Under the pieces are notes generated by a model. That model was given only the letters and a program-made list of their open reading frames with translations. It did no database searches and was not told the DNA's origin. A stretch of 64,000 bases of DNA from Alphaproteobacteria bacterium (GTDB taxonomy: Bacteria; Pseudomonadota; Alphaproteobacteria; UBA828), in contig WTGU01000077.1 in NCBI GenBank assembly GCA_011523425.1, positions 1 through 64,000 on the forward strand. The letters are read 5' to 3'. Both the position numbers and the translations under genes were made by a program. Position 1 is the stretch's first letter. Each line of letters starts with the position of its first letter. Below are positions 1 to 64,000 of this stretch, in pieces.

Positions 1-134
1 GCGCCTGCGGCAAGAACCGGGTGAGCGACCTCGACCCCAACGACCTCCGCGCGCTGACTCACGACGTGGCCATGATGACCGGCGTCGACATGGTGGGCCT
101 CGGCGGCCGCACCCCCTGGTGGAAGAAGTTCTAG
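1..134 (+). CDS. C-terminal end of an unidentified protein (5' truncated)
   Basis: The reading frame is open from base 3 and stops with TAG at 132-134, leaving 43 residues of a protein that begins before the window. The visible tail runs from a Cys-Gly-Lys stretch to an ending rich in Trp and Lys (TPWWKKF). The G+C content is high and matches the core genome, unlike the next gene. I do not recognise the family from so short a tail. A nested hairpin about 40 bases after the stop may end its transcript. Confidence 0.6.
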   Translation, partial: ACGKNRVSDLDPNDLRALTHDVAMMTGVDMVGLGGRTPWWKKF

Positions 135-173
135 CGTCCTCGATTAGGACTCGCATCCCAAGAGAGTCCGCAC

Positions 174-214
174 AATGTGAGCTTGGCGGGCCTATCCGCC
201 GATCCGACCACATT
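174..214 (+). terminator. Nested inverted repeat after the first gene
   Basis: An inner stem GGCGG/CCGCC (185-189 and 196-200, loop GCCTAT) lies inside an outer stem AATGTG/CACATT (174-179 and 209-214). There is no clear T-run after it, only ATTCCCCC, so a role as terminator is only suggested by its place behind the TAG at 134. Confidence 0.3.
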
Positions 215-268
215 CCCCCAATACGACTATAGAGTTGATGCACGAAGGCGTGTTGGCATTATGGGGGG

Positions 269-760
269 ATGCGGAAGCATCTTCTCACTGTCTTTGGTAT
301 GGCCGTCGACGGACTGATCGCCGCGCTTTTCGGCGTGGAGGCGTTTTATATAGCTACAGCCGCGCTAGGCTTGGTATGCGCGTACGCATATCGTATCGAA
401 CTGCAGTCGACTTATCGGTTTGTCTTGGGCAAATCCGGCCCGCCTTGGGGCGGCAAACATGCTGCGCTCCAAAACCCAGGCGGCGGGATCCATATCGCGA
501 AACTTCTCTCCAGAACAAAATCTCGCTCGGAGGCAGAAGACATTTTGGACATATTCATCGACGCCCCGATCAAAGTAAACGAAGGGGCGGTCTATGCGGC
601 ATACGCGGCCGCGCTGGTTCGTTTCGGCGACTTGGTGAATGCGGGAGAAGTGTTAATCGCGGCCGATCGCAAAGAAGGTATGTCGAAAGAGGAACTCGAT
701 GCTTTCATGGATCGCTTCTACTATCCGAAGGAGCGGGGCGAGAAAGAACAAGATGGTTGA
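269..760 (+). CDS. Hypothetical protein with N-terminal membrane segment
   Basis: This 163-residue protein has a hydrophobic stretch at about residues 5-42 (Leu, Phe, Ala, Val rich) that could form one long or two short membrane helices. A charged, mostly helical cytoplasmic part follows, ending in a Lys/Glu-rich tail. An in-frame stop at 236-238 leaves the ATG at 269 as the only reasonable start. A G-run directly abuts it, so the ribosome-binding site is not ideal. The gene is clearly less GC-rich than most of the window, which hints at transfer or weak codon selection. The family is not recognised. A second open frame over the same bases (235-765) gives an Arg-rich, low-complexity product and is less plausible. 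Confidence 0.5.
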   Translation: MRKHLLTVFGMAVDGLIAALFGVEAFYIATAALGLVCAYAYRIELQSTYRFVLGKSGPPWGGKHAALQNPGGGIHIAKLLSRTKSRSEAEDILDIFIDAPIKVNEGAVYAAYAAALVRFGDLVNAGEVLIAADRKEGMSKEELDAFMDRFYYPKERGEKEQDG

Positions 761-824
761 TTTAGCGGGAGCGGAGGCATGAAGGCGGTCCGTGTGCAGT
801 CTCCGTATTCGCGTTCCCCAATGT

Positions 825-844
825 CGTCATGCCCGGCCATGACG
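825..844. repeat. Short palindrome related to the 41.2 kb element
   Basis: CGTCATG and CATGACG (825-831 and 838-844) flank a 6-base spacer CCCGGC. The same outer sequence and CCGG core occur in the larger two-hairpin element at 41232-41326. Such CGTCATGcCCGG palindromes are frequent extragenic repeats in alphaproteobacteria. This copy looks like a collapsed or partial one. Confidence 0.5.
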
Positions 845-986
845 TGAGGGGAGTCCCCTGACGATGGTGCGGTGCACGGCGTGGGGCGCGGGTGCAACGA
901 TCGCGTCATGCAGTGCGTGAGAGAGCGGGCCGGGGCAAACCGGCGAGACGCGCGGCGCCGTGCCGCGCTCGCCGGCATCGTCGAGG

Positions 987-1143
987 AATCCCGCCGATAT
1001 CCCAACGGAATCCCTTGCCATCCCGGCGAATCCCGCCTCGGGGGTGTCGGCCGCCGGTATCCCAGGAAATCCCACCCTACGTCTCCGCGGAATCCCTCGC
1101 TATCCCGGTGAATCCCGCATAGGGGGCTTGGGCCGGAATCCCG
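987..1143. repeat. Phased array of ATCCC motifs
   Basis: The pentamer ATCCC occurs eleven times, starting at about 988, 999, 1010, 1020, 1030, 1059, 1069, 1092, 1102, 1112 and 1139. It is usually preceded by A or T and often by GGA. Most steps are 10 or 11 bases; the others are 23, 27 and 29 bases, near multiples of that. The repeats are not long enough for a CRISPR or a minisatellite with conserved units. Helical phasing suggests a protein-binding array or a decayed tandem repeat. Confidence 0.6.
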
Positions 1144-1194
1144 GAGAGTTCCGACGAAGCCCGCGTCGCTTCCCCTCTCGCCGCGTCGCCGCCC

Positions 1195-2199
1195 CTAGAC
1201 GGCCGGATCGGGATCGAGCCAGGCAGCGAACGCCGCGCGGATCGCGGCATCGTCGGCGCCCGCCATCAGCAGCAGCGTGAGCAACAGGCGCGCCTTCAGG
1301 CCGTCGAGCCAGCCGGCGCCGATCAGCCCGCGCGCCAGCAGGTCGGTCTCCGAGCCCCTGAAATCGTAGGTCCGGCGCAGCATCTCGCCGGCGCCGGTGC
1401 GCGACGCCATCACCACCGGCACGCGGCCGGCGGCCTCGGCCAGCCGGTCGGCGACCCAGCCGGCGGCATGGCCGCCGCCGGTGCACTCTGCGACGATCCC
1501 CCGGTAGCCGGCGTCGAGCGCCCGCTCGATCAGCCTGCCGTCGTCGCCGAGGGTCACGGTCAGCAGCGCCACCGGCACCGGCTCTGCATCGCGGGCCACG
1601 GCGAGCGCATGGCGGGAGCCGGGGCGGTATGCGATGCGCACCGCGCCCTCCGCGAACCACCCGAGCGGGCCCGGCGGGAACGAGCGGAAGGCGGCGGGGT
1701 TCGAGGTCTCCCCCTTCTGCACGAAGCGCGCCGCGTGGATCTCGTCGTTCATGACCACCGTGACGCCGAGGCCCCGCGCCGGCTCGTGCACGGCAAGCCG
1801 CACCGCGTTCAGCAGGTTGGCGGGCCCGTCCGGCCCGGCCATGGTCGGGTTGCGCATCGCGCCCGTCAGCACCACCGGCGCGTCGACGGCCAGGATGCGG
1901 TCGAGCACGAAGGCCGATTCCTCCATCGTGTCGGTGCCGTGGGTGATGACCGCGCCCGCCGCGCCGGCCGCCACCGCCGCCTCGATGGCGTCCGCCAGCG
2001 CGAAGAGATCGGGGATCGTGACTTCCGGGCTCGGCAGCAGGCGGAAGGTCCGGGCCTCGATGCTGGCGACGTCTGCGAGCTGCGGCACCGCGTCGATCAG
2101 CGCGCCGGCGTCGAGCGAAGGCTTGACGCCGTGCTCGCCGCGCCCGGCCATGGCGATGGTGCCGCCCATGGCGAAGACTGCGACGGAGGGAAGCGGCAT
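1195..2199 (-). CDS. L-asparaginase family protein
   Basis: This 334-residue enzyme of the asparaginase/glutaminase family hydrolyses L-asparagine to aspartate and ammonia. The N-terminal motif GGTIA carries the nucleophile Thr14. The second signature HGTDT (87-91) holds Thr89 and Asp90. Lys162, in FVQKGE, aligns with the catalytic lysine of the E. coli type II enzyme. No signal peptide is visible, so it is probably cytoplasmic. Its length is normal. The start is the ATG at 2199, 10 bases after the stop of the upstream gene on the same strand, so the two are probably co-transcribed. Glutaminase side activity cannot be judged. Confidence 0.9.
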   Translation of the reverse strand: MPLPSVAVFAMGGTIAMAGRGEHGVKPSLDAGALIDAVPQLADVASIEARTFRLLPSPEVTIPDLFALADAIEAAVAAGAAGAVITHGTDTMEESAFVLDRILAVDAPVVLTGAMRNPTMAGPDGPANLLNAVRLAVHEPARGLGVTVVMNDEIHAARFVQKGETSNPAAFRSFPPGPLGWFAEGAVRIAYRPGSRHALAVARDAEPVPVALLTVTLGDDGRLIERALDAGYRGIVAECTGGGHAAGWVADRLAEAAGRVPVVMASRTGAGEMLRRTYDFRGSETDLLARGLIGAGWLDGLKARLLLTLLLMAGADDAAIRAAFAAWLDPDPAV

Positions 2200-2209
2200 G
2201 GTCCGCGCC

Positions 2210-2785
2210 TCAGCCGCGCAGCCAGGTCTCGGACCAGGCGAGGCAGCAGGAGGACGCCGGGCGCCCGAACATGACGTTCTCGTAAGCCCCGCCCTGGGCG
2301 CGCGTTCCCGCCACCTCGAGCGTCGCGGTCCGGCACGGCGTGAGGCAGCTATAGACGGCCCACGGGCCGGTGTCGTCGTTGTCGGGCGGCAGCGTGAGCA
2401 TGAAGGGCTCGCCCATGTCCGACCAGCTCAGCTCGATACGGCCGTCGGCGGAATCCACGATCTCGCGATAGCTGGAGCGGAAGGCGCCCTCGCGCGAGAA
2501 CGCGGCCTCGGCGACGGGCATGGACGTGTCGGCGAAGGGCGGGTTGAGGATCGCCTCCAGCTCGCTCTGGAGCCAGCGCGCCAGGCTCTCGTTGTCGGCG
2601 TAGAGCCTGACCTCGCCGCCGGTGGCGTCCGAGCGGATGAAGAGGCAGGTGCCGGGGCCGCCCGGCGAGATCAGCGCGCGCCAGTGGGCGCAGACGGTGG
2701 TCTCCGGCCCGTCGGCCTCGGTCTTGAGCCGCAGGAAGGAGTTCTCCCCGGTGAAGTGAACCTGGTTCGGATCGATGGCGGGCAT
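2210..2785 (-). CDS. Conserved hypothetical protein, asparaginase partner
   Basis: This is a soluble-looking 191-residue protein without signal peptide or membrane segments. It is rich in beta-prone stretches, with a Cys-rich C-terminus (SSCCLAW) and several Trp residues. I do not recognise a named family. It lies 10 bases upstream of the asparaginase gene on the same strand and 57 bases downstream of the enoyl-CoA hydratase gene, so it may share one transcript with both. The ATG at 2785 is the only well-placed start. A function in amide or acyl-CoA metabolism would be inferred from position alone. Confidence 0.65.
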   Translation of the reverse strand: MPAIDPNQVHFTGENSFLRLKTEADGPETTVCAHWRALISPGGPGTCLFIRSDATGGEVRLYADNESLARWLQSELEAILNPPFADTSMPVAEAAFSREGAFRSSYREIVDSADGRIELSWSDMGEPFMLTLPPDNDDTGPWAVYSCLTPCRTATLEVAGTRAQGGAYENVMFGRPASSCCLAWSETWLRG

Positions 2786-2842
2786 GTCGGCTCTCCCTCT
2801 GTGGTGCGATGCCCGGACGGGCGTTGCAGGCAGCTTACAGCG

Positions 2843-3610
2843 TCAGGCGCCGGAGCGGCGCCTGAGCCTCTCGGCCCCGGCCCGCAGCCGGGCCTGCGCC
2901 TCGTCGCCGTGCCAGATGTCGACCTGGCGGGCGATGCGGGAGGGCATCTGCTCCCGCAGGTCGGCGCAGAACTTCCCGAGCCGCATGCGCTTCGATTCCG
3001 CGAACGCATCCGGGGCGAGGTCGCGCAGGAACAGCAGGCGTTCCCACGCCATCCGCTCGATCTCCGCCTTCGGCCCCACCTCGTGCACGAGGTTGAGGGC
3101 GCACCCCTCCTCGGCGCGGACGAGCCTGCCGGTGTAGATCAGGTCGGAGGCGACGTGGTCGCCGGCGACGAAGCGCAGGAGCTGGTCGCCGTAATAGGGG
3201 TTGGGCACGCCGAGCAGGACCTCCGGCTTGCCGATGAGCACGCGGCCGCTCGCGGCGTAGCGATAATCGCACGCGAGGAGGATCGCCATGCCGCCGCCGA
3301 TGGCGTGGCCCCTGATGGCGGCGACGACCGGGAGCGGCGATTCCAGCAGGGCCAGGACGAGGTGCGCCAGCTCGTGAAACATCTCCCCGATCTCGGCGCG
3401 GGAGCAGGCCAGCGCCCAGTCGAGATCGAGGCCGTTGCAGAAGAACTTCTCGCCGCCGCAGAGCATCATGCCCCGGCTCTCGCGCCCGGCGTCGGCCACG
3501 GCGGTCGCGAGGTCGCGGATGATGGCGGTGGTGAGCGCGTTGGTGGCGTCGCCGCAGGCGATGCGGATGCGCACGCAGCCGTCCTCCTGCTCGCACCGGG
3601 TGTTGGTCAC
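2843..3610 (-). CDS. Enoyl-CoA hydratase/isomerase family protein
   Basis: This 255-residue crotonase-fold protein has the oxyanion-hole region [18 protein letters not shown] (about 104-121), where the GGG run binds the thioester carbonyl. The next conserved segment is [15 protein letters not shown]. The NPYY ending is more like delta3-delta2-enoyl-CoA isomerases than classic hydratases, which usually have two catalytic glutamates, so the reaction is uncertain. It acts on CoA esters in the cytoplasm. It is the first gene of a leftward cluster with the unknown protein and asparaginase. The threonine aldolase gene diverges from it across about 140 bases that must hold both promoters. Confidence 0.85.
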
Positions 3611-3749
3611 GCCGTCCTCCCCTCCAGGGTCGCGCGCGATGCGCGAACGCCGGTCGTTTCGGTCCTCGCCTCTTTGTGCGATACCCGGAGCTTATGACCG
3701 CAGGCGCCCGCCGGGAAAGGCCGCGGGCGTCGATGCAGGGGAGGGCGGC

Positions 3750-4790
3750 ATGACGGGCAATCACGTCGATCTGAGGAGCGACACGGTGACTCGGCCGACG
3801 CCGGCCATGCGCCAGGCCATGGCCGAGGCCAAGGTCGGCGACGAGCAGCGCGGCGAGGACCCCACCGTGAACGCGCTCCAGGCCCGGGTCGCGGCGCTGC
3901 TGGGCAAGGAGGCGGCGGTCTTCCTCCCCTCCGGCACCATGTGCAACGAGATCGCGCTGCTGGTCCATTGCCGCCCCGGCGACGAGGTGATCTGCGACCG
4001 CACGGCGCACATCATCACCGCCGAGGGCGGCGGCCCGGCGGCGCTCGCCGGCGCCATGGTGCGCGCGCTCGACGGCGAGGGCGGGGTCTATACGCCGGAG
4101 CAGCTCGCCGATGCGGTCCGCGCCGCGAGCCGATACGCGCCGCGCTCCAGGCTCGCGGTCGTGGAGCAGACGTCGAACCAGGGCGGCGGCACGATCTGGC
4201 CCGCAGACGCCATCGAGGCGGTGGGCGAGGCGGCGAAGGCGCACGGGCTCCTGCTCCACATGGACGGCGCCCGGCTGATGAACGCCGTCGTCGAGACGGG
4301 CGTGGACGCCACCCGCTACGCTGCCCCCTTCGAGTCACTCTGGATCGATTTCAGCAAGGGGCTGGGCTGCCCGGTCGGCGCCGTCCTCGCCGGCTCGGCC
4401 GCGTTCATCGAGGCCGCGTGGCAGTGGAAGCAGCGCCTCGGCGGCGCCATGCGCCAGTCGGGCATCCTCGCGGCCGCCGCGCTGCATGCGCTCGACCACC
4501 ACGTCGACCGCCTCGCCGAGGACCACGCCAACGCCCGCCGCCTCGCCGACGCGGTGGGCGCCCTGCCGCAGCTTGTGCTCGATCAGCCGCGCGTCGACAG
4601 CAACCTGGTCTTCTTCGACTGCGCCGGCACCGGCCTCAGCGCCGCGGCTCTTTCCGAGGCGCTCCGGGCGAAGGGGGTGCTGATCGGCGCCATGGGCGCC
4701 CACCGCCTGCGTGCGGTGACGCACCTGGATGTGGATGCCGCCGCTGTCGATACCGCGGGCGAGGCGCTCGGCGCGGTGGTCGGCGGGTAG
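3750..4790 (+). CDS. ltaE: Low-specificity L-threonine aldolase
   Basis: This 346-residue PLP-dependent enzyme of fold type I cleaves L-threonine or L-allo-threonine to glycine and acetaldehyde. The N-terminal [13 protein letters not shown] motif is typical of the family. The substrate/PLP region [10 protein letters not shown] (about 170-179) and the PLP lysine Lys203 in [11 protein letters not shown] are present. I chose the ATG at 3750, behind a GAGGG ribosome-binding site, because the open frame upstream has no family similarity. The gene stands alone, divergent from the enoyl-CoA hydratase gene and convergent with the following lipoprotein gene. The length is normal and nothing looks damaged. 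Confidence 0.92.
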
Positions 4791-4817
4791 GGGAGGGCCG
4801 GGGCCGAGTTGCGCGCC

Positions 4818-5456
4818 TCAGCGCAGGTAGAGGCGGAGGTACTGGCGGATCGCCGCGTCCTGGCTGGCGTTGTAGTCGCGAATCAGGTCGTCGACGATCT
4901 CGGCATACTGCCGTTCCCGCTCGGTGAGCGAGATGCCCTCGGGCAGCGTGCGGGAGCGCCGCGCGTCGGCGATGGCGCTGCCGCGCACCTGGCCTGTACC
5001 GTCGATCGCCTCGATGGTGACGCGCAGCCGCACGTCCACCCGCTCGTTCTGCTCCCGGGTGAACAGGTCTTCGATGTCGGTGTTGGTCGCGAGCGGCGTG
5101 GCCCTGGCGCTGGCCTCGTCGATGGTGACGCGCAGTAGGCCGTCGATGCCGTCGGCCCGCAGCCGCTCCTCCGCCCAGAGCCTCACGGCGACCGCAGGCG
5201 ACGTGGGGAAGAGATGGCCCACGTCGGTCGCGTGCGGCGCGGTGGAGGGAGCGACGATGTCGATCCGGCCGAGGTCGAACACCAGGGGCGGCAGATGGGC
5301 GAATGACGGCGGCGCGCGCTCGGGAGTCTTCGGCAGCGTGATCTCGCAGCCGGCGGCGGCGATCGCCACGACGACCAGCAGGGTGCCGGCGAGAGCCGCC
5401 CGGATCGCCCCGCCGCGCACCATCGAAAGCCGTTCCCGCACCGCCGTGCCGTTCAT
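4818..5456 (-). CDS. Putative lipoprotein of unknown function
   Basis: This 212-residue protein starts with a basic stretch, a hydrophobic core (ALAGTLLVVVAIAAAGC) and a lipobox ending at the Cys near residue 37. It is therefore probably a lipoprotein attached after cleavage by LspA. The mature part alternates beta-prone segments and ends in a Tyr/Arg-rich tail (QYLRLYLR). An internal ATG at residue 12 would give a more usual signal-peptide length and may be the true start. The family is conserved-looking but I cannot name it. The gene converges with ltaE (27 bases apart) and diverges from the PhyH gene. Confidence 0.7.
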   Translation of the reverse strand: MNGTAVRERLSMVRGGAIRAALAGTLLVVVAIAAAGCEITLPKTPERAPPSFAHLPPLVFDLGRIDIVAPSTAPHATDVGHLFPTSPAVAVRLWAEERLRADGIDGLLRVTIDEASARATPLATNTDIEDLFTREQNERVDVRLRVTIEAIDGTGQVRGSAIADARRSRTLPEGISLTERERQYAEIVDDLIRDYNASQDAAIRQYLRLYLR

Positions 5457-5565
5457 GCCGAGCCTCCGTGATCACAGCATCCCGTCCCGCGCGCGACTGC
5501 GTCATCGGCGAATCGGGCCTTCATCAAAGGTGCGCGCAGGCCCCTCGCGATTCAAGGGGCGGGGA

Positions 5566-5596
5566 TTGGCCCGGCGGCCGTCCGCTGCGCTACACT
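5566..5596 (+). promoter_or_regulatory. Possible sigma-70 promoter for the PhyH gene
   Basis: TTGGCC (5566-5571) and TACACT (5591-5596) resemble -35 and -10 boxes, but the spacer is 19 bases, longer than usual. The start codon lies 27 bases after the -10 box. It is the best candidate in the divergent gap. Confidence 0.35.
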
Positions 5597-5622
5597 CGCA
5601 GGGCCGGTGAGGGGGGCAGCCC

Positions 5623-6426
5623 ATGATGCCGACGCAAGCCGAGATCGACGCCTACCGCAGCGACGGCGTGGTCTGCCTGCGGGGCGTGATCGACCGCGAC
5701 TGGATCGAGCGCCTGCGGGAGGGCGTCGCCGCCGACATGGCCGCGCCCGGCCCCCATGTCGAGATCTACACGACGGAAGCGGACCCCGGCCTCTTCTTCA
5801 ACGACTTCGACCTCTGGCGCCACGTGCCGCAGATGAGGGACTTCGCGCTCGAGGGGCCCCTCGCCGCGCTCGCCGCCGCGCTCTCGGGCTCGTCGCGGAT
5901 CACCTTCTTCTACGACCAGGTGTTCGTGAAGGAGCCGGGCACCGAAGGCCTCACCCGCTGGCACCAGGATCAGCCCTACATGGCGGTGGACGGAGACCAG
6001 CTCTGCTCCAACTGGATTCCGCTGGACCCGATCACGCCGGAAACGACGCTCGAGTTCGTGCGCGGCTCGCATCGCTGGGGGCGCTGGTTCGCGCCTTTCG
6101 ACAGCATGCTGGACGGCAGCCGCCATCCGAGCGCCACGTTCGAGCGCTGCCCGGACATCGAGGCCGCGCGCGGCGACTACGACATCGTCTCGTGGGAGCT
6201 GGAGCCGGGAGACTGCATCTTCTTCCAGGGGCTGGTGGTGCATCAGGGCCGCAACAACCCCACGCAGGATTTGCGCCGCCGCACGCTGACGCACCGCTGG
6301 CTCGGCGACGACGTGCGCTTCATCCTGCGCGATCCGCCCGCCGAGTTCCCCAAGCACCCGACGGCGCTCGCGACCGGCGAGCCCTTCCACGCGGACCCGC
6401 AGTTCCCGGTCGTCTGGCGGGCGTGA
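5623..6426 (+). CDS. Phytanoyl-CoA dioxygenase (PhyH) family protein
   Basis: This 267-residue member of the non-haem Fe(II)/2-oxoglutarate oxygenase superfamily probably hydroxylates a small organic substrate. The metal triad is visible: His114 and Asp116 in WHQDQPY, and His207 in VVHQGRNN. Arg219 or Arg220 in the RRRT segment probably binds the 2-oxoglutarate carboxylate. The length is normal and all key residues are present. It leads a rightward run with the racemase-like gene (76-base gap) and the deoxyribosyltransferase-like gene. The substrate cannot be told from sequence, since the family covers phytanoyl-CoA, ectoine and many secondary metabolites. The start could also be the second Met. 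Confidence 0.85.
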   Translation: MMPTQAEIDAYRSDGVVCLRGVIDRDWIERLREGVAADMAAPGPHVEIYTTEADPGLFFNDFDLWRHVPQMRDFALEGPLAALAAALSGSSRITFFYDQVFVKEPGTEGLTRWHQDQPYMAVDGDQLCSNWIPLDPITPETTLEFVRGSHRWGRWFAPFDSMLDGSRHPSATFERCPDIEAARGDYDIVSWELEPGDCIFFQGLVVHQGRNNPTQDLRRRTLTHRWLGDDVRFILRDPPAEFPKHPTALATGEPFHADPQFPVVWRA

Positions 6427-6502
6427 GCGCGGCCGTGCTTTTCCGCCGCCGCCTCATCTGCTAGGGACGGCCGACGGTTCGGGTCGGGCGAGGGAGCGGG
6501 CG

Positions 6503-7174
6503 ATGAGCGGCGAGAACGGCGGCGAGCTGGTCCTGGTGCATACGGTGGCGGCGCTCGCCGATCTCTTCGACGAATTGCGCGACGAGATCGACCCGGGCGT
6601 GCCCGTCCGTCACGTCGTCGAGGCAGCATTGCTCACGGACGCGATCGAGGCGGGCGGGCTCACCGACGAGATCAGGGCGCGCACCCGCGCGGCGCTGCTG
6701 GAGGCCGCCGCTGGCGCGCGCCTCGTGCTCTGCACCTGCTCGACCGTGGGCCCCGGCGCCGACGATGCCGCGGCGCAGGCGCGCGTGCCCGTCCTCCGCG
6801 TCGACAGGCCCATGGCCGAGGCGGCGGTGGCGGCGGGCCGGCGCATCACCGTGGTTGCGACGCTGGCGACCACCATCGGGCCCACCGCCGATCTGGTGGC
6901 GGATGCCGCGCGGCGCGCCGACAGGCAGGTGGACATCTCTTCGGTCGTCTTCGCCGAGGCCCGCGCCCGGCTGGTGGCGGGCGACGCGGAGGGGCATCAC
7001 CGGATCATCGCCGACGGCCTGCACGACGCGGCGGCCGGCGCCGACGCCATCGTGCTCGCCCAGGCCTCCATGACGCCTGCGCTCGCCCACTGCGGCGATA
7101 TCCGGGTGCCGCTGCTGACCAGCCCGCGCTCCGGCCTCGAGGCCGCCATCGCGCGCTGGCGCTCGGCCGCATAG
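6503..7174 (+). CDS. Aspartate/glutamate racemase family protein
   Basis: This 223-residue protein shows the family pattern: a Cys-rich strand LCTCST near residues 76-81, a central ITVVATLATT strand, and a late VLAQASM segment. A typical member uses two cysteines as acid/base catalysts. Here Cys77 or Cys79 could be the first, but the only later cysteine is Cys197, beyond the usual place next to the QASM strand. Racemase activity is therefore doubtful, and a related lyase or isomerase is possible. The gene lies between the PhyH and deoxyribosyltransferase-like genes in one direction with short gaps, so they may share a transcript. Confidence 0.75.
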   Translation: MSGENGGELVLVHTVAALADLFDELRDEIDPGVPVRHVVEAALLTDAIEAGGLTDEIRARTRAALLEAAAGARLVLCTCSTVGPGADDAAAQARVPVLRVDRPMAEAAVAAGRRITVVATLATTIGPTADLVADAARRADRQVDISSVVFAEARARLVAGDAEGHHRIIADGLHDAAAGADAIVLAQASMTPALAHCGDIRVPLLTSPRSGLEAAIARWRSAA

Positions 7175-7200
7175 CGGCGCGGGAGAGGGGCGCGCTACCG

Positions 7201-7674
7201 GTGGCCAAGACGCTCTACCTGGCGAACCCCTACGGTTTCTCCGCCCAGCAGAACGCTGGCCCGCTGCAGGCGCTGGTCGCAGCACTGGAGGCACTCGGCG
7301 CCGAGGTGTGGGAGCCCTTCGCCCGCAACAACCAGATCGACAAGGCGACGGCCGGCTGGGCCTACCAGATCGGCCAGGCGGACCTCCGCGACGTGCGCGA
7401 TGCCGACGGCATCTTCGCGGTGGTGAACGGCTGCCCGCCGGACGAGGGCGTGATGGTGGAGCTCGGCATGGCGATCGCCTGGAAGAAGCCGGTGTTCCTG
7501 TTCCGCGACGACTTTCGCCGCTGCACCGACAGCGAGGCCTATCCGCTCAACCTGATGGTCTTCACCGGCCTGCCGGAGTCGGGCTGGGAGGTCTACTGGT
7601 ACGCCTCGGTGGACGAGCTCGCCGATCCCGAGAAGGCGCTCGTCCGCTGGCTCAAGGACACTGAGCCAGCCTGA
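7201..7674 (+). CDS. Nucleoside 2-deoxyribosyltransferase family protein
   Basis: This 157-residue protein of the NDT-like fold is expected to cleave or transfer N-glycosidic bonds of deoxynucleosides. The N-terminal YLANPYGFS motif and the central ADGIFAVVNGCPPDEGVMVELGMA segment are typical. The Glu of the VELG part is the usual catalytic nucleophile, and Asp and Asn nearby bind the sugar. The start is GTG at 7201, 26 bases after the preceding stop. The C-terminal half contains a Trp/Tyr-rich stretch (GWEVYWYAS). Some related proteins act on CMP or have lost activity, so the substrate is open. Confidence 0.8.
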   Translation: MAKTLYLANPYGFSAQQNAGPLQALVAALEALGAEVWEPFARNNQIDKATAGWAYQIGQADLRDVRDADGIFAVVNGCPPDEGVMVELGMAIAWKKPVFLFRDDFRRCTDSEAYPLNLMVFTGLPESGWEVYWYASVDELADPEKALVRWLKDTEPA

Positions 7675-7686
7675 ACGTTCGACCGC

Positions 7687-8130
7687 CTACTCCACGCGCG
7701 TCCAGGTCTCGGTCTTGCAGATGAAGAAGACGCAGCCGCTCACCTCCACGGTGTTCGCGTCGATGACCTCAACTTCGCCGCTGTAGGTCTCGCCGTCCCT
7801 GGCATTGTAGATATCGCCGTCGTCCCACTCGCCGTCGCCCTGGTCCTCCAGATCCCACAGCACCTGGATGCCGAGGAGCGGCCGGTCGCGAAGCGACTCG
7901 TCGTCGTTGTGGACGTCGCGCCGCGGCTTGCCGTCGTCGCCGAGGGCTCTCTTGAGCCAGACGATCTCGCCGCACAGCTCCCCGTCGTCGCAGGGATAGA
8001 GCTTCACGTGCGCATCCTGCCGCCCGTTGAGCCAGACGCCCCAGGGCTCTGCCGCCAGCGCCCCACCTGCCGAGCCCGCAACCATCAGGGCGGCGACCGC
8101 AGCGCCGCATATCGCATTCCGTGTCTTCAT
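7687..8130 (-). CDS. DUF2147 family exported protein
   Basis: This 147-residue protein has a clear signal peptide (about residues 1-26, ending ALA-AEP). A DUF2147 domain with its WGVWLNGRQ start and GEIVWLK strand follows. Four cysteines occur in two pairs (PCDDGELC and GCVFFIC), which could form disulfides in the periplasm. Family members are small beta-rich lipocalin-like exported proteins of unknown role. The true start is the ATG at 8130; the longer upstream open frame lacks similarity. The gene converges with the deoxyribosyltransferase-like gene, with 12 bases between the stops. Confidence 0.85.
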   Translation of the reverse strand: MKTRNAICGAAVAALMVAGSAGGALAAEPWGVWLNGRQDAHVKLYPCDDGELCGEIVWLKRALGDDGKPRRDVHNDDESLRDRPLLGIQVLWDLEDQGDGEWDDGDIYNARDGETYSGEVEVIDANTVEVSGCVFFICKTETWTRVE

Positions 8131-8242
8131 GAGTGCCAGCCTCCCCGTCGCCCGCGCCGGCCGCCTGCGGTGCTCCCGATAGCCGGGCCGGCGGGTTCGA
8201 TGCGACGCTGGCACCCTCCCGCCTAGCCTGTCAAGACGGGCC

Positions 8243-8370
8243 GGCCTGCCGCGCGCCCGCTCGGGGGCCGGCGCCCTGCCACGGAGGGCGGGGTGCCCGC
8301 CCCGCCGGCGACGCCACGGCCCGAGCCGTGGCAGGGAGAGGTGGGGGAAGGGGCGCCGAGCCGGCAGGCC
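8243..8370. repeat. Large GC-rich nested palindrome
   Basis: GGCCTGCC (8243-8250) pairs with GGCAGGCC (8363-8370), and CTGCCACGG (8276-8284) pairs with CCGTGGCAG (8326-8334). A further GGGCGGGG/CCCCGCC-type stem lies in the centre. The stretch also carries the GGGAGAGGTGGG string seen in the element near 24.07 kb. It resembles the palindromic intergenic elements spread through alphaproteobacterial genomes. Confidence 0.5.
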
Positions 8371-8413
8371 CGGCCCGCTGGCCATGGGCTTGATCGATTG
8401 AGCGGCTTCCCAT

Positions 8414-8480
8414 ACACGTAAATTATATATCTTATGTACTATCATAATTGAATTGATTTTTCTTATGATCCTATGCCATT
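8414..8480 (+). promoter_or_regulatory. AT-rich leader with promoter-like boxes
   Basis: A sharp drop in G+C begins here, with runs such as AATTATATAT and GATTTTTC. TTGAAT (8448-8453) followed after 18 bases by TATGCC (8472-8477) is a plausible promoter for the lipoprotein gene at 8695. That would leave a leader of about 210 bases. Between this stretch and the gene I see no convincing coding frame. Confidence 0.3.
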
Positions 8481-8694
8481 CTGTGCATGAGCGGCTGAGG
8501 GGAGGCATACCGATGGCGGGGAAGGGGTATCCGAGAGGCGACCGCACCACCCGCCGAGCCGTCTTGCGACCGGGTATCTGGGGAGACTGGCTTCAAGTAT
8601 CTTCTCCAAGATGCCACCAGGAAGGCGTCTTGGACGAAGCATTGAGAAAATGCGTATCAACTTCAACTTTCGAATAGTTCGGAAGGAGAGGCTC

Positions 8695-9579
8695 ATGCCA
8701 TCCAAGATGCTTCGGATCTTCGTTGTCGTGGCAATAGTTGCGGTCCTTGCCGCGTGTGGCAACGGCAACGGCAATGGAGAGACCCCTCCTAAACCAGAAG
8801 TGGAACGTCTCAAGGTGATTGTGGAGCGATCCAACGCGGTTCTCAGCACCGGTCGCTACGTCAGCTATTCTTTCATGAATTTCCTTGGGCAACGGGATGC
8901 CGACGAATACTGGGACAAAGATAACTGTTTAGGTTCACGTTGTAATTCGGCCAGAGGGCACGTGACAACTGTTTCATCCGTAGTTGATCCTTCTGCCGTG
9001 GAGAGTAGGGGAGAACTCGACAAGCGCGACGGTCTCGACACGGTGTTTTATTGGAGACCATTTGAGGCTACTTTGAGCCTTCCGTACTCCTTCGCGGCGC
9101 TCCCGAGAGTGAGAAGCTATGGAATGTGGGGTGATCACGGCTATGCATCCATAGATATCATGAAAACCGAGATATCGATCCTCGACAGATTTGGCATTCC
9201 CTATAGCGGCCCTCTCAATGTCGCCGCAGCCTATGCAATTGGCGTCGCCTCGGAAACGAATCCCAGTGGTATCGGTGGTGCGACCTGGAGAGGGATCGCT
9301 GAAGCGGCTTCAACTCGTAGCTTCGAGCGCCGCCAAGGTACATCGACCATTACTATCCCTAATTTGTCACGACCTCGCGTTAACGTCACAATAGCCATAT
9401 CTGGTGTCGACATCAGCTTGCCGAGCTGGAAGAATATGTTACCGAGCCAGGGTCACTACTATTCAGAGACACCAGCCGGCTATATTTCTGGCGATTTCTA
9501 TGGACCAAATCACGAGGAAACCTTCGGTGTTTTCGAAACCGGAACCTATGTGGGCGCGTTCGGTGCGAAGCTGCAATAG
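8695..9579 (+). CDS. TbpB-like surface lipoprotein
   Basis: This 294-residue protein has a signal peptide and lipobox (VLAAC, Cys21), followed by a Gly/Asn-rich linker (GNGNGNGE). The C-terminus has the pattern Gly-x-Phe-Tyr-Gly-Pro...Glu...Gly-x-Phe-Glu (in GDFYGPNHEETFGVFE) and ends GAFGAKLQ. This is the hallmark of the C-lobe beta-barrel of transferrin-binding protein B and related host-factor-binding lipoproteins. A YGMWGDHGYASI segment in the middle also fits. The ATG at 8695 is chosen because it follows GGAAGGAGAGG and starts the signal peptide. Base composition is clearly more AT-rich than the neighbours, suggesting transfer. No TonB receptor or Slam gene lies nearby. Confidence 0.6.
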   Translation: MPSKMLRIFVVVAIVAVLAACGNGNGNGETPPKPEVERLKVIVERSNAVLSTGRYVSYSFMNFLGQRDADEYWDKDNCLGSRCNSARGHVTTVSSVVDPSAVESRGELDKRDGLDTVFYWRPFEATLSLPYSFAALPRVRSYGMWGDHGYASIDIMKTEISILDRFGIPYSGPLNVAAAYAIGVASETNPSGIGGATWRGIAEAASTRSFERRQGTSTITIPNLSRPRVNVTIAISGVDISLPSWKNMLPSQGHYYSETPAGYISGDFYGPNHEETFGVFETGTYVGAFGAKLQ

Positions 9580-9759
9580 CTGCTAATACTAAGGGCTGCT
9601 ATAGGGACGCTGTCTAGTCGAAGGTCGATGCGATTGTAGGACTGCAATGCCAATTGTTCCCGATCTCGGATGCTGTTTCCGACAAGATCGGCAGGACACG
9701 TCAAGGTCGGTGACCGCGCTTGTAACGCCTCGCCGGCATCCGCCCGACAGTAGCCGCTT

Positions 9760-9809
9760 GCCATAAGGGGACGGCTCAGACCGCCCTTTGTCTTGTTGGC
9801 CCTTATGGC
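9760..9809. repeat. Perfect 10-base inverted repeat, 30-base spacer
   Basis: GCCATAAGGG at 9760-9769 is matched exactly by CCCTTATGGC at 9800-9809. The spacer is GC-rich. It could be a transcription-stop hairpin, an operator or the ends of a tiny mobile remnant. No target-site duplication was recognised. Confidence 0.5.
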
Positions 9810-9829
9810 GGACGTGGTTTGGGAAGGCA

Positions 9830-9950
9830 TCAGTCGAAGACGCCGTCGGGCATGTCGCTCTCGATGACGCCGTCTTGGTGGAGACGCTCGACGAAGCTGC
9901 GTGGCGGCCTGCACACCGCTGTGGCGCGTCTCCCCGGAACGTGTAGCCCC
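9830..9950 (-). pseudogene. Possible remnant of a gene 3' end
   Basis: On the minus strand a frame reads into a protein-like tail, RSFVERLHQDGVIESDMPD, then GVFD and a stop at 9830-9832. Its composition looks natural rather than Arg/Pro-rich. No start codon or family could be assigned, and the frame degrades upstream. It is offered as a likely relic, with low confidence. Confidence 0.25.
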
Positions 9951-10023
9951 CGACCTTGCCCCGGCATAGCCTCGCGCGCTCGGGCCGCGGTACCGTGGCG
10001 TGGACCGAAGCCGGGAGCGTGCC

Positions 10024-11331
10024 ATGGCGGACGACGTGCTGACGGCGGATTTCAAGGCTACCCCCTATTGGTGGGACCGCGCGCCAAGGCCCGAGATCGG
10101 CGACGAGACGCCGCCGGCGGAGGCGGAGGTGGCGATCGTGGGCGCCGGCAATGTCGGCCTCTCGGCGGCGCTGACGCTCGCCCGCCGGGGCACCGACGTG
10201 GTGGTCCTCGATGCCGAGGCCGCCGGCCACGGCGCCAGCACCCGCAACGCCGGCTATCTCGGCCGCCAGGTCTGGCACAAGTACGGCGACATGGTGCCGA
10301 AGCTCGGGCGCGAGCGGGCGGCAGAGGTCTGCCGCGCGGCGGTCGCCGCCCACGACTACGCCGCCTCGCTGATCGAGAAGGAGCAGATCGCCTGCTTCTA
10401 CCGCAACTCGGGGCGCTTCATTGCCGCGCCCTCGAAGCGCGTGTTCGACGGGCTCGCGCGCGACCTCACCATGATGCAGGAGGACGGCGTCCCCGTGGAT
10501 GCCGAGATGGTCGAGCCGGCGGCAGCGCCGCCCGCCTACCGCGACGGGTACTATCACGGCGGCCAGATCCTGCGCGGCAACGGCACGATCCACGCCGGGC
10601 TCTATCACGCCGGGCTGCTGGAGCGCGCCTCCCGCGACGGCGCGCGCGTCATCGGCCACTGCCCGGTGCAGGCCATCGAGCGGACGGGCGGCGGCTTCCG
10701 CGTGGCGACGCCGCGCGGCACGGTGCGGGCGGGCCACGTGATCGTCGCCACCAACGGCTACACGCCGAAGGCCGCGCAGTGGCTGCGGCGGCGCGTGGTG
10801 CCGGTCGATGCCTTCATGATCGCGACCGAGCCGCTGCCCCCGGAGCGGATCGAGCACATCGCGCCGGCCGGCCGGCCCATGGTCGAGCACCGTTACTCGC
10901 CCTGCTGGATCAGGCCCAACGAGGACGGCACGCGCATCCTCTTCGGCGGGCTCAGCGCCGAGCCGCCCGCCGATCTCGAGCGCAAGGCCCGCAGCCTGCG
11001 CGATACCATGGTGCGGATCGTGCCGGCGCTCGACGGCGTGAAGATCAGCCATTGCTGGACCGGGAAGACCGCCTTCACCTTCGACATGATGCCCCATACC
11101 GGGAGCCACGACGGCGTCGAGTACGCCATGGGCTGGTGCGGCTCCGGCGTACCGATGGGGACCTTCCTCGGCCACAAGACCGCGCTCCGGGTGCTCGGCG
11201 ACCCGGATGCCGCATCCGCCTTCGACGGGCGGCCCTTCCCGAGCATGCCGTTCTACACCGGCCGCCCCTGGTTCCTGCCGCTCGCGGTGGCCTGGAACAA
11301 GCGCAAGGACCGCAGGCTGTTTAAGGGGTAG
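10024..11331 (+). CDS. FAD-dependent amine/amino-acid oxidase (DAO family)
   Basis: This 435-residue flavoprotein has an N-terminal Rossmann motif VAIVGAGNVGLSAAL (about residues 40-54). The FAD pyrophosphate segment GASTRNAGYLG typical of the DAO family follows. The opening KATPYWWDRAP resembles gamma-glutamylputrescine oxidases (PuuB), and the C-terminal GWCGSGVPMG loop contacts FAD. It probably oxidises a secondary amine or amino acid to an imine, with O2 or quinone as acceptor. The ATG at 10024 is preferred over an in-frame upstream ATG because family members begin close to the PYWW motif. It is followed 63 bases later by the VTT membrane protein gene. Confidence 0.85.
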   Translation: MADDVLTADFKATPYWWDRAPRPEIGDETPPAEAEVAIVGAGNVGLSAALTLARRGTDVVVLDAEAAGHGASTRNAGYLGRQVWHKYGDMVPKLGRERAAEVCRAAVAAHDYAASLIEKEQIACFYRNSGRFIAAPSKRVFDGLARDLTMMQEDGVPVDAEMVEPAAAPPAYRDGYYHGGQILRGNGTIHAGLYHAGLLERASRDGARVIGHCPVQAIERTGGGFRVATPRGTVRAGHVIVATNGYTPKAAQWLRRRVVPVDAFMIATEPLPPERIEHIAPAGRPMVEHRYSPCWIRPNEDGTRILFGGLSAEPPADLERKARSLRDTMVRIVPALDGVKISHCWTGKTAFTFDMMPHTGSHDGVEYAMGWCGSGVPMGTFLGHKTALRVLGDPDAASAFDGRPFPSMPFYTGRPWFLPLAVAWNKRKDRRLFKG

Positions 11332-11394
11332 ACTCCGGGTCCCCTCATCCGCGCGCGGCGGCCGCACCGCCGGGACAGCCCACGTACATCCACC

Positions 11395-12024
11395 ATGAGC
11401 GACGATACAGCCACGCCCGCGGCGAGAGGGAAGCGCCGTCTCGTCCGTCGCGTCTACGACTGGGCGCTGGAGAGCGCGGGCACGCGCCGCGCCGTCTGGG
11501 TGCTGGCGGGGCTCTGCTACCTGCAGAGCCTCTTCCTGCCGGTGCCGCCGGACCTGCTGCTCATCCCGATGGTGCTGGCGAAGCGGGCGAAGGCGTGGCT
11601 CTTCGCCGGCATCGCCACCGTGTCGTCGGTCGGCGGCGGCGTCACCGGCTGGATGATCGGCTACTTCCTCTACGACTGGCTGGGCGAGCCCCTCCTCGCT
11701 ATCTCCGGCCATTCCGGCGACCTCACGGCGTTCTACGAATACAGGGACAGGTGGGGTGCCTGGATCGTCGCCGCCGGCGCGCTGACGCCCTTTCCCTACA
11801 AGCTGGTCGCCATCGCCAGCGGCGCTGCCCACCTCGACATCGGCGCCTTCATCCTGGCGTCGCTCGCCGCCAGAGGCATGCGCTTCTATGTGGAGGCGGG
11901 ACTGCTCTGGTATCTGGGACCCAAGGCGCGGCGGCTGATCGAGCACCGCTACGGCGCGGCGCTGGTGATCGGCGTGGCCGCCGCCACCCTTGCGGTCCTG
12001 GTGCTCATCCCGTTCGTCATCTGA
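11395..12024 (+). CDS. VTT/YqaA-type membrane protein
   Basis: This 209-residue inner-membrane protein of the SNARE-associated/VTT (DedA-related, YqaA-like) group has about four hydrophobic segments. The motif LFLPVPPDLLLIPMVLAKR lies near residues 45-63, and GALTPFPYKLVAIASGAAHL near 129-148 matches the family's conserved proline/lysine loop. Members are thought to help move lipids or maintain membrane potential. It follows the oxidase gene in the same direction and converges with the nucleosidase gene 37 bases away. No special regulation is visible. Confidence 0.85.
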   Translation: MSDDTATPAARGKRRLVRRVYDWALESAGTRRAVWVLAGLCYLQSLFLPVPPDLLLIPMVLAKRAKAWLFAGIATVSSVGGGVTGWMIGYFLYDWLGEPLLAISGHSGDLTAFYEYRDRWGAWIVAAGALTPFPYKLVAIASGAAHLDIGAFILASLAARGMRFYVEAGLLWYLGPKARRLIEHRYGAALVIGVAAATLAVLVLIPFVI

Positions 12025-12061
12025 GCGGGCGGGACCGCCGCTTCCCCGCTTCCGCCCCGGA

Positions 12062-13021
12062 CTATTCCGCCGAGGCCCCGAGCAGCGCCTTGACCACCGC
12101 CGCGGCGTTGCCGGCGGCGAGGCCGAGGAAGGCCTCCATCTGGTTCGCCCCCTCGCCGCCGCCGGCGAGGTCGGCGAGGCTGCGGACGGCGATGAACGGC
12201 ACGTCGTTGGCGAAGGCGACGTGGGCGACGGCGGCGCTCTCCATGTCCAGCACCCGGGCGCCGAAGGTCTCGAAGGCCCAGGTGCGGAAGGCCGCGTTAT
12301 CGACGAAGGCGCCGCCAGAGACGCCGGGGCCGCCGACGACGATCCTGGGCGTCTGCTCGAGGCAGCGACCGTCTGCCGAGCACCGCGCCAGCGTCACGTC
12401 GGCCGTTGCCCTGCGCGCGCCTGCCATCAGTGCTTCCTCCACCGGGAACCAGAACCGGGTCTCCGGCGCGTCGGCGCCGGCGCGCAGCACGGTGACCGAG
12501 CGCGGAAACATCATGCCGAAGTTCGCGTAGGGGTATTCGAAGAAGGGCATCGTTGCCCAGCCGCCGTCGACCTCCCGGGCGAAGAGCATTTCCAGGTACT
12601 GCCCCCAGCGGTCGGCGATCACGACATCGCCGATGTTCAGCGCCGGGTCCACGCCGCCCGCGATGCCCGAGAAGACGATGCGCTCGATGGCGAAGTGGTC
12701 CAGCGCGAGCTGCACGGTCATCGCCGCGTTGACGACGCTGATCCCGCTCAGGAAGAGCACGACCCCCTGTCCCTCCAGGGTGCCGACGGCGAACTCGACG
12801 CCGTTGACCCTTTGCACGGACGAATCCTCCAGCTCCTGCTTGAGGATCGCCATCTCCGGGGCGAAGGCGGAGACCACGGCGATGCGGGGGATCGCGTCGC
12901 GCTGGTCGTGCGCCTCCGCCGGGGCCGGTGCGGCGAGGGCCAGCAGCAGCGCGGCGGCGAGGGCTACCGCCAGTTTCCGGAGGAAGACGCTGCGTGGGCT
13001 CGGGCCAGGGTGCGTCATCAT
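12062..13021 (-). CDS. Exported MTA/SAH-nucleosidase-like phosphorylase
   Basis: This 319-residue protein has a signal peptide (about residues 1-33, ending PAEA-HDQ) before a purine-nucleoside phosphorylase/MTAN domain. Family features are IAVVSAFAPEMAILK at the domain start, SGIAGGVDPALNIGDVVIAD, and the substrate motif VLDMESAAVAHVA with the Met-Glu pair that binds ribose. The late VRSLADLAGG has the catalytic Asp, but Ala replaces the usual Ser before it. Normal MTA/SAH nucleosidases are cytoplasmic and about 230 residues, so export and an insertion of about 50 residues are unusual. The first of two adjacent Met codons (13021) is used as start. Confidence 0.8.
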   Translation of the reverse strand: MMTHPGPSPRSVFLRKLAVALAAALLLALAAPAPAEAHDQRDAIPRIAVVSAFAPEMAILKQELEDSSVQRVNGVEFAVGTLEGQGVVLFLSGISVVNAAMTVQLALDHFAIERIVFSGIAGGVDPALNIGDVVIADRWGQYLEMLFAREVDGGWATMPFFEYPYANFGMMFPRSVTVLRAGADAPETRFWFPVEEALMAGARRATADVTLARCSADGRCLEQTPRIVVGGPGVSGGAFVDNAAFRTWAFETFGARVLDMESAAVAHVAFANDVPFIAVRSLADLAGGGEGANQMEAFLGLAAGNAAAVVKALLGASAE

Positions 13022-13118
13022 GGTGTCCTCCGCGTCAGGGCGATGTCGTTCGGGCAGCGTGACGATGCGCCGCGCCGCTGTCACCCTGTCGCTGCCAGCA
13101 CGAGCGCCCGAGGCCGGA

Positions 13119-14054
13119 ATGCCCCTCTTCCACACCCACGTCGTCGTCGACTGGTCGGCGCGGTCGAGGCCGAGTCCCGAGACGCCCACGAGGGACGCGA
13201 TCTGGTGGGCTGTCGCCCGGGTTACCCGGCGCGGTATCAGGGTGAGGAAGCCGGAATACGCCCGAACCCGCCACGAGGCGCTCGACCGTCTCGCGGACCT
13301 GATCGCGGGCGAACTCGACGCCGGCAGACGGGTGCTGGCGGGATTCGACTTCCCCTTCGGCTATCCGGCAGGCGTCGCGAAGCACCTGACGGGCCGGGCG
13401 TCGGCCTTGGCGCTCTGGGCGTGGCTTGCGGCCCGCATCGAGGACGCGCCCGACAACGCCAACAACCGCTACGACGTGGCGGCGGCGATCAACGCCGCCT
13501 ATCCGGGCCTCGGCCCGTTCTGGGGCCGCCCGGGCACATGGGACTACCGGACGATCCCGGTGCGCGCCTCGGCGCGTACGCGGCAGGGGGCGCACCCGCC
13601 CGAGCGCCGCATCGCTGACCACCGCGCCACGGGTGCCCAGACGGTGTGGCAGCTCGCTTATGCCGGATCCGTCGGCTCCCAGATTCTGCTGGGCCTGCCG
13701 GCGCTGAAGCGCCTCACGGAAGACCCGCGCATCGCCGGCCGCGCCAAGGTCTGGCCCTTCGAGACCGGCCTGCAACCGCCCGCCGCATCGGCCGTGATCG
13801 CCGAGGTCTACCCCTCGCTCCTCAGGGCGGAGGTCGGCGCGCGCAGGCGAGAGGACGAGATCCTCGATCGCGCCCAGGTGCGGGTGAACGCCGAGGCCTT
13901 CGCCCGTCTGGATGCCGGCGGCGGGCTCGCGCCCCTCTTCGCTGGCGCGCCCGGCCTTACGCTCGAAGAGCGCCGCCTCGTCGAGACCGAGGAAGCCTGG
14001 ATCCTCGGCCTCGGCCACGAGGAGGCGCTCACGCGCGCGCTCCCGCCGCTCTGA
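13119..14054 (+). CDS. DUF429-like conserved protein
   Basis: This 311-residue protein opens with HVVVDWSARSRP, where an Asp ends a beta strand as in RNase-H-like folds. It continues with LAGFDFPFGYP (about 76-86), another acidic strand, and an EVYPSLL segment near residue 229. These are the conserved points of the DUF429-related proteins, whose biochemical role is unknown; some are automatically named as cofactor-biosynthesis proteins without proof. The ATG at 13119 directly precedes the conserved strand. It diverges from the exported nucleosidase gene over about 100 bases and converges with the fused hydantoinase gene. Confidence 0.65.
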   Translation: MPLFHTHVVVDWSARSRPSPETPTRDAIWWAVARVTRRGIRVRKPEYARTRHEALDRLADLIAGELDAGRRVLAGFDFPFGYPAGVAKHLTGRASALALWAWLAARIEDAPDNANNRYDVAAAINAAYPGLGPFWGRPGTWDYRTIPVRASARTRQGAHPPERRIADHRATGAQTVWQLAYAGSVGSQILLGLPALKRLTEDPRIAGRAKVWPFETGLQPPAASAVIAEVYPSLLRAEVGARRREDEILDRAQVRVNAEAFARLDAGGGLAPLFAGAPGLTLEERRLVETEEAWILGLGHEEALTRALPPL

Positions 14055-14064
14055 CCGGCGCGGC

Positions 14065-17000
14065 TCAGGCCGGTTGCGACGCCTCTCCCGCGCTGCAAGC
14101 GGCGAGCTGGGCGCGGCGTTCGGCGGTGCCGGCCTCGTCCACCGCAAGCGTGCCGTCCTCCGCGCGTCCCGTCAGCACCACGCCGTAGACCGCGTGCGCG
14201 TGGTCGGCAGTCACGTAGCCCTCCACCACGTCTTCCAGCACCCGCGCGGGCTCGCGGGTGAGGGGGTCGCCGTAGCCGCTGCCGCCGTTGTCGACCGAGC
14301 GCACGAACTCGCCCGGCCCGAGCGCCAGCATCACGCCGTTCGGCACCGAGTCGTCCGCGCCGTCCGCGTGCAGGTGCCCGTGATAGGCGTGGTTGGCGTC
14401 GCTGCCGCCGCGCACGCCCTTCGGCGGGTTGATCGTGCCGCCGCCCATAATGCTCACGGTCATCGGGTCGCGGCGCGGGCCGAAGATCACCTCGGTCGCG
14501 GGCCCGCCGCGCCTGCGCCCGGCGCCGCCCGAATCGGGCAGTAGGCGCTGGGAGCGGATCAGCATGGGGAAGCGCTGCTCGTCGAACTCGATGCTGTCCC
14601 GGTGCAGCAGCCCGCAGCCGCCCGGCGTCAGCAGGTAGATCATGCCGTCATGCTCGGGCAGCGCCGGCCCGCCGCCACCCATCAGGTAGACCTGGTTGAT
14701 GTACTCGGCCCCGCCGCGGCGCCAGTCCTTGCCGGAGACCACGCCCATGCCGGCCGAGAAGCAGAGATTGCCCTGCGCAAGCCCGTGGCCGTCGCCGAGC
14801 TGGGTGAAGGCCGACTGCACCAGGTTCACCACCACGTCCGCCATGTTGGTGGTCGCGAGCGAGCAGGAGTGGGGGAAGCGCGGGATGCCGACGACGCAGC
14901 CCTCGCGCAGCTTCACCTCGAGGCAGCGGAAGCTGCCGGCGTTGGGCGGAATGTCGGCCTCCAGGTTCTCGAATACGCCCTGGATGCAGTTGGCGGTGGC
15001 GCAGGCCTCGGTGAGATTGAGGCCGGCGTCGATGCAGTCCGGGTTGTCGCGGAGGTCCACGGTGATGCGGCCCTGCTCGGGATCGATCGCGACCTTGACC
15101 GTGATCTCCAGGCTCTCCGGCAGGAAGGGCTGCACCGGGTCGTGCATGCCGCTGTTGACCAGGGTGCCCGCGGGCAGCCGGCCGATGGCGTGGCGTGCGC
15201 GGCGCTCGGCATAGTCAAACCAGGCGTCGATGAAGCGCCGGACCCGGGCGACGCCGTGCTTCGCCGCGAAGGCCTTGAGCCGGCGCTCGCCGATCCGCGC
15301 CGCGCCGAGCTGCGAGAGGTAGTCGCCATACCACTGCTCCGGCACCCTGATGCGGCGGCGGCACATGCGCACGATGTCCTCGTTGTCGCGGAAATCCCGC
15401 TGCACCCGCACGCAGGGGAAGATCAGCGCGCCTTCCTCGTACACGTCGCGGGCGCGCGGCGTGTAGGTAGTCGGAATGCTGTCGCCGCAATCCGCCTGAT
15501 GGCCCTTCACGGTGACGTTGAAGAGGTGCTCGCCCTCGCAGAAGACCGGCACGATGATGGACCAGTCGGCGGCGTGGCTGTTGCCGTCGTAGGGGTCGTT
15601 GTGGAGGTAGGCGTCGCCTTCGCGGAAATCCGGATGCACGCGGCACATGGTCCTAGTCTGCAGGTGGGCGCCGTAGATATGGGCGGGGATGCCCTCGGCG
15701 GCCGCCAGCAGCTCGTTCGAGGCGGTGACGATGGCGCAGGAGAAGTCGCGCGACTGGCCGATCACCGCCGAGCGCGCGGTGCGCATCACGACGCCGGTCA
15801 TCTCGCGCAGGATCGCGTCGATGCGGTTCCCCATGATCGCCACCTGCACTGGGTCGAGCGTCTCGTCGTCGTCGCTCCCTGCCGCCCGCGCCTGCGCCTC
15901 CTCGTCCGCCGCTTCGAGGATGTAGTTGGCGCCGGGCGAGACCCGCGCCCGCATCAGGGGATAGACGACCACGGTGGTGGTCGGCTCCTCGATGATGGCG
16001 GGGCCTGCGATCGTGTCGCCCACGCCGAGGCTCGCGCCTTCGTAGACCGGCGTCTCCAGGAACCCGGCATCGCCGAAATAGGCGCGCGTGACACGCCGCG
16101 GTGCGCGCGCGCGGCGCCCTCTCGTGCCGTCGGCGGCTGTGGCGGGCCTGGGCCGGTCGAGGAAGGCCGTGAGCCGGCCCTTCCAGTTCAGGCACTCGAG
16201 CAGCCCGTCCTCCTCCTTCACGCCGTAGAGCCGCTCGTGCACCTCGTGGAAGTGTCCGACCAGCGCGTCGACGGCATCGCGGCCGGCAAAGCGGGCGGCG
16301 GGCATCGCGATCTCGGTCTCCCACTGCTGGTTGAGGTAGCGCGCGTCGACGAAATAGTCCGTGCGGAAGCGGGCGATCCCGCGCGCCCGGAGGCAGCCGG
16401 AAAAATCCTCCATGCGCCCGTCGATCGCTGCCAGGGTCTCGTTGACCGCCGCCTCGTCCCAGTGATCGGTGCGGACGTAGTGGCTCGCGCTGAACTCGGC
16501 GACGATGTCCGAGTACTGCGCGCCGCAGGCGCTAAGCGCGCCCGCCGTCTTGGGCAGCAGCACCCGGTTGCAGCCGAGGGCAGCGGCGATCGGCAGGATG
16601 TTGAGGCCGGCGGCGCCCCCGCCCGCCACCAGCACGCTCTCGCGCGGGTTGACCCCCTCGTTGACCGTGATCTCCTCGATCGCCTTGATCATGGTCTCGC
16701 TGGCGAGCGTGAGGATGGCCGCGGCCGTCTCCTCGACTGCCTTGCCGAGGGCTGTGGCCAGCGAGGCGACGGCGCGCCGGGCGGCGTCCACGTCCAGCGC
16801 CATGCGCCCGCCAAGAAAGGCGTCCGGGTCGATATAGCCGAGCACCACGGCGGCGTCGGTCACGGTGGCCGCATCCCCGCCGCGGCCGTAGCAGGCAGGC
16901 CCCGGGTCGGCGCCTGCGCTCTCCGGGCCTACGCGCAGGAGCCCGCCCGGATCGATCCAGGCGATGGACCCGCCGCCCGCGCCGACGCTCCTCACGTCGA

Positions 17001-17985
17001 CCGAGGAGAGCCCCAGATTGTGGCCGGAGAAGAGCCCGCCGAGCCAGGTCTCGCGCGTGTACTTGACCGCCCCGTCGCGCACCATGCTCACGTCGAAGGT
17101 GGTGCCGCCGGCGTCGACCACCAGCACGTCCCGGCCGAGTCCCTCGGCCTCGGCGTAGGCGATGCCGGCGAGTGGCGCCATCGCCGGGCCGGACTTGACC
17201 ATGAAGATCGGCCGGTCGGCGACGTCTTCCACGTGCATCAGGCCGCCGGAGACGGTACTGACCAGCAGTTCGCCGGCAAACCCGGCGGCGGCGAGGTCGT
17301 CGCTGAGCGCCCGCAGGTGGCGCTGCATGAGTGGTTTCAGCGAGGCGTCGATCGCGGCCGAGGATGCGCGCGGATATTCACGCAGGATCGGGTTGAGCCG
17401 GTGCGACAGCGTGTAGGGAACGCCCGGCATCGCCTCCTCGATCAGGGCGCCCAGCCGCTCCTCGTGCGCCGGGTTCCTGATCGACCAGAGCAGGCAGACG
17501 GCGACGGCCTCCACGCCCTGGCGCGCAAGCCGGGCGAGCGCCGCGCGCGCCGCATCCTCGTCGAGCGCGCGCTCCACCTCGCCTTCCGCCGTCACGCGCT
17601 CGGGAATCTCGGCCGTGAGGCGGCGCGGCACGTAGGGCTTGAGCGGGTCGATATGGAGCTCGAAGGGATGCAGCTTGCCGCCCTGGCGGTAGACCAGGAT
17701 GTCGGGAAAGCCCTCGGTCACGAGCAGCGCCGTCTTCGCGGTCGTGCCGGTGACGATGGCGTTGGTCGCCCAGGTCGTGCCGTAGATCAGCACGTCCGTC
17801 TCGCCGATCAGCGACTCGAAGGGAATTCCCAGGTTGCGGGCCGCGTCGGCCAGCCCCGCCTTCACGCCATCGGCGCTGCGCGCCGGGGTGGACGGCGCCT
17901 TGCCGACCGTGAGCGCGCCGCCGGGCGCTGCGACGACGACATCGGTGAAGGTGCCGCCGGTATCGACGGCGATTCGGTAGGGCAT
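14065..17985 (-). CDS. Fused hydantoinase A/B (5-oxoprolinase-like)
   Basis: This protein of about 1306 residues joins a HyuA-type N-terminal part (about 1-700) to a HyuB-type part (about 710-1306). HyuA features are [15 protein letters not shown] with the actin-like phosphate loop, [10 protein letters not shown], and [12 protein letters not shown]. HyuB features are an [16 protein letters not shown] segment, [14 protein letters not shown], and the glycine-rich [11 protein letters not shown] near the end. The single-chain order is like ATP-dependent 5-oxoprolinases, which open 5-oxoproline to glutamate; N-methylhydantoinase activity is equally possible. The start at 17985 precedes the first conserved strand. 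It is transcribed away from rph across a region with direct repeats. Confidence 0.9.
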
Positions 17986-18040
17986 GGCGGGGCTCCGCGG
18001 CGCGAACGAGGCGCCCATTCTACAGACTCCGGCGGTTGAG

Positions 18041-18164
18041 CGAGCGCCCGGCGCCCGAGGGATATGAACGGGGCCGTCAGGCCCCAACGGCGCGACTGCG
18101 CCGCGCGCCGAAGGCGCGTAGCCAAGCGAGTGGAACGAGCGCCCGGCGACTGAGGGATATGAAC
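18041..18164. repeat. Two 29-base direct repeats between hyuAB and rph
   Basis: CGAGCGCCCGGCG..GAGGGATATGAAC occurs at 18041-18069 and again at 18136-18164 with 2 mismatches in 29, start to start 95 bases. Between them is a GC-rich palindromic stretch (CGCGCGCCGAAGGCGCG). The block occupies most of the divergent promoter region. Confidence 0.6.
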
Positions 18165-18227
18165 AAATGTGGACGCCCTCTCGGCCCCGCGATAGTGTCG
18201 CGCCGCCAGCGAGAGAGGGGGGCCTTT

Positions 18228-18950
18228 ATGCGTCCATCCGGCCGCAGACCGGAAGAAATGCGCCAGGTCAGACTGGAGCCCGGCGTGAGCAAGCATGCCG
18301 AGGGCTCCTGCCTGGTGTGCTTCGGCGACACGCAGGTGCTGTGCACGGCGAGCGTCGAGGAGCGCGTGCCGCCCTTCCTCCGCAACACGGGGCGGGGCTG
18401 GGTCACCGGCGAGTATGGCATGCTGCCGCGCTCCACCGGCTCGCGATCGGCCCGTGAGGCGGCGCGCGGCCGCCAGGGCGGGCGCACTCAGGAGATCCAG
18501 CGCTTGATCGGGCGCTCGCTCCGCGCCGTGACCGAGCTCGAGGCCCTCGGCGAGCGCCAGATCACGCTGGACTGCGACGTCATCCAGGCCGATGGCGGCA
18601 CCCGCACCGCAGCGATCACCGGCGCCTACGTGGCGCTGCATGCGGCGCTCGAGGGCCTGGTGGCATGCGGGGCGATCGAGCGGCCGCCGCTCGCGGACCA
18701 GGTTGCCGCCGTGAGCTGCGGCGTCGTCGGCGGCGAGGCGGTGCTCGATCTCGACTACGACGAGGACAGCAACGCGGACGCGGACGCGAACTTCGTGCTC
18801 ACCGCGGCGGGCGGGATCGTCGAGGTTCAGGCGACGGCGGAGGGCGATCCCTTCAGCGAGGCGCAGCTCCTCGCCATGCTGGCGCTCGCCCGCTCGGGCG
18901 CCGAGCGGCTCTTCGCCCTGCAGCGGGACGCGCTGGCCGGGGGAGGATAG
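18228..18950 (+). CDS. rph: Ribonuclease PH
   Basis: This 240-residue phosphorolytic 3' exoribonuclease trims tRNA 3' ends in the cytoplasm and usually forms a hexamer. The family start [19 protein letters not shown] is present, as are [12 protein letters not shown] (phosphate-binding arginines), [19 protein letters not shown] and [20 protein letters not shown]. The length matches the family (about 238). The ATG at 18228 is fixed by this conserved N-terminus and follows a GAGAGAGGGGGG purine run. The rdgB start lies 8 bases after the stop, giving the typical alphaproteobacterial order rph-rdgB-hemW. The usual neighbour hrcA is absent and replaced by the hydantoinase gene. Confidence 0.97.
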
Positions 18951-18958
18951 GCGCTCTC

Positions 18959-19576
18959 ATGGCCCGACGGCTCGCGGCCTCGCGCCTGATCGTGGCGAGC
19001 CACAACGCAGGCAAGGTGCGCGAGATCGAGGCGCTGCTCGGCCCCCTCGGCATCGAGACGGTGGGCGCGGCGGCGCTCGGCCTCGCGGAGCCGGAGGAGA
19101 CCGGCGAGACCTTCGTCGCCAACGCGGCGCTCAAGGCCCGCGCGGCGGCGCTGGCAAGCGGGGAGCCTGCGCTTGCGGACGATTCCGGCCTCGTCGTGCC
19201 GGCCCTCGACGGCGCGCCCGGCATCTATTCTGCCCGCTGGGCCGGACCGGGGAAGGACTTTCGCGTGGCGATGGACCGTATCGAGCGGGAGCTCGCGGCC
19301 CGCGGGGTCGCGATCGGCGGCACGGCGGCCTACTTCGTCTGCGCTCTCTCCCTCGGCTGGCCGGACGGCCAGTGCGAGACGGTGGAGGGGCGGGCGGACG
19401 GCACGCTGACCTGGCCGCCGCGCGGCCCCCACGGCTTCGGCTACGACCCGATCTTCGTCCCCGCGGGCCATGCGCGCACCTTCGGCGAGATGCCGCCCGA
19501 GGAGAAGCAGCCGCTGACCCACCGGGCGCGGGCCTTCGAGCGCCTGGTCGCGTCGTGCCTGGCGCCCCCGCCGTGA
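18959..19576 (+). CDS. rdgB: Non-canonical purine NTP pyrophosphatase (RdgB/HAM1)
   Basis: This 205-residue enzyme hydrolyses dITP, ITP and XTP to monophosphates, preventing incorporation of deaminated purines. The motif [16 protein letters not shown] near the N-terminus binds the nucleotide phosphates. [24 protein letters not shown] carries the catalytic and metal-binding acidic residues, and [13 protein letters not shown] forms the base pocket. The length is normal. The ATG at 18959 follows the rph stop by 8 bases, and its stop codon overlaps the GTG start of hemW, so the three genes are almost certainly one transcript. Confidence 0.96.
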
Positions 19577-20760
19577 ACGCCGCTGCCGATCCGTCGCCCG
19601 GAGCCGCGCCGGCGGCGCGCGCCCTCTACGTACACTGGCCCTTCTGCCTCTCCAAGTGCCCCTACTGCGACTTCAACAGCCACGTCCGCGAGAGCGTCGA
19701 TGAGGCCCGCTGGCAGCGGGCGCTGCTCGCCGAGCTCGATCACTTCGCGGACATGCTGCCCGGCGCGACCGTCGCCAGCGTCTTCTTCGGCGGGGGCACG
19801 CCCTCGCTGATGCCGCCCGGCACCGCGGCCTGCATCATCGAGCGGGCGGCGGAGTGCTGGACCCTCGCGGCGGACGCCGAGATCACCCTCGAAGCCAACC
19901 CGACCTCGACCGAGGCGGCCCGACTCGAGGATTTTCGCGCGGCCGGCGTGAACCGCGTCTCGCTCGGTGTGCAGGCGCTGGACGACGGCGCGCTCGGCTT
20001 CCTCGGGCGCGGGCACGACGCGGCCGAGGCGCGCGCTGCGGTCGCGCTGGCGCAGCGCATCATGCCGCGCAGCTCCTTCGACCTCATCTACGCCCGGCCC
20101 GGTCAGACCGCCGAGGCCTGGCGCGCCGAGCTGAAGGAGGCGCTGGCGCTGGCCGGCGATCACCTGTCGCTCTATCAGCTCACCATCGAGAAGGGCACGC
20201 CCTTCTTCCGGCTGGAGCGGGAGGGCGCGTTCGCCCTGCCCGACGACGACCACAGCCGCGCCCTCTTCGATCTGACGCAGGAGGCGACGGCGGCGGTCGG
20301 CTTCGCGGCCTACGAGATCTCCAACCACGGGCGCGGCGGCGACGTCTGCCGGCACAATCTCGCCTATTGGCGCTATGACGACTATGTGGGCATCGGGCCC
20401 GGCGCCCACGGCCGCATCCGGCCCGCAGGGGGCGGGCGGCAGGCGCTGCGCCAGCACGCCGGGCCGGAGGGGTGGCTTGCCGCCGTCGAGCGCGACGGCT
20501 TCGGTACCGCCGAGACCCGCCACTTGAGCGTGGACGAGCAGGCGCGCGAGATGCTGATGATGGGCCTTCGTCTGGCGGAGGGGGTGTCGGAATCGCACCT
20601 GGTCGAGCGCACCGGCTGCGATCCCGACCGGGTGATCGACCGCGCCGGCCTCGACCGCCTCTGCCGGGCGGACTACCTGGAGCGGCGGGGCGGGCGCCTC
20701 CGCGCCACCGCCGCCGGCCGGCCGCTCCTCAACAGCCTGCTGGTCACCCTGCTCGCCTGA
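19573..20760 (+). CDS. hemW: Radical SAM haem chaperone HemW
   Basis: This 395-residue radical SAM protein belongs to the HemN-like family now called HemW, which binds haem and delivers it to respiratory proteins. The iron-sulfur motif is C25-x3-C29-x2-C32 in [27 protein letters not shown] and [11 protein letters not shown] give the SAM-binding strands, and the C-terminal HemN domain ends at about residue 390. The start is GTG at 19573, overlapping the rdgB stop by four bases (GTGA), a common translational coupling. It was previously often mis-named oxygen-independent coproporphyrinogen oxidase, but the motif pattern fits HemW better. Confidence 0.93.
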
Positions 20761-20782
20761 GCGGCCGGTGCCGCTCCGCGGG

Positions 20783-21472
20783 CTAGGGCCGGTCCGTCCC
20801 TGCGCGCGTTTGCATCGGGTCGGCGGCGGCGCGGGCGGCCTCGCGCAGGCGCCGCAGCAGTCCCAGCTCGGGCGGGCGGAAGCGGGCGAGGCGCGCGCGC
20901 ACGGTCTGGACGCGCATCACGTCGGCGATACGGCGGTCGAGGAAGGCCCAGCTCGCCTGCGATCCCTCCGAGCTGTCGTTCAGCCAGTAGAGGAGCGTGG
21001 AGAGATAGACGCCCGCGAGCAGGGCGCGCTTGGTGTAAAAGCCGAAATCGGTGGTCCGGTCGCCCGTCGCGAACCAGATCGTGTCCACGGTGCGGTAGAG
21101 CGAGATCAGCGCATGCGGGCCGTTGGCCGGTTGCGCCAGGATCGGCAGCGCGGCGCGAATCGCCTCCCGGTGCGCCGCGTTCTGCCCGAGCCTGAGCCGC
21201 ACGGCGTGCGCGATCCGCTCCCGCACCTTGAGCTCCGCCAGGTCGGTCTCCTTGAGCGCTTCCTCCAGGCGGCGGTCGGCGTAGGCCGCGTGGTAGATGA
21301 CGAGAGCGACCGGGCCGCCGGGGAAGGCGTTGCGCGCCGCCTCGGGCTCCAGCTCGAGCTCGGCCGCCGCCGTTGTGAGCGCAGTATCGGACCAGCCGTC
21401 GAACGGCACATGGGGCAGCGCCGCGAGCAGCAGGCGGTCGCGGGTCTCGTCCGCCGGAAGCGCCCGCCACAC
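20783..21472 (-). CDS. COQ9-family ubiquinone biosynthesis protein
   Basis: This 229-residue protein has an N-terminal TetR-like helical part (DRLLLAALPHVPFDGWSDTALTTAAAEL) and the COQ9 domain. The latter contains the conserved helix TVDTIWFATGDRTTDFGFYTKRALLAGVYLSTLLYWLND around residues 128-166, a lipid-binding segment. COQ9 binds ubiquinone intermediates and presents them to the COQ7 hydroxylase in mitochondria; alphaproteobacterial homologues are presumed to do the same. Its start is 3 bases after the def stop, so the two genes are coupled. The gene converges with hemW. Confidence 0.9.
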   Translation of the reverse strand: MWRALPADETRDRLLLAALPHVPFDGWSDTALTTAAAELELEPEAARNAFPGGPVALVIYHAAYADRRLEEALKETDLAELKVRERIAHAVRLRLGQNAAHREAIRAALPILAQPANGPHALISLYRTVDTIWFATGDRTTDFGFYTKRALLAGVYLSTLLYWLNDSSEGSQASWAFLDRRIADVMRVQTVRARLARFRPPELGLLRRLREAARAAADPMQTRAGTDRP

Positions 21473-21475
21473 GGC

Positions 21476-22045
21476 TCAGGCCTCCTCCACCGGCCCCTCC
21501 CGGCCGAGCTCGCTGGTGAAGGCGAGGGTCGAGAGGTCGTTCATCCGCATGGGGTAGAGGATGCCGTCCAGGTGGTCGCACTCGTGCTGCACCACCCGCG
21601 CATGGAAGCCGTGCGCCTCGCGCTCGCGAGCGCGGCCCTCGGTATCGGTCCAGCGATAGCGGATGCGGTCGTGGCGCGGCACCAGGCCGGCGAGGCCGGG
21701 GAGCGAGAGGCACGCCTCTAGGTCCTCCACCATGTGCTCGCCGATGGGCTCGATCACCGGATTGATCAGGACCGTGGGCGATTCGAGCGCGGCCGGGTCC
21801 GCCCAGTCGCCGTCGTCCCCATCCGCGCCATCCGCCGTCTCGCGGCCGGGGGGCACGCGGAAGAGCACGAGGCGCAGCGGCACGTGCACCTGGGGCGCCG
21901 CGAGACCGGCGCCGTTCGCATCCGCGAGCGTCTCCATCATGTCCCCGATCAGGCGCGCGATCTCGGGCGCGGCCGGATCGGCGACCGGTGCGGCCGCGCC
22001 GCCGAGCACGGGATGGCCCATGCGCGCGATCTTGAGGATTGCCAT
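21476..22045 (-). CDS. def: Peptide deformylase
   Basis: This 189-residue metalloenzyme removes the formyl group from nascent N-terminal methionine. All three motifs are present: GAGLAAPQ (45-52), EACLS (110-114, with metal ligand Cys112) and HECDHLDG (154-161, with metal ligands His154 and His158 and catalytic Glu155). Motif 2 has Ala where the common form has Gly (EGCLS). An acidic Asp/Gly-rich insertion (about residues 70-84) lies between motifs 1 and 2. With these deviations it could be a second, specialised deformylase; no fmt gene follows. It leads a two-gene operon with COQ9. Confidence 0.9.
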
Positions 22046-22231
22046 GCCCCCTATATGGACCGCGCCGGGCCCGCCGTAAACCGCCGCACGGCGGCGAAGC
22101 GGCCGCCGCAGTAGCGTCCGGCCCCGTTTTCGCCCGTCCGGCCCGCGCGGACCGGGGGCAGCAGAGGGACTGGCGACAACATCTCAATTTCGGTATGCTC
22201 CGCCCCCGCTGCGGAACAATATCTGGAAGCC

Positions 22232-22768
22232 ATGACCGTACCCGTCACCGCGCGGCTGCTCTTCCTCGTCCCGGCGCTCGTGGGCGTCGCCCTTCTCTGC
22301 GGCATCCAGGGCGCGGACGCGCAGCCGAAGCCCGAGCCCCTGGCGTCGAACGCGAACTGGGCGGCGCACAGCTTCGTCACGGACGGGAACAAGGTCTGCT
22401 ACATGTACGCCAAGCCGGCCGGCTCCAAGGGCAACTACAAGCGGCGCGGCGAGCCCAACGTCATGGTGACCCGGCGCCAGGGAAGCAGGACGACCGAGGA
22501 GGTGAGCGTGACCTCGGGCTATCCCTATCCGGCGAAGAAGCCCGTGAGGGTGACCATCGACGGCCGGCGCTTCAGTTTCGACGTGACCCAGGACGAGCAT
22601 GCCTGGGTGAGCGAAGAGTCGCTGGATGCGACGGTCGTCAAGGCCATGATTCGCGGCCGCGAGCTGACGGTGCGCGGCACCTCCCTCAAGGGCACCTATT
22701 CCGAAGACACGTACTCCCTCATCGGCTTCACCAAGATCCGCGACGCCATCGTCAGGGCGTGCCCCTAG
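22232..22768 (+). CDS. IalB-like exported protein
   Basis: This 178-residue protein has a signal peptide (about 1-30, ending ADAQ). The remaining fold resembles the invasion-associated locus B family: [21 protein letters not shown], then [12 protein letters not shown] and a C-terminal [23 protein letters not shown] segment. Two cysteines, in KVCYM and at RACP, could form the typical disulfide. In Bartonella the family is tied to red-cell entry, but in free-living alphaproteobacteria it is a common periplasmic protein of unknown job. The ATG at 22232 starts the signal peptide. The gene lies directly before rlmN. Confidence 0.8.
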
Positions 22769-22782
22769 ACCGGGGGCCGGGC

Positions 22783-23955
22783 GTGCAGCGCCTGCCCGCC
22801 GCCGGCGACGAAGCCTCCATCCGAGCGAACACCGTGGCCGACGAGCGCGAGAGCGTGATCGGGCTCACGCGCGACGAGCTGGCCGACCGCCTGCGCGCTC
22901 TCGACGTGCCGGCGAAGCGCGTGCCCATGCGGGTCAAGCAGCTCTGGCACTGGATCTACCACCGCGGCGCCACAGAATTCGACGCCATGACCACGATCGG
23001 CGGCGCGCTCCGCGCCGCGCTGGAGGAACACCACACCCTGGCGCGCCCCGGGCTGGCGGCGGAGCAGCGCTCGGCGGACGGCACGCGGAAGTGGCTGCTG
23101 CGCTTCGCCGACGGCCGGGAGGTCGAGACCGTCTACATCCCCGAGGAGGACCGCGGCGCGCTCTGCCTCTCCTCCCAAGTCGGCTGCACGCTCTCCTGCA
23201 CCTTCTGCCATACGGGAACCCAGCGCCTGGTGCGCAACCTGACGGCGGGCGAGATCGTCGCGCAGGTCCTCGTGGCCCGCGATTCCTACGGCGAGTGGCC
23301 GTCCCCGCGCGGGCCGCGCATGCTGTCCAACATCGTGATGATGGGCATGGGCGAGCCTCTCTTCAATTTCGACAATGTCGCGAGCGCGCTCCGTACCGTC
23401 ATGGATCCGGAGGGCATCGCGCTCTCGCGCCGGCGGATCACGTTGTCCACCGCCGGCGTCGTGCCGATGATCGAGCGCTGCGGCGCCGAGCTCGGCGTGG
23501 GCCTCGCGGTCTCGCTCCACGCGGTGCGCGACGGGCTTCGCGACGAGCTCGTGCCCATCAACCGCAAATACCCGATCGCGGCCCTGCTCGACGCCTGCCG
23601 CCGCTACCCCGGTGCCAGCAATGCGCGTCGCATCACCTTCGAGTACGTGATGCTGCGGGGCGTGAACGATACCGAGTCCGACGCCCGCGAGCTGGTGCGG
23701 CTGATCGCCGGGATTCCGGCCAAGCTCAACCTGATTCCTTTCAATCCCTGGCCGGGTGCGCCCTACGAATGCTCGTCGGCGGACGCGATCGAGAGGTTCG
23801 CGGCGATCGTCAACCGGGCGGGCTATGCGGCGCCGGTGCGCACCCCGCGCGGCCGCGACATCCTGGCGGCGTGCGGCCAGCTCAAGTCGGCGAGCGCGCC
23901 ACGCCCGCGCCGTCGCAGCGTCGCGGCGCAGCAGGCGGGGGCGCCGGCCGGCTGA
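22783..23955 (+). CDS. rlmN: 23S rRNA/tRNA (adenine-C2)-methyltransferase RlmN
   Basis: This radical SAM methyltransferase of about 390 residues modifies A2503 of 23S rRNA and A37 of some tRNAs. The cluster motif [13 protein letters not shown] (CX3CX2C), [26 protein letters not shown] and [10 protein letters not shown] are family marks. A late Cys in LAACGQ may be the methyl-carrying cysteine. There is no ATG in the right place. GTG codons at 22759, 22783 and 22834 are all possible; 22783 is chosen because a G-rich ribosome-binding stretch precedes it and it avoids overlap with the IalB-like gene. The C-terminus carries an Arg/Ala-rich extension. Confidence 0.93.
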
Positions 23956-23974
23956 GCCGAGACTTGCCCTCCTC

Positions 23975-24080
23975 ACCCCGGCTCTCTCCTCCCCCGGGCG
24001 GAGAGGGAGAGCATGCCGGTGCCGTCTGCGTCCCCTCTCCGCCCTTCGAGGGGGGAGAGGGACAGGGAGAGGTGGGTGAC
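23975..24080. repeat. Two-hairpin intergenic element, possible shared terminator
   Basis: The strongest stem is CCCTCTCC (24033-24040) with GGAGAGGG (24054-24061), continued by CCCT/AGGG around a TCG loop. A weaker stem uses CTCTCTCC and GGAGAG near 23982-24005. The element lies between the convergent rlmN and fadB/J-like genes and could stop both transcripts. Its CTCTCC-rich style is that of a dispersed repeat. Confidence 0.55.
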
Positions 24081-24118
24081 GTTCGTGCCGCCGCAATCCG
24101 GAAAGGTCGGAAGCTGCT

Positions 24119-26233
24119 CTAACCACCCCGCGCCGCCCGGTCGAGATCGGCGAAGCCCTTGCCGTCCGCCGCGAGCCGGTTCAGCAGCGGCGCCGGCTCC
24201 CAGTAGTCCTCGCTCTCGTCGAGGCGCGCGACGGTCTCGTGGATGGCGGCGAGGCCGACCCCGTCGGCCCAGTGCATGACGCCGCCCCGCCAGCGCGGGA
24301 AGCCGTATCCGTTGATCCAAACGAGATCGACGTCGCTCGCGCGGAGCGCGATGCCCTCGTCCAGGAGCCGGGCGCCCTCGTTCACCAGCGGGTAGAGGAG
24401 GCGCTCGACGATCTCGTCCGCGCCGATGGAGCGACGGGCGATGCCGCTCTCCGCCGCGACCTCGGCGATGAGCGCGTCCACCTCCGGGTCCGGGATGGGC
24501 GTACGGCTGCCGGGCTCGTAGCGGTAGTATCCGGCGCCGGTCTTCTGGCCGAAGCGGCCCCGCTCGCACAGCCGGTCCGCCACCGCCGAGTAGCGCTTGG
24601 ACGGGTCGCGCAGGTGCGCGTCGGCCTTGCGCTTGCGCCAGCTCACGTCGAGGCCGGCGAGATCGGCGACGGCACACGGCCCCATCGCCATGCCGAAGCC
24701 GGTCATCGCGGCGTCGACGTCGACCGGCGATGCGCCTTCCTCCAACAGGAAGCGCACCTGCCGCGTGTAGCCCTCGAGCATGCGGTTGCCGATGAAGCCG
24801 TGGCAGACTCCCGCCACGACCGCGAGCTTGCCGAGCCGCTGCGCGAGCGCGAGCACGGTCGCCAGTGTCTCGGGCGAGGCCGAATCGGTGCGCACCACCT
24901 CCAGCAGCCGCATCACCTGCGCCGGGCTGAAGAAGTGCATGCCGAGCACGCATCCCGCGTCCCGCCGCCGGGGCACGGTATCGGCCAGGTGGTTGACGTC
25001 GAGATAGGAGGTGTTGGACGCGATGATCGCGCCCTCGTCGCATGCCGCATCGAGGGTCCTGAACACCTCCTCCTTGAGGGGCATCTCCTCGAACACGGCT
25101 TCGATGACGAGGTCGGCGCCGGCGACCCCCTCCATGGTCTCGACGGGCTCGATCAGCGCCATGCGGGCCTCGGCGTCGGCCGTGCCGATGCGCCCGCGCG
25201 CGACGCGGCTCTCGTAACCGCTCCGGATCGCCGCGAGCGCGCGCTCCAGGGCGCCGCCGTCGGAATCCGTCAGCCGCACCGGGATGCCGGCGTTGGCGAA
25301 GCAGGTGGCGATGCCGGTGCCCATGGTGCCGGCGCCGACGATCGCCGCCCGCTCCACCGGCCGTGCCGGCGTCTCCTTGCCGATGCCCGGCACCCTGCGG
25401 GCCTGCCGCTCGGCGAAGAACACGTGGCGGAGCGCCTTCGATTCCGCGGACGCCATGCAGGCCTCGAAGACCTCCCGCTCGCGCCGGATCCCTTCGTCGA
25501 AGGGCAGCGACAGCGCCATCTCGACGCATTCGAGGCAGGCGAGCGGCGCCCGCTGGCCGCGCGCCCTGCGCGCCAGACGCTCGCGGGTGGCCTCGAAGAT
25601 CCCCGGATCGTCCAGCACCGGCGTGCGGTCGCGCGCGAGCGGATGCGGCGGGCCGCCCGCGGCCCGCTCCTCCGCGAAGGCGACGGCGCCCTGCAGCAGG
25701 TCGCCCTCGATCACCCGATCGAGAATGCCGTGCTCGGCGGCCTTCTCGGCGGGGACGCGGGTGCCGTCGACGATCATGGCGAGCGCTGTCGAGACGTTCG
25801 CGATGCGGGGCAGGCGCTGGGTGCCGCCGGCGCCGGGCGGGAAGCCCAAGAGAACCTCCGGCTGGCCGACGCCGGTCTCCCGGCTCGCGACGCGATAGTG
25901 GCAGGAGAGCGCCATCTCGAGCCCGCCGCCGAGGCAGTAGCCGGCGAGCGCGGCGATGACCGGCTTGGTCGAGCGCTCGATGGCCGGGATGACATGGCGG
26001 AGCGTCGGCTCGTCCTCGGGCCAGGGCTTGCCGAACATGGCGATGTCGGCGCCGGCCAGCGCGCCCCTGCCGCCACCGCGCAGCACGATCGCCTCGATCG
26101 CATCGTCCGCCCCGGCCTCCTCCAGCCGGCTGAGGATGGCGCCGGGCACGCCCACGCTCATGGCGTTCACCGGCGGGTTGTCGATGGTGATGACGCCGAT
26201 CGCGCCGTGGCGTTCCAGACTCGCGCCGCCCAT
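24119..26233 (-). CDS. Multifunctional enoyl-CoA hydratase / 3-hydroxyacyl-CoA dehydrogenase
   Basis: This 704-residue beta-oxidation protein (FadB/FadJ alpha-subunit type) has three parts. The N-terminal hydratase/isomerase domain (1 to about 190) contains the oxyanion stretch GYCLGGGLEMALSCHYR and the catalytic Glu region VGQPEVLLGFPPGAGGTQRLPR. The NAD-binding domain (about 290-475) begins AAIVGAGTMGTGIATCFANAG and has HFFSPAQVM. The C-terminal dehydrogenase helices (about 480-690) include GFIGNRML. The start at 26233 is where similarity begins. An open extension upstream is rejected because it covers an 11-base tandem repeat. No thiolase gene is adjacent. Confidence 0.93.
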   Translation of the reverse strand: MGGASLERHGAIGVITIDNPPVNAMSVGVPGAILSRLEEAGADDAIEAIVLRGGGRGALAGADIAMFGKPWPEDEPTLRHVIPAIERSTKPVIAALAGYCLGGGLEMALSCHYRVASRETGVGQPEVLLGFPPGAGGTQRLPRIANVSTALAMIVDGTRVPAEKAAEHGILDRVIEGDLLQGAVAFAEERAAGGPPHPLARDRTPVLDDPGIFEATRERLARRARGQRAPLACLECVEMALSLPFDEGIRREREVFEACMASAESKALRHVFFAERQARRVPGIGKETPARPVERAAIVGAGTMGTGIATCFANAGIPVRLTDSDGGALERALAAIRSGYESRVARGRIGTADAEARMALIEPVETMEGVAGADLVIEAVFEEMPLKEEVFRTLDAACDEGAIIASNTSYLDVNHLADTVPRRRDAGCVLGMHFFSPAQVMRLLEVVRTDSASPETLATVLALAQRLGKLAVVAGVCHGFIGNRMLEGYTRQVRFLLEEGASPVDVDAAMTGFGMAMGPCAVADLAGLDVSWRKRKADAHLRDPSKRYSAVADRLCERGRFGQKTGAGYYRYEPGSRTPIPDPEVDALIAEVAAESGIARRSIGADEIVERLLYPLVNEGARLLDEGIALRASDVDLVWINGYGFPRWRGGVMHWADGVGLAAIHETVARLDESEDYWEPAPLLNRLAADGKGFADLDRAARGG

Positions 26234-26264
26234 GTCTCGCGTTCCTCCGTCGTCCTGGGAAATA

Positions 26265-26308
26265 CCTGTGGAATACTTGTGGAAAGCCTGTTGATAGCCG
26301 GTGGAGAA
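26265..26308. repeat. Four imperfect 11-base tandem repeats upstream of the beta-oxidation gene
   Basis: CCTGTGGAAT, CTTGTGGAAA, CCTGTTGATA and CCGGTGGAGAA follow one another at steps of 11-12 bases. The TGTGGAA core resembles degenerate DnaA boxes or a phased activator or repressor site. The block lies 32 bases before the start codon at 26233, within the only gap between the two leftward genes. Confidence 0.55.
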
Positions 26309-26322
26309 TGCCGCCGGCGCCC

Positions 26323-27501
26323 TCAGGCGGCGCACACCTCGTCGAGCAGGCGACGCATGAAGGCCTCACAGGCGCGCACCTGGCTCACCTCGATGTACTC
26401 GTTGGGCTGATGCGCCTGCAGGATGCTGCCGGGCCCGCAGATCACGGTCGGGATTCCGACCTCCTGGAAGAGACCCGCCTCGGTGCCGTAGGCGACCACC
26501 TCGGTATGGTTGGTGCGCGCAAGCGCCATCACGATCGCCTCGGCCGGCGAACCGTCCTCGGGCACCAGGCCTGGCACCTGGGCGCGGGATTCGGTGGTGA
26601 TCGCGGTGCCGGGGTCGACGGCCTGCATGCGGGGCAGCACGGTCTCCGTGGCAAATTCCTCGAAACGGGCGCGAATCTCGTCGGGATCCGCCCCCGGCAT
26701 CAGCCGGTACTCCCAAGTGAAGCCGCAGTCCAGCGGCACGATGTTCTGGGCCGTGCCGCCACGGATCGTGCCCACGTGAACGGTCGTGTAGGGCGGATCG
26801 AAGCCGCTCTCCGGCTCGGCGCGGCCGACCATTTCGTCGGCCAGCTCGGTCAGGAAGTGGACCAGCGTCGCCGCATGCTGCACCGCATTCACCCCGAGAT
26901 GGGTGGCGCTGGAATGGACCTCCCGGCCGCGCACCCGGGTCTCGAAGCTGTAGACGCCCTTGTGGGCGTTCACGACGGCCATGTTCGTGGGCTCGCCCAC
27001 GATCACGATGTGCGGCTTGACGCCGAGCGTGGTGCCCAGCCGGTCGATCATCAGCGGCGCGCCGAGGCAGCCGACCTCCTCGTCGAAGGAGAGCGCGAAA
27101 TGGATCGGGGTCTTGAGCGGCCGCGCGACGAATTCCGGGACCAGCGCCAGCGCGATCGCGCTGAAGCTCTTCATGTCCGAGGTGCCGCGCCCGTAGAGGC
27201 GGCCGTCCTTCTCCACGACGCGGAAGGGATCGGTATCCCAGGGCTGACCGTCCACCGGCACCACGTCGGTATGGCCCGAGAGCGCGATGCCGGGCACGTC
27301 GTCCGGCCCCACCGTCGCGTAAAGATTCGCCTTGTTTTCGTTCTCGTCGTGAATAAGTGTAGAATCAATGCCGTGTGAGGCGAGATAGTCTCGTACGAAG
27401 TGAATGAGCGCGAGGTTAGACTCGCGACTAGTCGTGTCAAAAGACACGAGCCGCTCAATCAACTCGATGGAATCGTAATGGGTGCCGGACATTTGCATCA
27501 C
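26323..27501 (-). CDS. argE: Acetylornithine deacetylase (ArgE-like M20 peptidase)
   Basis: This 392-residue M20 metallohydrolase removes acetyl from N-acetylornithine in arginine synthesis. Metal ligands sit in ALSGHTDVVPVDG (His and Asp), GRGTSDMKSF (bridging Asp), DEEVGCLGA (general base Glu plus ligand Glu) and near the end QAHQPNEY (His). The length is normal. The first 60 codons are much less GC-rich than the rest of the gene, and a TCGTGTC/GACACGA hairpin lies in them (27432-27449). Related M20 enzymes such as succinyl-diaminopimelate desuccinylase cannot be excluded. The start may be the Met at 27501 or the one three codons later. Confidence 0.88.
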   Translation of the reverse strand: MMQMSGTHYDSIELIERLVSFDTTSRESNLALIHFVRDYLASHGIDSTLIHDENENKANLYATVGPDDVPGIALSGHTDVVPVDGQPWDTDPFRVVEKDGRLYGRGTSDMKSFSAIALALVPEFVARPLKTPIHFALSFDEEVGCLGAPLMIDRLGTTLGVKPHIVIVGEPTNMAVVNAHKGVYSFETRVRGREVHSSATHLGVNAVQHAATLVHFLTELADEMVGRAEPESGFDPPYTTVHVGTIRGGTAQNIVPLDCGFTWEYRLMPGADPDEIRARFEEFATETVLPRMQAVDPGTAITTESRAQVPGLVPEDGSPAEAIVMALARTNHTEVVAYGTEAGLFQEVGIPTVICGPGSILQAHQPNEYIEVSQVRACEAFMRRLLDEVCAA

Positions 27502-27642
27502 CGTTCGTTCGTCGGGCCGGGATTGTCACCGCGCCGCGGCAGCGGCACAAGGCCGCCCACGATCGGTCGCCGCCCGGCATATACCCAGGATTCCTGAGCG
27601 CCCGCCTCGGGCTGCCGACTGCCGGGGAGGGGGAAAGCGCCG

Positions 27643-28896
27643 TTGGCTCGCCGCCGCTACCGCTTTCTGAAGATCGCGCTGCCGCTGCTCACGGTCGTGT
27701 GCGCGGTGCTGGCGGTCGGCTATCTGCGGGCGACGAAGCCGGAGATCGAGCGCACCGGGCCGGCGGAGCGGGAGCGGCCGATCGCCGCGGCGACGGTGAA
27801 AATTGCCGACATTCAGCCCTTCATCGAGGCCTTCGGCGAGGTGGTCGCGCAGCGCGACGTGGAGCTGCGGGCGCTGGTGGCCGGGCCCGTGGTCGCGGTC
27901 GGCGAGAACTTCGTCAACGGCGGTACGGTGCGGGCGGGCGAGCTCCTGGTGGAGATCGACCCGTTCGAGTACCGGGCCCGGGTGACGGAGGCGGAGGCCG
28001 CGCTGGCCGAGGCGCGGGCGCTTCTGGCGGAGACGGCGGCGGAGCTCGGCGCGGAGGAGGCGGGGCTCGTCGAGGCGCGGACGCAGCTCTCGCTGGCCGA
28101 GCGCGAGCTGGCGCGCCGCGAGGATCTCCTCGCGAAGGGGACGGCCGCGCAGAAGACGGTCGACGACGCGCTGGTGCGACGGAGCGAGCGGACGCGCGCG
28201 GCGACGGCGACGGCGCAGCGTGCGGCGGGCCTCCGCGCCCGCATCGCCCGGCAGGAGGCGGTGATCGCGCGCAGCGAGGTGGCGCTGGAGCGGGCCGGGC
28301 GCGACCTCGCGAGCACGCGGCTGGTGGCGCCCTTCGACGGCTACCTGACCGGGGTCACCGCGGCGCTCGGCAAGCGTCTCGGCGTGAACGACCGGGTGGT
28401 GCGCCTGCTGGACCAGGCGCGCCTCGACATCCGGATCCACCTGAGCGATGCGGACTATGGCCGGCTGGTGTCGTCGGCGGCCGGTCTTCGCGGGCGTCCG
28501 GTGGAGGTGACCTGGCGTGCGGGCGAGCGAAACTTCCCCTTCCGCGCGGAGATCCAGCGGGCGGACGGCGAGGCGGATGCGGCGAGCGGGGGTATCCGGG
28601 TCTATGCGCGGATCAGCCAGGGCGCGGCCGAGGTGCCGTTGCGTCCCGGCGCGTTCGTGGAGGTGCGCATTCCCGACCGGGTGTACCGCTCTGCCGCGCG
28701 GCTGCCGGAGACCGCGCTCGTGAACGGCGACACGGTCTATGCCGTCGTCCAGGGCCGGCTGGAGCCCCGTCGGGTCACCCTGCTGGCGCGCGTGGGCAAC
28801 GATGTGGTGGTCTCGGGCGCCATCGCCGACGGTGAGCCCATCGCCACCACCCGCTTTCCCGAGATCGGACCGGGCGTCAGGGTCGAGGTGCGATGA
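27643..28896 (+). CDS. RND efflux periplasmic adaptor (MFP)
   Basis: This 417-residue membrane-fusion protein links an RND pump to the outer membrane. A single membrane anchor (about residues 9-29) is followed by the split lipoyl half-domains (VVAVGENFVNGGTVRAGELLVEIDPFEY and STRLVAPFDGYLTGV). A long Ala/Glu/Arg-rich coiled-coil hairpin (about 110-220) separates them, then a beta-barrel domain and a membrane-proximal part. The start is TTG at 27643 behind GGGGAGGGGG; no ATG fits the anchor. Its stop overlaps the permease start by four bases, so the pair is translated together. No outer-membrane channel gene is present here. Confidence 0.9.
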   Translation: MARRRYRFLKIALPLLTVVCAVLAVGYLRATKPEIERTGPAERERPIAAATVKIADIQPFIEAFGEVVAQRDVELRALVAGPVVAVGENFVNGGTVRAGELLVEIDPFEYRARVTEAEAALAEARALLAETAAELGAEEAGLVEARTQLSLAERELARREDLLAKGTAAQKTVDDALVRRSERTRAATATAQRAAGLRARIARQEAVIARSEVALERAGRDLASTRLVAPFDGYLTGVTAALGKRLGVNDRVVRLLDQARLDIRIHLSDADYGRLVSSAAGLRGRPVEVTWRAGERNFPFRAEIQRADGEADAASGGIRVYARISQGAAEVPLRPGAFVEVRIPDRVYRSAARLPETALVNGDTVYAVVQGRLEPRRVTLLARVGNDVVVSGAIADGEPIATTRFPEIGPGVRVEVR

Positions 28897-31800
28897 CCCC
28901 GACCGGCGGCGGTGTGATCGCGCTGTTCACGCGCCACCGCACGGCCGCCAACCTCGTGATGGTGCTGATGATCCTGTTCGGCGTGCTCGGGCTCGCGCGC
29001 ATGAACACCCAGTTCTTCCCCACCTTCGACGTCGAATGGGTCTCTGTCAGCGTGACCTGGCCCGGCGCCAGCGCCGAGGACGTGGATACCAACATCGTCG
29101 CGGCGATCGAGCCGGAGGTCCGCTTCCTCGACGGGGTCAAGCGCGTCTTCTCGCAATCCGTGGAGGGTGTCGGCTCGGTCGTCGTCGAGTTCGAGCCGGG
29201 GACGAACCTCGATACGGCGCTGGCCAATGTCGAGAACGCCGTGGACAGGGTCGAGACGCTGCCGGAGAACGCCGAGAAGCCGGTCGTCAACCGCCTCTAC
29301 TTCTACGAGAGCATAGGCAATATCGTCGTCTCGGGCCCGTTCTCCGAGGCGGCTCTGCGTGCCCACGCCAAGGACATCCGCGAGCGCCTTCTTGCCGCTG
29401 GCGTCGACAAGGTCGACCTCTTCGGCAGCCGGCGCGAGGAGATCTGGGTCGAGGTCGGCGAAGGTCGCCTGCGCCAGCTCGACCTCACGCTCGGCGATAT
29501 CGCGGCGCGGATCGGCACGAGCTCGACCGACCTGCCTTCCGGCATCGTCCCTGCCGGCACCAACAAGCAGATCAGAAGCCTGGGCCTCGCCAGGTCGGCC
29601 GAGGAGATCGGCCAGGTCGAGATCGTCGCGCGCGAGGACGGCGCCAAGGTGCACCTCCGCGACATAGCCTCAGTCAGCGAACAGTTCAACGAGCGGGACG
29701 CGATCGCCTTCAGGGCCGGCTACCCAGCGATCGAGCTGCAGGTGCGGCGGGCGAGCACGTCCGATTCGCTGGAGCAGGCGGGCATACTCGACAGCTTCCT
29801 CGAGGAGCTGCGGCCGACGCTGCCGCCGACCCTGGTGGTCGAGCACTACGACGATGCGGCGGAGCTGATCGACGACCGCATCGACATGCTGCTCCGCAAC
29901 GGCGCGAGCGGGCTGGCCCTGGTGGTGCTCGTGCTGTTCATCTTCCTCAGCACGCGGGTCGCCTTCTGGGTCACGGTCGGCATCCCCGTCTCGCTGCTCG
30001 CCACCCTCGGTGTGATGATGCTGACCGGGCAGACCATCAACATGGTGAGCCTGTTCGCGCTCATCATGGCGATCGGCATCATCGTGGACGACGCCATCGT
30101 GGTCGGCGAGCACGCGGTGACCCAGCGTGCCGCGGGCGCCGGACCGGCCGACGCGGCGGAACTCGGCGCGCGGCGCATGTTTGCGCCGGTGATGGCGGCG
30201 ACGCTCACCAGCGTCGCCGCCTTCCTGCCGCTCTTCATGGTCTCGGGCCAGATCGGCGAGATCATCGGCGCCATACCGCTCGTGATCGTGGCCGTCCTCG
30301 TCGCGAGCCTGATCGAGTGCTTCCTCGTGCTGCCCGGCCATCTGCGTATCGGTCTCAAGGCCAATCCGCGCGGGGAGAACCGATTCGCGCGATGGTTCAA
30401 CCCGCGCTTCGAGGCCTTCCGCGACGGGCTGTTCGCCCGCATCGTGCGGGCCTGCGTGGCCTGGCGGTACCTCACGGTGTGCGTCGCGATCGGTCTGCTG
30501 CTGGTGTTCATCGGCCTGGTCGCGGGCGGGCGCATCTCGTTCATATTCTTTCCCTCGCCGGAATCGGATTCCGTGCTCGCCAACGTCACCTTCGTCGAGG
30601 GCACCAAGCGGGAGACCACGATCGCCATGGTGGACGAGCTCGGGCGGGCGCTGGACGAGGCCGAGCTCGCGCTCACCGACGGCGCCGGCGGCCTCGTGGC
30701 GATGAGCCTCGGCCAGGTGGGCAAGCCGGCATCCCGCCCCAACTCCTTCTTCCTCGGCACCGGCGATCACGTGGGTGCCATGCGGGTCGAGCTGCAGCCC
30801 TCGGACCGGCGCACCATTCGCACCCAGGCGCTGGTCGAGGAATGGCGCAGCCGAATACGACCGATGCCGGGGCTGGAGACCATGACGATCCTCGAGCGCC
30901 AGGCCGGGCCGCCCGGTCGTGAGATCGACATTCGCATCGCGGGCGACGACGTGCAGGCGCTCAAGGCGGCGGCGGGCGAGGTGCGCACGTTGCTCGCCCG
31001 CTTCCCCGGCGTGAGCGACATCGAGGACAACACCCCCTACGGCAAGCAGGAGGCGATCCTGACCGTGAACGCGCGCGGCCGTGCCCTCGGCTTCACCACC
31101 GAGAGCGCCGCGGGCCAGGTGCGGGCCGCCTTCGAGGGCGTGATCGCGCGGCGCTTCGCACGGGGCGACGAGGAGGTCGCGATCCGCGTCCGCCTGCCGC
31201 AGGACGAACTCACCGAAGGCGATCTCAGACGCTTCTACCTGCGCAGCCCCGGCGGAGTCGAAGTGCCGCTCTCCGAAGTGGTCGACTTCGACGAGGCGAT
31301 CGGATTCGCGAGTATCCGCCGCGAGGACGGCCAGCGCACGATCGCCGTCACGGCGGAGATCGACGAATCGGTCACCAACACCGACGAGGTGATCGGCGCG
31401 CTCCAGGCCGAGGGTCTGCCGGAGATCGCGCAGAAGCACGGTGTCGGCGTCCTGCTGCGCGGCAAGGCCGAGGAGCAGGCGACGACCATGGGCGACATGA
31501 TGACCGGCGCCACGGTTGCCCTGGTTGCGATCTATCTCATCCTGGCCTGGGTGTTCTCCAGCTACACCCGCCCGCTCTTCGTCATGGCGGTGATCCCCTT
31601 CGGCGCGGTCGGTGCCGTCTTCGGCCACTACGTGCTCGGCTACGACCTCACCGTGCTGAGCATGATGGCGCTGCTCGGGCTGAGCGGCATCGTGGTCAAC
31701 GATTCGATCATCCTGGTGCGCGCGATCCAGGATCGCCTCAATGCCGGCGAGGCGCCGATGGAGGCCCTGGTGGGCGGGGCGCGGGATCGCCTGCGCGCGG

Positions 31801-32066
31801 TCATCCTGACCTCGGTGACCACGATCTTCGGCCTCACGCCTCTGCTCTTCGAGACCAGCCTTCAGGCGCAGTTCCTGAAGCCCATGGCGGTGACCATCGT
31901 CTTCGGCCTGCTCGGCGTGACCCTGATCGTGCTGATCCTGGTGCCTAGCCTGCTCGCCATCCAGGACGATCTCGCCGCCCTCTTCGGCCGCAGGACCGCC
32001 GCAGGCGAGGGCAGCGCCGCGGACGACGGCCCGCCCCGCCTGCAGCCGAGCGCGGGCGACGGTTGA
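28893..32066 (+). CDS. RND efflux transporter permease
   Basis: This 1057-residue inner-membrane proton antiporter of the AcrB/MdtB type expels toxic compounds. The N-terminal helix and two large periplasmic loops are visible. The TM4 motif ALIMAIGIIVDDAIVVGEHAV carries the paired aspartates for proton relay. The second half repeats the pattern, with ALLGLSGIVVNDSIILV in TM10. The length is standard. The ATG overlaps the adaptor's stop (ATGA). The substrate is not predictable. No local regulator gene (TetR or MarR type) is seen, so control may lie elsewhere. Confidence 0.94.
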   Translation: MTPTGGGVIALFTRHRTAANLVMVLMILFGVLGLARMNTQFFPTFDVEWVSVSVTWPGASAEDVDTNIVAAIEPEVRFLDGVKRVFSQSVEGVGSVVVEFEPGTNLDTALANVENAVDRVETLPENAEKPVVNRLYFYESIGNIVVSGPFSEAALRAHAKDIRERLLAAGVDKVDLFGSRREEIWVEVGEGRLRQLDLTLGDIAARIGTSSTDLPSGIVPAGTNKQIRSLGLARSAEEIGQVEIVAREDGAKVHLRDIASVSEQFNERDAIAFRAGYPAIELQVRRASTSDSLEQAGILDSFLEELRPTLPPTLVVEHYDDAAELIDDRIDMLLRNGASGLALVVLVLFIFLSTRVAFWVTVGIPVSLLATLGVMMLTGQTINMVSLFALIMAIGIIVDDAIVVGEHAVTQRAAGAGPADAAELGARRMFAPVMAATLTSVAAFLPLFMVSGQIGEIIGAIPLVIVAVLVASLIECFLVLPGHLRIGLKANPRGENRFARWFNPRFEAFRDGLFARIVRACVAWRYLTVCVAIGLLLVFIGLVAGGRISFIFFPSPESDSVLANVTFVEGTKRETTIAMVDELGRALDEAELALTDGAGGLVAMSLGQVGKPASRPNSFFLGTGDHVGAMRVELQPSDRRTIRTQALVEEWRSRIRPMPGLETMTILERQAGPPGREIDIRIAGDDVQALKAAAGEVRTLLARFPGVSDIEDNTPYGKQEAILTVNARGRALGFTTESAAGQVRAAFEGVIARRFARGDEEVAIRVRLPQDELTEGDLRRFYLRSPGGVEVPLSEVVDFDEAIGFASIRREDGQRTIAVTAEIDESVTNTDEVIGALQAEGLPEIAQKHGVGVLLRGKAEEQATTMGDMMTGATVALVAIYLILAWVFSSYTRPLFVMAVIPFGAVGAVFGHYVLGYDLTVLSMMALLGLSGIVVNDSIILVRAIQDRLNAGEAPMEALVGGARDRLRAVILTSVTTIFGLTPLLFETSLQAQFLKPMAVTIVFGLLGVTLIVLILVPSLLAIQDDLAALFGRRTAAGEGSAADDGPPRLQPSAGDG

Positions 32067-32153
32067 TCGCCGCCCCGATCGCGACTACACAGCGCGCGCA
32101 CCGTCGGCGGGTCATCCGGCCGGAGGGGGCGAGAGGAACGGGGAGGAGCGGGC

Positions 32154-33371
32154 GTGAACGGTATCCTCAAGGGCTTGCGTGTGGTCGAGGGCTCGGCCTT
32201 CGTCGCGGCCCCGCTCGGCGGCATGACGCTGGCCCAGATGGGGGCGGACGTGATCCGCTTCGATCCGCTCGGCGGCGGCCTCGACTACCGACGCTGGCCG
32301 GTCACGCCCGAGAACGAGAGCATCTACTGGGCCGGCATGAACAAGGGCAAGCGCTCCTTCGCGGTCAATCTGCGCGAGGCCGAGGGGCGCGAGCTGGTCG
32401 CGGCCCTCATCGCGGCGCCGGGGCCTGAGGCCGGCATTTTCCTCACCAACCTCCAGGTCGGCGACTGGCTCTCCTACGAGACGCTCCGCGCCAGGCGCGC
32501 CGATCTCATCATGCTCCGCATCATCGGCAACCCCGACGGCACGGTGGCGGTCGACTACACCGTGAACGCGCGCATGGGCTGGCCCTTCGTGACCGGGCCG
32601 GCGGAGCTCGACGAGCCGGTCAACAACGTCCTGCCGGGCTGGGACCTGACCTGCGGGCTCACCGCCGCCATCGGTCTGCTCGCCGCCGAGCGCCACCGCA
32701 GCCGCACCGGCGAGGGGCAGGACATCAGGCTCAGCCTCGCCGATGTCGCCTACCACATCACCGGCTCGCTCGGTTACATCGGCGACGTCGAGATCAACGG
32801 CGCCGAGCGGCCGCGCATCGGCAACGACATGTACGGCACCTTCGGCGGCGACTTCGCCACGCGGGACGGCCGCCGGGTCATGCTGGTGGTGGTGACGCCG
32901 CGCCACGTCAGGGCGCTGGGGCAGGCGAGCGGGCTAACGGAGACCTTCGCCGCCATCGAGGCGGAGCACGGCGTCGATCTCGCCGACGAGGCCGACCGCT
33001 GGACCGTGCGCAGCGAGCTCCGCGCGGCGCTGGAGCCCTGGTTCGCCTCGCTCGACCTGGACGAGATCGGCACCCGCCTCACCGAGGCGGGCGTGCTCTG
33101 GGGGCCGTTCCGCAGCCACAGCCAGATGGTGGCGGAGGACCCCTTCTGCACGACCGCGAACCCCCTGTTCCAGAGGATCGATCAGCCGGGAATCGGGCCT
33201 TTGCTCACGCCGGGCTCGCCGCTGGATTTCGCCGCCGCGCCGCGCAGGGCGGTCAAGCCGGGGCCCCGGCTCGGCGAGCATACCGACGAGATCCTGGCGG
33301 ACGTGCTGGGTCTCGGTGACGGCGCCATCGGCGCGCTGCACGAGCGCGGCATCGTCGCCGGGCCGGCCTAA
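32154..33371 (+). CDS. 2-methylfumaryl-CoA isomerase-like CaiB/BaiF CoA transferase
   Basis: This 405-residue family III CoA transferase begins GLRVVEGSAFVAAPLGG and continues MTLAQMGADVIRFDPLGGG. That opening is characteristic of the subgroup named 2-methylfumaryl-CoA isomerase (Mct, mesaconyl-CoA C1-C4 CoA transferase of the 3-hydroxypropionate bicycle). NKGKRSFAVNLRE and a distal GEHTDEIL are shared by the wider family. The catalytic Asp expected in the middle could not be assigned with certainty. The start is GTG at 32154 after GGGGAGGAGCG. No other gene of the bicycle is seen nearby, so a general role in C5 dicarboxylate-CoA metabolism is more likely. Confidence 0.75.
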   Translation: MNGILKGLRVVEGSAFVAAPLGGMTLAQMGADVIRFDPLGGGLDYRRWPVTPENESIYWAGMNKGKRSFAVNLREAEGRELVAALIAAPGPEAGIFLTNLQVGDWLSYETLRARRADLIMLRIIGNPDGTVAVDYTVNARMGWPFVTGPAELDEPVNNVLPGWDLTCGLTAAIGLLAAERHRSRTGEGQDIRLSLADVAYHITGSLGYIGDVEINGAERPRIGNDMYGTFGGDFATRDGRRVMLVVVTPRHVRALGQASGLTETFAAIEAEHGVDLADEADRWTVRSELRAALEPWFASLDLDEIGTRLTEAGVLWGPFRSHSQMVAEDPFCTTANPLFQRIDQPGIGPLLTPGSPLDFAAAPRRAVKPGPRLGEHTDEILADVLGLGDGAIGALHERGIVAGPA

Positions 33372-33378
33372 GCGCGGG

Positions 33379-33951
33379 TCAGACGCCCTCGACGAGCACC
33401 GCCTCGATCGGGGCCAGCCCGATGACCTGCGCCCGCGCCCTCCGGGAGTCGTCCGACCGGATCCACGCCCGCGCTTTCGCGGCGCTGTCGAACTCCAGAA
33501 CCGACACGCTTTCGCCGGGCCAGCCTCCCTCCCTGATCTCGAGCGTTCCCCCGGCGACGAGGACCCGCCCTCCGTCGGCTGCGGCTACGACGAGCTCGAG
33601 GTCGACTGCCGCATGGCAGACGACCAGATAGACGCTGCGCTCGCCCCTCGCGTCGCCGTCGCCATCAAGCAGGACGACGTTCCCGGTGGATGCCTGGTGG
33701 CGGATGGCGCGCGCTTCCACGTAGGCGGGCGACTCGTACCAGGCTGCGGCCCGCGCTGGGCTGTCGAACTGGAGCAGCACCAGACGCCCCGGCGTCCACG
33801 GGCCCTCGATCACCTCGTGCTCGCCGCCGCGCACGAGAAAGCGCCCGTCGAAGGCCGCGATGGTGTCCGGCGTCAGCGCCCGGTAGCCGGCATAGGTCTC
33901 CGGATCGGTGACGGTGACGTCGGCGATCACATAGCCTGGCACGGCGGGCAC
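33379..33951 (-). CDS. Tandem DUF1330 protein
   Basis: This 190-residue protein contains two successive ferredoxin-like DUF1330 modules. The first (about 1-96) has YVIADVTVTDPETYAGYR, the GRFLVRGGEHEVIEG turn and RLVLLQFDSPARAAAWYES. The second (about 105-190) repeats YLVVCHAAVDLELV, GRVLVAGGTLEIREGGW and VSVLEFDSAAKARAWI. Single-domain members form dimers, so this chain may be a covalent dimer. The start is GTG at 33951, 2 bases after the stop of the upstream dimethylformamidase-like gene, so they form an operon. No enzymatic role is known; a partner or monooxygenase-like function is speculative. Confidence 0.8.
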   Translation of the reverse strand: MPAVPGYVIADVTVTDPETYAGYRALTPDTIAAFDGRFLVRGGEHEVIEGPWTPGRLVLLQFDSPARAAAWYESPAYVEARAIRHQASTGNVVLLDGDGDARGERSVYLVVCHAAVDLELVVAAADGGRVLVAGGTLEIREGGWPGESVSVLEFDSAAKARAWIRSDDSRRARAQVIGLAPIEAVLVEGV

Positions 33952-33953
33952 CC

Positions 33954-36203
33954 TCAGATGGGTTCCGGGTCGGCGAAGCGGCGGAGCACGTTGGTCGTGA
34001 GCTTCGCGATGTTGTTGTCGTAGCCGTTCCACGGAAGGCTCGCGGGATAGCAGATGGAGCCCACGGAGAAGACCGCGCCGCCGTTCGGCGTCTCGTAGAA
34101 GACCATGTCGGCCCGCACCTTCTCGTGCTCGGTGCCGCCCATGCCGGAATGGTTCACCAGCATCTCCTCGTTCACCACCAGGTAGAGATCGGTGTGGTTC
34201 TCCGAGCGCGCGAGGACCAGCGCGTGCGGCGGCGTGCCGAGCCGGGGGTCGGCAGCATCGAGCTCGTTGCCGGCGGCGCCCTCGCCGTGGAAACCGAAAT
34301 CGCCGATCAGCTCGTCGTCGATCCCCTCGAAGACGAAGCGCGCTCGCGGATCGTGGCTCTCCGGCGTGCGTCGGTAGTAGGAGGACTTGTCGAAGCCCTC
34401 GGCGACGAAGCCGACGCCCGAGAGCCGCTGCGGCGCGGTATCGCCCTGGTGGCGCCAGAGCCCGCCATACTCGCCGGTGAAGCTGTGATAGTACTCGCCG
34501 GGGTCGGCCTCCCAGGTGCGGATCGCGGCCTCGCAGCGGCGCACCTCGATCACGCCCGGCAGCTCGCGGTGCATCGCCACCCGCCAGTAGAAGCCGTTGC
34601 CGCCGAGATACATGAGCCGCCCGCCCTGCTGGGTGAAGCCGTGGACGGCATCGCGCATGGCCTTGGAGTAGTATTCCGGGTGGCCGCCTGTGATCAGCAC
34701 GTCGTAGGATCCGAGCAGGTCGATGCCCTCGCGGTGGACGTCCTCGTCGGTGATGACGTCGTGCTCGAAGCCGAAGTGGGTGAGCCAGTCCACCACGTAC
34801 ATGTCGAGGATGAACTCGCGCGCGTTCGTGGCGTCCTCGCCGGCGCAGGCCCAGGGGGTCTCCACCTTCGGCCGCATGTTGAGGATCGGCCGCAGCCTCG
34901 ACGAATAGCAGATGCCGCTGCCGTCCGAATGGGTGTCGTAGAGCGAGGCGCCGTACTCGCGACGCTGGTTGAGGAAGAGCTGGTTGGGATTGAGCGTCGG
35001 CAGCTGGCCGGTGAGAAGCTCGGCGAGCGCGCCGTCGAATGCCATGTGCTCGTTGGCATAGGCCATGTACTCGACCGTCGGCAGCAGGAAGGCGATGCGC
35101 GCCTCCTTGCCGGGCGCCGGCAGCACCACGAAGGGCACGTATTCCTCCGCGTCCCTGGCCCTGAGCCGTGCGGCGTAGACCCCGCTCGCGGCGCGGGCCG
35201 GCACCGTCCATTCGAAATCGACCTCCCAGCCGGCGTCGTAGAGGTCGTCGTCGTGGAAGTGGATGGCGCCGTACTCGTGGCGGGCGTGACGCCAGCACAT
35301 CTCCTCGCCGGAGAAATTCCAGCCGGTCATGCCGCGTGCCGGCAGGTTGACGATCTCGCCGTGGCAGTGGTGGGAGGAACGGTCCGAGATCTTCACCGAC
35401 GTGATGTCGCGCGAGAAATCCCAGGCGCAAAGGATGTCCGGGGCCAGCGCCGCGGGCACCGCCTCGTTCCGCACGCGCTCGATGTCGAGCCGCCCCAGCG
35501 CGCGGCCGACCAGGCGGGGCGAATCGATCTTGCCGTTGTAGAGGCCGTCGACCAGCACGCGCCCCTTCTGTCGCCGCCTGAAGGTGGCGGCCATGACGAC
35601 GGGCGCGCCGCATCCGGCGGCGGTCGGCCCGACCTTGCGCGACGCCGTGCCGCCGTCGTCCACGCGCGCATAGGGTTGGAGCGGCTCCTGATGCACGGTG
35701 ATCGTGTTGCTACCTGCGTCGTAGCTGGCGGCCGCGAGATACCAGTGGCGCTCCAGCAGCGGCTTGCCCACCGAGACCGTTTCGACCGTGCCGTCCGCGA
35801 GGCCCAGCCTGAGCGCGACCGAGCCATCGTCGTCGATCACCAGCGCGAAGCCCGTGCGGCTGCGCGGATCCCACTTGGTGACGATGCCCTGCTCGCCCTT
35901 GCCGGGCGTGGTCGGCCAGATCATCGCCTGCACGGTGAAGCTCTCGAGGGTCTCGAGCAGCGGCCGGGTCTCCACCAGCGCGTAGGAGCCCGCGTGAATG
36001 GCCTGCCGGCGCCCCTTGTGGCGCTTGCTCACCGGCGTGGGGATCGCCCGTTCCTTGAAGCCGGGGCCGGAGGGAGAATCGTCGGCGCAGATCAGGCGCA
36101 CGATGTCCGCCCGGTAGCTCGGGTGCTCGCAGTTGACCATGAACCTGATGGTCTCGCCCGGTCTCGCGCTGAGCCGGTCGGAATAGCCGGTGATCGTCAA
36201 CAT
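33954..36203 (-). CDS. N,N-dimethylformamidase large (beta) subunit-like protein
   Basis: This 749-residue protein matches the architecture of the DMFase large subunit. A beta-sandwich/LamG-like region (about 80-265) is followed by a Trp-rich linker and a C-terminal Rossmann-like, amidotransferase-like domain (about 365-620). Known DMFases hold one iron with two Tyr and one Glu. Candidates here are Tyr379 or Tyr382 in PTVEYMAYANEH, Tyr422 or Tyr433, and Glu510 in GGHPEYYS, but the exact match is unconfirmed. The small alpha subunit found with known enzymes was not seen. The ATG at 36203 is used. A tandem DUF1330 gene is coupled downstream and a GST gene diverges upstream. Confidence 0.8.
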   Translation of the reverse strand: MLTITGYSDRLSARPGETIRFMVNCEHPSYRADIVRLICADDSPSGPGFKERAIPTPVSKRHKGRRQAIHAGSYALVETRPLLETLESFTVQAMIWPTTPGKGEQGIVTKWDPRSRTGFALVIDDDGSVALRLGLADGTVETVSVGKPLLERHWYLAAASYDAGSNTITVHQEPLQPYARVDDGGTASRKVGPTAAGCGAPVVMAATFRRRQKGRVLVDGLYNGKIDSPRLVGRALGRLDIERVRNEAVPAALAPDILCAWDFSRDITSVKISDRSSHHCHGEIVNLPARGMTGWNFSGEEMCWRHARHEYGAIHFHDDDLYDAGWEVDFEWTVPARAASGVYAARLRARDAEEYVPFVVLPAPGKEARIAFLLPTVEYMAYANEHMAFDGALAELLTGQLPTLNPNQLFLNQRREYGASLYDTHSDGSGICYSSRLRPILNMRPKVETPWACAGEDATNAREFILDMYVVDWLTHFGFEHDVITDEDVHREGIDLLGSYDVLITGGHPEYYSKAMRDAVHGFTQQGGRLMYLGGNGFYWRVAMHRELPGVIEVRRCEAAIRTWEADPGEYYHSFTGEYGGLWRHQGDTAPQRLSGVGFVAEGFDKSSYYRRTPESHDPRARFVFEGIDDELIGDFGFHGEGAAGNELDAADPRLGTPPHALVLARSENHTDLYLVVNEEMLVNHSGMGGTEHEKVRADMVFYETPNGGAVFSVGSICYPASLPWNGYDNNIAKLTTNVLRRFADPEPI

Positions 36204-36382
36204 GCCGCGCCTCCGCGCTGCGCCACGCTTGCCTGCCGCGAGCATAGTCAGCGCCCGGCAGGCGAACAACCGAGGGGCCGGGCTGCCGCCCGTGCAAGGC
36301 GGGCGCAGGATATGCGAGAGTGGCGGACAGCCGGGCAGGGGAGTCGCTGCCGCGGCCGCAGCCGGAACGAAGAGAGGGAACG

Positions 36383-37006
36383 ATGGCGACGCTGATACTC
36401 CACGGGATATCGCTGAGCACCTACGTCCGGACATGCCGCATGGCGTTTCTGGAGAAGGGCGTGCCCTACGAGCTCGATCCGCTCATGCCGCAATCGCCCG
36501 AGCAGAAGGAGAAGCAGCCCTGGGGCTCGGTGCCGGCCATGACCCACGGCGACGTGCGCATGTACGAGACGCTGGCGATCTGCGGCTACGTCGACCGCCT
36601 GTTCGACGGCCCGCCCGTGCTGCCGGAAGACCCGCTCGCCAACGCCCGCTGCCTGCAGTGGACATCGGTCTTCATCCAGTATCTCTACCGGCCGGCGATC
36701 GACATCGTCCTTCAGCGTCTGATCGTGCCCGCACAGGGCGGCGAGCCCGACGAGGCGCTGGTGGCGAGCAGCGTGCCCAAGTCCGACAAGGCGCTCGCCG
36801 CGCTCGACGGCGCGCTGGAAGGGCAGGCCTGCTTCGCCGGCGGCGACGCTTCGCTCGCCGATTACATGGTGCTGCCCGTGCTCCACTATCTGAAGATGAC
36901 GCCGGAGGGCGAGGGCCTGCTCGCGCCGAGGGCCAATCTCGCCCGCTGGCAGGCCGCCATCGACGAGCGCCCGAGCGCGGTGGAGACGCTGCCCGACCTG
37001 GGCTGA
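36383..37006 (+). CDS. Glutathione S-transferase family protein
   Basis: This 207-residue protein has an N-terminal thioredoxin-like half with TLILHGISLSTYVRTCRMAFLEKG, a cis-Pro segment SVPAMTHGD, and YETLAICGYVDRLF, which contacts glutathione through its Glu-Thr pair (the usual Glu-Ser). The helical C-terminal half ends with the DASLADYMVLPVLHYL N-capping-box region. The ATG at 36383 follows AGAGAGGGAACG. The gene diverges from the dimethylformamidase-like gene across 179 bases and converges with pstS. The substrate is unknown. The close divergence suggests shared regulation, but no operator is evident. Confidence 0.88.
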   Translation: MATLILHGISLSTYVRTCRMAFLEKGVPYELDPLMPQSPEQKEKQPWGSVPAMTHGDVRMYETLAICGYVDRLFDGPPVLPEDPLANARCLQWTSVFIQYLYRPAIDIVLQRLIVPAQGGEPDEALVASSVPKSDKALAALDGALEGQACFAGGDASLADYMVLPVLHYLKMTPEGEGLLAPRANLARWQAAIDERPSAVETLPDLG

Positions 37007-37033
37007 TCCGGCCGCGTCCGCCGGCCCGTGTCG

Positions 37034-38080
37034 CTACATGGCGAGCTGGGCCAGTCCGGTCGCCTGGGCGCGCATCGAGTCGCGATCCGCATCGGGGAGC
37101 GGGATGAGTCCCTTGTCGGCGAGATAGCCATAGGGTCCCCAGGCGTCCTCGTCGGTGAAGGTCGCAATATACTCCTCGATTCCCGGAATCACGCCCACGT
37201 GCGCCTTCTTGACGTAGAAGTACATGGAGCGGGAGACCGGATAGCTTCCGTCGGCGATGGTGTCGAAGTCGGGCTCGACGCCGTTGATGAGGCTGCCCTG
37301 GACCTTGTCGCGGTTCTGCTCGAGGAAGCTGTAGCCGAAGATCCCGAGCGCGCTGGGGTTGGCTTTCAGCTTCTGCACGATGAGATTGTCGTTCTCACCC
37401 GCCTCGACGAAGGCGCCGTCCTCGCGGATCGAGTGGCAGATGGTCTTGTACTGCGCCTTGTCCTGCTTCTTCAGGGCCTTGATGTCGGGGAAGGTCTTGC
37501 AGCCCCCCTCCATGGCCAGCTCGACGAAGGCGTCCCGCGTGCCGGATGTCGGCGGCGGCCCGAGCACCTCGATCTTCTCCGCAGGCAGCGACGCATCGAT
37601 GTCGCTCCAGCTCTGATTGGCGTTCGGCACCATCGCGCCGTCCTGGGGCACATCCTTGGCCAGCGCGAGGAAGAGCTGCTGCAGGGTGATCGAGAACGGG
37701 TCGGACGCCTTCGAGTTGGCGAGGACGATTCCGTCGTAACCGATCATGACTTCGGTGATGCCGGTCACGCCGTTCTCGGCGCAGCGCTCGACCTCCGATG
37801 ACTTGATCCGCCGGGAGGCGTTGGTGACGTCGGGATGAGCGACGCCGACTCCGGCGCAGAACAGCTTGAGCCCACCGCCCGAGCCCGTGCTTTCGACCAC
37901 CGGAGTCTTGTTGCCCGTGGTCTTGCCGAATTCCTCGGCAACGGCGGTGGCGAAGGGGAAGACCGTCGACGAGCCCACGATCCTGATCTGGTCGCGGGCC
38001 TCGGCGGCGTTGGTCAGCGCCACCGACGCGGTCAGCGCGAGAGCTGCCGCTGCGGCGATGGCGAGGGGTGTCTTGGTCAC
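37034..38080 (-). CDS. pstS: Phosphate-binding protein (PstS family)
   Basis: This 348-residue periplasmic protein starts with a signal peptide (about 1-28, ending AEA-RDQ). The phosphate-site signatures follow: IVGSSTVFPFA, VESTGSGGGLKLFCAG, NASRRIKSSE and PTSGTRDAF. The start is GTG at 38080 because GGAGGAAGCGCC directly precedes it; an in-frame ATG at 38101 has no such site. The homologue group is that of PstS-like proteins of marine alphaproteobacteria. No pstC, pstA, pstB or phoU gene follows, so it is an orphan binding protein. A Pho box lies about 92-120 bases upstream, arguing for induction by phosphate starvation. Confidence 0.93.
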   Translation of the reverse strand: MTKTPLAIAAAAALALTASVALTNAAEARDQIRIVGSSTVFPFATAVAEEFGKTTGNKTPVVESTGSGGGLKLFCAGVGVAHPDVTNASRRIKSSEVERCAENGVTGITEVMIGYDGIVLANSKASDPFSITLQQLFLALAKDVPQDGAMVPNANQSWSDIDASLPAEKIEVLGPPPTSGTRDAFVELAMEGGCKTFPDIKALKKQDKAQYKTICHSIREDGAFVEAGENDNLIVQKLKANPSALGIFGYSFLEQNRDKVQGSLINGVEPDFDTIADGSYPVSRSMYFYVKKAHVGVIPGIEEYIATFTDEDAWGPYGYLADKGLIPLPDADRDSMRAQATGLAQLAM

Positions 38081-38171
38081 GGCGCTTCCTCCGGGTGGCA
38101 TCGCATCCCGCCGGCTGCGGCCGCGCCGGTGCGGCCGCCCGGGATGACGTGCGAACGCTAGCCGCCGTGCG

Positions 38172-38200
38172 ACGATGGAAATGAGACGGAAATGTGACAG
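38172..38200 (-). promoter_or_regulatory. Pho box upstream of pstS
   Basis: Read on the minus strand, CTGTCAC-ATTT-CCGTCTC-ATTT-CCATCGT gives three 7-base half-sites separated by 4-base AT-rich spacers at an 11-base period. This is the PhoB-binding pattern. The first half-site is an exact consensus match and the others are degraded. Confidence 0.75.
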
Positions 38201-38255
38201 TTCGTTGACTAAGGGCCCGGCCCCGCGGCCCCGCCCGCCGCGCCGGGACGGCGCG

Positions 38256-38537
38256 CTACTTCATCTCGACTTCGATGAAGATCACGTCGTCCGTCTCGCT
38301 CGGGTTGATCACGTCGTGCTCGACCCCTTCGCCCCGGAAGTAGGGGGAGCCGGTCACGATGTCGATGGTGCGCTCGCCGTCGGGCTCCTTGAGGTGGAGT
38401 TGCCCGGTGGTCACCGGCACCACCACGTAGTCGTACTCGTGCCGATGCCAGCCCGTGGCCTCGCCGGGCCTGAAGCGCCACTCGGTGACGCGCACGCGCT
38501 CGTTGTCGATCAGCTGGGTTGGCGTCGCTGCGCCCAT
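38256..38537 (-). CDS. Small cupin-domain protein
   Basis: This 93-residue single-domain cupin has motif 1 GWHRHEYDYVVVPVTTGQL, whose two His and the Glu can bind metal. Motif 2 is reduced: SPYFRGEGVEHDVINPSE, with one His. Such small cupins bind a metal and a small acid or act as isomerases or dioxygenases, but the role is unknown here. The ATG at 38537 follows GGAGGT and is preferred over an overlapping GTG two codons upstream that lies inside the ribosome-binding site. It stands alone between pstS and the molybdate genes, with no shared transcript evident. Confidence 0.85.
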   Translation of the reverse strand: MGAATPTQLIDNERVRVTEWRFRPGEATGWHRHEYDYVVVPVTTGQLHLKEPDGERTIDIVTGSPYFRGEGVEHDVINPSETDDVIFIEVEMK

Positions 38538-38643
38538 GACCACCTCCGCCGCAAGGATCGTCCCTTCCCGCAGCGTCCCAGTTTAGAGGGCGCTCCGCAA
38601 GCCCGCGCCCGCGCGGGCCTCATGCTGTGCCACGAAGGCCGGC

Positions 38644-39747
38644 TCAGGGGTCGGCCTGCGCGGCCTGAACCAGGGATGCCGGATCGACCGCAACGCTCTT
38701 GATCAGCGCATAGACCTCCGCGCCGGGGGCGAGGCCGAGGCCGTCGGCGGAGCGCGCGGTGATCCGCGCCGTAAGCCGCGTGCCGATGTCCACCGCCACA
38801 TCCACCGAGGCGCCGCGGCGCGGGCCGATCTCCACCACCCGGCCGCGAAAGACGTTGAGCACGCTCGTCTCGCGTGGCTCGGCGGTGGCCAGCGCCACGT
38901 CGCGCGCCCGCACGCGGACCCGGAGCCGCCGTCCGGGATCGAGCCTGAGGCGCGGCACGCGCAGGGTGCCGCCCGGCACCGCCAGCTCCGACAGCCCGTA
39001 AGCCGCGTCGTGGCGCTCCACCACCGCGTCCAGCACCGCGCCGGCCGCATCCGCGCCGGCCAGCGGGTCGAGATCGAGCCGCGCCATGATGTCGGCGGCG
39101 GGACCCGCAGCGGCGACCCTGCCGTGCGCCATCACCACGATCGTGCCTGCAAGCCGCGCCACCTCGTCCACCGCGTGGCTGACGTAGACGATCGGCACGC
39201 CGGTCTCGTCGCGCAGCCGCTCGATGTGGTCCATGACCTGGGCCTTGCGCGGCAGGTCGAGCGCGGCCAGCGGCTCGTCCATGAGGAGCAGCTCCGGCTG
39301 CGCCATGAGCGCGCGGCCCAGCGCCACGCGCTGGCGCTCGCCGCCGGAGAGCGTGCCGGGCCGGCGCTGCAGCAGCGCCTCCAGCCCGAGCAGCGCCACG
39401 ACCCGATCGAGCGTCGCGTGGCGCCGCTCCTTCGGCGCGAAGCGGCGGCCGTAGAGGAGGTTGCGGCGCACGCTGAGGTGCGGGAAGAGCCGCCCGTCCT
39501 GGAACACGTAGCCGATGCGACGGCGCTCCGGCCTGAGGTCGATCCCCGCTTCCGAATCGAAGAGGACGCGCTCGCCGAGCGCGATCCGCCCGGAAGCCGG
39601 CCGAACCAGGCCGGCGATGGCGTCGACGAGCGTCGTCTTGCCGGCACCGGACGCGCCGAACAGCGCCACGATGCCGTCGGTCTCGGCGGCAAAGGCCGTA
39701 TCCAGCGCGAAGGCGCCGCGGGCGAGCCGTGCGCTGACCGACAGCAT
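38644..39747 (-). CDS. modC: Molybdate ABC transporter ATP-binding protein
   Basis: This 367-residue ATPase powers molybdate import with ModB. Walker A GASGAGKTT (about 32-40), signature LSGGERQRVALGRAL, Walker B LLLMDEPLAALD and the switch His in VYVSHAVDEV are intact. The C-terminal part is a TOBE/MOP domain (about 295-355) with DIGTRLTARITARSADGLGL, which binds molybdate. The ATG overlaps the modB stop (TGATG), so the two are coupled, and the preceding GTG is ignored. Order and neighbours give modABC. No ModE-binding site was recognised. Tungstate may also be carried. Confidence 0.93.
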   Translation of the reverse strand: MLSVSARLARGAFALDTAFAAETDGIVALFGASGAGKTTLVDAIAGLVRPASGRIALGERVLFDSEAGIDLRPERRRIGYVFQDGRLFPHLSVRRNLLYGRRFAPKERRHATLDRVVALLGLEALLQRRPGTLSGGERQRVALGRALMAQPELLLMDEPLAALDLPRKAQVMDHIERLRDETGVPIVYVSHAVDEVARLAGTIVVMAHGRVAAAGPAADIMARLDLDPLAGADAAGAVLDAVVERHDAAYGLSELAVPGGTLRVPRLRLDPGRRLRVRVRARDVALATAEPRETSVLNVFRGRVVEIGPRRGASVDVAVDIGTRLTARITARSADGLGLAPGAEVYALIKSVAVDPASLVQAAQADP

Positions 39748-40436
39748 CACCCCTCCAGCCTGCGCTTCAGCATGCGGGCGAGCAGCTCGGAGCCGAGCAG
39801 CGCGGCAAAGGCGATGACGATGGCGATCACCATCAGGCGGAACGCGCCGTCCAGCCCGCCCGGCACCTGGGTGTAGGTGTAGAGCGCGAGCGGCAGCGTC
39901 CGGGTCTCGCCGGGAATGTTGGAGACGAAGGTGATGGTGGCGCCGAACTCGCCAAGGCAGCGGGCGAAGGCGAGGATGACGCCGGTCAGCACGCCCGGCA
40001 GCATCAGCGGCAGGCTGACGGTCGCGAACACCCAGAGCGGCGGGGCGCCGAGGGTGCGGGCAGCGGTCTCCAGCCGGCGGTCCGTGCCTTCGATGGAGAG
40101 CCGGATGGCGCGCACCATGAGGGGGAAGGAGACCACGGCCGCGGCCACCGCCGCCCCCTGCCAGGTGAAGGCGAGCGTGATGCCGAACCAGTCGTCGAGC
40201 CAGGCGCCGAGCGGTCCCTGCCTGCCGAGCAGCAGCAGCAGCACGAAGCCCACCACCACCGGCGGCAGCAGCAGCGGCAGGTGGACGATGCCGTTGAGCA
40301 GCGAATGGCCGGGGAAGCGGTGCCGCGCCAGCAGCCAGGCGACGGCGATTCCGAGCGGCAGGCTCACCAGCACCGCCCAGCCTGCCACCCGCAGGCTGAG
40401 CGCGATCGCCTCGACCTCGAGCGGCGTCAGCGTCAT
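39747..40436 (-). CDS. modB: Molybdate ABC transporter permease
   Basis: This 229-residue inner-membrane permease has about five to six membrane helices. The cytoplasmic coupling loop RRLETAARTLGAPPLWVFATVSLPLMLPG (about 121-149) is the EAA motif that contacts ModC. The length is normal. The start at 40436 lies 4 bases after the modA stop, and the stop overlaps modC, so modABC is one operon. The final stretch is a strongly hydrophobic helix and a basic end. The assignment rests on the ModB family pattern plus neighbours. Confidence 0.93.
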   Translation of the reverse strand: MTLTPLEVEAIALSLRVAGWAVLVSLPLGIAVAWLLARHRFPGHSLLNGIVHLPLLLPPVVVGFVLLLLLGRQGPLGAWLDDWFGITLAFTWQGAAVAAAVVSFPLMVRAIRLSIEGTDRRLETAARTLGAPPLWVFATVSLPLMLPGVLTGVILAFARCLGEFGATITFVSNIPGETRTLPLALYTYTQVPGGLDGAFRLMVIAIVIAFAALLGSELLARMLKRRLEG

Positions 40437-40440
40437 CGTC

Positions 40441-41229
40441 TCAGTCCACGACGAAGCCGGCGCGCGCGAACGCCGCGCGACCCTCCGGCCCGGTGAGGAA
40501 GGCGAAGAAGCGCGCGGCCAGCGGCGGGGGGCGTCCGCTCAGCAGGGCGACGGGATAGACGATGGGCTCGTGCAGCGCCGGCGGCACCGTCGCGACGATG
40601 CGCACGTCCTCGATCCACCCGACGTCCGTGGCATAGACCATGCCGAGCGGCGCCTCGCCGCGCGCCACCAGCGCGAGCGCGGCGCGCACGTCGGCGGTCG
40701 GTGCGAGGCGGTCGCTCACGGCGGGCCAGAGGCCGAGCGCCTCCAGCGCCTGTCTCGCGTAGATCCCGGCCGGGACATGAGCGGGGTCGCCGATGGCGAG
40801 CCGCCCGCCGGCGAGCAGCGCCGCGATGTTCAGTCCCGGCGACGGCGTGAACGGCATGATGTCTTCGCGGGCGGTGACGAACACCAGGTGATTGCCGGCG
40901 AGCGGCCGCCGGCTGCCGGGCACGATCAGGCCCTGCGCCTCCACGTGGTCCATCCACGCCGCGTTGGCCGCGAGGAAGATGTGGGCCGGCGCGCCGCTCT
41001 CGATCTGCCGGGCGAGCGCCGAGGTGCCGGCATAGGAGGCCACGACCCTGCCCTCCGGCCCGGCATCGAAGGCGCCGATGACCGCGTCGACCACGTGCGC
41101 CGTGCTCGCCGCCGCGAGCACCACCGTCCGCTCCCCGGCCGCCGCCGGGCCTGCCCACAGGCAGAGAAGAAGCCCGGCGAATACCAGCCAAATTGTCCGA
41201 GGAGCGCCGATACGTCCGCCACCCCTCAC
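40441..41229 (-). CDS. modA: Molybdate-binding periplasmic protein
   Basis: This 262-residue binding protein has a signal peptide (about residues 10-34, ending PAAAG-ERT). The ModA fold follows: VLAAASTAHVVDAVIGAF, then SYAGTSALARQIESGAPAHIFLAANAAWMDH, and a later MVYATDVGWIED. The GTG at 41229 is chosen because an open frame continuing upstream reads only through a dispersed repeat (41232-41326) whose translation is a well-known artefact. The repeat thus lies directly before the start and must contain or displace the promoter. Binding residues correspond to Ser/Thr of the first motif and the Tyr of YATDVG. Confidence 0.92.
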   Translation of the reverse strand: MRGGGRIGAPRTIWLVFAGLLLCLWAGPAAAGERTVVLAAASTAHVVDAVIGAFDAGPEGRVVASYAGTSALARQIESGAPAHIFLAANAAWMDHVEAQGLIVPGSRRPLAGNHLVFVTAREDIMPFTPSPGLNIAALLAGGRLAIGDPAHVPAGIYARQALEALGLWPAVSDRLAPTADVRAALALVARGEAPLGMVYATDVGWIEDVRIVATVPPALHEPIVYPVALLSGRPPPLAARFFAFLTGPEGRAAFARAGFVVD

Positions 41230-41231
41230 GT

Positions 41232-41326
41232 CGTCATGCCCGGACTCGTTCCGGGCATCTCTTCCAACTGACTCCGCCGGAGGGTGGGTGGATTCGTGGA
41301 TGGCCGGAACAAGTCCGGCCATGACG
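41232..41326. repeat. Two-hairpin dispersed palindromic element
   Basis: ATGCCCGGA/TCCGGGCAT (41236-41258, 5-base loop) and ATGGCCGGA/TCCGGCCAT (41300-41322, 5-base loop) form two perfect 9-base stems. They are enclosed by CGTC and GACG. Reading through it gives a peptide of the type VMAGLVPAIH, a string often seen when this kind of alphaproteobacterial element is wrongly translated. A short relative lies at 825-844. Confidence 0.8.
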
Positions 41327-41612
41327 CGGGGGGAACGCCGTGCCAGTCCATATGCAATTCGCAAACGGGACGCCTGTTGCCACACGTCGCGCGTCGCGAC
41401 CCCCGCAGGGCTCGCGCCTCCTCCTCGTCCTCTGCTGCTTGAGGCGGATGCCAGACGTGGAACGAGCGCTCCCGCACCTCCACGGCGCCTCGACCGTTCG
41501 CCGACGGGGGCCGACCGTTCCGTCGTTCGGGCGGCCGCTCGACCCGGCGGGGCCGCGTCGGCGAGGCGACTGTAGCGCCGGGCCAGGCCGTGCGCAACGC
41601 GCGAGCGGGCCG
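41327..41612. other. Intergenic stretch, nothing clear
   Basis: These 286 bases are very GC-rich with several small palindromic runs but no convincing gene, promoter or repeat on either strand. The molybdate promoter probably lies here, upstream of the dispersed element. The stretch separates modA from the end of the ABC sugar-importer cluster. Confidence 0.4.
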
Positions 41613-42077
41613 TCAGGCCTGGGGGAAGCCGGTGGGGCGGGTGCCGTGGGCGTCCGCGTCTGCGGCGGTGCCGGGGTTGCTGTAGTAGATGGTCATGTCG
41701 CGGATCAGCCCGCCCCGGCAGCGGAAGAAGTTGCAGTTGCGCAGGCGCTGCACGCCGGCATTGCGATAGGCAGACTCGGGCTTCGGCGTCAGGGTGACGA
41801 GAAAGGTCGCGGCGCAGCGCTCGTTCGCCTCGTCCACATAGTGGACGAACTCGGTGAACCGGGCCTCGTAGTTCGCGAGCAGATGCTCGAAGAAGCGCGG
41901 CAGCGGCGTCTCGCCGGGGCCGGGCGCCGCCTTGAAGACGCGGGGCTCCGCGTCGCCGTGATAGATCGTCACCTGCGCATCGGCGGTGAAGCAGGTCACG
42001 ACCGCCGGGATGTCGGCGCGGGTGACATTGCCGAAATAGCGCCGCTCCACCAGGTCGACGTAGTCGTCTCTCGTCAT
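41613..42077 (-). CDS. SnoaL/NTF2-like protein
   Basis: This 154-residue protein has the alpha+beta cone pattern of the NTF2/SnoaL superfamily: YVDLVERRYFGNVTRADIPAVVTCFTADAQVTIYHG, then helical and strand segments ending DMTIYYSN. Members are ketosteroid-isomerase-like enzymes, polyketide cyclases or binding proteins, so no reaction can be given. It follows the small membrane protein on the same strand by 27 bases and may be the last gene of the ABC importer operon. It could process the imported compound, though this is only positional inference. Confidence 0.75.
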   Translation of the reverse strand: MTRDDYVDLVERRYFGNVTRADIPAVVTCFTADAQVTIYHGDAEPRVFKAAPGPGETPLPRFFEHLLANYEARFTEFVHYVDEANERCAATFLVTLTPKPESAYRNAGVQRLRNCNFFRCRGGLIRDMTIYYSNPGTAADADAHGTRPTGFPQA

Positions 42078-42104
42078 CGCGCGCCGCTCCGGCTTGCCGC
42101 CACG

Positions 42105-42434
42105 CTAGAGCAGGATTTCGACGAAGCCGAGGGCGATGAACACGGCGATGATCAAGATCGCGCCGACGATGGCGGTGACGCGCACCACGCGGCGCACCGG
42201 ATTCTGGGTGTTGGCGAACGGGATGAGGTTGAAGAGCAGCCCCCCGGCCACGACCATGATGCAGCCGGCCGAGAAGAGTGGCCGGTAAACGGGCTGGAAG
42301 ATGAAGACGAGGGCGAGCAGGCAGAGCGCGATGATCGCGAGCACGATCAGCCGCGCCGTGCGCCGCGACATGTTGGGCCGCGCAGGCTTCTCCGGCGCCG
42401 GCGCTTCCTGGGGCTCCACCTGTGCGTCACTCAT
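42105..42434 (-). CDS. Small membrane protein in ABC importer operon
   Basis: This 109-residue protein has a charged Pro/Glu-rich N-terminus (about 1-25). Three hydrophobic segments follow, around residues 28-47, 52-70 and 84-108. Its start overlaps the stop of the ATPase gene by four bases, indicating coupled translation. No family is recognised. Some two-ATPase glycerol-type importers carry a small extra membrane protein, which gives context but not identity. It may modulate or stabilise the permease. Confidence 0.7.
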   Translation of the reverse strand: MSDAQVEPQEAPAPEKPARPNMSRRTARLIVLAIIALCLLALVFIFQPVYRPLFSAGCIMVVAGGLLFNLIPFANTQNPVRRVVRVTAIVGAILIIAVFIALGFVEILL

Positions 42435-43531
42435 GACGCGATCCTCACGCCGTCATGGTCGAAGAGGTGCACCTGGCCCGGGATTGGCGCCGCGTGCAGC
42501 GTGTCGCCCACCCGGACCGGGTGGCCGCGACTCGTCACCACGCGCAGGTCGTTCTCGCCGATTCGGAGGTGGGTCAGCGTCTCGGCGCCCATGGGCTCGA
42601 TCAGGTCGACCCGGCCGGAGATCGTAGCCGGGCCCGCCTCGGGCACGGGCGCGAGGCCGCGCGGGCGCACGCCAACGGTGAGCGGGGCGTTGCGCCGTGC
42701 GACGACGCCCTGCAGGGAGACCTCCGCGTGCAGCGGCAGCACCACCTCCTGCCCCAGCATGTCCACGGTTGCCGTGTCCTCGTCGGCGTCGATGACGTTC
42801 GCCTCGATCAGGTTCATCTGCGGTGTGCCGATGAAGCCCGCGACGAAGACGTTGGCGGGCTTCGCGAAGATGTCGTGCGGGCTGGCCACCTGCTCGATGA
42901 TGCCGTCGCGCATGACCGCGATGCGATCGGCGATGGTGAGCGCCTCGATCTGGTCGTGGGTCACGATCACGGTGGCCTTGTGCAGCCCGTTCAGGAGCTG
43001 CTTGATCTGCCCCCGCATCTCCTGGCGCACCGCGATGTCGAGGCGGCTGAGCGGCTCGTCGAAGAGGAAGCACTGCGGGTCGCGGATGATCGCGCGGCCC
43101 ACGGCGACCCGCTGCTTCTCGCCTTCGGCCAGCCTGCCGGGAACCCGCCCCAGGGCGTGGGAGAGGTCGAGGAGGCCGGCGATCTCGCGCACCCGGCGGT
43201 CGATCTCGTCCTTGGTGATGCGCTCGGCATGGAGTGGGAAGGCCAGGTTATCGGCCACCGTCAGGCTCGGATAGAGCGCGTAGAACTGGAACACCATGGC
43301 GATGTCGCGCTCGGCGGGCGCGAGGTCGTTGACCCGCGTGCCGGCGATGTGGATGTCGCCCGCCGTCACGTCCTCGAGGCCCGCGATCATACGCAGCGTC
43401 GTGGTCTTGCCGCAGCCGGACGGGCCCAGCAGGCACACCACCTCGCCGCCCTCCACGTCGAGATCGATGTCGTCGACCGCAGCCAGCGAGCCGAAGCGCT
43501 TGGTCAGGTTGCGGAGCTCGATATCGGCCAT
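42431..43531 (-). CDS. ABC importer ATPase 2, degenerate signature motif
   Basis: This 366-residue CUT1-type ATPase (UgpC/MalK-like) has Walker A GPSGCGKTTTLR (about 33-44), Q-loop FQFYALYP, Walker B CFLFDEPLSRLD and the switch His in VIVTHDQIEALT. The signature that should read LSGGQ is LAEGEKQR. In a heterodimer this makes a weak composite site with its partner. A TOBE domain fills the C-terminal third. It is fourth of the core transport genes, between permease 2 (7-base gap) and the small membrane protein (overlap). The substrate is unknown; glycerol-type or sugar-alcohol-type import is likely from family. Confidence 0.9.
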   Translation of the reverse strand: MADIELRNLTKRFGSLAAVDDIDLDVEGGEVVCLLGPSGCGKTTTLRMIAGLEDVTAGDIHIAGTRVNDLAPAERDIAMVFQFYALYPSLTVADNLAFPLHAERITKDEIDRRVREIAGLLDLSHALGRVPGRLAEGEKQRVAVGRAIIRDPQCFLFDEPLSRLDIAVRQEMRGQIKQLLNGLHKATVIVTHDQIEALTIADRIAVMRDGIIEQVASPHDIFAKPANVFVAGFIGTPQMNLIEANVIDADEDTATVDMLGQEVVLPLHAEVSLQGVVARRNAPLTVGVRPRGLAPVPEAGPATISGRVDLIEPMGAETLTHLRIGENDLRVVTSRGHPVRVGDTLHAAPIPGQVHLFDHDGVRIAS

Positions 43532-43538
43532 GGGTCCG

Positions 43539-44408
43539 CTACCGCCTGATCGTGCCGAAGGTGACGCCGCGCAGAAGCTGGTTCTGCAGCAGGAAGGTCA
43601 CGATCACCACGGGGATCAGGAAGAGCGTCTCGATCGCCGCCAGCAGCCCCCAGCGCACGCCGATGTCGCCGCCGATGGTCTGCGCCATGGCGACCGGCAC
43701 CGTGCGCGTGTCGCGGCCCGTGAGCAGCAGGGCGAAGAGGAACTCGTTCCAGGTGAGGATGAGGCCGAAGACGGCGGTCGCCGCGATGCCCGCCTTCACC
43801 TGCGGCAGGCAGATGCGGAAGAAGATCTTCATCTCCGAGCTGCCGTCCATGCGGGCGGCGTCCTCCACCTCGCGCGGTATCTCGTCGAAGAAGCTCTTCA
43901 TCATCCAGATGGTGAAGGGCAGGTTGAAGGCGGCATAGAGCAGGATGATGCCGATATAGCTGCCGCTGAGCCCGCTCAGGCGGAACATGATGAAGATCGG
44001 GATGATGACGATGATCGGCGGCAGCATCCGGGTCGTGAGGATGATGAAGAGGTAGGTCTCGTTGCCCTTGAGCGGCCAGCGCGAGAAGCCGTAGGCCGCG
44101 ATCGTGCCGATGATGAGCGCGACCCCGACCGAAGCGCCGGCGATGAAGATGCTGTTGAAGAAGAAGAGGTCGAAGTGGGTGTCCACCGCCGCGCCGCCGC
44201 GCTCGTAGGCGCGGGCGAAGACGTTGGCGAAGTTCTCCAGCGTCGGCGTGAAGATGAACTTGGGCGGGGTGGACAGCGCGTCGGTGTGGGACTTGAACGC
44301 GGTCAGGATGATCCACAGCACCGGGAAGAAGTAGATGAAGCTGATGACGGTCGAGAACGCGGTCCGCCGCCAGCCTGCCTTGCCGATCTCGCGCCGTTTG
44401 CGGGCCAT
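43539..44408 (-). CDS. ABC sugar-type permease (MalG-like)
   Basis: This 289-residue inner-membrane permease has six predicted helices. The EAA coupling loop IPREVEDAARMDGSSEMKIFFRICLPQVKAG (about 177-207) contacts an ATPase. The short cytoplasmic N-terminus (MARKRREIGKAG) is typical of the MalG-type partner. It is 3 bases downstream of the first permease gene, and the ATPase 2 gene follows by 7 bases. The pair is expected to form the heterodimeric channel of a CUT1 importer. No frame damage is seen. Confidence 0.9.
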   Translation of the reverse strand: MARKRREIGKAGWRRTAFSTVISFIYFFPVLWIILTAFKSHTDALSTPPKFIFTPTLENFANVFARAYERGGAAVDTHFDLFFFNSIFIAGASVGVALIIGTIAAYGFSRWPLKGNETYLFIILTTRMLPPIIVIIPIFIMFRLSGLSGSYIGIILLYAAFNLPFTIWMMKSFFDEIPREVEDAARMDGSSEMKIFFRICLPQVKAGIAATAVFGLILTWNEFLFALLLTGRDTRTVPVAMAQTIGGDIGVRWGLLAAIETLFLIPVVIVTFLLQNQLLRGVTFGTIRR

Positions 44409-44411
44409 GGC

Positions 44412-45329
44412 CTACTGCTCCTCCACGTCCCGTCGCCTGACGAAGAAGAGATAGAGGTTGGTCAGCACGATCACCACGAAGAGCAGGATATAGCCGAGAG
44501 CCGCCGACTGGCTGGTCTTGAAGTACTGGAAGGCCACCCGATAGACATAGACGGCGATCGTCTCCGTCGAGGTTCCCGGCCCGCCCTCGGTGATCAGGAA
44601 CACGATGTCGAACAGCTTGAACGCCTCGATGGTACGGAAGAGGATCGCCAGCAACAACAGGCCCCGGATGTAGGGGAAGGTGATCGTCCAGAAGCGCCGC
44701 CACCAGGAGGCGCGGTCGATCTCGGCGGCCTCGTAGAGGTGCTTCGGCACGCTGACGAGGCCCGCGAGCACCAGCAGCATCACGAAGGGCGACCACATCC
44801 AGACGTCGGCGAAGATGATGCCGGCGAGCGCGCCCACCTCGGAGCCCAGCAGGATGAAGGGCTCGCCGGTGACCGCCTTCACCGCCTGGCTGAGGAGGCC
44901 GAAGGTCGGCTCGTAGTAGTAGCGGAAGAAGGCGCCGACCGCGACGAAGCTCAGCATCATCGGCGTCAGCACCAGCATCAGCAGCACGCGGCGGCCGGGG
45001 AACGTCTTCTCGAAGAGGAGTGCCAGCAGGAAGCCCACCACGAGCTGCAGCAGCACGTCGACCGTCACCACGATGGCCGTGGTCTGGAAGCGCTCCCAGA
45101 CCACCGGGTCCGTGAGCACCTTCTCGTAGTTCTTGAACCAGACGAACTCCGGTTCCTTCACGCGGTTCGCCCGGTAGCGATAGAAGCTCAGGCCGAACGA
45201 CCAGAGCAGAGGAAAGATGTTCATGATGACGAGCACGGCGAGCGCGGGCGAGACCAGGAGCGGCCCGCGGTTGCGCTCGAAAAAGCGCTCCAGCAGCGTG
45301 CCGTGCTCAGCGTGATAGGTGGCGGCCAT
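44412..45329 (-). CDS. ABC sugar-type permease (MalF-like)
   Basis: This 305-residue permease has six helices, with a first one near residues 25-45 (LLVSPALAVLVIMNIFPLLWS). The EAA loop VPKHLYEAAEIDRASWWRRFWTITFPYIRG (about 192-221) contacts an ATPase. The start at 45329 lies 95 bases downstream of the binding-protein stop, a gap that holds a strong stem-loop. The substrate is not predictable from sequence. It is directly followed by the MalG-like gene, as in most CUT1 importers. Confidence 0.9.
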   Translation of the reverse strand: MAATYHAEHGTLLERFFERNRGPLLVSPALAVLVIMNIFPLLWSFGLSFYRYRANRVKEPEFVWFKNYEKVLTDPVVWERFQTTAIVVTVDVLLQLVVGFLLALLFEKTFPGRRVLLMLVLTPMMLSFVAVGAFFRYYYEPTFGLLSQAVKAVTGEPFILLGSEVGALAGIIFADVWMWSPFVMLLVLAGLVSVPKHLYEAAEIDRASWWRRFWTITFPYIRGLLLLAILFRTIEAFKLFDIVFLITEGGPGTSTETIAVYVYRVAFQYFKTSQSAALGYILLFVVIVLTNLYLFFVRRRDVEEQ

Positions 45330-45379
45330 GCTTCAGGGGCCGGTCAAGCTCTGTGTCCGGGGAACCGGCGGGACGGAAA

Positions 45380-45408
45380 GGGGGCGGCGCCGGCGCGGCG
45401 CCGCCCCC
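45380..45408 (-). terminator. 12-base-pair stem-loop after the binding-protein gene
   Basis: GGGGGCGGCGCC (45380-45391) and GGCGCCGCCCCC (45397-45408) form a perfect stem with a 5-base loop. On the transcript strand a CTTTCCG stretch follows. Such hairpins after binding-protein genes partly stop transcription or protect the upstream mRNA, so the binding protein is made in excess of the permeases. Confidence 0.7.
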
Positions 45409-45424
45409 GATACCGCCTCGATCG

Positions 45425-46855
45425 CTACTCGATGCGTCCTACGTCGCGCAGGAGCTCATCCTGGAAGACGGCGATGCTGTCGAGCGCCTCCTTGGCGGAG
45501 ATCTGCCCGGTAATCGCCTTGTCGAACTCCTCCTGCTGCTGCACCAGCAGCTCGAAGAACTCGGGGATGTGCCAGACGTCCCTCTGCCAGTCGAGGCTCG
45601 GGCCGAAGGCGTGGTTCCACGGCCGGTACTCCATGTACTCGGGCGTCGAATAAACGCTCTTCAGGCCGCTCTGGCCGCCGCGCGAGGCGAACTCGTGCTG
45701 CACCGGAGTCGACAGCCACCACTTGCAGAAGTCCAGCGCCTCCTGGACGACCGTGTCGCTGTTCCAGGTGGTCAGCACGAAGGGCTGCCCGCCGATGTTG
45801 GACCAGCGCACGATCTCGTCACCCACCAGCAGGCCCGGCATCTTCGCGAAGTTGACCTTGTCATGGACCTTCGAGAATTCCGGCGAGATCGCCGATTCGC
45901 CGAAGCCGATCCACTGGATGATCCAGGCGACCTTGCCCTCGCGGAACAGCTCGTCGACCTTGAAGATGTCCATGGTGCCGGTCTGGACCACCGGCGGCAT
46001 GTGCTCGGTCAGCGAGAGATAGTGCTCGAACGCCTCGACGGCGACGTCGGAGTTCACGACGCCAAGCGCCTGGCCCTCGGGCTCCATGGTCTCGTCCCAG
46101 ATGCTGCCGCCGTGCTGCCAGATGAAGCCGTTGATCTGCATGCTGGAGAAGTCGTAGCCCTTGCCGGCCTGGTAGGCGATTCCGTAGAAGTCGTCGTTCA
46201 GGGTCTCGCCGCCCAGCGAGTCGCCGGAACTGCGGCGGAAGAACTCGCCGAAGTCGGCCACCTGGCCCCAATGGACTTCGTTCTGCGCCTCGGGCGAGCA
46301 CGGCAGGTCGTAGCCGTACTTCTCCTTGAACGCCGCCATCTCGCCTTCGTGGCAGAACAGATCCTCGCGGTAGTAGACCACCAGCACGTCCGGCATCTGC
46401 GGGAAGCCGTAGTAGTTCTCCGTGCGATGCGGATAGGTGGAATAGGACGCGACGAGGTTGGGATGCAGGTCCTCGAAGACCGCCTGCAGGCCCGGGTCGG
46501 CATCGATGAAGTCGTTGATCTTCATGTAGTAGCCGCCCTCGATGTTGGCGCCCAGCCACTGGCTGTCGCTGACCGCCATCTGGTACTTCTCCTCGCCCGA
46601 GGTCAGCGAGGCCGCGAGCCGCGTGTAGTAGTCCGGCCACGGGATGAAGTCGATCACGAGCTTCACGTTGTTGCCGCTCGGCGCCTTGTAGCTCGCGTTC
46701 GCCATGTCCTGCATGATGCGCGTCGGCGGCCAGTCGGGCGCTGCCATGTTGATGGTGATGTCCTCGGCCTGGGCGGGGCCGCCCCACATGGCCGAGCCGA
46801 CCAGCGCCATCGCACCGGCAAGCAGGGCCGCCTTGCCCTTCGTCATGAGTCTCAT
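45425..46855 (-). CDS. ABC importer substrate-binding protein
   Basis: This 476-residue periplasmic binding protein of the family 1 (MalE-like) type has a signal peptide (about 1-30, ending PAQA-EDI). ITINMAAPDWPPTRIMQD opens the mature part, and a TSGEEKYQMAVSDSQWLG segment lines the pocket. Many aromatic residues (Trp, Tyr) suggest a sugar, polyol or similar ligand. The C-terminal helical extension is typical for cluster B. It lies second in the five-gene transport operon, after ATPase 1. The family includes glycerol and sugar-alcohol binders; the ligand cannot be assigned. Confidence 0.88.
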   Translation of the reverse strand: MRLMTKGKAALLAGAMALVGSAMWGGPAQAEDITINMAAPDWPPTRIMQDMANASYKAPSGNNVKLVIDFIPWPDYYTRLAASLTSGEEKYQMAVSDSQWLGANIEGGYYMKINDFIDADPGLQAVFEDLHPNLVASYSTYPHRTENYYGFPQMPDVLVVYYREDLFCHEGEMAAFKEKYGYDLPCSPEAQNEVHWGQVADFGEFFRRSSGDSLGGETLNDDFYGIAYQAGKGYDFSSMQINGFIWQHGGSIWDETMEPEGQALGVVNSDVAVEAFEHYLSLTEHMPPVVQTGTMDIFKVDELFREGKVAWIIQWIGFGESAISPEFSKVHDKVNFAKMPGLLVGDEIVRWSNIGGQPFVLTTWNSDTVVQEALDFCKWWLSTPVQHEFASRGGQSGLKSVYSTPEYMEYRPWNHAFGPSLDWQRDVWHIPEFFELLVQQQEEFDKAITGQISAKEALDSIAVFQDELLRDVGRIE

Positions 46856-46944
46856 GCTCGTCTCCCTTTTCGGTCTCCTCGCGAACCGCGGCGTTGCCTG
46901 CCGTCGATCAATCCGGCCGGCTGCTCCGGCGGGCGCGCCGCATC

Positions 46945-48039
46945 CTACGCCACCATGGTGCCGGAGTCGCTCAAGAATAGTCGTGTGTCGGCGCCGGCGA
47001 GCGAGATGTGCACGCTGTCGCCGGCCGTGTAGCGGGCGCCGGTCGCCTCCGCCACTACCATGCGGAGCGGCACGCCGGCCGCCTTCAGGTCGAGAATCGT
47101 GATGTCGCCCTGTGGCTCTGTGATCTCGATCGTCGCGGGCACGCCCCCTGCGCCGTCGTCGACGAGCGCGAGGTCGTGCGGCCTGATGCCGACCAGCAGC
47201 TCGGTCCCGCTTTCGAGCGCCTGCAGTCCCTCGCGCCAGCGGTCGCCGTCAAGCTCCATGAACGGCAGCTCGATGGCGGGCGCGCCGGCGGAAGACGGCT
47301 TCAGCGTGCCTCTGACCAGATTGATGGGCGGATCGCCGATCAGCGACGCGACGTGCCGGTCCACCGGCCGGGCATAGAGCCGGTCCGGCGTGTCGACCTG
47401 GGTGATGCGCCCGTGCTGGATTACCGCGACGCGCTCGCCGATGCTGAGCGCCTCGAGCTGGTCGGGCGTCGCGTAGAGCGTGGTCGTGCCGATCTCGCGA
47501 TGGAGGCGCTTGAACTCCGCCCGCATGTCGTGGCGGAGCTTCGCGTCGAGGTTCGTCAGCGGTTCGTCGAAGAGGAAGAGCCGCGGGCGGCGGATGATGG
47601 CGCGCCCGATGGCGAGCCGCTGCTGCTCGCCGCCGCTGAGCGAGGCCGGGCGGCGGTCCAGCGTATGGGTGATGCGCAGGAGCTCGGCGGTCTCGCGCAC
47701 GCGGCTGTCGATTTCGGCGCGGCGCAGCTTCATCTCGCGCAGCGGGTAGGCGAGGTTCTGAAAGGTGGTGAGGTGGGGGTAGAGCGCGAAGCTCTGGAAG
47801 ACCATCGCCATGTCGCGGCGCTTGACCGGGACGCCCGAGAGATCGTGCCCGTCCACCGTGAGCGTGCCGCCGTCCGGCTTCTCGAGGCCGGCGATGACGC
47901 GGAGCGTCGTCGTCTTTCCGGCCGCGCTCGGCCCGAACAGCACGAAGAATTCGCCGTCCTCCACCTCGAGGTCGATGCCGCGAAGCGCGTGCACCGACCC
48001 GTAGCTCTTCGTCAATCCGGAGAGGCGAAGCTGCGCCAT
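46945..48039 (-). CDS. ABC importer ATPase 1, switch histidine missing
   Basis: This 364-residue CUT1-type ATPase has Walker A GPSAAGKTTTLR (about 34-45), normal signature LSGGEQQR, Walker B LFLFDEPLTNLD and a C-terminal TOBE domain. In the H-loop the codon for the usual His is CCC, giving YATPDQLEALS: Pro replaces the switch His that senses the gamma phosphate. Together with ATPase 2 (LAEGE signature) this predicts one consensus and one degenerate ATP site. It starts the operon leftward and is preceded by about 280 bases shared with infA, which diverges. Its own promoter must lie there. Confidence 0.9.
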   Translation of the reverse strand: MAQLRLSGLTKSYGSVHALRGIDLEVEDGEFFVLFGPSAAGKTTTLRVIAGLEKPDGGTLTVDGHDLSGVPVKRRDMAMVFQSFALYPHLTTFQNLAYPLREMKLRRAEIDSRVRETAELLRITHTLDRRPASLSGGEQQRLAIGRAIIRRPRLFLFDEPLTNLDAKLRHDMRAEFKRLHREIGTTTLYATPDQLEALSIGERVAVIQHGRITQVDTPDRLYARPVDRHVASLIGDPPINLVRGTLKPSSAGAPAIELPFMELDGDRWREGLQALESGTELLVGIRPHDLALVDDGAGGVPATIEITEPQGDITILDLKAAGVPLRMVVAEATGARYTAGDSVHISLAGADTRLFLSDSGTMVA

Positions 48040-48317
48040 TCAACTCGTCCGTTGCGGCCGTCGGGCGGCTGGTCCCGAACGCGATCTCGTCCGGCCGGGC
48101 CGCCCTTCTCCCGTCGCCAACATAGCATCCCGGCCGCGCCCGCCAAACGCCGGCGCACGGGCCGGCCTGCCGATCGCGCCCCTATGCCGCGCCCGATACG
48201 CACTTCACAATCGGGCCGCGCTGTGCGAAAACCCGGCCCCGGCGGCCGCTTGCGCTCTTCGCGCATCCGGTAATTCCCTTTGTCGCCTTCTGGAGAAACG
48301 ACGCAGCACCTTCGCCC

Positions 48318-48536
48318 ATGGCCAAAGAAGACCTGCTCGAGTTTTCCGGCACGGTTCGCGAAAAGCTGCCGGACACGATGTTCCGCGTGGCGCTCGACAA
48401 CGGCCACGAGATCATCGCGCGCCCGGCGGGCAAGATGCGGAAGTTCCGCATCCGCGTGCTGGTGGGCGATCGGGTCGATGTCGAGATGACTCCCTACGAC
48501 CTTTCGAAGGGTCGGATCATCTTCCGTCACAAGTAG
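48318..48536 (+). CDS. infA: Translation initiation factor IF-1
   Basis: This 72-residue OB-fold protein binds the ribosomal A site with IF-2 and IF-3. The full family pattern is present: [19 protein letters not shown], then [47 protein letters not shown] and a final HK. The length is exactly as expected. It diverges from ATPase 1 across 278 bases, in which no second gene is seen. A haloacid dehalogenase gene follows in the same direction after 101 bases. Confidence 0.98.
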
Positions 48537-48637
48537 GCCGCAAGCGGAGGGCACGGGCGCGGGCGAGGACGGCGCTGCCGGGCCCGCCGCCGTCTCGCTG
48601 TTGCGGCGAGACCGAACCGCCTTGGGGGAGAGCACGG

Positions 48638-49327
48638 ATGGCCCATCCGCGATTCGGCGATATCGGAGCGTGCGTGTTCGACGCCTACGGCACGCTGTTC
48701 GACTACAACTCGGCCGCCGCTCGCCATGCCGCTACGCTCGGCGACAAGGCCCCGGCGCTGGCCGAGCTCTGGCGGCTCAAGCAGCTTCAGTACACCTGGC
48801 TCAGGAGCCTGATGGGCCGCTATGCGGGGTTCTGGCAGGTCACCGGAGAGGCGCTCGACTACTCGATGGCGGCGCTCGACGTCGAGGACCCGGCGCTTCG
48901 TGACGGCCTGATGGATGCCTACCGCACCCTGGATGCGTATCCGGAAGTGCCGGAGATGCTGGCGACTCTTCGGGCGCACGGGCTCAAGTGCGCGATCCTC
49001 TCGAACGGCGAGCCCGGGATGCTCGAGTCCGCGGTCGAGGCGGCGGGGATCGCCGGCAGCCTCGATGCCGTTCTCTCGGTCGACGAGGTCGGCATCTTCA
49101 AGCCGCACCCGTCGGTCTACCAGCTGGCGGTCGATCGGCTCGGCGCGCCGGCGGCGCGGGTGAGCTTCCAGTCGTCGAACGCCTGGGACGCGAACGGCGC
49201 CGCCGCCTTCGGCTTCCGCGTCGCCTGGTGCAACCGCTTCGGCCAGGGGCCGGAGCGCGTGCCCGAGGCGCCCGACGCCGAGATCACCACGCTCGCCGAG
49301 CTTCCGGCGCTGCTGGGCATCGGCTGA
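48638..49327 (+). CDS. Haloacid dehalogenase, type II
   Basis: This 229-residue HAD hydrolase opens ACVFDAYGTLFDYNSA, with the nucleophile Asp15 and Thr19. LWRLKQLQYTWLRSLMGRY carries the Arg that in L-2-haloacid dehalogenases binds halide. The remaining motifs are ILSNGEP, IFKPHPSVYQLA (Lys and Tyr) and FQSSNAWDANGAAAFG with the final Ser, Asn and Asp. All catalytic residues of the type II enzymes are present. Substrates would be 2-chloro or other short 2-haloacids, possibly fluoroacetate. The ATG at 48638 follows GGGGGAGAGC. The YqgE-like gene follows by 9 bases. Confidence 0.9.
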   Translation: MAHPRFGDIGACVFDAYGTLFDYNSAAARHAATLGDKAPALAELWRLKQLQYTWLRSLMGRYAGFWQVTGEALDYSMAALDVEDPALRDGLMDAYRTLDAYPEVPEMLATLRAHGLKCAILSNGEPGMLESAVEAAGIAGSLDAVLSVDEVGIFKPHPSVYQLAVDRLGAPAARVSFQSSNAWDANGAAAFGFRVAWCNRFGQGPERVPEAPDAEITTLAELPALLGIG

Positions 49328-49336
49328 GGCGGCCCT

Positions 49337-49960
49337 GTGCGCGCGCTGCGGGCGCTCGGCCTGATCGCGGCACTCGCCGTCGGCGGCGCTCTGGCGGGCG
49401 CCGCGCCGGGCGCCGCCCAGGCAGCCTCGCTCGGCGGCATGGTGCTGGTCGCGAACGAGGGCATGCCCGACCCGCGCTTCCAGGAGACGGTGATCTACAT
49501 GATCGATCACGACGAGGGCGGCGCCTTCGGCCTCGTCGTCAACAAGCCCATCAGCACCGGCCCCATCGCCGCGCTCCTGGACCGGCTGCAGATCGATCCG
49601 GGCGAGGAGGGCGGCGACGAGGTGCAGGGCTCCATCACCGTGCACTACGGCGGCCCCGTCGAGCCCGAGCGCGGGCTCATCCTCCACTCGGACGACTATG
49701 CGATCGAGGGGACCCAGCCCGTCTCGGCCGGGATCGCGCTGACCGGCCGCACCGACGTGCTGCGCGACATCGCCCACGGCCGGGGTCCGGGCCGCAGCCT
49801 GCTCCTCTTCGGCTATTGCGGCTGGGGGCCGGCGCAGCTTGAGGGCGAGATCGCGCGCGGCGACTGGACCATCGTCGATGCCGACCCCGACCTCGTGCTG
49901 GGCACCGACCATGAGGACAAGTGGCGCCGCCTGCAGCGCGGCGACGGCATCTTCATCTGA
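49337..49960 (+). CDS. YqgE/AlgH family protein with signal peptide
   Basis: This 207-residue protein carries the YqgE/AlgH domain from MVLVANEGMPDPRFQETVIYMIDHDEGGAFGLVVNKP onwards, through VHYGGPVEPERGLILH and FGYCGWGPAQLEGEI. Before it lies a hydrophobic N-terminus of about 30 residues (LGLIAALAVGGALAGAAPGAAQA) that looks like a signal peptide. Ordinary YqgE starts near the domain and is cytoplasmic. The start is GTG at 49337, and an internal ATG near 49439 would remove the leader. The biochemical role of the family is unknown. It shares a transcript with the dehalogenase gene. Confidence 0.85.
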   Translation: MRALRALGLIAALAVGGALAGAAPGAAQAASLGGMVLVANEGMPDPRFQETVIYMIDHDEGGAFGLVVNKPISTGPIAALLDRLQIDPGEEGGDEVQGSITVHYGGPVEPERGLILHSDDYAIEGTQPVSAGIALTGRTDVLRDIAHGRGPGRSLLLFGYCGWGPAQLEGEIARGDWTIVDADPDLVLGTDHEDKWRRLQRGDGIFI

Positions 49961-50105
49961 GGCGGTGCGGTCCGCGGCCTCCGGGCACGCGTTCGCCAAG
50001 GCGGCCCGGCCACGGAAAGGGGTGGCGAGAGAGGAAGATTCTTCTTTCGTGACAGTCAGCTACGCCGAATTGGGTTCGTCTTGCAAAAACGCTATTCGAC
50101 GGCCG

Positions 50106-50573
50106 TCAGCGCGCGCACAGCGCGAACCGCCCCCCGCCCGTGGTCGGCACCACCTGGCAGGAAAATCCATCGCTCCGGCACTCGTTCAACGCGTCCACCT
50201 CCGCTGCCGATAGCGAGTTTCCTGTGCCTCCTACGAACAAGCATTGCCCCGCCGAATTCGTACCGTATGCGAGCGCTCCGCAGTCTACTGCGCCCGCATA
50301 CGCCGAACCGAAAGTCAGGGTCGTCGAGCAGCCTCGGCCTCCGGCACGCCTGCACTCGTTTATTGCGGCCGATGTGGCGGACGCCTCGCTCGAATGATTG
50401 GCGACTATGTTGGCGTAACGATCCCCGCACGTAGTACCAGTAGTACCTCCGTGGCTGGTCGCGATCGCGCCGTACTGCCCCGTTTCGAACAGGTCCAGGA
50501 TACCGTTTCCGCCGCACCCCGCGACGAGGGCCACGAGTGCGCCGGCAAGGGCGAGCTTCAGTGCGCGTTTCAT
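50106..50573 (-). CDS. DUF4189 cysteine-rich lipoprotein
   Basis: This 155-residue protein has a lipobox (ALVAGC, Cys20). A DUF4189-type domain follows with YGAIATSHGG, the repeated SSEASATSAAINECRR and LSAAEVDALNECRSDG helices, and strands ending CGALAYG and RFALCAR. Eight further cysteines after the lipid-bearing one allow four disulfides, so it acts outside the cytoplasm. The domain occurs in exported proteins, often in repeats, but its function is unknown. The start at 50573 lies 5 bases after the stop of the beta-barrel gene, so the two are made from one transcript. Confidence 0.75.
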   Translation of the reverse strand: MKRALKLALAGALVALVAGCGGNGILDLFETGQYGAIATSHGGTTGTTCGDRYANIVANHSSEASATSAAINECRRAGGRGCSTTLTFGSAYAGAVDCGALAYGTNSAGQCLFVGGTGNSLSAAEVDALNECRSDGFSCQVVPTTGGGRFALCAR

Positions 50574-50578
50574 CGTCT

Positions 50579-51742
50579 TCACTCGCTGTTTTCCGTTGAA
50601 CGGTAAACGAACGATTTGGCGATCGGCTGCGCGGAAGAGGCCTCCCCGTCCGCTTCGTCGTCCTCGGCTCCGGGGGTCTTGCGCTCGATGACCTCGATCT
50701 GTCCGACATGGTCGACGGACTGCCAGATGGTGCCGGCATCGGCCTCGCGGGACGCCGGGTCGCGGCGGCCGAGGCCCTCCCAGCGCAGGTCCGAGCGGTC
50801 GAGGACGCCCAGCGGGATCGAGACAGATGCGTGCAGCGCAACCGAATCGTCGCCCGCCCCCACGTCGTCCCAGCCGCCCTGCACCTCGAACCACGGATGC
50901 GGCTGCCAGCCGAGGCCGAGACGCGCCCGCTCCGCCCATGCGCCGGAGCCGTCCTGGCTCTCCCAGCGGCCGGCAGCGGCGCGCAGGTGGACGGTCGTGG
51001 TCAGGTCCGCGCTGTAGGCAAGCTCCGCCCCCGCGATCGCCCGCTCCTCGTAGCCATAGTGCCCGGGCCGCCAGTCGGTCGTCGGCATGTAGTAGGTGAG
51101 CGAGCCCTGGCCCCAGCGATCCAGGTACTCAAGCCCGGTCACCAGCCGCGCATGCCCCCGCTCGACGTTCTCCTGCACGAACATCGAGGCGCCGATGACC
51201 CCGTCGCCCGGCTCCTCGAAGAGCGCATGGCGGTGCACCGCGCCGAGGCGGATGTCGCTGCGCTGGAAGCCGCGCGCATCGCGCCACCGCGTCACCCCGT
51301 TCTGGACGAAGAAGGAGCGCGTCACCGCATCGCCCTCGACCGAGGAGAGCGCACTCAGGGGCAGGATCACGTCCAGGTCCGCGCTCAGCGTGCCGGTCGA
51401 CGCGGTGAGGCCGAGCCGGCGGTCGATATGGAAGTGCTCGCCGAACTGCGCCTTGCCGTGGCGCTCGACGAGCTGCAGCGCGCTGTCGGCGAGCCTGGAG
51501 AACACCTGCTCGATGGCGCAGTCGGTGGCCGGGGTGACGTCGTCCTGCACGTACTGGAGGGTGCCGACGCAGTTCTCGACCCCGAACATGCCGATACCCC
51601 AGTCCCTGGGCACGGCGGCGTGCTCGTCGGCCTGGGCCGGCAGCGACCCGAGCGCGAGCGCCAGCGCCAGTGCGACAGCCAGGATGGGCAGGGGGCGGGG
51701 GAGCCGGTCTCGCAAGCGGCGGTTAGGGATCCGATCGCGCAT
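50579..51742 (-). CDS. Inverse-autotransporter-like beta-barrel without passenger
   Basis: This 387-residue outer-membrane protein has a signal peptide (about 1-38, ending PAQA-DEH). Its barrel resembles the N-terminal domain of intimin and invasin proteins: SFFVQNGVTRWRD, SDIRLGAVHRHALFE, IGASMFVQENVERGHARLVTGLEYLDRWGQG and SLTYYMPTTDWRPG. The remaining strands alternate Ala/Gly with aromatic residues and end in a short charged tail. Real inverse autotransporters continue into large Ig-like passengers, which are missing here. A DUF4189 lipoprotein gene follows 5 bases downstream. A role as a plain porin-like barrel is possible. Confidence 0.65.
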   Translation of the reverse strand: MRDRIPNRRLRDRLPRPLPILAVALALALALGSLPAQADEHAAVPRDWGIGMFGVENCVGTLQYVQDDVTPATDCAIEQVFSRLADSALQLVERHGKAQFGEHFHIDRRLGLTASTGTLSADLDVILPLSALSSVEGDAVTRSFFVQNGVTRWRDARGFQRSDIRLGAVHRHALFEEPGDGVIGASMFVQENVERGHARLVTGLEYLDRWGQGSLTYYMPTTDWRPGHYGYEERAIAGAELAYSADLTTTVHLRAAAGRWESQDGSGAWAERARLGLGWQPHPWFEVQGGWDDVGAGDDSVALHASVSIPLGVLDRSDLRWEGLGRRDPASREADAGTIWQSVDHVGQIEVIERKTPGAEDDEADGEASSAQPIAKSFVYRSTENSE

Positions 51743-51934
51743 TGCACATCACCCGTGATCAACGGTATGCACTTTCGGCGAGCAGATCAATAAGCTTGTC
51801 GAATACCGCTCCTGCCTTACCCCCCTGATTTGGCTGAATTATCCGACTCTTCGATCGGCGGTATCTTGAGAATCGACGCGCAGATCGTCGAATTCGGCGT
51901 GGATTACGGCGCGGAGCGCGCCGCGTGATCGGGC

Positions 51935-54799
<2,865 letters not shown>

Positions 54800-54854
54800 G
54801 GCGAGATCCCGACAGCCACCGTCTGCCGCCGCCTGCTGCGACGCCAATGACCGA

Positions 54855-54883
54855 GAGATAGGGATGTGCCCCAGCCCTGTCAA
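54855..54883 (-). promoter_or_regulatory. Sigma-70-type promoter for secA
   Basis: Read on the minus strand, TTGACA (54883-54878) is a perfect -35 box. After a 17-base spacer, TATCTC (54860-54855) serves as the -10 box. The secA start codon lies 56 bases further on. This is the best-formed promoter seen in the window. Confidence 0.7.
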
Positions 54884-54955
54884 CGCGGCTTGCGGCCTTC
54901 TTCCCGGTCCGGGTGAGCGGTTATGGTGGGCGCCGTCTGCCATCAGGAGAGGTCG

Positions 54956-56188
54956 ATGACCGCCCTATCGCCGCTTGCGCCCGCTCGCTTTCCCGACCTG
55001 CCGCCGGTCCCCGGCGTACGCCTCGCCGCCGCCGAGGCGCAGCTCCGCTACCGGGGGCGCCCCGACCTGCTGCTGGCGTCGCTCACCCCGGAGACGGCCG
55101 CGGCGGGCGTGCTCACCCGATCCCGCACCGCAGCGCCCCCGGTCGCGTGGTGCCGGGCGTTGCTGGGCGAGGGACGCGGCGCCCGGGCGCTGGTGGTCAA
55201 TGCCGGCAACGCCAATGCCGCGACCGGGGAGCCGGGCCACGCCGCCGTGCGCCGGACGGCGGAGGCGGCCGCCGCGCTCGCCGGCTGCGAGGCGCGGGAG
55301 GTCTACGTCTGCTCGACCGGGGTGATCGGCGAGCAGCTCCCGGCCGAGAAGCTCGCCGCGGCGCTGCCGGCGCTCCACGCCCGCCTCGCGGACGGCGTCT
55401 GGGCGGAGGCAGCGGCCGCGATCATGACCACCGACACCTTCCCCAAGGGCGCGAGCGCCCGAGCCGAGATCGACGGCGTGCCGGTCACCATCGCCGGCAT
55501 CGCCAAGGGCTCCGGCATGATCGCGCCCGACATGGCCACCATGCTGGCCTTCGTCTTCACTGACGCGAACCTGCCGGCGGCCGCGCTCGGGCCCGCGCTC
55601 CGGCGCGGCGTCGGCCGCTCCTTCAACGCCATCACGGTGGACGGCGACACCTCCACCAACGACAGCTGCCTCCTCTTCGCTACCGGCGCTGCCCGCCACC
55701 GGCGCATCGCGCGGGCGAGCGATGCGCGCTTGCGCGGGTTCCGCGAGGCGCTGGAGGCGGTGCTGACCGATCTCGCGCTGCAGATCGCGCGGGACGGGGA
55801 AGGTGCCCAAAAGCTCGTCTCGATCGCCGTGCGTGGTGCGGAGACGGAAGCGGCGGCGCGCCGCCTCGGGCTCACCATCGCCAACTCGCCGCTGGTCAAG
55901 ACGGCGATCGCCGGCGAGGACCCCAATTGGGGCCGCATCGTCGCGGCGGTTGGCAGGGCCGGGGTCTCCTTCGACCAGGGGAAGCTCGCGATCTGGATCG
56001 GCGGCGCGCGCGCGGCGCTGAGCGGCGCGGCCGACCCCGCCTTCGACGAGCCGGCGGCGGCGCGTCACATGAAGGGGCAGGAGGTGGAGATCGCCGTCGA
56101 GATCGGCTCAGGGCCCGGCAGCGCCACGGTCTGGACCTGCGACCTCACCCACGCCTATATCGACATCAATGCCGATTACCGCTCCTGA
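54956..56188 (+). CDS. argJ: Bifunctional glutamate N-acetyltransferase/ornithine acetyltransferase
   Basis: This 410-residue enzyme moves the acetyl group from N-acetylornithine to glutamate, recycling acetyl in arginine synthesis. The self-cleavage site is in [16 protein letters not shown], where the chain breaks before Thr195, the nucleophile. Other marks are [23 protein letters not shown] and the end of family motif [18 protein letters not shown]. The ATG at 54956 follows AGGAGAGGTCG. The mutT gene overlaps its end by 20 bases. Having both argJ and an argE-like gene in one window means one may be redundant or may serve another substrate. Confidence 0.95.
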
Positions 56189-56630
56189 GGGGCATCCGGA
56201 GGGGGCGTCCGCCGGCGACCCCGAGGGGAAGACGCCGCTCGTCCTCGTGGCCGCGGCGGCGCTGGTCGATGCGGACGGCCGGGTGCTGCTGGCGCGCCGG
56301 CCCGCGGGCAAGACCATGGCCGGGCTCTGGGAGTTCCCCGGCGGCAAGGTCGCGGTGGACGAGACGCCGGAGCGCGCGCTCATCCGCGAGCTCCGCGAGG
56401 AGCTCGGCATCGACGTCGAGCAGAGCTGCCTCGCGCCCTTGGCCTTCGCCTCTCACGGCTACGACGACTTCCACCTCCTCATGCCGCTTTACGTCTGCCG
56501 GATCTGGCACGGCACAGTCACGCCGAGGGAGGGGCAGGAGCTTCGCTGGGTGCGCCCGGCTCGGCTCGGCGACTATCCCATGCCGCCGGCGGATGCGCCG
56601 CTGATCCCGGTGCTGCGGGACCTGCTCTAA
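56169..56630 (+). CDS. mutT: NUDIX hydrolase, MutT-like
   Basis: This 153-residue protein resembles 8-oxo-dGTP pyrophosphatase. The NUDIX box GKVAVDETPERALIRELREELGI spans about residues 59-81 and keeps the REx2EE core for metal binding. LLARRPAGKTMAGLWEFPGG just before it is the substrate region typical of MutT rather than other NUDIX enzymes. The ATG at 56169 lies inside the end of argJ (20-base overlap) and is followed by the MLE-type gene after 3 bases, so all three are one operon. It removes oxidised dGTP and thereby prevents A-to-C errors. Confidence 0.92.
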   Translation: MPITAPEGHPEGASAGDPEGKTPLVLVAAAALVDADGRVLLARRPAGKTMAGLWEFPGGKVAVDETPERALIRELREELGIDVEQSCLAPLAFASHGYDDFHLLMPLYVCRIWHGTVTPREGQELRWVRPARLGDYPMPPADAPLIPVLRDLL

Positions 56631-56633
56631 TCC

Positions 56634-57743
56634 ATGAAGATCGCCGCCATCGACATCACCCGCCACCGCATCGCGCTCGACCCGCCCGTGCCGGTCTCGT
56701 GGGACAGCCGGCCGCGCGCGAGCTTCTCCGTCAGCATCGTTCGCGTCCGCACCGACGAGGGGCTGGAGGGCGTGGCCGCCGGCGACACCATGGGGGGCTT
56801 CGAAGAGCATGCGGACTTGTTCATCGGTCGGGACCCGCGCGAGATCGAGCGTCACCACGCCGTGCTCGACAATCTCTGCTTCCACCACGGGCGCTGGTGG
56901 CCGCTCGACATCGCGCTCTGGGACTTGCGCGGCAAGATCGAGGGCCGGCCGGTGTTCCGCCTGCTCGGCGGCAGCGACAACCGGGTGCGGGCCTACGCCT
57001 CGACCGCGCTCAGGCGTGACGAGGCCGCGAGCCGCGCGCTCGCGCAGGCGCTCGTTGCGCGCGGCTTCCGCGCCATCAAGCTGCGGCTCTCCACCGACGA
57101 CTGGCGCCGGGACCTGGCCCGCGTCGCCGCGGTGCGCGACGCCGTCGGGTCCGACATCGAGCTGATGGTGGACTGCAACCAGGGCTGGCGCATGCCCTGG
57201 GACACCGCGCCCTCCTGGGAGCTCGCGACCGCGCGCGAGGTGGCGCTCGGGCTCGCCGAGCTCGACGTCTACTGGATGGAGGAGCCGCTGCATCGCGGCG
57301 ACTACGCCGGCATGGCGGCGCTGCGCTGGGAGGCGGATATCAGGATCGCCGGCGGCGAGGTGACCCGCGAGGCCCACGAGTTCCGCACCCTGATCGAGCG
57401 CCGCTGCCTCGACGTGCTGCAGCCGGACTGCGTCTTCGTCGGCGGCATCACCGGGCTCGCGCGCATTGCTGAGGCGGCGCACCGGGCGGGTCTCATGTTC
57501 ACGCCGCACACCTGGGGCAGCGGCTTGATCCTGCTGGCCAACGCGCATCTGACGGTGGGCGTCGGCGGCGGGCCCTGGCTTGAGTTCCCGTTCGACCCGC
57601 CCGACTGGGTGCCGGCGCGGCGCGACTTCTACTTGGCAGAGCCCATCGAGACCGACGGGGAGGGCTGGCTGGTGCTGCCGGATCGGCCCGGCCTCGGCGC
57701 GGTGCTCGACGAGGACGTCCTGCGCGAGACCCTGGTGCGCTGA
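56634..57743 (+). CDS. Enolase-superfamily enzyme (mandelate racemase/MLE type)
   Basis: This 369-residue protein has a capping domain and a barrel with the acid-sugar dehydratase or racemase pattern. Visible residues are Lys149 in the AIKLRLS strand (KLR instead of the frequent KxK), metal ligands Asp180 in MVDCNQGW, Glu217 in MEEPLH and Glu242 in AGGEVTR, and the catalytic His292 in TPHTWGSG. The His-Asp dyad suggests dehydration or epimerisation of an acid sugar or carboxylate. The substrate is unknown. It follows mutT by 3 bases and may simply be carried in the operon. Confidence 0.88.
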   Translation: MKIAAIDITRHRIALDPPVPVSWDSRPRASFSVSIVRVRTDEGLEGVAAGDTMGGFEEHADLFIGRDPREIERHHAVLDNLCFHHGRWWPLDIALWDLRGKIEGRPVFRLLGGSDNRVRAYASTALRRDEAASRALAQALVARGFRAIKLRLSTDDWRRDLARVAAVRDAVGSDIELMVDCNQGWRMPWDTAPSWELATAREVALGLAELDVYWMEEPLHRGDYAGMAALRWEADIRIAGGEVTREAHEFRTLIERRCLDVLQPDCVFVGGITGLARIAEAAHRAGLMFTPHTWGSGLILLANAHLTVGVGGGPWLEFPFDPPDWVPARRDFYLAEPIETDGEGWLVLPDRPGLGAVLDEDVLRETLVR

Positions 57744-57845
57744 GCCGGTTGGTCCCCGCCGCCGCCGTCGTGCGCGGCGGGATGACAGACGGGCGCGCGC
57801 CGGCCATGATCCGCCACCCCGTACACGACCGCCGAGGAGCCGACG

Positions 57846-59249
57846 GTGACCGATGATCTCTGCTTCACGCCCGCTACCGAACTGGCGCCGCTGATCCGCA
57901 GCAAGGCGCTCTCCCCGGTGGAGCTGATGGATGCCGTGCTCGCCCGTGTCGAGGCCTGCGAGCCCCGCGTCAACGCCTTCGCCACGCTCACCGCCGAGCG
58001 GGCGCGGGAGGCCGCCGGCCGCGCGGAGGACGCGCTCATGCGGGGCTGCGCCGAAGGCGCTCTCTTCGGCCTGCCGGTCACCATCAAGGACCTGACCGAG
58101 ACCGCAGGGATTCCCACCGAGCGCGGCTCGCACTCGCTGAAGGGCCATGTGCCGGAGGTGGACGCGCCCGTCATCGGCCGGTTGGAAGGAGCCGGCGCCA
58201 TCGTCCTCGGCAAGACCACCACGTCGGAGTTCGGCTGGTCGGGGGTGAGCCACAGCCCGCTCACCGGCATCACGTCGAACCCGTGGAAGGAGGGTTACAG
58301 CACGGGCGCCTCCTCGGCCGGCGCCGGCGCGGCCGCCGCAGCCGGCTACGGGCCGCTGCACCAGGGCTCGGACGGTGCCGGCTCGATCCGCATGCCGTCG
58401 CACTTCAGCGGCATCTTCGGCCTCAAGCCGACCTACGGGCGGGTGCCGAACTGGCCGGTGCCGAACAACGACCAGGTCTCCCATGTCGGGCCGATGACCC
58501 GCACGGTGGGCGATTCCGCGCTGATGCTGCAGGCGATGGCGGGCCCGCATGCATGGGATCACACCAGCCTGGAGGCGCCGCCGGCCGACTATCCGGCGCG
58601 GCTGGACGAGGGCATCGCCGGCCTCAGGGTCGCCTACAGCCCCGACCTCGGCCACGCCAGGGTCGACGACGAGGTCGCGGCGCTGGTCAAGGACGCCGCC
58701 GAGGCGTTCGAGGGCCTGGGGTGTGCGGTGGAGAGCCCCGCGCTCCCCTTCGGCCCCGAGGGGCCGGAGATCATCCGCCTGCTCTGGCCGATCCACCTCC
58801 ACGCCTACCGCCCGCTGCTCGCGGAGTTCGAGGACCGCATGGATCCGGGCCTCGTCGCCTGCATCCGTGCGGCCGACGGAATCAGCGGCGCGACGTACCT
58901 GGAGACGCGCGCGCGCAAGCTGGCCTACGTGGAGGCGGTGCACCGCTTCTTCGAGGACTGGGACCTGCTGCTCACGCCCGCCGTCTCGGTGCCCGCGTTC
59001 CCGGCCGAGCGGCTCCAGCCCGCGCACTGGCCCGCCCATCCCTGGGACTGGATCATGTGGGCCGAGTTCTCCTATCCCTTCAACTTCAGCCAGAATCCCG
59101 CCGCTTCCGTGCCCTGCGGCTTCACCGACGCGGGCCTCCCGGTGGGGCTGCAGATCGTCGGCAGGCGCTTCGCCGATCTCACCGTGCTGCAGGCGGCGCG
59201 TGCCTTCGAGCAGGCGCGGCCCTGGGCGGACCGTCGCCCGACGCTCTGA
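57846..59249 (+). CDS. Amidase (amidase signature family)
   Basis: This 467-residue Ser-cisSer-Lys hydrolase splits carboxamides. The triad is visible: Lys81 in VTIKDLTET, Ser156 in STGASSAGAG and nucleophile Ser180 in GSDGAGSIRMPS, with the expected 24-residue spacing between the serines. The glycine loop is GASSAG where most members have GGSSGG, but the Ser-Ser pair is retained. Start is GTG at 57846. Amidase signature enzymes include aryl and acyl amidases as well as GatA, but no gatB/C or tRNA context is seen. It may feed the nearby hydantoin/oxoproline operon with nitrogen compounds. Confidence 0.92.
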   Translation: MTDDLCFTPATELAPLIRSKALSPVELMDAVLARVEACEPRVNAFATLTAERAREAAGRAEDALMRGCAEGALFGLPVTIKDLTETAGIPTERGSHSLKGHVPEVDAPVIGRLEGAGAIVLGKTTTSEFGWSGVSHSPLTGITSNPWKEGYSTGASSAGAGAAAAAGYGPLHQGSDGAGSIRMPSHFSGIFGLKPTYGRVPNWPVPNNDQVSHVGPMTRTVGDSALMLQAMAGPHAWDHTSLEAPPADYPARLDEGIAGLRVAYSPDLGHARVDDEVAALVKDAAEAFEGLGCAVESPALPFGPEGPEIIRLLWPIHLHAYRPLLAEFEDRMDPGLVACIRAADGISGATYLETRARKLAYVEAVHRFFEDWDLLLTPAVSVPAFPAERLQPAHWPAHPWDWIMWAEFSYPFNFSQNPAASVPCGFTDAGLPVGLQIVGRRFADLTVLQAARAFEQARPWADRRPTL

Positions 59250-59369
59250 TCCGGGGAGACGGCGCCGGGGCGCCTATCGGACCTGCGATGCCGCTGCGCC
59301 GGCGGCGCGACGATTTCCTGTTGACAGCCGGCGCTGCGTCGGCCACGTTTATCGACTAACAAAAAGAGA

Positions 59370-59404
59370 TTGCGTAAATCGCAAGTCTGATGCCGCGTGC
59401 GGCA
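59370..59404. promoter_or_regulatory. Two adjacent palindromes upstream of hyuA
   Basis: TTGCG-TAAAT-CGCAA (59370-59384) and TGCCGC-GT-GCGGCA (59391-59404) are perfect palindromes of 15 and 14 bases in an otherwise AT-richer patch. They lie 67-101 bases before the hyuA ATG. They look like operators for a dimeric regulator of the hyuA-hyuB-SDR operon. A TTGACA at 59321 lies just upstream but lacks a convincing -10 box at the right spacing. Confidence 0.5.
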
Positions 59405-59470
59405 CGCGAGGGGGATGGCTGCGAAGGCCGGCGGGCGGCAGCCTGACACCCGGCATCCGGAGGCAGCGTC

Positions 59471-61486
59471 ATGCCGAAGGGATGGCAGGTCGGGATTGAT
59501 GTCGGCGGCACGTTCACCGACGTGATCGCCGTGAGCCGAGCGCATGGCGAGGTCCGCGTCGCCAAGGTCCCCTCCCGCAGCGATGACCGCATCGCCGGCC
59601 TGATGGCAGCGCTCGCTGCCGTCGATCTCGACTGGTCGGAGGTGGACGATCTGATCCACGGCACGACCATCGTCACCAATGCCATCGTCCAGGGCCAGCA
59701 CGCCAGGGTCGCGCTGATCGCCACCAAGGGGTTCTCGGACACGCTGGCGATCGGGCGCCAGAACCGGCGCCACCTCTACCGGCTCGACCTGCCGCCCAAG
59801 CTCCCGCCCCAGGTCCCCGCCGAGCGCCGCTTCGAGGTGACCGAGCGGCTTGACCATGAGGGCCGGGTGCTGGTCGCGCTGAACCCGGACTCGGTAGACG
59901 ACGCCGTCGACAGCATCGCGGCGTGCGGCGCCGAGGCCGTCGCCGTCTCGCTCCTCCATGCTTACGCGAACCCCGCGCACGAGGAAGCGCTGGGTGCGCG
60001 GCTGCGGGCGCGGGTTCCTTACGTGGCGCTCTCGCACCGGGTGAACCCCGAGGCGCGGGAGTACGAGCGCACGGCGACGACGGCGCTCAGCGCCGGCGTT
60101 ATGCCGCTGGCCGCGTCCTATCTCGACAAGCTGGAGGAGGCGAAGCCGGCGGGCTCCGGTCTGCATCTCTTCCATTCCGCCGGCGGCATGGCATCGCCCG
60201 CAGCGCTCCGCGACCTGCCCTTGGGCCTCGCTGCCTCCGGCCCCGCGGCAGGCGTCGCCGCCGCAGGCCGCATGGCGCGCGCGCTCGGGCTGGAACGCGC
60301 CATCAGCTTCGACATGGGTGGAACCACCACCGATGTCTGCCTGATTCTCGACGGCGAGGCGCAGATCGCGAGCGACCGCTCCCTCGGCGGACGGCCCCTG
60401 CGCCAGCCCATGGTGGCGGTGGAGTCCATCGGCGCGGGCGGCGGCTCCATCGCCCGGCTCGATCACGGCTCTCTCGCGGTCGGGCCGGAGAGCGCCGGCG
60501 CGGATCCGGGGCCGGCCTGCTACGCCAGGGGCGGCGACCGCCCCACGGTGACCGACGCCAATCTGGTGCTCGGCTACATGGACAAGGAGCGCGTTCTCGG
60601 CGGCGGCCTCAGCCTCGATGCCGGCGCCGCCCACGACGCGCTGGCGCCGCTTGCCGCGGGCATGGAGATGGCCGTGGAGGGCGCCGCTCTGGGCGTCGTC
60701 AGGGTGGCCAACGCGGCCATGCTGCGCGCGCTGCGCCGGGTTACGGTGGAGCGCGGCGTGGACGGCCGCGGCTGCACGCTGCTCGCCTTCGGCGGCGCAG
60801 GCCCGATGCATGCGGTGGCGCTGGCGCGCGCCTTCTCCATCGCCGACGTGGTGGTTCCCGCCCACTCCAGCATCTTCTCCGCGCTCGGTTGCGTCGGCGC
60901 AGAGATGAGCTACGCGCAGCAGCGCACGCTGCGGATGGCGTCGGACGCCTGGGACGGAACGCGCGTCGACCGGGTGCGGCGGGAGCTGCGCACCGATCTC
61001 GCCGCGCCGCTCGCAGCCGCCGGCCATGACGAGGGTCAGCTTTCGGTGGAGGAGGTGGCATCGGTCCGCTACCGCGGCCAGAGCTACGCCATCGAGGTGG
61101 CGGATGCGTCCTTCGACGACCCGGCCCGCCTGGGCCGCGCCTTCAGGGAGCGGCATCGGGCGCTCTACGGCTTCGCGACCGAGGAGCCGTGGGAGCTGGA
61201 ATCGATCCGCATGCGCCTCGCTGCGCCCCGCAACGGCCTCGCCCATCCGCCCGCCGCCGCGGCCAACGAGGCGCCCGAGCCGGTCGAGACGCTGCCGTGC
61301 ACGTTCGGGCCCGGCGCGCCGCTGCTGACGCCCCGCTACGACCGCGCCGGCCTCGGTCCCGACGTGCCGCTGGCGGGGCCCGTCATCGTCGACGACGCGT
61401 GGTCGACCGTCGTGGTGCCGCCGGGCGCCACGCTCACCGCCGATGCCGCCGGCCATCTCCACATCGCCACGGGAGCGGGCCAGTGA
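59471..61486 (+). CDS. hyuA: Hydantoinase/oxoprolinase subunit A
   Basis: This 671-residue ATPase-like subunit begins VGIDVGGTFTDVIAV (phosphate loop of the actin fold). DLIHGTTIVTNAIV, then SFDMGGTTTDVCLI near 278-291 and the [27 protein letters not shown] segment follow, all typical of HyuA. It activates the amide with ATP for ring opening of hydantoins or 5-oxoproline, working with subunit B. The ATG at 59471 is preceded by GGAGGCAGC. Its stop overlaps the GTG of hyuB. In contrast to the gene at 14-18 kb, A and B are separate chains here. Confidence 0.93.
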   Translation: MPKGWQVGIDVGGTFTDVIAVSRAHGEVRVAKVPSRSDDRIAGLMAALAAVDLDWSEVDDLIHGTTIVTNAIVQGQHARVALIATKGFSDTLAIGRQNRRHLYRLDLPPKLPPQVPAERRFEVTERLDHEGRVLVALNPDSVDDAVDSIAACGAEAVAVSLLHAYANPAHEEALGARLRARVPYVALSHRVNPEAREYERTATTALSAGVMPLAASYLDKLEEAKPAGSGLHLFHSAGGMASPAALRDLPLGLAASGPAAGVAAAGRMARALGLERAISFDMGGTTTDVCLILDGEAQIASDRSLGGRPLRQPMVAVESIGAGGGSIARLDHGSLAVGPESAGADPGPACYARGGDRPTVTDANLVLGYMDKERVLGGGLSLDAGAAHDALAPLAAGMEMAVEGAALGVVRVANAAMLRALRRVTVERGVDGRGCTLLAFGGAGPMHAVALARAFSIADVVVPAHSSIFSALGCVGAEMSYAQQRTLRMASDAWDGTRVDRVRRELRTDLAAPLAAAGHDEGQLSVEEVASVRYRGQSYAIEVADASFDDPARLGRAFRERHRALYGFATEEPWELESIRMRLAAPRNGLAHPPAAAANEAPEPVETLPCTFGPGAPLLTPRYDRAGLGPDVPLAGPVIVDDAWSTVVVPPGATLTADAAGHLHIATGAGQ

Positions 61487-63078
61487 GCGGAGCCATCGAT
61501 CCCGTGACCCTCGAGGTGATCCGCCACGCGCTGACGGCGACGGCGGAGGAGATGTCGCTCGTGGTCATGCGCTCGGCGCGCTCGCCGCTGCTGCGCGAGG
61601 CCGGCGATCTCTCGTCCGCGCTGACCGATGCCGACGGCCACCTCATCGCCCAGGGCCGCGACATTCCCATGCACATGGGGGTGATGAGCTTCACCGTCCG
61701 TGAGTTCCTGAAGCGGGTGCCGCGCGAGCGGCTGGAGCCCGGCGACGTCTGGTTCCTCAACCTGCCGGAGGTCGGCGGCAACCACCTGCCGGACGTGAAG
61801 GCGATCCGGCCGATCTTCGTGGACGGGGTCATCGTGGCCTTCGCGGCGAGCCTCGCCCACTGGGCGGATATCGGCGGCGCCGTGCCCGGCAGCTACGTCG
61901 CCGGCGCCACCGACGCCTGGCAGGAGGGCCTGCGCATCCCGCCCTTCCGTCTCTTCACCGCCGCCGGGCCCGACCGCGAGAAGCTCGACATGATCTGCGC
62001 CAACGTGCGCGGCGCGGACGAGCGCGAAGGCGACATCCTGGCGCAGGTCGCGGCCAGCCGGGCGGCCGAGGAGCGCGTGCACCAGATCTGCGCCGAGCAC
62101 GGCACCGGAACGGTGACCGCCGCCATCGCCGCCATTCACGACCGGGCCGAGGCGCAGATGCGCACAGCGCTCGCGGCGATCCCCGACGGCGACTACGCGG
62201 GCGAGGACTGGCTCGACGACGATGCCGGCGGCGGCGGCCCCGTCGCCGTCCGCGTGCGTGCGACTATCGCGGGCGACAGCGCGCGCTTCGACTTCTCGGA
62301 GACCGACGACGCGGCACGGGGGCCGGTGAACACCACGCCCTTCATCGCCGCGGCCTCGGTCTTCTACGTGGTGAAGGCGCTGTTCGGCCCCGACATCCAG
62401 CCGAGCGGCGGCTGCTACCGGCCGCTGGAGATCGTGACCCGGCCCGGCTCGCTGCTCGATCCTGGCCCGGAAAGCCCCGTGGTGGGCGGCAATCACGAGA
62501 CCTCGCAGCGGATCGCCGATGCCGTGTTCCGCGCGCTTGAGCCCACCGGGCCGGAGCGGCTCACGGCCGGCGGGCCGACCACGTCGGGCCTGGTGCTCTT
62601 CGGCGGCAGGCGGAGCGACGGCGCCTGGACCACGCTCTACGAGGTCCACGGCGGCGGCGAGGGCGCGCGGCACGACCGCGACGGGGCGCCGGTGATCCGG
62701 GTCCACATGTCCAACGTGATGAACACGCCGGCCGAGGTGGTCGAGGCCGAGTATCCCATCCGCATCGAGTACCAGCGCCTGCGCCGCGACTCCGGCGGTG
62801 CCGGCCGCCATCGGGGCGGCGAGGGGCTGCATCGCGAATACAGGGTTCTGGGCGACGACATGTCGGTGACCTCGATGTTCGAGCGCCGCGTGGTGCCGCC
62901 CTACGGCCTGCAGGGCGGCGAGGAAGGCGCGCCCTTCCGCGTGACCGTCGTCCACGCGGATGGCCGCAGCTACGACATGCCGGGCAAGGCGAACCTCCGG
63001 CTCGGCGAGAACGACCTCGTCGTGGTCGAGAGCTGCGGCGGCGGCGGATACGGGCAGCCGGAAAGTGAAGGCCGATGA
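61483..63078 (+). CDS. hyuB: Hydantoinase/oxoprolinase subunit B
   Basis: This 531-residue partner starts at GTG 61483 with AIDPVTLEVIRHALTATAEEMSLVVMRSARSPLL. GDVWFLNLPEVGGNHLPDVKAI and a C-terminal glycine-rich RRDSGGAGRHRGGEG follow, both marks of HyuB. Metal and substrate contacts are expected from the PEVGGNHLPD segment, the counterpart of the [11 protein letters not shown] segment of the fused gene, with Glu-Val where that gene has Tyr-Asp. It is translated in overlap with hyuA (GTGA) and with the following SDR gene (ATGA), so all three are tightly coupled. Together with HyuA it would form the ATP-dependent ring-opening enzyme. Confidence 0.93.
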   Translation: MSGAIDPVTLEVIRHALTATAEEMSLVVMRSARSPLLREAGDLSSALTDADGHLIAQGRDIPMHMGVMSFTVREFLKRVPRERLEPGDVWFLNLPEVGGNHLPDVKAIRPIFVDGVIVAFAASLAHWADIGGAVPGSYVAGATDAWQEGLRIPPFRLFTAAGPDREKLDMICANVRGADEREGDILAQVAASRAAEERVHQICAEHGTGTVTAAIAAIHDRAEAQMRTALAAIPDGDYAGEDWLDDDAGGGGPVAVRVRATIAGDSARFDFSETDDAARGPVNTTPFIAAASVFYVVKALFGPDIQPSGGCYRPLEIVTRPGSLLDPGPESPVVGGNHETSQRIADAVFRALEPTGPERLTAGGPTTSGLVLFGGRRSDGAWTTLYEVHGGGEGARHDRDGAPVIRVHMSNVMNTPAEVVEAEYPIRIEYQRLRRDSGGAGRHRGGEGLHREYRVLGDDMSVTSMFERRVVPPYGLQGGEEGAPFRVTVVHADGRSYDMPGKANLRLGENDLVVVESCGGGGYGQPESEGR

Positions 63079-63890
63079 ACGGACGAACGAATCGGGGGAA
63101 CGGTGCTGTGAAGCTGGATGGCAGGAAGACGATCGTCACGGGCGCGGCGAAGGGCATGGGCGCGGCCATCACGACGACGCTCGCGCGCGAGGGCGCCGAC
63201 GTCGTGCTGACCGCCCGCGACACCGAGCCGCTCGAACGGGTGGCGGACGATGTCCGGGCGCTGGGGCGCACGGCCCACGTGATCGGCTGCGACGTGACCG
63301 AGGATGCCGAGGTCAAGGCCATGGTCGATGCGGCGCTCGGCGCCTTCGACGGGCGCATCGACATCCTGGTCAACATCGCCGGCGTCACCGGGCCGATCGA
63401 GACCCCGGTGCAGGACATCGACGTGGCCGACTTCGACTACGTCATCACCGCCAACGAGCGCGGCACCTTCCTGCCCATCAAGTATGTGGTGCCGACCATG
63501 ATCGCCCAGCGAAGCGGCAAGATCGTCAATATCGGCGGCACCTCGGGCCTGCGCGGCTACGCCATGCGGACCGCCTACAGCGCGTCCAAGTGGGCGGTAC
63601 GCGGGATCACGCGCACCGTCGCGCTCGAGGTCGGCAAGTACAACGTCAACGTCAACGCCGTCTGCCCCGGCATCGTCGAGACCCCGCGCATGCAGAAGCT
63701 CTGTGAGGAGAAGGCCCGCGTGCGCGGCTGGACCATCGAGGAGGTCTACGACGAGTACGTGCAGGAGATGTGCCTGAAGCGCGTCACCACCTGCCAGGAC
63801 GTGGCCAACGCCGTGCTCTTCATGGCGAGCGAGGACAGCCGCCAGATCACCGGCCAGGCCATCACGGTCGACGGCGGCTGGGACGTGTGA
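63075..63890 (+). CDS. Short-chain dehydrogenase/reductase
   Basis: This 271-residue Rossmann oxidoreductase has TIVTGAAKGMGAAI (cofactor glycine motif), NIAGVTGP, catalytic Ser in IGGTSGL, Tyr and Lys in AYSASKWAVR, and AVCPGIVETPRM. The family is classical SDR. Arg at the end of the second strand (TARD) suggests NADP(H), but this is a weak clue. The ATG at 63075 overlaps the hyuB stop; a GTG at 63108 is an alternative start nearer to the first strand. As part of the hydantoinase operon it probably oxidises or reduces an intermediate of the same pathway. Confidence 0.9.
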   Translation: MNGRTNRGNGAVKLDGRKTIVTGAAKGMGAAITTTLAREGADVVLTARDTEPLERVADDVRALGRTAHVIGCDVTEDAEVKAMVDAALGAFDGRIDILVNIAGVTGPIETPVQDIDVADFDYVITANERGTFLPIKYVVPTMIAQRSGKIVNIGGTSGLRGYAMRTAYSASKWAVRGITRTVALEVGKYNVNVNAVCPGIVETPRMQKLCEEKARVRGWTIEEVYDEYVQEMCLKRVTTCQDVANAVLFMASEDSRQITGQAITVDGGWDV

Positions 63891-63924
63891 GGCGGCAGCG
63901 CAGGCGATAGCGGGAGGCGTCACG

Positions 63925-64000
63925 ATGTACGCGCCGTTCGAACTGGACATTCCGAACGATCTGGCGGGCGCCTTGGCGGCGCTCGCGAACGGGGACGGCG
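63925..64000 (+). CDS. Start of molybdenum-hydroxylase FAD subunit (CoxM-like), truncated
   Basis: Only the first 25 codons are in the window. The opening MYAPFELDIPNDLAGALAALA resembles the N-terminus of CO-dehydrogenase/xanthine-dehydrogenase medium subunits, which bind FAD and pass electrons between the Fe-S and acceptor sites. The ATG at 63925 follows GGGAGGCGTCACG. It begins 34 bases after the SDR stop, so it probably continues the same operon. The family call rests on a short stretch and needs the missing sequence. Confidence 0.55.
   Translation, partial: MYAPFELDIPNDLAGALAALANGDG

Follow-up and report, generated by a model that had tools for sequence, protein, structure and literature searches.

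In a 64,000-nucleotide stretch of alphaproteobacterial DNA (the window), a gene for a large amidohydrolase stands next to a DUF1330 gene and lacks the small-subunit gene that accompanies most of its relatives. On balance, we lean towards a model in which this gene encodes an iron-dependent one-subunit amidohydrolase of the DmfA2/PF20254 type that has lost its small subunit and is probably expressed together with the DUF1330 gene resident at the site. The genes concerned are listed below.

Table. Features of the window around the large amidohydrolase gene
Feature	Position	Strand	Basis or remark
CoA-transferase III, convergent; probably the older neighbour of the DUF1330 gene	32154..33371	+	2-methylfumaryl-CoA isomerase-like, 523 bits, which falls below the cut-off of that model (725)
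Tandem DUF1330 protein, 187 aa from the most likely start (190 aa from GTG at 33951)	33379..33942	-	PF07045, orthologue starts
Dimethylformamidase (DMFase) large-subunit-like amidohydrolase, 749 aa	33954..36203	-	Pfam, phmmer, alignment, AlphaFold model
Intergenic space, large gene to GST	36204..36382		Place of the small subunit in most relatives
Glutathione S-transferase (GST)-like protein, 207 aa, divergent from the large gene	36383..37006	+	Open frame, Pfam

The large protein is a member of the DMFase superfamily. It scores 333.5 bits against PF20254 (DMFA2_C; cut-off 27), and phmmer aligns its residues 3-748 with the DMFase large chain in 6lvb (E 7.2e-166) and nearly its full length with 8huy (E 2.5e-148). 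Its AlphaFold model (mean pLDDT 82.8; model range 1-749) has the overall fold of 6lvb_A in all domains (Z 47.6, 706 residues, 2.4 Å) and is similarly matched by 8huy_A (Z 46.2, 679 residues, 2.9 Å). The predicted iron ligands Y382, Y422 and E510 align with Y399, Y440 and E521 of DMFase, while H508, N536 and E647 align with its essential H519, N547 and E657; all 39 rows of the large-protein alignment share Y382, Y422, H508, E510 and E647. Thus, an earlier note, made from the letters of this DNA alone, was right to see here a homologue of the DMFase large subunit that keeps the Tyr/Tyr/Glu iron ligands. V683 occupies the position of the DMFase gate residue F693, which is a weak criterion for DMFase because just 14 of the 70 family rows have Phe there. 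The gene is under purifying selection, with dN/dS values of 0.09-0.26 (window, L010, L011, L012 and L035), and the five orthologous sequences compared contain no internal stops.

A profile (A1) built from 40 recognisable small subunits detected none in the 64-kb window among open frames of at least 25 aa at E <= 10. In the whole genome, it matched six places. Four are full-length small-subunit genes that each immediately precede another large gene; the fifth is a weak copy (2.1e-6) lying downstream of one of these four large genes, and the sixth match (E 0.565) was taken as noise. In other words, four of the five large genes in this genome have a small subunit upstream, the window gene is the exception, and the profile search of the genome gave no unpaired small-subunit gene with which the window gene could form the small/large pair of a two-subunit DMFase. 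The earlier note had seen no small subunit and had named, as a result that would speak against its reading, a strictly co-occurring gene for one at another place in the genome; no such unpaired copy emerged. Because the searches covered the frames of window and genome alike, we rejected the possibility that the small subunit is absent merely through annotation. P0009, the only small subunit scanned against Pfam, had no match at 1e-5.

The arrangement in the window recurs among relatives. We surveyed 22 genomes of the order with 89 large-gene places, some of which represent a single gene split between two contigs. A small subunit is upstream at 65 of these places, none of which has DUF1330 downstream; DUF1330 is downstream at 12, none of which has a small subunit upstream on the large-gene strand; and 12 have neither. 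The search for DUF1330 genes used P0002 at E 1e-8, a threshold that very divergent ones could escape. The conserved pairing of the large gene with DUF1330, which the earlier note had suggested looking for, is therefore real, being present in 12 of the 22 genomes and in two genera. Two of the 12 paired places are cut by contig ends (G016:C158 and G025:C291); the rest of the G025:C291 large gene is probably L040, on another contig, where the GST and no small subunit lies upstream. The order is kept in orthologues of five other genomes (L010, L011, L012, L035 and L038+L040) and, together with the dN/dS values of the large gene, argues against both chance and decay. Outside the window clade, the small subunit is upstream on the same strand at 36 of 36 examined loci, and likewise at all four plasmid loci fetched from the 157 plasmid records with a match.

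In midpoint-rooted trees, the ten DUF1330-paired large proteins long enough to be placed form one clade (support 95/85) nested inside small-subunit-bearing lineages, pointing to one event and not twelve. L037, the sister row, carries a small subunit and lies on a contig that ends inside the large gene; two-subunit relatives are 63-64% identical to the window clade. Based on this tree, a single loss of the small subunit would have occurred in the lineage, no later than the common ancestor of the two genera. At the loosest threshold, the window clade has eight clade-specific changes at otherwise conserved positions, compared to 18, 4, 21, 24, 0 and 1 in six control clades, of which the one with 24 is a g6 pair that likewise lacks an adjacent small gene. 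Thus, the changes are not in excess over the controls and, as judged without a contact map, no remodelled interface is visible, which counts against a one-subunit enzyme.

The neighbouring protein matches PF07045 in two stretches (154.9 bits; cut-off 23) and is predicted to fold into two alpha/beta domains in a single chain. The earlier note had this gene start 2 bases after the large-gene stop. A GTG is indeed present 2 nt past that stop, at 33951, but in all five orthologues read (L010, L011, L012, L035 and L038) the gene opens at a homologous ATG 11 nt past it, so that the GTG at 33942 most likely represents the true start in the window. The AGGG ribosome-binding site overlaps the large-gene stop, and the two genes are likely co-expressed. 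The N-terminal half is conserved (dN/dS 0.03-0.32), whereas the C-terminal half evolves fast (dN/dS 0.18-1.01). The single-domain structures of DUF1330 proteins from Agrobacterium (Atu0297; 2fiu) and Colwellia psychrerythraea (3lo3), both of unknown function, each match one domain of the tandem protein and are Foldseek ranks 1 and 2 for it, with 2fiu also found by sequence (E 1.6e-09); unlike them, the window protein has two domains per chain, the second half being degenerate. A comparison with the small-subunit profile led us to reject the idea that DUF1330 is a hidden small-subunit homologue (hhalign probability 1.1% over 26 columns). In genera g2, g3, g4 and g6, DUF1330 adjoins the CoA-transferase gene with no large gene there and, therefore, DUF1330 probably occupied the site before the large gene.

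On the other side of the large gene, the earlier note correctly described a GST gene diverging from it and counted this gene as part of the set, a claim that our comparison does not support. Among the fetched loci, a GST has this place in genus g1 only; the six loci fetched from g5 showed none (in L151, the flank is off the contig), and in the three g5 loci whose flank was read another gene is there, in one of the three a Cys/Met PLP enzyme (Pfam). We therefore rejected the GST as part of the large-DUF1330 unit, to which it probably does not belong. In the intergenic space, a TTGTTC-17-TATGCT element facing the large gene was seen by eye to be identical in the window and three orthologues; a promoter scan of this space upstream of the large gene gave no match at the threshold of the tool.

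Two members of the superfamily with solved structures bear differently on how the large protein works. DMFase from Paracoccus sp. strain DMF (6lvb; PMC7686228) has in common with the window protein nearly full-length homology, the fold, the 2-Tyr-1-Glu iron site and the essential His/Asn/Glu; however, it has a paired small subunit and the gate Phe693, while the window protein has no adjacent small subunit and a Val. In that study, the Paracoccus large subunit was inactive alone and needed the small subunit. N-acetyl-(R)-beta-phenylalanine acylase (8huy, 8i59 and 8i5a) also shares superfamily, fold and ligands, and for its entries our searches gave large-type chains only, with no chain matching the small-subunit profile. 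The statement in the earlier note that known enzymes need a small subunit is valid for DMFase and is weakened by the acylase entries. The acylase, reportedly described from a Burkholderia strain, is said to be active without a small subunit. It nevertheless gives no direct evidence for the window clade, because it is a distant lineage (end branch >2 changes per site) outside the group enclosing that clade; the two share no common branch, the window clade lying among small-subunit-bearing rows and the acylase, a long row whose exact place is unsure, far away.

In the one-subunit model, the large protein would most likely bind one iron via Y382, Y422 and E510. The metal and E647 would activate water, H508 would also be essential, and N536 would hold the oxyanion during hydrolysis of an amide or N-acyl bond, all without any small subunit. 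The presence of Val683 where DMFase has its gate Phe693 hints at a substrate that exceeds DMF in size, and the two-domain DUF1330 protein may handle substrate or product.

The inactivity of the Paracoccus large subunit alone speaks against this model and would suit a large protein that still needs a small subunit, borrowed in trans from a paralogous pair of the same genome, which we consider rather unlikely. The genome has four full-length small-subunit genes to lend, but each adjoins its own large gene, and the small subunits differ strongly between paralogues: compared with P0009, the nearest in type to the window clade, those of this genome show 27-40% identity, and only L013 reaches 71%. 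In the L011 orthologue, the far side of the GST closely adjoins a small subunit, on the opposite strand, and another, related large gene; this favours borrowing over a one-subunit enzyme, but the five large genes of the window genome include none of the L011/L013 type. Large and small genes also occur apart: in two g6 genomes, a large gene has no small gene next to it, and a small gene elsewhere stands without a large gene of its own. The census has six small-subunit places with no large gene beside them. Two are in pair-bearing genomes: behind G015:C315 comes a large gene that is truncated where the contig stops, and G025:C73 is itself truncated in this way. Two more are the g6 cases, namely G024:C399, behind which a large gene begins before the contig runs out, and G023:C109, ~200 nt from the contig start. 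Finally, several loops of the large-protein model, among them the V683 loop, have low confidence, as would also be expected if a partner chain were missing.

Replacement of the small subunit by the DUF1330 protein as physical partner of the large protein, close to what the earlier note proposed, is in our estimate improbable. An upstream small subunit and a downstream DUF1330 gene are mutually exclusive (65/0 versus 0/12 in 22 genomes), the two genes are tightly spaced with the ribosome-binding site over the large-gene stop, and the pair persists in two genera that differ in the other flank. Against this stand the single clade, and hence one event, the lack of small-subunit homology by profile, the probable earlier presence of DUF1330 beside the CoA-transferase, the fast-evolving C-terminal half and the presence of DUF1330 as one to three separate genes in g5. 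That the lineage swapped its ancestral small subunit for the resident two-domain DUF1330 protein specifically to cap or feed the iron-amidase active site is, we believe, very doubtful. A decaying or non-catalytic remnant left by small-subunit loss would be compatible with the low-confidence loops and with the need of characterised DMFase for its small subunit (PMC7686228), but is hardly credible given the retained ligands and essential residues, the five orthologous sequences without stops and the dN/dS of 0.09-0.26.

A clade that is without the small subunit and yet keeps the catalytic set under purifying selection represents a natural experiment on the purpose of the small subunit, resting on the contrast with the published DMFase large subunit, inactive alone, and with two-subunit relatives at 63-64% identity. 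DUF1330, a named domain of unknown function, gains a testable gene partner and, if an exchange of the small subunit for DUF1330 were true, this would be the first biochemical role for DUF1330.

A sequence search matched the window's large protein to the large chain of Paracoccus dimethylformamidase (DMFase) over residues 3-748 (E 7.2e-166), and the sole other solved relative at E <= 0.1 was N-acetyl-(R)-beta-phenylalanine acylase (residues 1-744, E 2.5e-148); in Pfam, a concanavalin-like domain scored slightly under the cut-off. The AlphaFold model of the protein (mean pLDDT 82.8) matched the DMFase chain 6lvb_A with Z 47.6 over 706 residues and the acylase chain 8huy_A with Z 46.2 over 679 residues, while the structures ranked after these two had Z < 20 over only about 160-220 residues.

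Features of the large-gene region in the window
Feature	Coordinates	Strand	Remarks
CoA-transferase III gene	32154-33371	plus	
Tandem DUF1330 gene	33379-33942	minus	
Large gene	33954-36203	minus	749 aa; PF20254 DMFA2_C, 333.5 bits
GST-like gene	36383-37006	plus	

In the DMFase study (PMC7686228), the iron ligands are Y399, Y440 and E521, and variants of Y440, E521, H519, N547 and E657 were inactive. In our alignment, the window equivalents of Y399, Y440, E521, H519, N547 and E657 are Y382, Y422, E510, H508, N536 and E647, respectively. Y382, Y422, H508, E510 and E647 are unchanged in 39 of 39 aligned relatives, and the N547 position is N in 58 of 70 rows and D in 12. The DMFase gate residue Phe693 is Val in the window protein and Phe in just 14 of the 70 rows. 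By homology to DMFase, iron would be bound by two tyrosinates and one glutamate, the metal and Glu647 would activate water, Asn536 would stabilise the oxyanion, and His508 would be essential.

Divergent small subunits were recovered next to four plasmid-borne large genes, and a small-subunit profile was built, together with A1, an alignment of 29 sequences. A1 found the small chain of the DMFase structures (E 1.3e-17) and matched no chain in the acylase entries. P0009, the sole small subunit scanned, had no Pfam match. Among 42 loci from a protein search, all 36 outside the window clade are preceded by a same-strand small-subunit gene within 171 nt, and none has a DUF1330 match in the fetched flanks. 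The six remaining loci, from five genomes, lack a same-strand upstream small subunit, two of them (L035 and L038) being cut on that side. At one locus, L011, a small subunit lies on the opposite strand, directly past the GST gene, and precedes a second large gene whose product is 63% identical to the window's (the two genes span L011:4529-7206); this second type recurs at a separate place, L013, in the genome to which L038 and L040 belong. The profile search found no small subunit within the 64-kb window. Five large genes lie in the window's own genome (99.25% complete, 159 contigs). All of them except the window gene are immediately preceded by a small subunit, and profile search of the 159 contigs found no unpaired full-length small subunit.

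A census of gene order in 22 genomes of the order, made by joining coordinates, covered 89 large-gene places, 71 small-subunit matches and 41 DUF1330 places; ten extra weak small-subunit matches, each downstream of a large gene and occurring in 10 of the 22 genomes, were excluded. A small subunit lies upstream on the same strand at 65 of the 89 places, with DUF1330 downstream in 0 of 65; DUF1330 lies downstream at 12 places, with a small subunit upstream in 0 of 12; and neither is present at the other 12, about seven of which are partial. The 12 DUF1330-paired places represent 12 genomes, six of genus g1 (including the window) and six of g5. In the two other g1 genomes, a contig end falls inside a tandem DUF1330 gene (G024, 92% complete) or no DUF1330 match was found (G023, 62% complete). 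In a class-wide sample of 385 genomes (E <= 1e-230), where the two best-scoring candidates of each genome shown were compared, identity above 60% to the window's large gene occurred only in its own genome and two g5 genomes. A tree of 49 large proteins groups the ten DUF1330-paired rows in a single clade (support 95/85) nested within small-subunit-bearing rows, with L037 as sister and the second L011 copy and L013 next; the acylase is distant from this clade. Because the paired rows are one clade nested in this way, the simplest reading for this part of the tree is that the clade lost the small subunit once. Therefore, the 65/0 versus 0/12 counts do not represent twelve independent cases. On other branches, g6 and g2 likewise have large genes with no small gene next to them.

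DMFase-type large genes are abundant in the order: each of the 22 genomes searched carries them, at 1-9 places. One paralogue type has a small subunit upstream and an extra gene directly downstream that weakly matches the small-subunit profile (e.g. G000:C145:1480-1653 at L056; L007:4425-4886); the match on the Aminobacter plasmid has E 0.038. Tandem large genes with one small-subunit gene ahead of the first occur at G002:C153:1873-5636 (L068, L080). In two g6 genomes, one small-subunit gene lacks its large gene (G018:C67:1656-1964, L160; G019:C25:29932-30258, L159) and, elsewhere, one large gene has no small gene beside it (L153, L154); behind the small gene of L160 come an apparent ABC-transporter gene and, farther on, apparent urease genes (by eye). 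L026, from a metagenome bin titled Klebsiella pneumoniae, has a large gene that clusters with gammaproteobacterial bins, and the label is probably wrong.

In g1, DUF1330 is a two-domain fusion, whereas the large gene of g5 is followed by a row of one to three genes that each encode a single domain. A convergent DUF1330-CoA-transferase pair without a large gene there is found in g2, g3, g4 and g6 (six loci). In the CoA-transferase tree, from which g2 was left out, g4 and g6 are apart from the g1/g3/g5 group (support 98/96). The opposite flank in g3, g4 and g5 encodes a PLP enzyme of the Cys/Met type, as tested with Pfam on one g5 protein and judged by eye for the rest. In the simplest history, the large gene came to lie ahead of an already resident DUF1330 gene; alternatively, it may have been lost from the other genera, g3 in particular. 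The DUF1330 start was earlier placed 2 nt past the large stop, which is unlikely because all five g1 orthologues read use an ATG at 11 nt, where the window has GTG; in these orthologues AGGG or AGGA overlaps the stop. Expression of the two genes may be coupled, as suggested by their short separation and by the ribosome-binding site that overlaps the stop. The sequence TTGTTC-17-TATGCT, directed toward the large gene in 36204-36382, is identical in the window, L010, L011 and L012 (by eye).

In DMFase, the small subunit contributes to stability and forms part of the substrate entrance (PMC7686228). For the window's large protein, this role must fall to the large protein, to DUF1330 or to a small subunit borrowed in trans. 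The large protein itself is the most likely of the three, because the acylase structure provides a precedent and the own genome has no unpaired small subunit; our confidence is only moderate, since no clear remodelling is visible in the sequence of the large protein. The earlier note suggested that DUF1330 may be the partner; a role as replacement subunit is possible, yet the evidence against it outweighs that in favour. In the g1 fusion, dN/dS indicates that the N-terminal half is constrained (0.03-0.32) and the C-terminal half much less so (0.18-1.01). The DUF1330 model (mean pLDDT 90.7) has two predicted alpha/beta domains; it matches 2fiu and 3lo3, both DUF1330 structures, best, and next come proteins with two domains, among them coproheme decarboxylase and putative monooxygenases. 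Profile comparison showed no relationship between DUF1330 and the small subunit. Overall, the pairing of the large gene with DUF1330 is real and conserved in one bacterial family, if slightly unusual, and the large protein is a new variant within a known kind of enzyme.
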